A stretch of 35,086 nucleotides of DNA from Bacteroidales bacterium (GTDB taxonomy: Bacteria; Bacteroidota; Bacteroidia; Bacteroidales; VadinHA17). This document shows, piece after piece, positions 1-35,086 of the stretch. Every line of letters starts with the position of its first letter. Position 1 is the stretch's first letter. Position numbers and translations under genes: made by a program. The stretch covers positions 1 through 35,086 of the forward strand of contig JAAYUS010000143.1 of assembly GCA_012517605.1 (NCBI GenBank), in the 5' to 3' direction. The notes under the pieces are model-generated. The model saw nothing but the letters and a program-made list of their open reading frames with translations. It searched no databases and was not told where the DNA came from.

Positions 1-624
1 GACATCTCCTTTGCAATAGATCAGGGGCTGGCAAACAGGATGGAACTCAGGCAGAGGAAGATCGACATCGAATCATCACAATTTGATCTGATCCAGACAA
101 AAGCGCTGAATGAATTCAAGGGAAGCCTTGGCCTCTCAATCGGATTGTTCGGTGACAACGAGAAATTCGGAAACGTCTATTCAAATCCGACGGACAATGA
201 GGAGGTTTCGCTGTCGCTGACAATCCCCCTATGGGACTGGGGTGAAAGGAAATCAAGGATTAAAGCAACTGAAGCGACTATTGAGGCTGCAAATATTTCG
301 TTCGACGAGGAACGGAATGATATCATCCTTGGCATACGGCAGGTTTACCGTAACCTGATAAACCTCAGGAACCAGATTACCATAGCCCGTCAAAATGTCA
401 CAAATGCACAGCTAACCTACGATCTTAATCTCGAGAGGTACAGAAACGGCGATCTTACCGGGATGGACCTTAATCTGTTCCAGGAACAGCTCTCTCAGAA
501 ACAGCTTTCCTATACAAATTCACTTATATCATACAAGCTGGAGCTGCTGAACCTGAAGATCCAGACTCTTTACGATTTCGAGAAAAAAGAACAGGTTTCA
601 CCAGTTATGGAATTGGAAAAATAA
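1..624 (+). CDS. TolC-like outer-membrane efflux protein, C-terminal part (5' end outside window)
   Basis: The reading frame is open from base 1, so the gene begins upstream and only about the last 207 residues are present. In TolC-family proteins this region is the second structural repeat: long amphipathic periplasmic helices around outer-membrane beta strands. The visible pattern fits: a strand-like stretch (LSLTIPLWDWGERKSRI, the usual P-W-D-G-R turn), then a long helix rich in Q, N and L with heptad-like spacing (about residues 85-130), and a final helix with the family-typical 'YDLNLERYRNGDLTGMDL' pattern. The role is the outer-membrane exit duct of a tripartite pump. It lies 13 bp before the adaptor gene and is almost surely co-transcribed with it. 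Which substrate is exported cannot be told from the sequence. Confidence 0.9.
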   Translation, partial: DISFAIDQGLANRMELRQRKIDIESSQFDLIQTKALNEFKGSLGLSIGLFGDNEKFGNVYSNPTDNEEVSLSLTIPLWDWGERKSRIKATEATIEAANISFDEERNDIILGIRQVYRNLINLRNQITIARQNVTNAQLTYDLNLERYRNGDLTGMDLNLFQEQLSQKQLSYTNSLISYKLELLNLKIQTLYDFEKKEQVSPVMELEK

Positions 625-637
625 TTATTAACCCTAT

Positions 638-1690
638 ATGAAAAAGAATTTGATCTTATTCGCAGTTGTCCTTTCAGTCGCTGCCGGTTGCAGGAATCAG
701 GACCAAAACCTTGCCGGAGATGTCGAAATACCGGTCACAGTCGAAGAACTGAAGGTTAAATCGATTGAAGAGTTCATAAATACGACCGGTACAGCTTTCC
801 CTAAAGGAGAGATAGAACTCAAATCAAAAATATCTGCGTCATATTTCCTTGAGAAAAATCCTTCAACAGGCAGGCTGTGGCAGATGGGCGATAAAGTTAA
901 TATCGGTGATGTCATTATCCGCCTCGAAGACCAGGAATATGTCAACTCCGTTAAAATGGAAACCAACCAGCTGAATCTTGAGCTTATGGAAAGTGAGCTT
1001 AAAAAACAGCAGTCGCTTTTTGAAAAAGGAGGTGTGACCCAAAAGGAGCTGAAAACGGCTGAGATAAACTATGAAAATGCCAAAACAACTGTGGCAACAT
1101 CAAAACTCCAGCTCGAAAAAACAAGGATTTCATCTCCCATCATCGGAGTTATTGTGGACCTGCCATACCATACGCAGGGAACACAGGTGGAGGCAGGGCT
1201 GACAATGGTCAAAATAATGGACTACAAGACTATGTACATGGATGTCCAGCTTCCTGAAAAATATATTAATGAAATAAAACCCGGACAAACGGTCAAACTT
1301 ACTAACTATACAATCCCGGAAGATACAATATTAGGAAGCGTGACCCAGCTTTCTCCTGCCATAAATGCCGACACCCGGACATTCAAGGGGACTGTATCAA
1401 TCGATAATCACGATCTCCTGCTGCGGCCGGGAATGTTTGTAAAAGCCGATATAGTTGTTAACCGCAGGGATTCCGCCATTGTGATACCGAAAAACATCAT
1501 TCTTTCAAGGCAGAAGGGAAAAACAGTCTTTGTAGTCGACAGGGGCGTTGCTGCTGAAAGGATTATTGAGACAGGACTTGAAAACCTTACAGATGTTGAA
1601 GTCACAAGAGGGCTGGCAAGAAATGAAAGAATTGTGACAGGAGGGTTTGAAACACTCAGCAACAGGTCAAAGGTAAAAATCATTAAATAG
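638..1690 (+). CDS. RND efflux periplasmic adaptor (HlyD/membrane fusion family), lipoprotein
   Basis: This is a 350-residue periplasmic adaptor that would bridge the inner-membrane RND pump and the TolC-like duct. The N-terminus is a lipoprotein signal: MKKN, a hydrophobic stretch and the lipobox VAAGC, with Cys18 as the lipidated residue. Next come a barrel-sandwich (lipoyl-like) half, a helical hairpin at about residues 105-160 (TNQLNLELMESELKKQQSLFEKGGVTQKEL, quoted in parts: TNQLNLELMESEL, then KKQQSLFEKGG), the second lipoyl half (SPIIGVIVDLPYHTQGTQVEAG), and beta-barrel and membrane-proximal domains (LRPGMFVKADI; ENLTDVEVTRGLARNERIV). The hairpin is short, as in CusB- and AcrA-like adaptors. 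It sits 13 bp after the TolC gene and 6 bp before the first RND gene. Family assignment is firm; substrate is unknown. Confidence 0.93.
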   Translation: MKKNLILFAVVLSVAAGCRNQDQNLAGDVEIPVTVEELKVKSIEEFINTTGTAFPKGEIELKSKISASYFLEKNPSTGRLWQMGDKVNIGDVIIRLEDQEYVNSVKMETNQLNLELMESELKKQQSLFEKGGVTQKELKTAEINYENAKTTVATSKLQLEKTRISSPIIGVIVDLPYHTQGTQVEAGLTMVKIMDYKTMYMDVQLPEKYINEIKPGQTVKLTNYTIPEDTILGSVTQLSPAINADTRTFKGTVSIDNHDLLLRPGMFVKADIVVNRRDSAIVIPKNIILSRQKGKTVFVVDRGVAAERIIETGLENLTDVEVTRGLARNERIVTGGFETLSNRSKVKIIK

Positions 1691-1696
1691 CCCGGT

Positions 1697-4600
1697 ATGG
1701 ACAAAATTGCCAGATTTGCTGTAAACAATCCTGTAACAGTATTGATGCTGGTACTGGGTATCATTCTGCTTGGATTTATTTCTTTCGGCAAGCTGGGGAC
1801 AGACCTTTTCCCTGACCTCAACACTCCCAAGATCTATATAGAATTAAAAGCAGGGGAAAAACCGCCTGAAGAAATCGAAAAAAATTATGTCGATCAGATT
1901 GAATCTCTTTCAATGCGCCAGAGCGACGTTGTTCAGGTATCATCAGTTTCACGAGGCGGATCGGCTGTGATAACTGTGGAATATAACTGGAACAAGGATA
2001 TGGATGAAGCATTTCTTGATCTCCAGAAAGAACTTAATTCATTCAGCCAGAACTCCGACCTTGAAGATTTCACAATTTCACAATACGATCCCAACGCCTC
2101 CCCGGTAATGGTTGTCGGCCTTAAAAACGATCTTATCGAAAATATGGACGACCTGAGAAAGGTCGCTGAAAATTACATCCGCAATGAGCTCATAAGAATA
2201 GAAGGCATCGCCGATGTAAGGCTTGTCGGAAAGGAAGAAAGCGAGGTTGTAATTGAAACAAATAAATACCTTCTGGAATCATTCGGCCTTACCACCGACG
2301 GAATAGCTGCACAGATAAACAATTACAACAGAAATGTTTCGGGCGGATCTATTGTCGACATGGGAACAAAATATGTCGTAAAGGGAGTCAGCGTGCTTGA
2401 AGATCTCAAGGACCTTGAGAACATTGTCGTCGGGTTCAGACAGCCTGCTGCAGCAACAGGAACAGGTCTTACAGAAAGATCAGCAGTATCAGTGACGGAA
2501 AGGGTGCCTGTTTACCTGAGGGATGTCGCTTCAATAAAATTTGAAAACAAGGATCCTGACAACATTGTGACAATTAACGGCGAAAGATGCATAGGACTTG
2601 CTATTTACAAGGAACCTAAATTCAATACTGTCAATGCAGTGCGCAGCCTCGACAGGAGCTTTCAGGATATAGGCAAGGCCATGCCAGGATACCAGTTCAT
2701 TAAAGTGACCGACCAGGGTAAATATATAAGCAATGCCATTGGCGAGGTTAAAAATACACTGATTGCAGGAATAATACTGGCTGTATTGATTCTGTACGTT
2801 TTTCTCCGGAGGATAGGAACTACACTGGTGATAAGCATCGCAATACCCGTTTCCATAATTGCAACTTTTAACCTGATGTATTTCAATGACCTCACCCTGA
2901 ATATAATGACGCTTGGAGGACTTGCCCTTGGAGCAGGCATGCTTGTCGATAATGCGATAGTTGTCCTGGAAAATATAACCCGTAACAAGGAGGAAGGGCT
3001 TTCGTTCAGAGAATCAATTATCACCGGGACAGGACAGGTGGGTGGAGCAATTACGGCTTCAACGGTTACCACGATAATGGTTTTTCTGCCAATAGTTTAC
3101 CTCCATGGCGCTTCAGGCGAGATGTTCAAAGACCAGGCATGGACTGTGGCTTTTGCTCTTTTATCGTCTCTCTTTGTTGCCCTTCTTGTGATTCCCATGC
3201 TGCTTTCTTCACTTTTCCCCGAGAAAAGGCAAAATAAAGTATTAACCTCATCACTACAGTTCAGATGGTATAAGTCTTTCCTTGGAAAGATAGTGGATCA
3301 TCGTAAAACTGTCATTGTCCTGTCGGTTATTATGCTTGCTCTTTCCGCCCTTATTGTCCCTCAGCTAGGAAGCGAGTTCATGCCAAAATCCGAATCGGCC
3401 GAGTTCACTGTATCACTTAAGCTGCCTGAAGGTACAGGGCTTGAAAGGACAAACAGCACAGCCGTCAGGGCCGAAGGGATAATAAAGGACCTGCTGGGAC
3501 CAAAAGTTAAATTGTTATATACCCAGGCAGGAGAAGACAATACATCAACACTAATTCAGAATAACGGGGTAAAAGGAGAAAATACTGCATCCATAAAGGT
3601 CATCCTGAATGAAGAATATGCAAAAGAAACTGAAAAAGCGATAAGCCTGGTCGAGAGCTACCTTACAACCATTCCCGGCCTTGAAGTTACATTTACAAGA
3701 GAGGAAACTGCACTCCAGACATCACTCGGAACATCCGAATCCCCCTTTGCCCTTGAAATATCCGGAGAAGATTATTCAGAACTTGAAAGGATACTTCAGG
3801 AATCAAAGTCAGTTCTGGTAAATAATCCAGGACTTTATAATCTTACAACCTCCCTTGATGAGGGGACTCCGGAAGTGGATGTTGTAATCGACAGGTTCAA
3901 AACAAGCTATTACAATGTGACTGCTGAAAGCGTTATAAATCAGATCAGGGGCTATCTTCAGGGATCACCCGCAGGGACTTTTGAAAAAGACGGTGAAATG
4001 AAGGACATTACTATAAAACTCGAAAACATTTCTCTGGGTCAGCTCCGCGACCTTATGATAACAGCCGGTACGGTAAAAGTACCTTTGAGCGAACTTGCAG
4101 TGATTAAAAAGGTCATTAGCCCGGGAGAAATTACAAGAAGGAACCAGTCGAGGACATGTTACATTTATGCCATGATTAAGGGCGGCCAGCCACTAGACAA
4201 AGTAGTAAACGAAGCACGTGAATCGCTGAAATCAATAACATTGCCTCCCGACTATAAGATGGAGTTCACCGGAGAGGAGTTGAAAAGAAGGGAATCAACA
4301 TCAAACCTTACGTTTGCTCTGATCCTGTCGCTTGTACTGGTATTTATGGTGCTTGCCTCACAATTCGAATCCATCCTTCAGCCTTTTGTTATTATGTTAA
4401 CAATACCTCTTGCAGGCGTCGGAACCATCCTGACATTTTTCATTCTGGGCAAGCCTCTTAATATGATGGCATATATCGGTATAATAATGCTTGGGGGAAT
4501 AGCCGTGAACAATGCAATTATTCTTATCGACAGGATAAATCAGCTGCGGGAGGCAGGGATCAGTAAAAGAGAAGCAATATTATTGGCAGGGTCGCAGAGA

Positions 4601-4831
4601 ATAAGACCGATACTTATGACAAGCCTTACAACTATACTTGCCCTGCTGCCGCTTACGATCGGGATCGGTGAAAGCGCTTCACTGCGTTCCCCGATGGCAT
4701 ATGCGGTAATCGGAGGACTTGTCTCATCAACAATTCTTACACTTGTGGTAATACCCTGCGTTTATTGGGTATTCGATACGTTCGGGGATTTTATTCGCGG
4801 AAAGAAAACAAACCTTTCTGAAACTGTCTGA
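1697..4831 (+). CDS. RND efflux transporter permease (AcrB/MdtB superfamily)
   Basis: A 1044-residue inner-membrane pump of normal RND length with the standard layout: TM1 at about 8-30, a large periplasmic loop, TM2-6 at about 350-510, TM7 near 540, a second periplasmic loop, and TM8-12 at about 870-1030. The TM4 motif GMLVDNAIVVLENI carries Asp418, the position of AcrB Asp407, but the next residue is Asn rather than a second Asp. In TM10 the segment AVNNAIILID has Asn938-Asn939 where AcrB has Lys940, with Asp945 a little further on. This V-N-N-A...D pattern is common in a large RND subgroup, so it marks subfamily rather than damage. It starts 6 bp after the adaptor and ends 16 bp before the second RND gene. 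Paired RND genes recall MdtB/MdtC, where the two permeases form a mixed trimer; that is only an analogy here. Confidence 0.95.
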   Translation: MDKIARFAVNNPVTVLMLVLGIILLGFISFGKLGTDLFPDLNTPKIYIELKAGEKPPEEIEKNYVDQIESLSMRQSDVVQVSSVSRGGSAVITVEYNWNKDMDEAFLDLQKELNSFSQNSDLEDFTISQYDPNASPVMVVGLKNDLIENMDDLRKVAENYIRNELIRIEGIADVRLVGKEESEVVIETNKYLLESFGLTTDGIAAQINNYNRNVSGGSIVDMGTKYVVKGVSVLEDLKDLENIVVGFRQPAAATGTGLTERSAVSVTERVPVYLRDVASIKFENKDPDNIVTINGERCIGLAIYKEPKFNTVNAVRSLDRSFQDIGKAMPGYQFIKVTDQGKYISNAIGEVKNTLIAGIILAVLILYVFLRRIGTTLVISIAIPVSIIATFNLMYFNDLTLNIMTLGGLALGAGMLVDNAIVVLENITRNKEEGLSFRESIITGTGQVGGAITASTVTTIMVFLPIVYLHGASGEMFKDQAWTVAFALLSSLFVALLVIPMLLSSLFPEKRQNKVLTSSLQFRWYKSFLGKIVDHRKTVIVLSVIMLALSALIVPQLGSEFMPKSESAEFTVSLKLPEGTGLERTNSTAVRAEGIIKDLLGPKVKLLYTQAGEDNTSTLIQNNGVKGENTASIKVILNEEYAKETEKAISLVESYLTTIPGLEVTFTREETALQTSLGTSESPFALEISGEDYSELERILQESKSVLVNNPGLYNLTTSLDEGTPEVDVVIDRFKTSYYNVTAESVINQIRGYLQGSPAGTFEKDGEMKDITIKLENISLGQLRDLMITAGTVKVPLSELAVIKKVISPGEITRRNQSRTCYIYAMIKGGQPLDKVVNEARESLKSITLPPDYKMEFTGEELKRRESTSNLTFALILSLVLVFMVLASQFESILQPFVIMLTIPLAGVGTILTFFILGKPLNMMAYIGIIMLGGIAVNNAIILIDRINQLREAGISKREAILLAGSQRIRPILMTSLTTILALLPLTIGIGESASLRSPMAYAVIGGLVSSTILTLVVIPCVYWVFDTFGDFIRGKKTNLSETV

Positions 4832-4847
4832 TTCATACAGGAAAGAT

Positions 4848-7800
4848 ATGGATTTTGTACTAAAGAGAAGAGTTCTGATAACGATGGTCTTTCTGGGACT
4901 GTCGCTTCTGGGATACGTTTCCTATAAAAAGCTACCTGTTGAACTTATCCCGAATGCCCAGCTACCTGCACTGATAGTTCAGGTTGGAACACCACTGGAA
5001 CTCGATCCTTCCTATATTGAAAATCAGGCTGTCGTACCTATTGAAGGCGCTGTAGGGACACTGGAAAATGTGGAAAAAATAGAATCAAACATTACCTCAC
5101 AGTATGGCACCATCATTATTTATTATACAAAAAACTCCGACCTTAAATATGCAAACCTCCGGCTTCAGGAAAAAATCGACATTGTAAAAAGCACAATACC
5201 TTCAGAATTCATTATCAACGTGATAAAAATCGACCTGGAGCAGCTGAGCAACCAGTTCATGTCGCTTCAGGTAAGAGGTGAAGGAGGAATAGACAGAATT
5301 CGCAATATCGCTGACCGTGAAATAAAGCCGGAGTTTGAAAATATCGATGGCATAGCAGGTGTCCAGGTTTATGGCGGACAGGAAAATTCAGTTGAGGTAA
5401 GGCTTAACCGGAAAGCCTGCAAAGCACTCGGAATAACCCCTGGACAGATAAGCCAGGTGCTGAATAATAACAGCAGCGACAAAACTTTTGCCGGAAAAGT
5501 GTATGACGGAAGCGATGAGCTTTTTGTGAATATTTCTTCAGAATATACGGATATAACGGATATCGGAAATATAATAGTCAGGCAGCAGGGGCCTGTCCTG
5601 CTTCACGATGTTGCCGAAATATTCTATGGCGTCAGGGAAAGGCAGTCGTACAGCAGGGTCAACGGAATGGATGCCGTAACTATGACGCTTGTAAATGACA
5701 ACCAGGCAAATCTTATACAGCTTTCACACGATGCGATCGATCAGGTAAACAAGCTTAACAGGGAACTGGCTTCTTCAGGTGTCGGGATCGTTGTTCAGAA
5801 CAACAGCGCTGAAACAATGGAAAAGAATATCGATCAGATCATAAATCTCGCGATAACCGGAGGTTTCCTGGCAGTACTTATACTCTGGTATTTTCTCAGG
5901 AATATCAGACTTGTCACAATAATTGCCGTATCAATACCAGCATCGGTTTATACGGCATTCAATTTCTTCTATGCATATAATATTTCCATAAACAGCCTTA
6001 CCCTTGTCGGAATAGCCCTGGCAATAGGTATGCTGGTTGATAACTCGGTGGTGGTGCTCGAGAATATTTACAGGCTTGCAGGTACGGGCAAGGATCCGGG
6101 AACAGCGGTAAAACAGGGGACCAAAGAAGTGTGGCGCTCAATCCTGGCTTCCACGCTGACAACTGTGATCGTTTTCTTTCCTTTTATATTCTCAACAAAC
6201 TTCCTAATAAGGATAATAGGGAAAAATATAGGAGTTTCACTCGTATCAACACTTCTTGTATCCCTTGCAGTGGCATTGTTCTTTATACCCATGGCCACTT
6301 TTTATCTTCTTTCCGGGACCTCATCAGGCGAGGCCCGGATATTTAAGAAGTTGTCAATCCACGACAGGCTGATCCAGGCTTATCACCTTGTACTCAAGGC
6401 GAGCATGAGGAAACCTGCTGCAACAATAATCGGGACGCTTGTGGTCTTCTTTACTGCCCTCCTGATAAGTCTTACCCTCAGCATCAGCAGCAACCGTGAA
6501 ATTCAGACGCCGGAGTTCAGGCTAAGCATCACAATGCCTGCAGGTTCAACATTACGGAAGACAGATGCAGTTGTTGCAGAGATCGAATCGCGGCTTGCCT
6601 CACTTCCCGAAAAGGAAGATGTAGTGAGCAGGATTGAAGAGGACAAAGCTACAGTAACGGTGAACCTCTTCAAGGACTGGGATAAAAGGAGTGAGAGGTC
6701 GCTGCCGGAAATCAAAAACGATATTTCAGAAAGAACAAAGAATATTTCATCGGCTGAGATAAGCATGGATGAGATATCTACAGGCGGCGGATTTACAGGA
6801 GGTGGCGGCGGAGGTGAATCATTCAATCCGGAAAATGATTTTGCAAATCTCCTGGGCTTCGGAAGCGAATCCGAGAAAGTTGTTATCAGGGGCCAGAATT
6901 TCCAACAGATGCGAAACCTGGCCGGAGATATCAGGAATTACATTGATGCCCTTGAAACGATCGACAATGTCAGCGCCGGCATTCAGGACAACACCCCTGA
7001 AGTACAGCTGCATTTTGACATGGATTACCTGGGTCGCAATAACTTCACACTGATGAACCTTTCTGCAGCCCTTGCTACTTTTGGAAGAGAATATTCATCG
7101 GGAGCCAGATTCAGGCAGGGAACCCAGAGTTACGATATAATCATCAAATATGCCGATGAAGACACAACCTCCGCTGTAAACGATTTCAAGACGATCAACG
7201 ACCTTAAACATCTCGAGGTCTCAAGTTCGTCAGGAGTTGTAATGGAGATGGAGGAACTTGCCAGTACTGTATTCTCATACGGGATGGGGAACATCCACCG
7301 CGAAAACCAGGAAAAGAGAATAACAGTTACATATAACTTCAAGGATGAGATCAGATCATCGAAAGACCTGCTCGAAGGAGCAAGAGCTGAAATTGAATCA
7401 ATAATTTCCGGACTTAACATTCCTTCAGGACTTGTCGTCGAGGTTATCCATGAAGATAACCAGCTGAAGGAATTTTACAATCTCATTGGGATAGCTTTTC
7501 TGCTTATTTATATGATCCTTGCTGCAGTATTTGAATCTCTTGCAATACCTTTTGTCCTTCTGTTCAGCATACCTCTTGCTGCACTTGGCTCGCTTATAGC
7601 GCTTATACTGACAGGCAATTCACTGCTGAATGCAAATACCCTTACCGGATTCCTTATCCTGCTTGGCGTTGTTGTCAATAATGGGATCATCCTTATCGAT
7701 TATACAAACATCCTAAGAAAAAGAGGCTTCAGAAGGTCAAGAGCTCTGATGACAGCCGGAATGGCAAGGATAAGGCCAATTCTTATTACAGCATCAACGA

Positions 7801-9599
7801 CCGTAATTGCCATGCTGCCTCTTGCCCTGGGAAAAGCTGAATATGTCTCGGCAATAGGCGCTTCCTTTGCTATTACCGTTATAGGAGGCCTTACGCTGAG
7901 TACACTGCTGACGCTTATTTTTATCCCCACATTCTATTCAGGTCTGGAAAACTCCATCGACTGGATCAAATCACTTAACTGGAAGATAAAAGTTGTCCAA
8001 CTTATGGTATTTGGCTTGATGATATTGCTGATCTACACATATATTGACAAATTCATCTGGAAACTGATAACAACAATATTAGCTGTCATAATTGTTCCGT
8101 CTGCAACCTGGTTTGTGATGAACAGCCTCCGAAAAGCCAGGGAAACAGTGATCCCGCCTGATCAGAGTATCAATATCCGGATTCAGAACCTGGTAAAGAT
8201 TTATGAAAGGGAAAGCAGATGGTCGAGAGAATGGAAAGCAGGAGCCAGGATAAGGGAACGTCTCGGACTTCAGGTACATTACAGGAAATTGAGTGACCTG
8301 ACTCAGATAACCTGGCAGTTCCCGCTGCTTGTTTTCATGATATGGTTCACTTACTTCTACCTTCAAAAAGGATTCTGGATTTTCTTTTTTAGTGTGGTCA
8401 CATGGTTTTTCATCCTTTCAATCTGGAACCGCTTCAGGGAACTTTTCCGTAATATGAGTGCGGAAAATGGAAAGAAACAATTTAAAAGGATAATCGCTGT
8501 TTCCGACTCATTTGTTTTCTGGATAATTCCACTTTTCAACCTTTTGCTGTTCCAGATGAAATGGGATAATATTTCGGTTGTACTCATAACCGGATTTGTC
8601 TGGTTCACAGGGTTGTTCATTTACACAACCGGAAGAAAGCTCAGTGAAGAAAACATTGACATATACAGGCTTGAGGGAAGGTTCCGGGGTATCAGGAAAA
8701 CAGTTTATAAGATTGTTTCAGCTGTCCCGCTAATAGGTAAAAGAAAAAAGCCTTTCAAAGCATTAAGCAGCGTTTCGATAAATATCGGCAATGGTATGTT
8801 TGGCCTCCTTGGGCCTAATGGAGCAGGCAAGACCACACTCATGAGGATAATCTGCGGCATACTGGAACAGAGTTACGGGAAGGTGTGGATAAATGGGCTC
8901 GATACCCAGAAAAAGCGCGAGGAACTGCAGGGACTTATTGGATACCTTCCGCAGGAATTCGGAAGCTATGAAAACATGACTGCTCACGAATACCTGCATT
9001 ACCAGGCTATCCTGAAGAACATTACCGATGCCGCAACAAGGGAAGAAAGGGTCACCTATGTCCTGAAAGCTGTCCACATGGAGGAAAGGAGACATGAAAA
9101 GATCGGCTCTTATTCAGGTGGCATGAAACAGAGAATGGGGATCGCCCTTATCCTGCTTCATCTTCCAAGGATACTTGTTGTTGATGAACCGACTGCCGGC
9201 CTCGATCCAAGAGAAAGGATAAGGTTCAGGAATCTCCTCGTCGAGCTTAGCCGTGAAAGGGTGGTGATTTTCTCTACACACATAATTGAAGATATCTCAA
9301 GCTCATGCAATCAGGTGGCGGTTCTGAACAGAGGCCGACTGAGATATCTGGGCAGGCCGTCTGATATGACCCTGCAGGCGGAAGGACATGTATGGCAGTT
9401 TAAAATACCTTCCGAGGAGTTCGGGAAATTCGTTGAGGATCATCTTGTCGTTCACCACATGTCGGAAGGCGATCAGGTCAGAGTCAGAGTGATATCTGAA
9501 TCCAGGCCCCGCGACAATGCGGTTAATGCAACCCCTAACCTCGAGGATGCATATCTTTGGTTATTAAGAAAAAAGGATAACAACAGGCATGAAAACTGA
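4848..9599 (+). CDS. RND efflux permease fused to a membrane-ABC ATPase module (1583 aa)
   Basis: One uninterrupted reading frame joins two transporter types. Residues 1-1032 form a complete RND permease: TM1 at about 8-28, TM2-6 at 330-490, TM7 at 522-545, TM8-12 at 875-1030, Asp398 in GMLVDNSVVVLENI, Asn944-Asn945 and Asp951 in VVVNNGIILID, and a Gly-rich periplasmic linker near 645-656. Two more hydrophobic segments follow at about 1046-1066 and 1073-1094. Residues 1110-1120 (IRIQNLVKIYE) look like the first strand of an ABC ATPase. Then four membrane segments intervene (about 1158-1262) before the domain resumes at 1303 (FKALSSVSINIGNGMFG). The ATPase motifs are intact: Walker A GPNGAGKTT 1322-1330, signature YSGGMKQR 1422-1429, Walker B ILVVDEPT 1442-1449 and H-loop His1478. 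The stop overlaps the downstream permease start by 11 bp. Each domain call is firm; joint function is inference. Confidence 0.92.
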   Translation: MDFVLKRRVLITMVFLGLSLLGYVSYKKLPVELIPNAQLPALIVQVGTPLELDPSYIENQAVVPIEGAVGTLENVEKIESNITSQYGTIIIYYTKNSDLKYANLRLQEKIDIVKSTIPSEFIINVIKIDLEQLSNQFMSLQVRGEGGIDRIRNIADREIKPEFENIDGIAGVQVYGGQENSVEVRLNRKACKALGITPGQISQVLNNNSSDKTFAGKVYDGSDELFVNISSEYTDITDIGNIIVRQQGPVLLHDVAEIFYGVRERQSYSRVNGMDAVTMTLVNDNQANLIQLSHDAIDQVNKLNRELASSGVGIVVQNNSAETMEKNIDQIINLAITGGFLAVLILWYFLRNIRLVTIIAVSIPASVYTAFNFFYAYNISINSLTLVGIALAIGMLVDNSVVVLENIYRLAGTGKDPGTAVKQGTKEVWRSILASTLTTVIVFFPFIFSTNFLIRIIGKNIGVSLVSTLLVSLAVALFFIPMATFYLLSGTSSGEARIFKKLSIHDRLIQAYHLVLKASMRKPAATIIGTLVVFFTALLISLTLSISSNREIQTPEFRLSITMPAGSTLRKTDAVVAEIESRLASLPEKEDVVSRIEEDKATVTVNLFKDWDKRSERSLPEIKNDISERTKNISSAEISMDEISTGGGFTGGGGGGESFNPENDFANLLGFGSESEKVVIRGQNFQQMRNLAGDIRNYIDALETIDNVSAGIQDNTPEVQLHFDMDYLGRNNFTLMNLSAALATFGREYSSGARFRQGTQSYDIIIKYADEDTTSAVNDFKTINDLKHLEVSSSSGVVMEMEELASTVFSYGMGNIHRENQEKRITVTYNFKDEIRSSKDLLEGARAEIESIISGLNIPSGLVVEVIHEDNQLKEFYNLIGIAFLLIYMILAAVFESLAIPFVLLFSIPLAALGSLIALILTGNSLLNANTLTGFLILLGVVVNNGIILIDYTNILRKRGFRRSRALMTAGMARIRPILITASTTVIAMLPLALGKAEYVSAIGASFAITVIGGLTLSTLLTLIFIPTFYSGLENSIDWIKSLNWKIKVVQLMVFGLMILLIYTYIDKFIWKLITTILAVIIVPSATWFVMNSLRKARETVIPPDQSINIRIQNLVKIYERESRWSREWKAGARIRERLGLQVHYRKLSDLTQITWQFPLLVFMIWFTYFYLQKGFWIFFFSVVTWFFILSIWNRFRELFRNMSAENGKKQFKRIIAVSDSFVFWIIPLFNLLLFQMKWDNISVVLITGFVWFTGLFIYTTGRKLSEENIDIYRLEGRFRGIRKTVYKIVSAVPLIGKRKKPFKALSSVSINIGNGMFGLLGPNGAGKTTLMRIICGILEQSYGKVWINGLDTQKKREELQGLIGYLPQEFGSYENMTAHEYLHYQAILKNITDAATREERVTYVLKAVHMEERRHEKIGSYSGGMKQRMGIALILLHLPRILVVDEPTAGLDPRERIRFRNLLVELSRERVVIFSTHIIEDISSSCNQVAVLNRGRLRYLGRPSDMTLQAEGHVWQFKIPSEEFGKFVEDHLVVHHMSEGDQVRVRVISESRPRDNAVNATPNLEDAYLWLLRKKDNNRHEN

Positions 9600-10305
9600 A
9601 ACTGTAATTAACTATTTTATCCTGGTATGGAAGATGATCCTTTATAATCTGAGGATAATCTTCGCCAATAAGTTCATCTGGTTTCTGGGCGGATCTGTAC
9701 TTTTCTATCTTGGATTGTCGGTTATCTATGTTTTTTCAAACGACATTTCAAGGGTTTCAGACCTTTATGGCGTCTTCATTTTTTCGGGTATTCTGCTTGT
9801 ATTCTATCCTTCGGTGTTTGGGATCCAGAACGATCAGGATGCACGGACCATAGAGATCCTTTTCGGGATACCAGATTACCGTTACAAGGTCTGGCTTGTA
9901 AGGATCATACTGATTTTCGTGATTGCATGGCTGATACTGCTGGCATTCACTTCCCTTTCCTCGTTCCTGATAGTGAAATTCCAGGTATTCAGGGTAACGG
10001 CACAGGTAATGTATCCTGTTCTTTTTCTCGGGATGATGGCATTTATGCTCTCAACAGTGATAAGGAATGGTAACGGGACTGCTGTTGCCATGATAATTTT
10101 CGGCCTCTTTTTCCTGATACTCGAGGATCCCCTCCGTAAGAGCCAGTGGAATATATTTCTTAATCCTTACGATCCTCCCTTTGATGTGAATGAAACGACT
10201 TGGGTTATAATAACTTTTAAAAACAGAATTATCCTGATCACCGGAACCATCCTTTTCCTTCTGGCAGCTTTGTTCAACCTTCAGAAAAGGGAAAAATTCA
10301 TGTGA
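9589..10305 (+). CDS. ABC-2-type transporter permease, small
   Basis: A 238-residue integral membrane protein with six predicted membrane segments at about 30-50, 60-79, 103-128, 139-157, 163-179 and 212-230. Between TM2 and TM3 lies NDQDARTIEILFGIPDYRYK, which resembles the cytoplasmic coupling region of ABC-2 permeases (a charged R-T-x-E-x-L segment followed by a P-x-x-R turn before TM3). The ATG at 9589 lies inside the end of the upstream RND-ABC gene, in another frame, so the two are probably translationally coupled and work together: the fused ATPase would drive this permease. It closes the operon; the repeat region starts just after its stop. Family assignment rests on topology, the coupling region and context rather than on a diagnostic motif. 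Confidence 0.8.
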   Translation: MKTETVINYFILVWKMILYNLRIIFANKFIWFLGGSVLFYLGLSVIYVFSNDISRVSDLYGVFIFSGILLVFYPSVFGIQNDQDARTIEILFGIPDYRYKVWLVRIILIFVIAWLILLAFTSLSSFLIVKFQVFRVTAQVMYPVLFLGMMAFMLSTVIRNGNGTAVAMIIFGLFFLILEDPLRKSQWNIFLNPYDPPFDVNETTWVIITFKNRIILITGTILFLLAALFNLQKREKFM

Positions 10306-10325
10306 AAACCGTGACAGCAGTAAAT

Positions 10326-10560
10326 GAGCAAAACCCCGACAGCGTTAAATGTGTAAAACCACAATAACATCATTCAGTGAAAAAACGCAACAGAGGTAAA
10401 TATGTAAAACCACATTAGCATCATTTGGTGAAAAACCGCAACAGCGGTAAGTGTGTAAAACCACAATAGCATAATATGGTGAAAAACCGCAACAGCGGTA
10501 AATGTGTAAAACCACATTAGCATCATTTGGTGAAAAACCGCGACAGCGGTTTAATATGAA
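10326..10560. repeat. 51-bp direct tandem repeat array, about 4.5 units, each with a small hairpin
   Basis: Units begin at 10326, 10377, 10428, 10479 and 10530 with a strict 51-bp spacing. A unit reads roughly GTGAAAAACCGCAACAGCGG, then TAAATGTGTAAAACCACA, then TTAGCATCATTTG. Each of the better-conserved units contains ACCGC-AACA-GCGGT, a 5-bp stem with a 4-nt loop. In the last unit it is AACCGC-GACA-GCGGTT (10536-10551), one bp longer. The first unit is the most decayed. The array begins 20 bp after the stop of the ABC permease gene. Because 51 is a multiple of three, the minus strand shows a repetitive 17-residue open frame, which I take to be a by-product. Confidence 0.85.
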
Positions 10561-10585
10561 TAACCGCAGGTGCAACCTGCGGTTA
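10561..10585. repeat. Perfect palindrome, 11-bp arms and 3-nt loop
   Basis: TAACCGCAGGT, GCA, ACCTGCGGTTA: a perfect 11-bp stem with a 3-nt loop. The outer part AACCGC/GCGGTT is the same as the hairpin in the adjacent tandem array. There is no following T-run on the plus strand, so it is not a typical intrinsic terminator, though it could stabilise or end the operon transcript. It resembles REP-type intergenic palindromes. Confidence 0.75.
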
Positions 10586-10603
10586 CAGAACCCGCATGAT
10601 CCA

Positions 10604-10620
10604 AAACCCTGAAAGGGTTT
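10604..10620. repeat. Palindrome AAACCCT-GAA-AGGGTTT
   Basis: A perfect 7-bp stem with a GAA loop, 18 bp after the previous palindrome and followed by AATATT. It may be a second REP-like element or a weak transcription terminator for the efflux operon. Confidence 0.65.
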
Positions 10621-10655
10621 AATATTCATCTCCTTCCATTTATCAGAGCAAGGCA

Positions 10656-10713
10656 GCAACGTAATAATCTATGTAGTAACCTCTGTAGTGATCTACGTAG
10701 TCGGATACGTTGC
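10656..10713. repeat. Imperfect long palindrome with internal GTAG-type direct repeats
   Basis: GCAACGTA (10656-10663) is the exact reverse complement of TACGTTGC (10706-10713). Between them are CTATGTAG, CTCTGTAGTG and CTACGTAG, of which CTATGTAG and CTACGTAG also pair imperfectly. The result is a 58-bp cruciform-like block. No gene lies here; its role is unknown. Confidence 0.5.
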
Positions 10714-10796
10714 TTTCCAAAAGAACATTTTCTCAAATTACCAGAACAAAGTATTTTATTTGCAACATCATTTTCAGTTATAACAAATCCTGCCAA

Positions 10797-10822
10797 TTGT
10801 TATCTTTGGAAACAGATAACAA
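10797..10822 (+). promoter_or_regulatory. Promoter -7 element overlapped by a 9-bp inverted repeat, upstream of the DUF362 gene
   Basis: TATCTTTG at 10801-10808 matches the Bacteroidota -7 element TAnnTTTG; the -33 box is weak (TTTTC near 10771). Overlapping it is a perfect inverted repeat TTGTTATCT (10797-10805), spacer TTGGAAAC, AGATAACAA (10814-10822). The repeat would cover the -7 box and the transcription start, a position suited to a repressor operator or a 5' mRNA hairpin. The gene starts 14 bp further on. Confidence 0.5.
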
Positions 10823-10836
10823 AAAAATATTTAAAA

Positions 10837-11898
10837 ATGAATAACATAAGCCGCCGGAATTTTCTCAGGACATCAGTTATGGGCGGGCTTGCAGTTTCTT
10901 TTGCAGCTCCGTTAAGCACCTATGCCTCTGCCTCCCGGCAGAATCAGAATAATCTGATCCGTTCGGGTGTCGGGCTTACCACGGGCGACAACCGGGCCGA
11001 TATGGCATTCCGAGCGCTGGTCCCTTATTCAAAACAGATCCGTCAGGCCATAGGTTACCGCCGTGTGATTCTTAAACCAAATAATGTATCAATTGATATT
11101 CCACTGTGTGCGACACACGTCGACACCCTGGAAGGAATACTGGAATTCCTGAAATCGATAAAAAAACTCGATAATGTTGTCATAGCAGAGTCAGCGGCCA
11201 ACGGACCCACCTTTGACGGATTCAGTAATTACAATTACTTCAGCCTGGCAAAGAAATATCCTGTCAAATTTGTGGATCTCGATCAGGAAAAATCTCAGAT
11301 TTTGTACGTTTTCGATGAAAAGGACTTCAGGCCTCATCCCGTAAGATTTTCAAGCGTCCTTTTAAGCCCTGATTCTTATATTGTTTCGGTAGCCAGGATG
11401 AAGACCCACGACAGGGCAATTGCCACATTATCACTTAAAAACATAATTTTCGGAGCTCCTGTCAAAGACCAGGGATTTACATTCGGAAGGAACAGGAAGG
11501 AAGGTTCAAAAAGTGATAAGGCGATAGTCCATGGAAGCGGATTCAGGGGCATAAACTACAACCTGTACGATGTGTCTGCACGTTTGCACCCCCATCTTGC
11601 CGTTATAGACGGATTTGAGGGTATGGAAGGGAACGGGCCAAACAACGGAACTCCTGTCGATCACAGGGTTTGCGTTGCAAGTACCGACTGGCTGGCAGCC
11701 GACCGTGTTGGCATTGAACTGATGGGTATCGATTATACTACCGTTGCATGGCTCAATTACTGCGCACAGGCCGGAAGAGGAACTGCTGACCTTAATAATA
11801 TCGAGATCATTGGTGAAAAGATCAGCGATCATATTAAACATTATAAACTCAGCGACAATATTGATAAGCAGCTGATCCTTAAAAATCCTGCAGTATAG
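10837..11898 (+). CDS. DUF362 domain protein with Tat signal peptide
   Basis: A 353-residue protein with a twin-arginine signal: SRRNFLRTS (Arg6-Arg7), then a Gly/Ala-rich hydrophobic stretch ending near residue 31 (STYASA). The mature part has the DUF362 pattern: KPNNVS near residue 75, CATHVDTLEGILEF, an E-S-A-A-N-G-P segment, and ARMKTH followed by LSLKNIIFG (the conserved K-T-H and K-N-x-x-F/M-G elements). Later come IDGFEGMEGNGP and WLAADRVG, also typical of the family. Many DUF362 proteins carry ferredoxin-like cysteine clusters; this one has only isolated cysteines and no CxxC, so it is the cluster-free type. Biochemical function is unknown. The Tat signal implies folded export, probably to the periplasm, and tatA is in the same window. 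It converges with the radical SAM gene 38 bp away. Confidence 0.85.
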   Translation: MNNISRRNFLRTSVMGGLAVSFAAPLSTYASASRQNQNNLIRSGVGLTTGDNRADMAFRALVPYSKQIRQAIGYRRVILKPNNVSIDIPLCATHVDTLEGILEFLKSIKKLDNVVIAESAANGPTFDGFSNYNYFSLAKKYPVKFVDLDQEKSQILYVFDEKDFRPHPVRFSSVLLSPDSYIVSVARMKTHDRAIATLSLKNIIFGAPVKDQGFTFGRNRKEGSKSDKAIVHGSGFRGINYNLYDVSARLHPHLAVIDGFEGMEGNGPNNGTPVDHRVCVASTDWLAADRVGIELMGIDYTTVAWLNYCAQAGRGTADLNNIEIIGEKISDHIKHYKLSDNIDKQLILKNPAV

Positions 11899-11936
11899 GA
11901 CACAACAGGAGAAATACTGGTTCACAGCAAGTTAAT

Positions 11937-12878
11937 TTACTCAAAAGGATGTTCCCTGCTGAAATCCGGCCGGTAGTTCCTGTAGCTGTCCATATCCTGA
12001 ACCCAGCCATTTCTGAAACCCAGCTCTTCCATGGTCTTAACAACCGACTCATATTCCTGCCTGTATAGTATCCTGTTCAGTTCAGGATGGTCCATTACAT
12101 ATGGCGTAGGGTGATACTGCGACATGAGTGACAGATGGACCCCGGGTGAAAGTTCTTCAGCTATTTTTTTCAGAATAGCTTTGCTGTCGTCAGGGCTGCC
12201 CGGCAGAACAAGATGCCTGATAAGCATCCCGTTTTCGGCCCTGCCGTCATCATCAGTCCGGAGTACCGATCCTTTTTGATAGTACATCCTTTTTATGGTG
12301 TTGAAAGCAACTCCAGGGTAATCGCCTGCATCAGAATAATTTTCCGACAAAACAGGTGAATAATATTTATAATCAGGAAGATAAACATCGATAACCCCGT
12401 CGAGCGAATCAATAACCCCGGGCTTATCATAAGCATTTGTATTATAAACCGTAACCGGCCTGTAACCCCTTGCATTCAACCCTCTGATTATTGCCTTTAC
12501 CTGCGGAACAACATGGGAAGGTGAAACGAATCCCACCGCCTTGATCCCTGAATCGAGTATCCTTATAATTCTTTCAAGGGCCTTGTCGTAATCTGGTGAG
12601 CTGTCCCTTAATTCCCTGCATGAACGGCTTATCTCATGATTCTGGCAGTAAATGCACCGCAGGTTACAACCTGAAAAGAAAATGTTGCAGATGCCGTCAG
12701 GTCCGCTTACCGGTGGTTCTTCCCCTCTATGGACACAAATTGAAGCTATATTCATCCCGGCATCCGACCGGCAGTATCCAGTTCCGCCCCTGAATCTGTC
12801 AGCACCGCATTCCCGCGGACAAAGAGTACATTCCGATAAAAGCTTTCTTTCTTCCTCAGTATAAATATCCTTTATCAC
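11937..12878 (-). CDS. PflX-like radical SAM protein (COG1313 type)
   Basis: A 313-residue radical SAM protein related to pyruvate formate-lyase activating enzymes. The AdoMet-binding Fe4S4 motif is CNLRCIYC (Cys71, Cys75, Cys78). Before it lies a cysteine-rich N-terminal segment, CTLCPREC (Cys17, Cys20, Cys24) with GTGYC (Cys36) and ICVHRGEEPP, typical of the PflX/COG1313 group. Downstream are GFVSPSHVVPQ and the D-V-Y-L-P-D-Y-K-Y segment of the barrel, and a late MSQYHPTPYV motif also seen in this group. The substrate is not known; the family is thought to activate a glycyl radical enzyme or modify a small protein, but no such partner is in the window. The ATG start gives the full N-terminal cysteine segment. 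A TAnnTTTG element lies about 40 bp upstream. Confidence 0.87.
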   Translation of the reverse strand: MIKDIYTEEERKLLSECTLCPRECGADRFRGGTGYCRSDAGMNIASICVHRGEEPPVSGPDGICNIFFSGCNLRCIYCQNHEISRSCRELRDSSPDYDKALERIIRILDSGIKAVGFVSPSHVVPQVKAIIRGLNARGYRPVTVYNTNAYDKPGVIDSLDGVIDVYLPDYKYYSPVLSENYSDAGDYPGVAFNTIKRMYYQKGSVLRTDDDGRAENGMLIRHLVLPGSPDDSKAILKKIAEELSPGVHLSLMSQYHPTPYVMDHPELNRILYRQEYESVVKTMEELGFRNGWVQDMDSYRNYRPDFSREHPFE

Positions 12879-12917
12879 CCGTCAGAATTTTTACTTTACC
12901 TTGTCATCAAGCGACCT

Positions 12918-12925
12918 CAAAGTTA
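12918..12925 (-). promoter_or_regulatory. Possible -7 element for the radical SAM gene
   Basis: On the minus strand the sequence reads TAACTTTG, matching TAnnTTTG, 40 bp upstream of the start codon. No good -33 box was found at the expected distance, so this is tentative. Confidence 0.35.
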
Positions 12926-13020
12926 AGAAAATGAAGAATTACTGATATCCGCCTTAATGTAACTCAGTGATTACCTTGAGATAACTTTGCCATAAAATAA
13001 AAAAAGTTTTTATTTTGAGA

Positions 13021-13050
13021 TTGTTAATTATAAAACATTCATTATCTTTG
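13021..13050 (+). promoter_or_regulatory. Promoter of rimP-nusA-infB
   Basis: TTG (13021-13023), 19 nt, then TATCTTTG (13043-13050), a good match to the Bacteroidota -33/-7 consensus. A second TAACTTTG lies further upstream at 12982-12989 and could be an additional start. Either gives a leader containing the hairpin at 13078-13097. Confidence 0.6.
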
Positions 13051-13077
13051 CATCCGAAATGAGGGGCATTTGAGACC

Positions 13078-13106
13078 TAGGGGACCGGAGTCCCCTATTT
13101 TATTAT
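13078..13106 (+). promoter_or_regulatory. Leader hairpin with T-rich tail upstream of rimP
   Basis: TAGGGGAC, loop CGGA, GTCCCCTA (13078-13097) is a perfect 8-bp GC-rich stem with a tetraloop, followed by TTTTATTAT. It sits between the promoter and rimP, about 20 nt before the start codon. It has the shape of an intrinsic terminator or attenuator, though the T tract is broken. Confidence 0.6.
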
Positions 13107-13118
13107 AAGTTTTCAGTG

Positions 13119-13571
13119 ATGATAGATAAGGCACTTATAGAAAAATCTGTAAGGGAATTCATTGAAGGGACAGGGATATTTCTCGTTGCTGTCAGGGTGA
13201 GCAGTTCGAATAAGATCACTGTACTTGCCGACAGGAAGGAAGGGATAACGATCGACGATTGTGTGAATATTCACAGGATGATCGAAAAAACTTTTGACCG
13301 CGACAGCGAGGACTATGAACTGCAGGTTTCATCACCCGGGCTGGAAATGCCGTTCGGTGTTATAGAACAATACTATAAAAATGAAGGTAGGAAGGTCAGT
13401 GTCACTGACAATGAAGGGAATAAATATACAGGGATACTTAAGAATGTGACAGCTGGCGGATTTGACCTGGAGACTGAAATTAAACTTAAAGGTCATAAGA
13501 AAGAAACCAGGGAGATGCCCTTCAATTTCGACCAGGTAAAAGCAGTTAAAGTTGTTCTGACCATGAAATGA
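13119..13571 (+). CDS. rimP: Ribosome maturation factor RimP
   Basis: RimP acts in late assembly of the 30S ribosomal subunit. The 150-residue product has the two expected domains. The N-terminal alpha/beta domain contains VRVSSSNKITVLADRKEGI and ITIDDCVNIHRMIEK, the usual D-C-x-x-x-x-R segment. It ends with YELQVSSPGLEMPF, where the family has Y-x-L-E-V-S-S-P-G-L-(D/E)-R-P. The C-terminal SH3-like domain follows (KVSVTDNEGNKYTGILKNV). In this copy the usual Arg before Pro in the SSPGL motif is Met, as often seen in Bacteroidota. I chose the ATG at 13119 over an in-frame GTG directly before it. It is first in the conserved rimP-nusA-infB operon, with nusA 63 bp downstream. Confidence 0.95.
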   Translation: MIDKALIEKSVREFIEGTGIFLVAVRVSSSNKITVLADRKEGITIDDCVNIHRMIEKTFDRDSEDYELQVSSPGLEMPFGVIEQYYKNEGRKVSVTDNEGNKYTGILKNVTAGGFDLETEIKLKGHKKETREMPFNFDQVKAVKVVLTMK

Positions 13572-13634
13572 CATTACAACAGTATCGGTAAAAAAGTGAA
13601 TATTATTTAAATAAAATCAAGTATAGCAGACCAG

Positions 13635-14873
13635 ATGGAAAATATTAATTTGATCGACACCTTTTCGGAATTCAAAGAACTTAAGAATATTGACCGCCCG
13701 ACAATGATGAGCGTCCTTGAGGATGTCTTCAGGAGCATGCTGGCGAAAAAATATGGTTCGGCCGATAATTTCGATATTATCGTGAATATCGACAAGGGTG
13801 ACTTTGAAATTTGGAGAAACAGGGTCGTTGTTGAAGATGATGAACTGGTTGACCCCAACACACAAATTCCTCTTTCTAAAGCAAAAGAAATTGATGAAGA
13901 CTATGAAGTAGGCGAAGAGGTGTCGGATGAAGTGAAATTCCTGGATTTCGGCAGAAGGGCTATATTATCTCTGCGACAGAATCTTACGGCAAGGATCCTC
14001 GATCTTGAAAAGAACAACATTTACATTAAATACAAGGACAGGATTGGTGAGATAGTTACAGGTGAAGTTTACCAGATATGGAAAAGGGAAATTCTTGTTC
14101 TTGATGATGACGGCAATGAACTCATTATTCCAAAAAGTGAACAGATACCCTCTGATCACTTCCGTAAGGGGGATTCAATCAGGGCGGTCGTCATAAAAGT
14201 CGAAATGAGAAACAACACTCCGTTTATTATTCTCAGCCGTACATCTCCTGTATTCCTTGAAAGGCTCTTCGAACTTGAGGTACCAGAAATTTTCGACGGC
14301 TTAATTACCATCAAGAAAATAGTCAGGGTGCCTGGTGAAAGGGCAAAGGTAGCCGTGGAATCTTATGACGAAAGGATCGACCCTGTCGGCGCCTGCGTTG
14401 GTATGAAAGGATCGAGGATACATGGAATTGTGCGTGAGCTCAGAAATGAGAATATCGACGTTATAAATTACACTTCAAACAATCAGCTGTTCATCCAGAG
14501 AGCTCTCAGTCCCGCCAAAATAACTTCAATCAAGCTTATTGAGGAAACCAAAAGAGCAGAGATATATCTTAAACCAAATGAAGTATCTCTTGCCATCGGT
14601 AAAGGCGGATTGAATATAAAACTTGCAAGCCAGCTTACCGGCTATGAAATAGACGTTTACAGAGAACCGGGAGGCGAAGACGAAGAAGATGTCAACCTCG
14701 AGGAATTCAGCGATGAAATAGAAGAATGGATAATCGATGAACTAAAGGCTATAGGATGCGATACTGCACGAAGCGTTCTAAACCTTTCGATAAGCGACCT
14801 CGTAAAAAGGACAGACCTTGAAGAGGAAACTGTAAAAGAAGTTGTTAACATCCTGAGAGCAGAATTCGAATAG
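13635..14873 (+). CDS. nusA: Transcription termination/antitermination factor NusA
   Basis: NusA binds RNA polymerase and nascent RNA and modulates pausing, termination and antitermination. The 412-residue product has the RNA polymerase-binding N-terminal domain (about 1-125), an S1 domain (about 130-200, GEIVTGEVYQI), KH1 (DPVGACVGMKGSRI from residue 249, GMKG at 256-259) and KH2 (SLAIGKGGLNIKLASQ, GKGG at 322-325). The C-terminal tail has an acidic stretch (EDEEDVNLEEF) and one helix-hairpin-like segment (ELKAIGCDTARSVLNLS). The full E. coli pair of AR domains is absent, as is normal for this phylum. It is second in the operon, 57 bp before infB. Confidence 0.97.
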   Translation: MENINLIDTFSEFKELKNIDRPTMMSVLEDVFRSMLAKKYGSADNFDIIVNIDKGDFEIWRNRVVVEDDELVDPNTQIPLSKAKEIDEDYEVGEEVSDEVKFLDFGRRAILSLRQNLTARILDLEKNNIYIKYKDRIGEIVTGEVYQIWKREILVLDDDGNELIIPKSEQIPSDHFRKGDSIRAVVIKVEMRNNTPFIILSRTSPVFLERLFELEVPEIFDGLITIKKIVRVPGERAKVAVESYDERIDPVGACVGMKGSRIHGIVRELRNENIDVINYTSNNQLFIQRALSPAKITSIKLIEETKRAEIYLKPNEVSLAIGKGGLNIKLASQLTGYEIDVYREPGGEDEEDVNLEEFSDEIEEWIIDELKAIGCDTARSVLNLSISDLVKRTDLEEETVKEVVNILRAEFE

Positions 14874-14930
14874 AGCCTGCACCTAATTATAAGGATTGAG
14901 ATTTAAGAAAGACAAAGGAGACAGATATCT

Positions 14931-17900
14931 ATGACTGAAGACGTTAAGGCAACAAGATTAAGTAAGGCAGCCCGTGAATTCAATGTGGGAATTTCTACAA
15001 TCATAGAATTCCTCCACAGGAAGGGCTTTGATCTTGATCCAAATCCAAACACAAAATTACCACACGAAGCTTATCTTTTACTCCTGAAAGAATACAGCAG
15101 CGACCTGAATGTCAAAAAAGAATCGGAAAAACTGATCCTGAAGGACCTGCACAGGAAGAAAGAATCTGTCTCAATAGATGACGTTCCGGAATCAGGAAAA
15201 GGAGAGGACCAGGACCGCGATGATGAAGTCCTTATTAAGGATATTTCAGTTCTTAAAAAAGGAATTGACATCAAGACCGAGATCAAAAAACCTGATATCA
15301 AACTTGTTGGCAAAATTGATCTTGAAAAAACCCTTAAGCCTAAGGTTGTAGCGGAACCTCCGAAACCTGAAGAAGAGAAAAAAATACAAAAGGAAGCTCC
15401 AAAACACGAAGAACCTGAGAAAAAGAAACCTGCAGCAGAAAAACCGAAAGAAACGGAACCTGTAGCAGCAAAGGAAGAAAAGGTAAAAGCACCCATTGAC
15501 CTTCATATTGTCGGCAAGATCGATCTTGAAGCAGTCGCAGGGGAGCAGAAGACAAAGAAGAAAGAAGAAAAACCTAAACAAAAACCTGCCAGTGCCCCCG
15601 AAACTGCCGAGGAAGCCAGGAAGGAGGAAGACATTAAGACTGCTGAAAAGGAAGAGCATAAAACTCAACCTGTGACAACTGATACAGCAGCTCCGGCAGT
15701 TACTGTCCAAAAAACCATCCCTGAACCTGAAGAAGAACCTGAATTGTATAAAACAGAAATTAAAAAACTGTCGGGACCGACTGTGGTTGGCAGAATTGAG
15801 CTTCCTGTTGAAGAGAAGAAAAAGCCTGTATCCTACCAGCATGTAAATATTGACGGCGATGATTTCCGGAGGAAAAAGAAAAGAAAAAGGATCACAAAGG
15901 AAAAAGAACAGGTACCTGTCGTCAAACCTGTATTGCCTGATAAAAAGGAAAAGCCCGGGAAGAAAACAGTACTGAAGAAGAGATCTGTAAGGGCTGAAGT
16001 TGATGAAGAAGAAGTACAGAAACAGATCAAGGAAACCCTTGCACGCCTTACAACAAAAGGAAAATCTAAGGGTTCACGTTACCGCAGGGAAAAAAGAGAG
16101 GCTATAAGCCTGAAAAACCGTGAAGAAGAGGACCGTATCGAACAGGAAAAGAATATCCTGAAAGTTACGGAATTCGTATCCGTAAATGAGCTTGCTACGA
16201 TGATGAACATCCCGGTGACTGAACTGATATCGACGTGTATGAACCTGGGATTGTTCGTATCAATAAACCAGCGTCTCGATGCTGAAACAATGGCCCTTCT
16301 TGCCGATGAATTCGGATTCAAGGTTGAATTTGTCAGCGCCGAACTTCAGGAAGCAGTGAGGGAAACTGAAGATGATGAAAGTGATCTAAAACCTCGCCCG
16401 CCGATAGTAACTGTAATGGGACATGTCGATCATGGAAAAACCAAACTCCTCGACTATATAAGGCGTACTAACGTTATTGCCGGCGAAGCAGGAGGTATAA
16501 CACAGCACATTGGAGCTTATTCAGTAAACCTCGATGACGGACGGCAGATAACTTTCCTTGATACACCGGGCCATGAGGCATTTACAGCCATGCGTGCCAG
16601 GGGAGCCCAGATCACCGATATAGCAATCATTGTTGTTGCTGCCGATGACGGGGTTATGCCGCAGACGGTTGAGGCAATAAACCATGCTTCAGCTGCAGGA
16701 GTACCTATTGTATTTGCCATAAATAAAATAGATAAACCGACCGCCAATCCTGAAAGGATAAAAGAAGAACTTGCAAACATGAATTACCTCGTTGAGGATT
16801 GGGGTGGGAAATACCAGTCGCAGGAAATTTCTGCAAAATCGGGCCTGAATATCGACCTGCTTCTTGAAAAAGTCCTTCTTGAGGCTGAAATGCTTGACCT
16901 GAAGGCTAATCCCGATAAACCTGCCATTGGTACAATAATTGAATCAGCTCTTGACAAAGGCCGTGGCTTTACTTCGACTGTCCTTGTAAAGGCAGGAACA
17001 CTGCACGTTGGTGATATAGTGATTGCCGGAGCAAGTTACGGACACATCAAGGCAATGTACAATGAAAGAGGCGTAAAAGTCGATGCTGTAGGGCCGGCCA
17101 CTCCTGCAGTCATTCTTGGTCTGAACGGAGCTCCTCAGGCTGGTGACAAATTCAACGTTATGGAAAGCGACCGCGAAGCCAAGGAAATTGCAACAAAAAG
17201 GGCTCAGCTGCAGAGAGAACAGGGTTTGCGGACACAGAAACATATTACCCTCGATGAGATCGGAAGACGTATTGCCATTGGTAATTTCCAGGAATTAAAT
17301 ATTATTGTCAAGGGTGATGTCGACGGCTCAGTTGAAGCTCTGAGCGATTCTCTCATCAAGCTTTCGACCCCGGAGATACAGCTTAACATCATACATAAAG
17401 CCGTCGGACAGATATCAGAATCGGATATCCTTCTTGCAGCTGCTTCAAACGCGATCATAGTTGGATTCCAGGTGCGTCCTTCACTCAGCGCGCGTAAGCT
17501 GGCTGAAAAGGAAGAGATCGATGTCCGTCTTTACTCAATTATATACGACGCCATCGAGGAGATAAAGGCAGCCATGGAAGGTATGCTATCGCCTGAAGTG
17601 AAGGAAGAGATAGTTGCCACACTTGAGATCCGTGAGATATTCAAGGTGACAAAAGTCGGAACTGTCGCAGGATGCTATGTCAAGGAAGGTAAAATAACAA
17701 GGAACACAAAGGTCAGGGTTATCCGCGATGGCATAGTTATCTACACAGGCGAACTCGGTTCCCTTAAGCGGTTCAAGGATGACGTCAAGGAGGTTGTCGG
17801 AGGATTCGAATGCGGGCTTAACATAGCAAACTTCAACGACATCAAGGTAGGTGACATCATTGAAGGTTATCAGCAAACCGAGGTGAAAAAGACTCTATAG
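14931..17900 (+). CDS. infB: Translation initiation factor IF-2
   Basis: IF-2 is the GTPase that brings initiator tRNA to the 30S subunit and promotes subunit joining. The 989-residue protein has a small N-terminal domain (about 1-50, [18 protein letters not shown]), a long Lys/Glu/Pro-rich linker (about 60-400), a second IF2-N module ([20 protein letters not shown]), then the GTPase domain. Its G1 is GHVDHGKT (497-504), G3 DTPGH (544-548), G4 NKID (598-601), and G5 SAKSG. Domains II to IV follow, ending with the fMet-tRNA-binding C2 barrel. Length and the long linker are normal for Bacteroidota. The linker carries three copies of VG(K/R)I(D/E)L (see findings). It is third in the operon, and its stop overlaps the gcvH stop on the other strand. 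Confidence 0.98.
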
Positions 17901-18269
17901 GATTGCCTGATACTGTTCAGCCGAAAGAAGTGCTCCGGTTTCAGACGGATCTGTAAGCCTTATCTTAATCATCCAGCCTTTCCCGTAAGGATCCTTGTTA
18001 ACAAGATCAGGGGAATTTTCCAGTTCCGGGTTTACTTCCAGGATCTCCCCCCCCACCGGCATGAACATGTCGGATACTGTTTTGACGGCTTCAATGGTCC
18101 CGAATACATCTTCCTTCTGAAGGGTCTCCCCTGCTGTTTCTATCTCAAGGAATACAATATCGCCAAGTTCACTCTGCGCAAAATCAGTTACTCCAACATA
18201 ACCGAATTCACCTTCTACGCGCAGCCATTCATGATCTTTTGTGTATAACAAATTTGCCGGTACATTCAT
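17895..18269 (-). CDS. gcvH: Glycine cleavage system H protein
   Basis: GcvH carries the lipoyl arm that shuttles the aminomethyl group between the P, T and L proteins of the glycine cleavage system. The 124-residue product has the typical start ([12 protein letters not shown]), the [13 protein letters not shown] segment, and the lipoylation site [11 protein letters not shown], with Lys63 as the attachment residue. The end ([11 protein letters not shown], then [12 protein letters not shown]) is also standard. I chose the ATG at 18269; an in-frame TTG two codons upstream is less likely. The P, T and L genes are not in the window. In Bacteroidota gcvH is often found after sprA, as here. Its last 6 bp overlap the end of infB on the opposite strand. 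Confidence 0.96.
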
Positions 18270-18322
18270 AATCAATTCTATTTAGTATTATCAAATCGTT
18301 CAGGATCTTATTTTAGTAAATT

Positions 18323-18330
18323 CAAAAATA
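18323..18330 (-). promoter_or_regulatory. Possible -7 element for gcvH
   Basis: On the minus strand this reads TATTTTTG, fitting TAnnTTTG, 54 bp upstream of the gcvH start. No convincing -33 element is seen; the A/T-rich run here could produce a match by chance. Confidence 0.25.
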
Positions 18331-18404
18331 AGGTTTTTTTTTAAAATCGATGAACTGAATTTGTCATGCCTGTGGAATATTTGATTTCAGACATTTATGC
18401 TGTT

Positions 18405-18581
18405 TCAGACACTTTGCCGAATAATGCGATGTGGTTTTCCTCTGGCCGGATAAAAAATCTTTCTCATGCAATGCTCAATCAATGCCTTAATCATGTTTGT
18501 CATGGATAATTCGCGTTTTCTCAGGTATCGTAGTAAAATGAACAGCTCCGGTATAAGAATATCATAAACAGATATGGTCAT
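18405..18581 (-). CDS. Candidate small ORF (58 aa) overlapping the sprA stop
   Basis: An ATG at 18581 overlaps the sprA stop codon in an ATGA arrangement, the usual sign of translational coupling. The frame runs 58 codons to TGA at 18405. The product starts MTISVYDILIPELFILLRYL; it is basic, with a short hydrophobic N-terminal half (ILIPELFILL) and a basic C-terminal half (MRKIFYPARGKPHRIIRQS). I recognise no family. Codon use is not clearly like or unlike the neighbours, and the frame is short enough to be chance. The ATGA coupling is the main support. Confidence 0.25.
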   Translation of the reverse strand: MTISVYDILIPELFILLRYLRKRELSMTNMIKALIEHCMRKIFYPARGKPHRIIRQSV

Positions 18582-21500
18582 TGAGCCAGTGTAAACTTCA
18601 GGCTGAACCCGAAATTTGTATTGGAAGTCGGAAAAGTGTTGGCAACAAACGGATTATTAAGCGTGTGATCTGCAAATATCTGCAAATTGAACCTGTCACT
18701 CAGAACATAATCGGCTGTAGCACCGACAGTGAAAACTCTCATCCCTGCCACCGGCTGGTTTACATCCTCAATAAGCTTTCTGGCAACAGTCTTATTATCC
18801 CTTATTGAAAGATCGAATCTCAGATTCAGGTCGCTTTTAAGTACCTTCTGACCTCCTCCTGTTTTAAGGATTATCTGTACATCATCGAAACGGTATCCGG
18901 CTCCGACTACAAGTTCATTGATCCGGTTGTCGGTAATCTGGTTACCCGTGAGGTTTAGTGAAACGGTCCTAGATTTTCTCCATTCGAACCTTGAAGTCAG
19001 ATTGCTCTTCCAGTTCATGTCGACATTTATCATCGGGCTGAACTGTTCGCTTACAGTCACAACATTTATCTCATATTTCTGGATAAAGTTCTTCTGCATG
19101 TCCCTTATATTATTTATCCCGTTACCATCGGTGAAGTAGTTCAGGTTAGTTGTATAAGAGCCAATCTGATAAACACTCCGGTACTGATGCGTGATATTTA
19201 CAGATCTGAAAACCTTTTTTACAAATTCAAATTTTGAGAATCCGTCGAAGGTGATTCTCCAGTTGGGCATCATCTTCGAAGCTGATGGGAAGGTGGCAAG
19301 AGATACTTTATGAGGGTCAGTCTTTGTATATGCGGAAATGAATGCAGGAATAAGAACTTCCCTCGAAGTACGGCCGTAGCCATTTTTAAAACCTCCCTCC
19401 GGAGGCTTTCCTGTCCCGGGATCAACATCAGGATCATAGCCAGGATCGAGCTCCTTCCTGATTTCGGCTCTTCGTTGTGATATGATTACAGCATTCTTCT
19501 TGAAGTTCTCGAAGGTATTTGATACATAGTTATTGTCCTTCGAGATCTTTTCAAAAGCTGTACCCCAGGAAATTACAGAAATAGAAAAGTTACCCGTAAC
19601 AACTTTATTCCGGGTGCTGTCGGGAAAATGACCATTAATATCGGCTGTATAATACGAACTTTCATTTTCCATGAACCGCCTGTCAGCATTTATATCGATT
19701 TTAAGTCCTGGGAACGGCTCAACGACACTTCGCAGGGAAAGGTCAAGCCTGTTATTGAAAACTGCCGGCATATTTAGGAGTGTATCTGTTGTAATCCAGC
19801 CATTTGAAGCAGCCTTATCAAAGAAATGCCTGTCGGTGAATCCCAGGATGAAAGGCACTCCGGGCGCTGAGACATTATTTGTCCTTGACATTCCAAGGAA
19901 CCTGGCTTCAGGCAGGAATCCCGGAAGATACTGGCCCTGCGATGAGGTATAAGTCAGACTCACGGAACGCACCCCCATAAGCGCACGTATCATATACTCC
20001 CCTGTCACTATTGCCGGATTTCTCTTTTTCGGTATTCTTCCTTCAACTGTGACCTGTGCCCCGTTTACCGTTTCGGATGCGGTAAAATTAACCCTGTTCT
20101 CACTCACTATCTCGAGATTCCCTTTAACTTCGGTCCCGTCCTGCCTGGTGATCCTGACCTTGACATCTTTTGTCTTCAGGTTGTGGGTTATGATCCTCAC
20201 GGCCTTTTCCTTGAAGTTGACATTGTTCCTGGTATACGTAACAGTCTTGTATTCAGTCTTCATCCGTATTGCTGCATCAGGTCTTGCATTGTTCTCGATG
20301 TTTTTCAGGAATTTCGATTTGGCATAAAGGTTTGCCAGGTTACCTGTTGCACTGAAAGTAAGTTCGTTATGGTTTTTGATTGTGTTACCCAGATTTATCT
20401 TCATTGAATCGGGATAAAGGGCTCCGGCCAGCCATGAATAATCGGATCCGAACCTCGCATTGGCGTTCACCCACGAAAGCAGCGGAATCTTGTTAATTGG
20501 AAGGTTGTATGTTACATTAATGAAATGGTTATATGATGTCGTTCGGCCAAAATGCTTAAGGTTAGTGAGCACCGAATCGCGCCAGTTTTCATATTCAGTC
20601 CTGTACCGCTTCTTGTCTGCCGCACCTTCAGGTTCATCAATCCTTGCAATATTTGTTGAGGTAAAATCGATCTTCAGCTGTCGTGTCAGGTCATATTTTA
20701 TATCGAATATCCTTGTCCATTCGAAATCCTTTCGGAACGTTGGCGTGATAAGGAGACCGGGATTATTTATATTTCTTGTTTTTACTTCATTGTAATATCG
20801 GGAAACATCTGTCCTGAATGAAATGCTTTTCGGGAAAGGATAAAAATTAAAATCCTTGATTATCCTGAATATAGGTGAGTTAAGGAATTTCACATTTTTA
20901 AAAGGCATTATGTTTTGCGGCTGAGCCTCGTAGTTGTAATTTATCCCTCCCTTATAGTTTTTCTCAAGATCTATCTCAGTTTTTGTATTACTCCTGTAAG
21001 TCTCGTTGTACGTATAGTTGACACTGAAGTTAGCAAGATCCCAGGCATGTGCTTTCTCTCCCCTCCTGGTGATCCCGGCATTGTTTATCGATATGGTTTT
21101 CCGTCTCGCATAATCTTCAGATATCGATTTTATTGAATCACGCTCCTGTTTTGTTTTTGCCTCTTTAAGTGCATCTTTCAGCGGTATATCAGGATCGAGG
21201 GGATTGTACTGGGGCTTTATTCTTGTTTCAGAGAATCCGGCATAAACAGGAAGCCTAACCCCCGATTCTTCAGGGAAGAATTTCCCAAGCTCCATGGTTG
21301 TTGAAACGTCGTATGTATATGCTTCCTCCTTGCTGCGCTCATTGACCTTTTTGTCAATGCTTCCCCAGCCTGGCGTGCTGGCCTGACCAACCACGTCAAC
21401 CGTTCCAAGATCGGCAAGTTTTGCCTGAAGATGGGCGTTTGCAGCCCAGCCGCCATTTTCGATGAAATCGCTTAATCTCAGTTCATTAACCCACACCTCA

Positions 21501-24500
21501 GCTGATTTGGGATTGCCGGTATCATTGTTCGGATCCCTTGTTCTGATCGGGTTCCTTATCCCGATCATTATCACCTTGATATTGCTGAGATTCGGATTAC
21601 CGCAGACATAAACCCTGTTCGAATCGTCCCTGAAGGCAAAGACATCAGAAAGGCTGAGCGATGATCCTGGTGCATTAAGTTGTCTGTTCCTCTCCTTCTT
21701 TGCTTCCTGCAGGACCGACATTTTAATGTCGAACCGGTTAGCTTCGGGCCAAACAATAGCTCTGTCCTCTTCTGAATTATTGTCGTACTTGTCATTTGGA
21801 GGAGTAAGTTTGAGCGGAACTTCATATTCATAAAAATTCGATTTGTAATCTGTTCCTATCCTTACAAAGGCTGTCAGTTCATTGTCATACAACGGCTGCC
21901 CTATCAGGGCCTCGGCATGCACTTCCATCCTCAGGCTCCTGTACTGACGAACATCAAGATTCACATTCCTGTACGCTGCACGGGCATCCCCGTCGGCCAG
22001 ATCCTGCACTTTCAGCACCATTGATTGTTCATCGAGCTGACGTAGCTGCGGATTCTGGGGATCCACAACCCTGTTGAATCCGGGAGGAAGAACATAGTTG
22101 ACAGGTTTTTTACCTGCATTATCTTCAATACTTACTGAACTTATCTCGAAAGTGCCGTCCTCAGGTTCCGGAATTGTTATTCTTTCTCCACCCTCCATGA
22201 AAGTTATATTGTACTTCCTCCATTCAGCCCTGACAAGATTGAGTTCGGCAAAACGCATAACGACAGGTTCGTTGAAATCCTTCAGGAACATCCTCATGAA
22301 ACGGATCGATTTAAAATCGTTAATGACTCCAACCCTTTTCTGGTATTCAGTAACTGGAATTTTGAACTGATACCATTTTACCTTCGATTCAGAGCCATTG
22401 GCAAGGGTAACTGTGGGTTCTATTTCATCAACGATATAGTTCATACCCACTTTCATGTTCTCGGGCCTGAGACTTATTTTATACTGATAATAACTTTCAG
22501 TTTCACTCAATGTGTTGTCCCTGTTGATGTCTTCCATGTCGGGAAGTGTGGAACCCGTTGTCGGGTATGATTCAGACGACATTGCGGATGTTGGCGAGTT
22601 TCCTTCCTGACCATTGTATTTCTTGTACCTGTCGAGGATCCCCAGTTGCGCGGCATCATAATCCGATCCTCTGAAATAGTGGAAATCATCATTGGCCGGG
22701 TCTTTCAATATTTCGGTAAAGGCATCGGGAGTTGTTATTGCCTGAGCCTTCTGAACATAATCCTGAAAGAATGTCTGCTCATCCTGGTCACGGAGGCCGT
22801 CAAGACCGACATCCTGGTACATGCGCGATTCGGAATTGTTGTCGAATGCATGCACGACCGACTGGACCGTTGGCACACGCCCCCATGAAGTTGTGTCAAC
22901 ATTTATTACGATCGGGGATCCCGGAAGCCCGTTCTCAAAGCTTTTCCGTGAATCACGGAGTATATCCTCAGAGATGTTGCCAAGGTTGAAATAGAGGTCA
23001 CCGCCCTGATGATCGGGCTTTTCAACAAATGGATCCATAAGCCAGAATTCTATATACTGGATATTGGCTGTTTCAAAATCGCTTGTGAGAACCTCCCTCA
23101 TTATTCCTCCCCACCGCGAACGAGGATCATTCAGTTTCCCAGTCTGATTTATGCCTCTTGAATAAGGGCTTGCTTCGATATCAAAGTTATATGGCCCCTT
23201 TTCATCAGGGTAATAAGCAACGTTCAGGATCGAAATTGTGGTTGGGATCCCGCTTGTGCTCTCCCTGTTAGGGAATATTTCATTTTCATATATCTCCCTG
23301 ACAAAGTGGCTGGACTGGGTTTCAGGATCGTTTTTAATATTGGGTGGAGTTGAAGAACCGTTCCTCAGGAAAAGAGGATCGATAACATACCAGGCTATTT
23401 TAGCCCTGTTAAAACCGCTGGCCGGGTCATTGTTGAGCATTGCTTCAGGGAATAGCTGATCCTGTCCCTGGGGTACGCTTGATATTGACCAGGCATTGAA
23501 TGACTTCAGGTCAAGGGGAATTTCACTCGATTCGAAATCGTCGATGTATGAATTGCCTGCATTTGAGATGGCCCTGGAGTGGCCGGGGATCAGGTCGGCG
23601 AACTCCCCATTGAACGAGATGCTTGATGGTGCTTTGGTTTCGAGAAGAGGGATCCTGTCAAGAAGTTTGGTAAGCAGCTGCGACTCACCCCTGTATGAAG
23701 TATTGAGCCCCCATATTGTATTGGATATAGGTTCTTCACCAAAATTAACTTTCTGGGTATATGGCCGCTCATTGAGATGAAGCAGCGTACCTCCGATATT
23801 GAAATTATCGGAGATCTTATAGTCGAGATGCGTGCCAAGCAGTGTCTTGGTCTGGAATCCAAAAAACTGGTTGTTCTCAAGCGAAACCTGGATGGGCGTT
23901 TGCGATTCGATAAGGGCTGAATTGATAATGGTGACGACACCTAAATTATAGTCGACAGTATAATCAGTATTCTCATTGAGTGTAACGCCTCCGGCCGTAA
24001 CCTTTATTGATCCCACGGGTATATTTGTTGCATTCAGCCTTATCTCGGATCCCGATTCGGAAGAATACTGCCCGGTCATCTTGAATTTGTTCCTCTCTGC
24101 CATCTGCCGTGCAACCGTCTGGGTCGAATCATAAAGCTCCTGGAACACATATTTGTCGGCAATGAACTTATCTCCTATCTGACTTCTCAGATAACTGCCG
24201 AAAGGTTCAGTCACGGGAAAAATTATCTTTCCCCTGCTTACCATTACCGTTACTCCGTCGATGAAATCAAAATATCCGTCAGGGATCCTGTCGTTCTGGG
24301 AATTCAGATTGTCAAGGCCGAGAACCTGAAGAAGAACCTTGTTAGCTATCCTGCCTTCAGGAAGATAATTGATGGCATTTCCGGTTTTATCATCCTCATA
24401 AAGAATGTTCATCTGAAAATTACCGCTTTCGAGCCTGCCTGAACCAAGTGAATATATATTTTTCATCATCAGGTTCCATGTAGGATACTTAGGGCTCAGC

Positions 24501-26011
24501 GTGGTTCCCTTCAAAAGCTTCAGAACAAGCGTCTGGGGAGCAGTAATACCGTCGGTCGAGAATTCACCTACTTTGTATATCTGTCCGTTGAGGGTATATT
24601 CAAATGCAACCGCCAGGACTTCATCAGTATTAAGGGCGGTATTGAGTGAGATGTATCCAAGCTGTGAGTTCAGTGTAAACTCACGTTCATTGAGCTTCCG
24701 GGCATTTTCAATCTTTTCAAAATCCCTGCCGATCTGAAAACCGGGATACAATGAACTGAAAGCATTTGTGACCTGATCGACATTGCGTATTGAGGAGTAA
24801 CCCGACTGAAGCTGCGGGTAGAGCTGGTTAGTATTGTTGTCGGGGAATCTCGTCCCTCCTGGTGATGCCTGGAACTGAGGGACCTTGTTAAAGATATGGC
24901 TGCTGTTCTCAGCAAGATCAGCAAATGCCACAATATTCCTTGTCTCTTCATAACTGCTTGTCTTATTGGTGATCCAGACTTCTATCCGGGTGATGTTGAG
25001 TCCGGAGCTGACTGCAGGAAGGCTCCTTAGGGCGTCGTTGTAGATATCCCTGAAATAATGTGACAGGAAGAAGTGGCGGTTGGCCTCATAGTCATCTGCA
25101 TATATTTGGAACTCGCTAATCTGTGCGCCGCCCTTTACATCAATTGTCGAAGTCTCCCCTTTCTGCTGCGAAAGTACAGTCGTCACATTCAGCTTCCCGA
25201 ACTGCATCTCTGTCTTCAGGCCGAAAAGGCTGTAGCTTCCGGTGATAAGAGTTCCCGGAAGGGGCAGAGTGACATCACCTGCCTCAACTTTTTTGATTAT
25301 CTCATCCTCCTTGCCGGCATACTGCAGCTTTGTCCTGTTCTCGAATTCAAACATTGCATCGGTATTGTAATTTACACCAAGCTGCATTTTGTCACCAATA
25401 GTACCGGTGACATTCATCTGTATTTTCTCCTTGAAGTCAAAAGTCGGAATTGTCCGCAACTTTTCTGAAAGGGTCGGGTTTTGAGTGCGTGATATATTGA
25501 TGCCGAATATAAGTTCTGCTGATCCCTGGGGTATAATGTTTATAACGTTGCTTCCGAATATCTTATCGAAAGTTGCGCCTCCTATTTCAATCTGTGGTAT
25601 CAGGTTTGATCTGAATCCTGCTGACTCGCCGGATATCCTCGACTGCCAGTAATCACGCATTTCTTTGTTGTACTGATATTTGCGAAATTCCTCAGGTGAC
25701 ATGCGGACAGGTGTCCTGTAATCAAATTCTCCGACTTTCTGATAAATAACATATTCGTTCTTATCAGTATCATAAACAACTGTCGATTTTATATTTGAGG
25801 GATTATAAAGAAACAGGGGAGCTTTGGGGGCCGGATCATAAGGATTTCCCGATACATCTTTAAGCCGCAGCGGTGATTTTCGTATTGTATCTGTCTGGGA
25901 AGTGCCTGAAGATGCCTGACCATTTGCCTCGGTTGACCTCAGGACAAGAGAAGCGAATATGACAATAAAAGAAAATTTCAGCAGATTATTATATGATAAC
26001 TCTGATCCCAA
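18578..26011 (-). CDS. sprA: SprA, outer-membrane translocon of the type IX secretion system
   Basis: SprA is the very large outer-membrane beta barrel through which type IX secretion substrates leave the cell; it was found as a gliding motility protein in Flavobacterium. The 2477-residue product is close to the family's usual 2300-2500. It has an N-terminal signal (LLKFSFIVIFASLVLRS, then EANGQA) and many beta-strand-rich repeats. Recognisable SprA stretches include QIEIGGATFDKIFGSNVINI, GIRNPIRTRDPNNDTG and SAEVWVNELRLSDF. It ends with an aromatic-rich barrel strand pattern (NFGFSLKFTLAQ). No ATG exists before residue 92; the only start that keeps the signal peptide is TTG at 26011, 18 bp after ruvA. 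Other T9SS genes are not in the window. Confidence 0.97.
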   Translation of the reverse strand: MGSELSYNNLLKFSFIVIFASLVLRSTEANGQASSGTSQTDTIRKSPLRLKDVSGNPYDPAPKAPLFLYNPSNIKSTVVYDTDKNEYVIYQKVGEFDYRTPVRMSPEEFRKYQYNKEMRDYWQSRISGESAGFRSNLIPQIEIGGATFDKIFGSNVINIIPQGSAELIFGINISRTQNPTLSEKLRTIPTFDFKEKIQMNVTGTIGDKMQLGVNYNTDAMFEFENRTKLQYAGKEDEIIKKVEAGDVTLPLPGTLITGSYSLFGLKTEMQFGKLNVTTVLSQQKGETSTIDVKGGAQISEFQIYADDYEANRHFFLSHYFRDIYNDALRSLPAVSSGLNITRIEVWITNKTSSYEETRNIVAFADLAENSSHIFNKVPQFQASPGGTRFPDNNTNQLYPQLQSGYSSIRNVDQVTNAFSSLYPGFQIGRDFEKIENARKLNEREFTLNSQLGYISLNTALNTDEVLAVAFEYTLNGQIYKVGEFSTDGITAPQTLVLKLLKGTTLSPKYPTWNLMMKNIYSLGSGRLESGNFQMNILYEDDKTGNAINYLPEGRIANKVLLQVLGLDNLNSQNDRIPDGYFDFIDGVTVMVSRGKIIFPVTEPFGSYLRSQIGDKFIADKYVFQELYDSTQTVARQMAERNKFKMTGQYSSESGSEIRLNATNIPVGSIKVTAGGVTLNENTDYTVDYNLGVVTIINSALIESQTPIQVSLENNQFFGFQTKTLLGTHLDYKISDNFNIGGTLLHLNERPYTQKVNFGEEPISNTIWGLNTSYRGESQLLTKLLDRIPLLETKAPSSISFNGEFADLIPGHSRAISNAGNSYIDDFESSEIPLDLKSFNAWSISSVPQGQDQLFPEAMLNNDPASGFNRAKIAWYVIDPLFLRNGSSTPPNIKNDPETQSSHFVREIYENEIFPNRESTSGIPTTISILNVAYYPDEKGPYNFDIEASPYSRGINQTGKLNDPRSRWGGIMREVLTSDFETANIQYIEFWLMDPFVEKPDHQGGDLYFNLGNISEDILRDSRKSFENGLPGSPIVINVDTTSWGRVPTVQSVVHAFDNNSESRMYQDVGLDGLRDQDEQTFFQDYVQKAQAITTPDAFTEILKDPANDDFHYFRGSDYDAAQLGILDRYKKYNGQEGNSPTSAMSSESYPTTGSTLPDMEDINRDNTLSETESYYQYKISLRPENMKVGMNYIVDEIEPTVTLANGSESKVKWYQFKIPVTEYQKRVGVINDFKSIRFMRMFLKDFNEPVVMRFAELNLVRAEWRKYNITFMEGGERITIPEPEDGTFEISSVSIEDNAGKKPVNYVLPPGFNRVVDPQNPQLRQLDEQSMVLKVQDLADGDARAAYRNVNLDVRQYRSLRMEVHAEALIGQPLYDNELTAFVRIGTDYKSNFYEYEVPLKLTPPNDKYDNNSEEDRAIVWPEANRFDIKMSVLQEAKKERNRQLNAPGSSLSLSDVFAFRDDSNRVYVCGNPNLSNIKVIMIGIRNPIRTRDPNNDTGNPKSAEVWVNELRLSDFIENGGWAANAHLQAKLADLGTVDVVGQASTPGWGSIDKKVNERSKEEAYTYDVSTTMELGKFFPEESGVRLPVYAGFSETRIKPQYNPLDPDIPLKDALKEAKTKQERDSIKSISEDYARRKTISINNAGITRRGEKAHAWDLANFSVNYTYNETYRSNTKTEIDLEKNYKGGINYNYEAQPQNIMPFKNVKFLNSPIFRIIKDFNFYPFPKSISFRTDVSRYYNEVKTRNINNPGLLITPTFRKDFEWTRIFDIKYDLTRQLKIDFTSTNIARIDEPEGAADKKRYRTEYENWRDSVLTNLKHFGRTTSYNHFINVTYNLPINKIPLLSWVNANARFGSDYSWLAGALYPDSMKINLGNTIKNHNELTFSATGNLANLYAKSKFLKNIENNARPDAAIRMKTEYKTVTYTRNNVNFKEKAVRIITHNLKTKDVKVRITRQDGTEVKGNLEIVSENRVNFTASETVNGAQVTVEGRIPKKRNPAIVTGEYMIRALMGVRSVSLTYTSSQGQYLPGFLPEARFLGMSRTNNVSAPGVPFILGFTDRHFFDKAASNGWITTDTLLNMPAVFNNRLDLSLRSVVEPFPGLKIDINADRRFMENESSYYTADINGHFPDSTRNKVVTGNFSISVISWGTAFEKISKDNNYVSNTFENFKKNAVIISQRRAEIRKELDPGYDPDVDPGTGKPPEGGFKNGYGRTSREVLIPAFISAYTKTDPHKVSLATFPSASKMMPNWRITFDGFSKFEFVKKVFRSVNITHQYRSVYQIGSYTTNLNYFTDGNGINNIRDMQKNFIQKYEINVVTVSEQFSPMINVDMNWKSNLTSRFEWRKSRTVSLNLTGNQITDNRINELVVGAGYRFDDVQIILKTGGGQKVLKSDLNLRFDLSIRDNKTVARKLIEDVNQPVAGMRVFTVGATADYVLSDRFNLQIFADHTLNNPFVANTFPTSNTNFGFSLKFTLAQ

Positions 26012-26029
26012 ATCAACTTATATTCTTAT

Positions 26030-26611
26030 TTACAGGCTCTTAAGGGCTCTCTTTATCATCTCCTCGACTGTCAGGCTCTTCTCCTTCCTGATGATCGTAT
26101 CAAGGACTTTTGCGACAGCACTTTTGCCAAAACCAAGCATCACTAAAGCTGATAACGCCTCTTCGCGCTTTGTATTGTCTGTAAATGCAAATATTTCGCC
26201 GGTTCCGGATTGTTTTCCGAGTTTATCTTTAAGATCTACAACTATTCTTTGAGCGGTTTTTAAACCAATGCCTTTTACACCCTTTAAAGTATTTATATCC
26301 GACCCGAGAATTGCCTTTTCAATTTCTGCCGGACTTAACGATGAAAGCATCATTCTTGCCGTGGCTGCACCGACACCGGTAACGGATATCAGAAGCCTGA
26401 AAATCTCCCTCTCCTCCTTTTCGGCAAAGCCGAAAAGCTGATGGCTGTCTTCCCTGATGACCTCATGGACAAAAATCCTGGACTCTTCTTTGCCCTCAAG
26501 CTTTGAATAGGTCGAAAGGGAAATACTGGCAAAATAGCCAATGCCCCCGTTTTCCACTATCAGGTAAGCAGGGGTGAGCTCAGTAATTTTACCCTTGATG
26601 TAATCGATCAT
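26030..26611 (-). CDS. ruvA: Holliday junction branch migration protein RuvA
   Basis: RuvA binds Holliday junctions as a tetramer and loads the RuvB motor. The 193-residue product shows the N-terminal OB-fold (MIDYIKGKITELTPAYLIVE), the DNA-binding helix-hairpin-helix pair (ISVTGVGAATARMMLSS and LKGVKGIGLKTAQRIVVDLK), and the C-terminal RuvB-binding domain (EALSALVMLGFGKSAVAKVL). Length is normal. Its ATG overlaps the pdxA stop by 4 bp (ATGA), and sprA follows after 18 bp, an arrangement widely conserved in Bacteroidota. Confidence 0.97.
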   Translation of the reverse strand: MIDYIKGKITELTPAYLIVENGGIGYFASISLSTYSKLEGKEESRIFVHEVIREDSHQLFGFAEKEEREIFRLLISVTGVGAATARMMLSSLSPAEIEKAILGSDINTLKGVKGIGLKTAQRIVVDLKDKLGKQSGTGEIFAFTDNTKREEALSALVMLGFGKSAVAKVLDTIIRKEKSLTVEEMIKRALKSL

Positions 26612-27714
26612 AGAGTATGTTCGGAATTAAAAATCTCCGGAGGGAGTTCATCGACACGCTCAGCGTGTATTTCAATATCCTGTTTCTTAAGAGGATTACG
26701 TGTTATCTCACTGTACGTCTGCCTGTTTCTGAAAATATCGCAGGCAAGATAAAGAGCCTGTCTGAAAGAGCTTTCAGATGCTTCTCCCTTGCCGGCTATC
26801 TGGAATGCGGTCCCATGTACGGGAGAAGTCCTTATGAACGGAAGACCTGCTGTAAAGTTCACACCTGTATCGAACGAAAGAGCCTTAAAGGGGGCCAGTC
26901 CCTGATCGTGATACATGGCAAGGATACCATCGAAATGTGCGAATGAACCTGCTCCGAAAAAACCATCTGCAGGAAAAGGACCGAAAGCCAGAATATTTTC
27001 CTTCACAGCCTGTTCGACAGCAGGAGCAATTACTTCTGCCTCTTCACTACCGAGCAATGAGTTATCGCCTGCATGAGGATTCAGGCCTAGAACGGCAATA
27101 CGGGGTTTGCGTATGCCAAAATCCAGAATAAGTGACTGATTCATCAGTCTCAGCTTTTTAAGGATCAGGTCGGCAGTTATGAGACCGGGGACCTGCCGCA
27201 GAGGGACATGACCTGTTGCCACTCCTATCTTAAGGCTTTCACTTACCATGAACATAAGAACATCGTCAGCTCCTGCACTTTCCTTGAGATATTCGGTATG
27301 TCCGTTGAAATGGAACTTATCCGACTGAATGTTTTTCTTGTCGATGGGTGCTGTAACAAGAACATCAATTTTGCCGCTTTTCAGATCGCTTACGGCACGT
27401 TCAAGAGAAACAAATGCCGCTTCACCTCCATGGGTAGTCGATTTGCCAAGCTCAACCCTCACATTGTCGTCAAGGCAGTTTATAAGATTCGCCTTCCGGG
27501 GATTTGCCTCCTCTGGCGTTCTTATATTATTAAAACTGAAATTATTAATATTCAAGGCCTTGCGATGGTAAGCGGCTACCTTCGGCGATCCGTAAACAAC
27601 AGGGACACAAAAGTCATTGATAGTCGGATCCATGAGAGCCTTTATAATAACCTCATATCCGATCCCATTTATATCGCCATGGGATATTCCTGCAACTACA
27701 GTCTTTCTTTCCAT
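26608..27714 (-). CDS. pdxA: 4-hydroxythreonine-4-phosphate dehydrogenase PdxA
   Basis: PdxA oxidises 4-phosphohydroxy-L-threonine in the deoxyxylulose-5-phosphate-dependent route to pyridoxal phosphate. The 368-residue product begins with the signature GISHGDINGIGYEVI, near the family's G-D-P-x-G-I-G-P-E; the usual Pro is Ile here. The presumed divalent-metal ligands are His169 (TGHVPL), His214 (LNPHAGD) and His269 (MYHDQGL), and the substrate-contact NGHTEYL (His139) is present. The FTAGLPFIRTSPVHGTAF ending segment is also diagnostic. It is 36-40 residues longer than E. coli PdxA, with a C-terminal extension, as is usual for the phylum. It lies 13 bp after the aminopeptidase gene and overlaps ruvA by 4 bp. 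Confidence 0.96.
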   Translation of the reverse strand: MERKTVVAGISHGDINGIGYEVIIKALMDPTINDFCVPVVYGSPKVAAYHRKALNINNFSFNNIRTPEEANPRKANLINCLDDNVRVELGKSTTHGGEAAFVSLERAVSDLKSGKIDVLVTAPIDKKNIQSDKFHFNGHTEYLKESAGADDVLMFMVSESLKIGVATGHVPLRQVPGLITADLILKKLRLMNQSLILDFGIRKPRIAVLGLNPHAGDNSLLGSEEAEVIAPAVEQAVKENILAFGPFPADGFFGAGSFAHFDGILAMYHDQGLAPFKALSFDTGVNFTAGLPFIRTSPVHGTAFQIAGKGEASESSFRQALYLACDIFRNRQTYSEITRNPLKKQDIEIHAERVDELPPEIFNSEHTL

Positions 27715-27727
27715 AATAATTTAAATA

Positions 27728-29179
27728 CTAAGCCATCAGTTGTTCAGCATATTTCCTCAGAAATGTCGAAAGCAGCCTTACTCCTGAGCCAGGGCCATCC
27801 TTTAACCTGTAAAAATCATCTTTCTTCAATGATCCCGGTCCTGCAATATCAATATGGATCAAAGGATATTCAGCAAAATTCTCAAGGAACTTTCCTGCAG
27901 TAATGGCTCCTGCTTCCCTTTGTCCAACATTTCTGATATCCGCAATATCGGATTTTATCATTTCACCATATTCTTCCCAGAATGGAAGTTCTGCCGTTCT
28001 TTCATAGACCTCATTCCCTGCCTCGCTCAGAAGGTCAAACCATTTTCTTTCAGCATTGCCCATTACCGCCAGTGCATGGATGCCAAATGTCATGGCAGCA
28101 GAACCGGTAAGGGTGGCAACATCAATGATCAGTTCCGGATTGAATTTTGATGCATAACTGATGGCGTCGGCGAGGATCAGCCTTCCTTCCGCATCAGTAT
28201 TCCCGATCTCGACAGTCATTTTATTGTACATTGTAATGATATCGCCCTGTGTATATGCATTTCCGCCAGGACGGTTGTCAGTGGCAGGGACAAGGCCGAT
28301 TACATGCAGGGGCAAACCTGTTTTTGCAACAGTGTAAAGGACGCCTGTTATTGCTGCCGCACCTGCCATATCTGCCTTCATATTGTCCATATAGTCGCCT
28401 GTCTTGATATTCAGACCGCCTGTATCATAGACAATACCCTTTCCGACAAGGACAAAAGGTTTTTTATTAAGGTATTTTTCAGGTTTCCATTCAAGAATGC
28501 AAAATACAGGTGGATCAACACTCCCCTTATTCACTGCAAGAAGACCTCCCATCTTGAGGGCTTCTATTTTGCCCTTGTTCAACACCTCAACGCTGAACCC
28601 CGCCAGATTGCCTGTCTTAGTTATTTCCCCGGCAAGTGCAGGCGCATTAAGATGATTAACAGGTTCATTTATCAGGTCCCTTATAATATACACGGCATCG
28701 GTAAGATCAACAAGCCACTTTATATCCTTGTCGGAAATGTCGCCATGCAACAGAAGCTTTGAGGGGTATTTATCCTTGTCAATATCCTCTCTTTTAGTCT
28801 TATACTTGTCGAAGGAATAGGCGCTAAGCAGAAGTCCCTCGGCAAAAGCCTCAACCGATCCGGCAAATCCCTTCCAGGCCGCAATAACCAGTTCTTCATG
28901 ATTGTTCGACCTGATAGTCTTTCTGAGATTGAATGCTGCTTTTCTCAATCCCTCCTTTTTTCTGTACCCGGGACCGTTATCGCTGATCCTGACTATATAC
29001 GTTACCCTCGAATAGGAATTGACGACAGTGCATTCTTCCTTTGCTTTTAGCTGTTTAAGGGCAAAATCCCTTTCCGGAACCGAAAGGTTAAGCCAGGACG
29101 GGAGTTCATCTTTTCCGGCAATACAAACAACAGATTGATCTGGAGATATTTGTGATATTTTTTGTATCTGAGGTTTCAT
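27728..29179 (-). CDS. M17 leucyl aminopeptidase family protein
   Basis: A cytosolic metallo-aminopeptidase of the M17 (PepA) family, which removes N-terminal residues from peptides. The 483-residue product has the N-terminal alpha/beta domain (about 1-150) and the catalytic domain. In the latter, VGKGIVYDTGG holds Lys247 and Asp252, MKADMAGAAA follows, and the family signature NTDAEGRLILADA is at 327-339 (Arg333 the catalytic arginine). The closing part is AGAITAGKFLENF and HIDIAGP. All expected metal ligands appear present. It is first in the pepA-like-pdxA-ruvA-sprA run. Peptide preference cannot be told. No TAnnTTTG promoter was found in front of it. Confidence 0.94.
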   Translation of the reverse strand: MKPQIQKISQISPDQSVVCIAGKDELPSWLNLSVPERDFALKQLKAKEECTVVNSYSRVTYIVRISDNGPGYRKKEGLRKAAFNLRKTIRSNNHEELVIAAWKGFAGSVEAFAEGLLLSAYSFDKYKTKREDIDKDKYPSKLLLHGDISDKDIKWLVDLTDAVYIIRDLINEPVNHLNAPALAGEITKTGNLAGFSVEVLNKGKIEALKMGGLLAVNKGSVDPPVFCILEWKPEKYLNKKPFVLVGKGIVYDTGGLNIKTGDYMDNMKADMAGAAAITGVLYTVAKTGLPLHVIGLVPATDNRPGGNAYTQGDIITMYNKMTVEIGNTDAEGRLILADAISYASKFNPELIIDVATLTGSAAMTFGIHALAVMGNAERKWFDLLSEAGNEVYERTAELPFWEEYGEMIKSDIADIRNVGQREAGAITAGKFLENFAEYPLIHIDIAGPGSLKKDDFYRLKDGPGSGVRLLSTFLRKYAEQLMA

Positions 29180-29210
29180 CAGTATTTAATTTTTTATTTA
29201 ATGGTCTGAT

Positions 29211-29272
29211 GGAACCCGCATGTTTGAAAATTATTTACATACGTGTTTTTTGATTTGGCACATGTGGGTTTC
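29211..29272. repeat. Imperfect inverted repeat in the divergent region between the M17 peptidase and mqnC genes
   Basis: GGAACCCGCATGT (29211-29223) and ACATGTGGGTTTC (29260-29272) pair at 11 of 13 positions, with one further G-U. They flank 36 nt of A/T-rich DNA. It lies 32 bp upstream of the peptidase start and could be an operator or part of its mRNA leader. The rest of 29180-29466 holds the mqnC promoter and leader, no gene. Confidence 0.45.
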
Positions 29273-29324
29273 ATATATATTTAAAGTAAGGATTTTTTTT
29301 GAAGTTGTAAAGTTAAATAAATTA

Positions 29325-29356
29325 TTGATTGTTTAGCTTCCAAAGAATTACCTTTG
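29325..29356 (+). promoter_or_regulatory. Promoter of mqnC
   Basis: TTG (29325-29327), 21 nt, then TACCTTTG (29349-29356), matching the Bacteroidota consensus. It predicts a leader of about 100 nt before the chosen mqnC start. That leader contains a CCGGGTT (29398-29404) / AACCCGG (29416-29422) hairpin. Confidence 0.5.
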
Positions 29357-29466
29357 CCCCGTTGATGATCATACATGAATAGAGGATGTTCAGTTATCCG
29401 GGTTTACCCTTCTGCAACCCGGGGCGCGGTGATTTAAGAATCGGCTTCAAAGGATATTATGGAAAA

Positions 29467-30555
29467 ATGAATACCGAAAATCTATATAAAAAGGCACTTG
29501 ACATGCTCCCGCTTAATACTGAAGAGGGAGTATTACTATATAACGATGCTCCGCTCGAAGATCTGATCTTCATTGCCGACAGGCTCCGTCAGTATCATTG
29601 CCCCGGTAAAAATGCCGGCTGGATGATAGACAGAAATGTAAATATCACAAATGTTTGCTTTTCGCAATGTGCTTTCTGCCATTTCTGCCGGAAAAAAGGA
29701 TCGTCAGATGCATTCGTCACAACATTGGAGGAGTATAAGAGTAAAATTGAGGAGATGAGGATTCTCGGGGGCGATCAGCTTTTGCTGCAGGGCGGAATGA
29801 ATCCTGATCTTGGTCTGGCGTTTTACGTAAACCTCTTCAGGGATCTGAAGGAGATGTATCCGGACGTAAAACTTCATGCACTGGGTCCACCCGAAATAGT
29901 ATATCTTTCAAAAAAGGAGAAACTGCCGTATAATGAGGTGCTCAAAAGACTGACGGATGCCGGCCTGGACAGCCTTCCGGGCGCCGGTGCGGAAATCCTT
30001 TCCGACAGGGTAAGGAAGCTGATATCACCTGCAAAGGCAACAACGGATGAGTGGCTTGGAGTAATGAGAGAAGCTCATAAGCTGAACCTGCCGACATCGG
30101 CTACAATGATGTACGGCCATATCGAGACCATTGAAGAACGGATTTTACATCTTGTAAAAATAAGAGAACTTCAGGAGGAAAGACCTGCCGGGCATTACGG
30201 ATTTATTGCTTTCATTCCGTGGCCATACCAGGATGAAGGGACAAACCTGAGGGAAAAGTCAGGTGTAATGAGCAGGTATAGCAGCGCTGATTACATAAGA
30301 CTTATTGCAATAAGCAGAATCATGCTTAATAATATCACGAATATTCAGGCATCCCTGCTTACCGTAGGTAAAGAAACAGCCATGCTTTCACTCCATGCCG
30401 GGGCAAATGACCTGGGGTCGGTAATGATAGAGGAAAATGTTGTAAGTGCGGCAGGCGGCGGCAACAGATTCAGCGCAAACCAGATCAGGGAAATTATAAG
30501 TGAGGCCGGGTTCAATCCAGTCAGAAGAAATCAGAAATACGAATATATTTACTGA
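29467..30555 (+). CDS. mqnC: Cyclic dehypoxanthinyl futalosine synthase MqnC (radical SAM)
   Basis: MqnC is the radical SAM enzyme that cyclises dehypoxanthinyl futalosine in the futalosine route to menaquinone. The 362-residue product has DRNVNITNVC leading into CFSQCAFC (Cys64, Cys68, Cys71), the CxxxCxxC cluster site. Then come ILGGDQLLLQGGMNPDLGL, HALGPPEIVYLSKKE, LDSLPGAGAEILSDRVR, SATMMYGHIET, FIAFIPWPYQDEGT, IQASLLTVGKE and GANDLGSVMIEENVV. This series fits MqnC better than its relative MqnE. I start at the ATG at 29467 (MNTENLYKKAL), where similarity to the family begins; an in-frame ATG at 29386 would add 27 residues without recognisable content. The gene stands alone; MqnA, B, D and E are not in the window. 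Confidence 0.9.
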   Translation: MNTENLYKKALDMLPLNTEEGVLLYNDAPLEDLIFIADRLRQYHCPGKNAGWMIDRNVNITNVCFSQCAFCHFCRKKGSSDAFVTTLEEYKSKIEEMRILGGDQLLLQGGMNPDLGLAFYVNLFRDLKEMYPDVKLHALGPPEIVYLSKKEKLPYNEVLKRLTDAGLDSLPGAGAEILSDRVRKLISPAKATTDEWLGVMREAHKLNLPTSATMMYGHIETIEERILHLVKIRELQEERPAGHYGFIAFIPWPYQDEGTNLREKSGVMSRYSSADYIRLIAISRIMLNNITNIQASLLTVGKETAMLSLHAGANDLGSVMIEENVVSAAGGGNRFSANQIREIISEAGFNPVRRNQKYEYIY

Positions 30556-30583
30556 CCACCCTGCATTTGAGGCAGGTATATGT

Positions 30584-30610
30584 AAAAAAAGGGACTCATT
30601 TCCTGTCCCT
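30584..30610 (-). terminator. Intrinsic terminator of tatA
   Basis: Read on the minus strand: AGGGAC, loop AGGAAATGA, GTCCCT, then a run of seven T's. It is 30 bp after the tatA stop, the right place and orientation for tatA. The 6-bp stem may also act weakly on mqnC transcripts from the other side. Confidence 0.7.
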
Positions 30611-30640
30611 CAGTTATCTTATTTCAATCGGTGAAATTCT

Positions 30641-30808
30641 TTACTTTACCACCTCTTTGGTGTCGGTATCGTCAACCTTTGAGGCTTTCTTGAATTCCTT
30701 CATACCCTGGCCAATACCTTTCATCAGTTCGGGGATTTTCCTGCCGCCGAACAAAAGAACCACAACCAGCAAAATAAGTATTATCTCGGTCATTCCAATC
30801 TTTCCCAT
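30641..30808 (-). CDS. tatA: Sec-independent translocase subunit TatA
   Basis: A 55-residue protein with the TatA/E plan. A short N-terminus (MGKIGMTE) precedes one membrane helix ([14 protein letters not shown]), then the hinge and amphipathic helix ([20 protein letters not shown]) and a short charged tail ([16 protein letters not shown]). The F-G-G-x-K-(I/L)-P-E-L motif is diagnostic. TatA forms the pore-building part of the twin-arginine translocase, which exports folded proteins; here it could serve the Tat-dependent DUF362 protein. It is a stand-alone gene with its own promoter (30832-30864) and terminator; tatC is not in the window. It is too short for many gene finders' cutoffs. Confidence 0.93.
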
Positions 30809-30831
30809 CTCTTTAATTTTTAGAATTCATG

Positions 30832-30864
30832 CAAAGTTATAAATACTTTATTATTATCTGCAAA
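30832..30864 (-). promoter_or_regulatory. Promoter of tatA
   Basis: On the minus strand TTTG (30864-30861), 21 nt, then TAACTTTG (30839-30832), a full match to the Bacteroidota consensus, 24 bp before the tatA start codon. Confidence 0.65.
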
Positions 30865-30899
30865 TTTCATAAAATAATTAATACTGCCACAAACAGGCA

Positions 30900-30917
30900 T
30901 TGTTAAGAAATTAACAA
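30900..30917. repeat. A/T-rich perfect palindrome between rseP and tatA
   Basis: TTGTTAA, GAAA, TTAACAA: a perfect 7-bp stem with a 4-nt loop, 28 bp after the rseP stop and 36 bp upstream of the tatA -33 box. No T-run follows on the minus strand. It could be a regulator site or a weak 3' end structure. Confidence 0.45.
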
Positions 30918-30944
30918 ACCATTGTTTTTCAGCCCTTAACGTGC

Positions 30945-32276
30945 CTATTTCCTGAACAATCTCAGTATGTCGTTGCCATTGGCAAGTATCAGCAGACCAA
31001 GCAGAATTATCATTCCTGTCATCTGGGCATATTCTAGGAATTTGTCGCTTGGTTTCCTTCCGGTTATTACTTCATACAGCAGAAACATAACATGTCCGCC
31101 GTCAAGAGCCGGTATTGGAAGAATATTCATTACCGCAAGAATGATTGAAAGAAGAGCCGTAAGGTTCCAGAATGACTGCCAGTCCCATGACCCGGGAAAT
31201 ATGCTTCCTATTGTGATAAAGCCACCCAGTGATTCATAAGCTTTTGTATGTTTTGAAAAGATCACCCTGAATTGTTTAAGATAGTCGCCAATCGTACTGA
31301 ATCCCTTGCTGATTCCGGCAGGTACAGAAGCAAGCAGACCATATTTTATGGTCCTGAGCTCAAAAATCTGATCGTACGACCTTGATGTCCCGACGCCAAG
31401 AGTTCCTTCCGGAGTAAGGGTGACCGGAATGTTTATCTGCTGTCCGTTTCGCTGAACATTGACCTCGACAGTTTTTGATTTGTTAAGTGCAAGATAATGC
31501 TGGAATTCATCAAACCATTCAAATTTGTTCCCATCGATACCTACAAGTTCATCGCCGGTCAGAAGGCCTGCATTTTTTGCAGGAGATTCCTTTCCGAAGG
31601 CAGTAATTGTATAAGGGCTGAAAGGTGTTCTGGGGTCGATTCTTCCGTTTCCCTTAAGCATCTGTGCAATATATTCCACAGGAATATTGATGTTCAGGAT
31701 TTCCCCGTTCCTTTCGACCTGAATGGTTTTCCTGTTATTAAGGACTATATCGGAAGTGATCTGTGCAAAATTCTCAATCTTCTGATTATCAACCGAAACA
31801 ATTTTATCTCCGTTCCTGAGACCTATTGAATAGCCAATTGAATCGGTAACAATTCCGTATTTCACGCTTGAGGTAGGAAGATAAGTCTCGCCCCAGGCAT
31901 AAAGGACACAAACATAGATAACAAGGGCCGAGACAAAATTGAATATCACTCCGGCAATCATTATCATCAGTCTTTGTCCGGAAGGTTTTGAGCGGAACTC
32001 ATAGGGCTGGGGAGGCTGTTTCATCTGCTCCCTGTCCATTGATTCATCAATCATGCCTGATATCTTGACATAGCCGCCAAGAGGTATCCATCCTATTCCA
32101 TATTCCGTTTCCCCTTTCTTACGCTTAAAAAGTGAGAACCAGGGGTCGAAGAAAAGATAGAACTTTTCAACCCTTGTCTTAAAAAGTTTGGCAAAGAGGA
32201 AATGTCCGGTCTCATGAATGATCACTATTATTGAGAGACTGAGGAGGAACTGGAGTATTTTTATAAGTATGGTCAT
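30945..32276 (-). CDS. rseP: Site-2-type intramembrane zinc metalloprotease RseP
   Basis: RseP cleaves membrane-spanning anti-sigma factors and leftover signal peptides within the inner membrane. The 443-residue product has the zinc site HETGH in TM1 (His21, Glu22, His25) and the third-ligand motif LDG at 391-393 (PIPALDGGHVMF) near the C-terminus. Two PDZ domains lie between: about 120-200, with VSVDNQKIENFAQI, and about 210-290, with PAKNAGLLTGDELVGIDG. Three to four membrane segments are predicted. The more usual HEFGH is HETGH here, which keeps all catalytic residues. Its ATG overlaps the dxr stop by 4 bp, so it is coupled to dxr, a common pairing in bacteria. Its own targets are not in the window. 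Confidence 0.95.
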   Translation of the reverse strand: MTILIKILQFLLSLSIIVIIHETGHFLFAKLFKTRVEKFYLFFDPWFSLFKRKKGETEYGIGWIPLGGYVKISGMIDESMDREQMKQPPQPYEFRSKPSGQRLMIMIAGVIFNFVSALVIYVCVLYAWGETYLPTSSVKYGIVTDSIGYSIGLRNGDKIVSVDNQKIENFAQITSDIVLNNRKTIQVERNGEILNINIPVEYIAQMLKGNGRIDPRTPFSPYTITAFGKESPAKNAGLLTGDELVGIDGNKFEWFDEFQHYLALNKSKTVEVNVQRNGQQINIPVTLTPEGTLGVGTSRSYDQIFELRTIKYGLLASVPAGISKGFSTIGDYLKQFRVIFSKHTKAYESLGGFITIGSIFPGSWDWQSFWNLTALLSIILAVMNILPIPALDGGHVMFLLYEVITGRKPSDKFLEYAQMTGMIILLGLLILANGNDILRLFRK

Positions 32277-33457
32277 GATTTTTTACAAAGTTCGTTTATG
32301 TATTTTGAAGCAACAGACCGGGCCATTGAATTTGAAGTCTCGAGAAATTTTAGACCAGGAGATGCAAAATATTCGGTTTTCTCCATTGTATATTCAACAA
32401 CATCCGACATCTGAAGGAATCCTATTTTGCCTGAAAGAAATGCATGAACGGCAATTTCATTTGCGGCATTCATGATGCATGGCATATTGCCACCCTTGTC
32501 AAGGGCTTCGTATGCAAGTGCAAGGTTGCGGAAACGTGTCTTATCGGGAGGGATAAAAGAAAGTTCTGGATATTTCCTGAGGTCAAGTTTTGGCAGGTCG
32601 GAGGCGTATCTGTCGGGATAGCTTAAAGCGTACAATATCGGGACCCTCATATCGGGAATTCCCAGCTGAGCCTTAACCGAACCGTCGGCAAAATGGACAA
32701 ATGAATGTATCACCGACTGGGGATGAACGATCACTTCTATCTGTTCGGGGTACAGGTCAAAGAGCCATTTAGCCTCAATTACCTCAAGGCCTTTGTTCAT
32801 AAGTGATGCAGAATCAATTGTCACCTTGTTTCCCATTTCCCAGTTTGGATGTTTAAGCGCCTCATGGGGTTTGACATTCCGCAGCATCTCAGTCGTATAG
32901 TTGAGAAAAGGACCTCCTGAAGCCGTAAGAGTAATTTTTTCCACAGGGTTTCCCCTTTCGCCAGCAAGACATTGAAAGATTGCCGAGTGTTCTGAGTCGA
33001 CAGGAATTATTCCGGCACCCGATTCCTTAACAAGTTTTTTAATGATCTCACCGGCAACAACAAGGGTTTCCTTATTCGCCAGTGCTATTTTCTTTCCGGC
33101 CCTGATAGCCGATATTGTGGGCCGTAACCCTGAATAACCCACCATTGCAGCAACGACCATATCCACATTTGAACCAGCAACAACCTGTTCGATTGCCTCT
33201 TCGCCGGCATATACCTTTACAGGATGGCTTTTAAGGGCTTCCCTCAGATGGTGATAATGTTCGGAGTTGCCGATTACAACCGAATCGGGATGGAATTTCA
33301 AAGCCTGCTGAACAAGGAGCTTTACGTTATTTCCTGCAGTAAGCACTTCAACTAAGAACTCATCCGGATATCTCGAGATAACATCCAGAGTCTGGGTGCC
33401 AATTGATCCTGTCGATCCGAGTAAAGCAATTCTTTTTGGCATCCTTCCTTTCTGCAT
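32273..33457 (-). CDS. dxr: 1-deoxy-D-xylulose-5-phosphate reductoisomerase
   Basis: Dxr (IspC) converts deoxyxylulose phosphate to methylerythritol phosphate, the first committed step of the MEP isoprenoid pathway, using NADPH and a divalent metal. The 394-residue product has the NADPH fold signature ALLGSTGSIGTQTLDVI, the ANKETLVVAGE segment, the metal and substrate site PVDSEHSAIFQCL, ASGGPF, and MGNKVTIDSASLMNKGLEV, then the C-terminal helical domain. All catalytic motifs look intact. The start ATG shares a base with the M23 peptidase stop (TAATG), supporting the start at 33457; a second ATG five codons later also fits. Third in a run with superoxide reductase and M23 peptidase, and followed by rseP. 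Confidence 0.97.
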   Translation of the reverse strand: MQKGRMPKRIALLGSTGSIGTQTLDVISRYPDEFLVEVLTAGNNVKLLVQQALKFHPDSVVIGNSEHYHHLREALKSHPVKVYAGEEAIEQVVAGSNVDMVVAAMVGYSGLRPTISAIRAGKKIALANKETLVVAGEIIKKLVKESGAGIIPVDSEHSAIFQCLAGERGNPVEKITLTASGGPFLNYTTEMLRNVKPHEALKHPNWEMGNKVTIDSASLMNKGLEVIEAKWLFDLYPEQIEVIVHPQSVIHSFVHFADGSVKAQLGIPDMRVPILYALSYPDRYASDLPKLDLRKYPELSFIPPDKTRFRNLALAYEALDKGGNMPCIMNAANEIAVHAFLSGKIGFLQMSDVVEYTMEKTEYFASPGLKFLETSNSMARSVASKYINELCKKS

Positions 33458-34320
33458 TAGAAGATTATATGCTTTTCCGGATCAAGCGGAGTGCCCTTAT
33501 ACCATATTTCGAAATGGAGATGAGGCCCTGAAGTGTAAAGTTCGCCCGAGTCGCCTACGACGGCAATTGCTTCTCCTGTCCTCACCAGGTCGCCTGTTTC
33601 CCTTAGTAATGCCGAGTTATGCTTGTAAACCGAGACGATGTTATTTGAGTGTTGCACCTCAATAACGAAGCCTGTTTCCATTGTCCAGCCTGTAAGAATG
33701 ACGGTCCCGTCGAGCGCTGCCTCGACAGTTGAATTTGGCTTGGTGACAATATCTGTTCCAAAATGTTTCGATGCAGGATCGAATTTCCCGGATACGATCC
33801 CTCTGACAGGCGGGTAAAAATGAAGACCTGCAAGGCTGGTTACCGACTCGACGGAGATCGGTCCAAGTGTAAGGTTATATCTGTCGGCTGTTTCCACCTG
33901 TGCCCTTAGAGCGGAATCCTCGGGAGATCTGTTGAAGGCTATAGTTTTATATTTTCCTGATGTATCTCCCGGAAGGTAATTATTGACAGGCTTCTGCCCC
34001 GAAATGATAAGGTTAAGGTTTTCGAAGTATCTGTCCCTGATGGAGAGTTCTTTTTCTACCGAATCCAGCCGGATTGCATTAAGGAGTATGTTTCTCCTCA
34101 TGTTCACGTCAGGGTAGCCCGGAATGAATTCCCTGAGGTTGGTGAAGGCTATCAAAGAAACGGTTGACCCGATTATGAAAAAAACGAGGAATGTTATAAG
34201 GAGGAATCCGTTATATTTTGTAAGTCTGATCCTCCAAATCTCTTCGAAAGTCGTATCATTAGTGACTGAAAACCTGTATTTATCCCGCCAGTTCCTTTTC
34301 TTCTTGTCGATTTTTGGCAT
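33457..34320 (-). CDS. M23 family metallopeptidase (LytM-like), membrane-anchored
   Basis: A 287-residue envelope protein: a basic cytoplasmic N-terminus, one membrane segment at about 38-61 (FLLITFLVFFIIGSTVSLIA), a region likely to be helical, and a C-terminal M23 domain. The zinc ligands are visible: His186 and Asp190 in KHFGTDI, and His269 in HLHFEIW, with His267 as the catalytic partner. M23 enzymes cut peptidoglycan peptide bridges, and an intact site suggests activity rather than an activator-only role. I chose the ATG at 34320; a TTG 24 bp upstream is less likely because the promoter -7 element sits just before it. The stop overlaps the dxr start by one base. Confidence 0.93.
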   Translation of the reverse strand: MPKIDKKKRNWRDKYRFSVTNDTTFEEIWRIRLTKYNGFLLITFLVFFIIGSTVSLIAFTNLREFIPGYPDVNMRRNILLNAIRLDSVEKELSIRDRYFENLNLIISGQKPVNNYLPGDTSGKYKTIAFNRSPEDSALRAQVETADRYNLTLGPISVESVTSLAGLHFYPPVRGIVSGKFDPASKHFGTDIVTKPNSTVEAALDGTVILTGWTMETGFVIEVQHSNNIVSVYKHNSALLRETGDLVRTGEAIAVVGDSGELYTSGPHLHFEIWYKGTPLDPEKHIIF

Positions 34321-34341
34321 ATTCCGGCAAATATTTGGCTG

Positions 34342-34349
34342 CAAAGATA
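34342..34349 (-). promoter_or_regulatory. Possible -7 element for the M23-dxr-rseP operon
   Basis: TATCTTTG on the minus strand, a good TAnnTTTG match, 22 bp before the M23 start codon and between the two genes. No clear -33 box was found. Confidence 0.4.
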
Positions 34350-34356
34350 ATAAAGA

Positions 34357-34740
34357 TCAGACAACCTTTACAGGTTTGTCTTCACTTTGCCACAGTCCGT
34401 GTTTAGTGCAGACCGACATCGCCGAAAGGTTCATTGAGACTTCTGGAGCGACGATATAGAAGTCGACTTCCACGTGTGACGGAAGGTTTCCGTAAACTCC
34501 GGGGGTATAACGTGCTTCGGCGAGAAGTGTTTCGCGGTTCCACAGCTGGATGAGGCTTATCGAATGATCATATTCATCGGGGTGGGGATATTCCTCACCA
34601 AGAATAACCTTAACCATAAATTTCTCTCCTCTTTTTACCTGGTCGGGGCAGATTACATGAGGCATATGTCGGTCGAGGTAATCGCGTTTGATCTCCTTTT
34701 CCTCTTTTTCTATGTCTGTAGCTTTGAATACTCTGGGCAT
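34357..34740 (-). CDS. Superoxide reductase (neelaredoxin/class II desulfoferrodoxin type)
   Basis: This enzyme reduces superoxide to hydrogen peroxide without making oxygen, a defence typical of anaerobes. The 127-residue protein has one domain, with the five ligands of the Fe(His)4Cys centre apparently kept: His25 (RHMP), His53 (HPDEYDH), His59, Cys111 and His114 (SVCTKHGLW). The Cys111/His114 numbering happens to equal that of the Pyrococcus enzyme. The N-terminal desulforedoxin iron site of class I is missing. The usual Glu-Lys pair before the first His is Asp23-Arg24 here, a conservative change at the catalytic loop. I start at the ATG at 34740 (MPRVFKATDIE); an upstream ATG would add an unrelated hydrophobic stretch. 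It lies 36 bp before the M23 gene. Confidence 0.9.
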   Translation of the reverse strand: MPRVFKATDIEKEEKEIKRDYLDRHMPHVICPDQVKRGEKFMVKVILGEEYPHPDEYDHSISLIQLWNRETLLAEARYTPGVYGNLPSHVEVDFYIVAPEVSMNLSAMSVCTKHGLWQSEDKPVKVV

Positions 34741-34790
34741 GACGGTTTGTATTAAAATGATATTTAGTAACTTATAGTACATCAATTCAG

Positions 34791-34915
34791 ACCGAAGACT
34801 GAAGACCGGAGACCGAAGTCAAAAAATCAATTAGTGCCTGATTCACATTTCGGGATATAGTTCACGGCTTCCGCATCAAGTAACTGCGTTCCTAAACTTT
34901 CGTCTTCCGTCTTCT
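34791..34915. repeat. Heptanucleotide repeat block with a distant inverted copy
   Basis: Four 7-nt units, ACCGAAG, ACTGAAG, ACCGGAG, ACCGAAG, run from 34791 to 34818. About 80 bp later (34897-34915) the opposite strand holds AGACGGA and AGACGAA within the sequence CTTTCGTCTTCCGTCTTC. The two blocks could pair into a long imperfect stem. The stretch 34741-34984 has no gene; besides this and the tRNA promoter I see only A/T-rich DNA. Confidence 0.5.
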
Positions 34916-34944
34916 TGCAAACTTACAATTTTTTTTGAAATTGT

Positions 34945-34975
34945 TTTGTCAATTACATTCAATGTTGTACATTTG
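34945..34975 (+). promoter_or_regulatory. Promoter of the initiator tRNA gene
   Basis: TTTG (34945-34948), 19 nt, then TACATTTG (34968-34975), a full match to the Bacteroidota consensus, ending 9 bp before the tRNA. Confidence 0.65.
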
Positions 34976-34984
34976 CACCCACAT

Positions 34985-35056
<72 letters not shown>

Positions 35057-35086
35057 CTAATAACAAATGTTAAGGTCTGTAAAACA

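Follow-up and report, generated by a model that had tools for sequence, protein, structure and literature searches.

The stretch of DNA analyzed here (hereinafter the window; 35,086 nucleotides of contig JAAYUS010000143.1 from a Bacteroidales bacterium) contains a single open reading frame (4848-9599, + strand, from ATG to TGA) that encodes, in one chain of 1583 amino acids, an RND permease and an ABC ATPase. Such an architecture raises the question whether the fusion is genuine and, if so, how an ATPase that is expected to act in a dimer can be accommodated by a pump that is expected to be a trimer.

Fusion of an RND permease with an ABC ATPase

Comparison of the fusion protein with Pfam models yields ACR_tran at residues 2-1031 (model positions 3-1018 of 1021, E 2.3e-157) and ABC_tran at residues 1315-1450 (E 4.2e-27). 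The first of these matches covers nearly the full model, in agreement with the earlier note on this locus, which had placed a complete RND permease at residues 1-1032; this part, denoted RND2, is predicted by homology to contain 12 transmembrane (TM) segments. When the sequences of solved structures were searched separately with the RND half and with the C-terminal part, the names among the best 60 matches were those of RND or efflux-pump proteins for the former and ABC-type for the latter. Between positions 7930 and 8820, the frame contains no stop codons, whereas the two alternative frames contain 26 and 15, and the motifs of the ATPase, namely Walker A, the signature YSGGM, Walker B with its DEP, and the H-loop, are intact. 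Thus, the domain matches and the conserved frame bear out the unusual combination of an RND permease with an intact ABC ATPase that had been proposed from the sequence. The fusion gene can be partitioned as follows (NBD2 denotes the fused ATPase, AF2 AlphaFold2).

4848..7943, + strand: RND2 domain, residues 1-1032 (ACR_tran at 2-1031; matches MdtB, ZneA and AcrB chains)
7944..8162, + strand: two extra TM helices, residues 1033-1105 (hydropathy; AF2 helices at model positions 13-33 and 37-66)
8163..8213, + strand: predicted first strand of the ATPase and A-loop (LVKIY), residues 1106-1122 (AF2 strand; PSSM; K-x-Y)
8214..8747, + strand: predicted four-TM-helix insertion inside the ATPase, residues 1123-1300 (hydropathy; AF2 helices; spacing between A-loop and Walker A)
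8748..9599, + strand: rest of NBD2, residues 1301-1583, and stop codon (ABC_tran; Foldseek against ABC ATPases)
8811..8834, + strand: Walker A, GPNGAGKT, residues 1322-1329
9111..9125, + strand: ABC signature, YSGGM (sequence motif)
9171..9191, + strand: Walker B, ILVVDEP, with the DEP motif, residues 1442-1448
9273..9284, + strand: H-loop, STHI, residues 1476-1479

The fusion protein is 68-82% identical over its whole length to nine aligned congeners. The pN/pS ratio against the nearest relative (L002, 82% identical) is 0.07-0.2 in every segment including the junction, with 0.14 at residues 1000-1140, by crude counts in which synonymous sites are near saturation. Among 41 genomes searched, namely that of the source organism and 40 relatives, the fusion or its RND2 lineage was detected in 21, comprising 18 of the 25 in the genus (source genome counted) and 3 of the 16 from other families of the order; in several of these 21 genomes, the gene is spread over contig ends, and in G038 the contig stops inside the RND part.

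In named genomes, a scan gave at least 597 stretches, of which 593 were confirmed and the best 80 loci taken; 64 of the 80 belong to the fusion family and 16 are ordinary ATPases. RND2 and NBD2 lie in one frame in 59 of the 64 family loci, and this frame spans at least 1500 codons in 51. Seven of the eight shorter one-frame loci are located at contig ends, and in the eighth (L080) a stop codon cuts the RND half off as a piece of its own. As for the remaining five, the contig ends before the ATPase in L068 and L071 and starts after the RND part in L099 and L102, and only L075 is split. Separation of the two halves into different genes in relatives, which the earlier note named among the findings that would refute its proposal, was accordingly seen in one of the 64 loci (L075), against 51 unbroken fusions. 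Judging by record titles, the full-length fusions come from Bacteroidota isolates and metagenome-assembled genomes (MAGs), a Chlorobiota MAG (L048), candidate division KSB1 (L081, L097, L103) and Krumholzibacteriia (L057), and partial fusions from Calditrichaeota (L080) and Latescibacterota (L092); among the named isolate genomes are those of Prolixibacter bellariivorans, Bacteroides faecis, Marivirga sericea and Butyricimonas synergistica. The 1432-codon frame of G375 was discarded as a further case, since on inspection by eye it resembles a frame that is long by chance in GC-rich DNA, lying ahead of an ordinary ATPase.

The fused ATPases group together as a single clade in the ATPase tree (60 sequences, support 100/99), and the rows from KSB1 and Latescibacterota diverge first within it; the bootstrap of this tree is not settled, and its outgroup ATPases include long branches that meet. 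Another clade (29 sequences, support 100/95) consists of a stand-alone ATPase, NBD1, that is discussed below, and the mutual position of the two clades is weakly supported (41/61). Across the phylum, the fusion was found in 6 of 392 sampled genomes (at least 90% complete, source genome counted, the best three candidates per genome scored); hence its distribution is patchy, and most of the phylum live without it. The source is a fragmented, metagenome-type assembly of 269 contigs, which is all that favors an assembly or frameshift artefact joining two genes; given the 51 separate full-length frames, some of them from named isolate genomes, such an artefact has a negligible probability, and the stop-free frame together with the conserved congeners rules out a frameshift in particular.

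The ATPase and its membrane insert

Between the RND permease and the ATPase, the earlier note had recognized six further hydrophobic segments. All six were recovered by hydropathy; they do not, however, form one block but are split 2 + 4 around the first strand of the ATPase. The possibility that the six segments represent an ABC permease of their own was therefore rejected, given that two precede the ATPase and four interrupt it, and the likely ABC-2-like permease is instead the product of the next gene.

Several observations bear on this arrangement. In a contiguous ABC ATPase, the A-loop is located about 20 residues ahead of Walker A. The ABC-family matches shown for the fusion protein (Pfam and NCBIfam) start only at residues 1294-1315, which implies that the first strand of the ATPase is absent from its usual place. 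In the AlphaFold2 model of residues 1033-1583 (52 sequences, mean pLDDT 86, pTM 0.72), residues 1110-1119 (model positions 78-87) are predicted to form a ten-residue strand, and because all elements listed between this strand and the one starting at 1303 are helical, strand 1110-1119 would have to pair with the later strands of the ATPase. By hydropathy and in the model alike, two TM helices precede the strand and four follow it. A Foldseek search with the C-terminal model retrieved ABC ATPases (best match 4yer_A, E 1.1e-20).

Furthermore, a 12-residue first-strand profile was derived from 31 rows of stand-alone ATPases with 30 distinct sequences, one of the rows (L102) being a cut fusion piece that is mis-anchored. 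When the profile was slid from the end of the RND part to Walker A, the position ending at 1119 ranked first in 58 of 60 fusions, and shuffled stretches reached the score of this position in at most 7% of the shuffles (median 0). The A-loop motif K-x-Y is present there in all 60 fusions, at a distance of 124-219 residues from Walker A, so the ATPase domain is not contiguous, compared to 15-19 residues in 30 of the 31 stand-alone rows (29 in the mis-anchored L102). The natural break in L075 fits the same partition: an approximately 210-base gap splits the gene just before the first strand, with RND2 and two TM helices in one frame and the strand, the insert and the ATPase in the second, which suggests that the latter three travel together. 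(The gap itself, L075 5505-5716, carries an inverted repeat that by eye looks REP-type.) Loops 1096-1152 and 1262-1303 contain 13 and 12 Lys/Arg residues, respectively, and thus appear to fit the cytoplasmic side, as expected.

Together, the model and the sequence comparisons indicate that the ATPase is a single domain interrupted by a four-helix membrane insert, its fold being split because the first strand and A-loop (1110-1119) precede the last four TM segments. If so, the presence of membrane helices between the first and second strands of an ABC ATPase would be an unusual protein architecture. In L087, only 124 residues separate the A-loop from Walker A as opposed to 175-219 in the other fusions, and the insert of this protein may contain fewer helices. 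Walker A, the Q-loop, Walker B and the H-loop are kept across the 60 aligned fusions; the signature was read in 57 of these and has the form F/Y-SGGM, whereas the usual ABC signature begins with Leu.

The operon and its candidate permeases

The genes that surround the fusion in the window include the parts of a tripartite exporter (matches to Pfam OEP and HlyD_D23 and to NCBIfam RND_mfp).

40..624, + strand: TolC-type outer membrane channel, C-terminal part (Pfam OEP; front part on contig G000:C155)
638..1690, + strand: periplasmic adaptor, or membrane fusion protein (NCBIfam RND_mfp TIGR01730, above cut-off)
1697..4831, + strand: RND1, ordinary RND permease, 1044 aa (Pfam ACR_tran, E 5.9e-219)
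9589..10305, + strand: TMD2, probable ABC-2-like permease, 238 aa (AF2, Foldseek; 11-base overlap with the fusion gene)

Contig C155 of the same genome and the window share an exact 141-bp end, both ends lying inside the TolC gene, and C155 carries the front of TolC, the gene TMD1 (a frame of 1145 codons) and the ATPase gene NBD1 (a frame of 306 codons). The conserved gene order is NBD1 - TMD1 - TolC - adaptor - RND1 - RND2::NBD2 - TMD2, with NBD1 of about 297 aa and TMD1 of about 1090-1310 aa, where unbroken, in relatives. All seven genes are present in this order in 37 of the 59 fusion loci drawn from the best 80, a count that includes four loci with broken TMD1 or TolC frames (L052, L060, L070, L072) and one with a broken RND2 (L080); six further fusion loci possess all genes but NBD1 within the available stretch. 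Complete operons thus each encode two ATPases and two putative permeases (2 + 2), the assignment of the permeases being weak. TMD2 follows the fusion in 57 of the 59 loci; the contig ends in L092, and no TMD2 was recognized downstream of the fusion in L097. Among the 64 family loci, NBD1 adjoins TMD1 wherever NBD1 is present; TMD1 is unlinked from the fusion in L065, where it resides elsewhere in the genome, and NBD1 and TMD1 are divergent in L103.

The fusion and both candidate permeases are, moreover, jointly present or absent. TMD1 was detected in 20 of the 21 fusion genomes among the 41 (the exception, G035, is 61% complete) and, at E below 1e-30, in none of the non-fusion genomes (Fisher 8e-11; a G020 match at 5e-4 was dropped). 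TMD2 is likewise found in 20 of the 21 fusion genomes, the missing case, G038, ending at a contig edge. A TMD1 match was also obtained in 9 of the 10 genomes behind loci with linkage gaps, the genome of L081 being the one of these 10 searched that yielded none. A congener without the fusion, G019, contains a 57-residue match to the TMD2 C-terminus (G019:C142:40116-40286), which is either a remnant or a contig effect.

With respect to the wider neighborhood, genes for LpxA-like, LpxC-FabA/Z, LpxD and HD-domain proteins are divergent from NBD1 (L031 549-5150; L039 5528-10134); they were annotated with Pfam in one congener, and similar frames are seen by eye in the source genome. These neighbors are a possible hint at an envelope-lipid role. 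The frames downstream of the operon in 16 other loci, compared by size and strand, vary in both, so the neighbors give no clear lead to the substrate. In the window, the gap between TMD2 and the next gene contains, just after TMD2, a tandem repeat with 51-base spacing (10330-10584, four 102-nt copies in register, 64-100% identity). Farther away, a 2477-codon protein (18578-26011, - strand) matches Pfam SprA_N (motility related/secretion protein); we take it to be a component of type IX secretion or gliding.

TMD2 of the window has no Pfam match; the ABC2_membrane Pfam models are each matched by only 4-5 of 56 TMD2 relatives (best 1.9e-05), and Acyl_transf_3 by 7 of the 56 (best 0.0017). For the AlphaFold2 model of TMD2 (pLDDT 90, 56 sequences), Foldseek ranks 1-25 are ABC transporters by title, apart from one titled only 'mycobacterial efflux pump', with probabilities of 0.75-1.00 but E values of only 0.055 to 1.3, none at 0.001; the best structural matches are PmtCD, ABCG5/G8, ABCG2, ABCG25 and NosDFY (E 0.055 and worse). 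On these structural and sequence grounds, the product of 9589-10305 is probably an ABC-2-like permease. TMD1 combines an N-terminal part that matches ABC2_membrane_2 below the cut-off (E 0.00065), a middle part resembling M1 aminopeptidases (profile match E 5e-05) and a golvesin/xanthan-lyase-like domain at the end; the large M1-like and golvesin-like part is presumably periplasmic. The HExxH zinc site is absent in 38 of the 39 TMD1 proteins of at least 1000 aa, the sole occurrence being at residue 401 in L080. Aligned with hhalign, the TMD1 and TMD2 profiles show no match (probability 0.3%), and the idea of a recent duplication accordingly finds no support. It appears likely from the model and the profile matches that both are ABC-2 permeases. 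The best NCBIfam match of NBD1 is drrA, below the cut-off.

A proposed export machine and its relation to known systems

We propose, with confidence that does not go beyond an even balance, that an ABC-2 exporter of heterodimeric type, joined to an RND pump made of two different subunits, delivers its cargo to a single adaptor/TolC exit; an envelope lipid or a compound of that kind is the probable substrate. Under this proposal, NBD2 would hang under RND2 by the two TM helices, be anchored to the membrane by the four-helix insert and pair with the stand-alone NBD1, and the two ATPases would drive the two ABC-2-like permeases, TMD2 and TMD1. The substrate, probably an amphiphile of the envelope such as a lipid, would be carried by the resulting heterodimer across the inner membrane or extracted from it; the heterodimer would be kept beside a mixed RND1/RND2 trimer, which would take the substrate up on the periplasmic side and pass it to the single adaptor and TolC channel. 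If RND1 and RND2 occur at a 2:1 ratio, as in MdtB2C, each trimer would carry a single NBD2 arm, enough to form one ABC exporter together with NBD1. The second ATPase and second permease genes are not on the window but upstream in the same operon, on C155, and their presence suggests an answer to the stoichiometry puzzle raised by the earlier note: two ATPases and two permeases would make one exporter, and the mixed trimer would carry a single ATPase arm. Speaking against the proposal are the dissimilar TMD1 and TMD2 profiles, the weak matches of TMD2 to ABC-2 permeases, the exceptions L065, L103, L081 and L097, and the rarity of the fusion in the phylum. We infer the pairing and ratio of the subunits, the order of events with the hand-over, and the substrate; in the available part of a study of the B. 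thetaiotaomicron iron regulon, none of the RND and ABC genes could be mapped to this operon (PMC10434189).

Alternatively, two separate homodimeric ABC exporters, NBD1 with TMD1 and NBD2 with TMD2, might share the operon, the fusion merely keeping the second of them near the RND trimer. The constant adjacency of NBD1 and TMD1, the position of TMD2 right after the fusion, the unlinked arrangements in L065 and L103 and the dissimilarity of the two permease profiles would all be natural under such a scheme. Nevertheless, we regard it as unlikely because the fusion, TMD1 and TMD2 co-occur across the 41 genomes with few, explicable misses, and because an all-RND2 trimer would force three ATPases into dimers. 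Somewhat more improbable, in our assessment, is a passive tether, whereby the fusion would only ensure that two pumps handling the same substrate are made together and stay close to each other, their energetics remaining independent. Although the natural split in L075 implies that the covalent link is not always needed, this is a single locus of the 64, the fused ATPases are a single clade kept across several phyla, and an insert within the ATPase fold exceeds the needs of a tether.

A further reading is that NBD2, by binding and hydrolyzing ATP, directly gates or mechanically drives the RND trimer, TMD2 being a coupling subunit rather than a transport path. This would resemble the mechanotransmission proposed for MacB, and the predicted layout, with the ATPase tied to RND2 by six membrane helices, four of them inside the fold, would suit force transfer. 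The proton relay is relevant in this context. We take the AcrB-type relay positions to be D407, D408, K940, R971 and T978; the best solved sequence match for both RND1 and RND2 is the MdtB chain 9lyq_B, and the positions in RND2 were read from the MdtB alignment. RND2 has Asn (47) or Ser/Thr (6) in place of D408 in the 53 covering sequences and Asn in place of K940 in the 57 of 60 that were read, which favors direct drive; yet all 53 retain Asp at the D407 position, i.e., one Asp of TM4, and R974 and T981 are present in 60 of 60. Moreover, the same TM4 D-N pattern is found in 28 of the 30 RND1 copies read by pattern (24 of 54 were not read), and ZneA, a working pump, also lacks both residues in the alignments shown. 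The RND2 pattern is therefore not taken to show a loss of proton coupling, and with a conserved ABC-2-like permease in the operon, transport is the simpler reading; direct drive thus seems to us distinctly improbable.

Returning to the heterodimeric exporter joined to the RND pump, one could tentatively go further and envisage a dual-energy transporter, in which ATP hydrolysis and proton flow act in sequence on the same substrate and the motion of the ATPase is passed through the membrane to the RND trimer. We consider this possible but rather doubtful. Tripartite exporters are sorted by engine into ABC, RND and MFS types (as described in PMC8277102), and a dual-energy transporter, if real, would be a class outside all three and would allow the cooperation of ABC and RND proteins suspected in mycobacterial lipid export to be put to a direct physical test.

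Among known systems, MdtABC-TolC is similar in that two RND genes accompany one adaptor gene, and its trimer is reported as B2C (PMC4338810); it differs in having no ABC parts, whereas RND2 of the fusion is extended by an ATPase and by six TM segments beyond the 12 predicted by homology. MacAB-TolC likewise combines an ABC engine with an adaptor and TolC, but in MacB the ATPase shares a chain with its own permease (PMC8277102), and the system has no RND. Here the NBD is C-terminal and attached to an RND permease, unlike the MacB layout with its N-terminal NBD, and there is no MacB model among the Pfam and NCBIfam matches shown (5 Pfam; best 25 of 193 NCBIfam). RND::TolC fusions of the CzcA type also extend an RND chain with a C-terminal domain. 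A case from the same order, G039, was considered as another RND-ABC fusion and rejected, because by eye it looks like a CzcA-TolC fusion: its 1475-codon RND frame (L126 977-5401) has an end that looks TolC-like, so that the added part is an apparent outer membrane channel rather than an ATPase, and its RND match to the fusion protein shows 25% identity.

A precedent for the partnership of ABC and RND proteins is the mycobacterial export of PDIM, for which we know of no TolC-type channel. There, a type V ABC exporter with two permeases, DrrABC, is needed together with an RND protein; DrrA, DrrB and DrrC are each reported to be required, as is MmpL7 (PMC11539658). MmpL7 is described as being without a canonical proton relay and as probably scaffolding DrrABC, for which the authors of that study state that they lack direct evidence (PMC11539658). 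In contrast to the operon analyzed here, these proteins are encoded by separate genes, the RND protein is of the MmpL type, and the reported model includes two copies of DrrA, whereas here two different ATPases are encoded, one of them fused to an RND permease. The fusion would thus build a contact like that of DrrABC with MmpL7 into the covalent structure.

A full-text literature search, in which titles and the starts of abstracts were inspected and which lay outside preprints and most subscription journals, returned no description of an RND-ABC covalent link, of the split ATPase or of the seven-gene unit. The component parts are known; as far as the searched literature shows, it is these three features that are new. 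In Bacteroidota of the gut and the environment, as well as in deeper lineages, two engines are encoded within what looks like one machine and in part within a single chain; such a natural, covalently fixed system could be used to examine whether an RND pump can receive substrate from an ABC exporter, a question also raised by DrrABC and MmpL7, and it would constitute a new class if energy coupling were shown.
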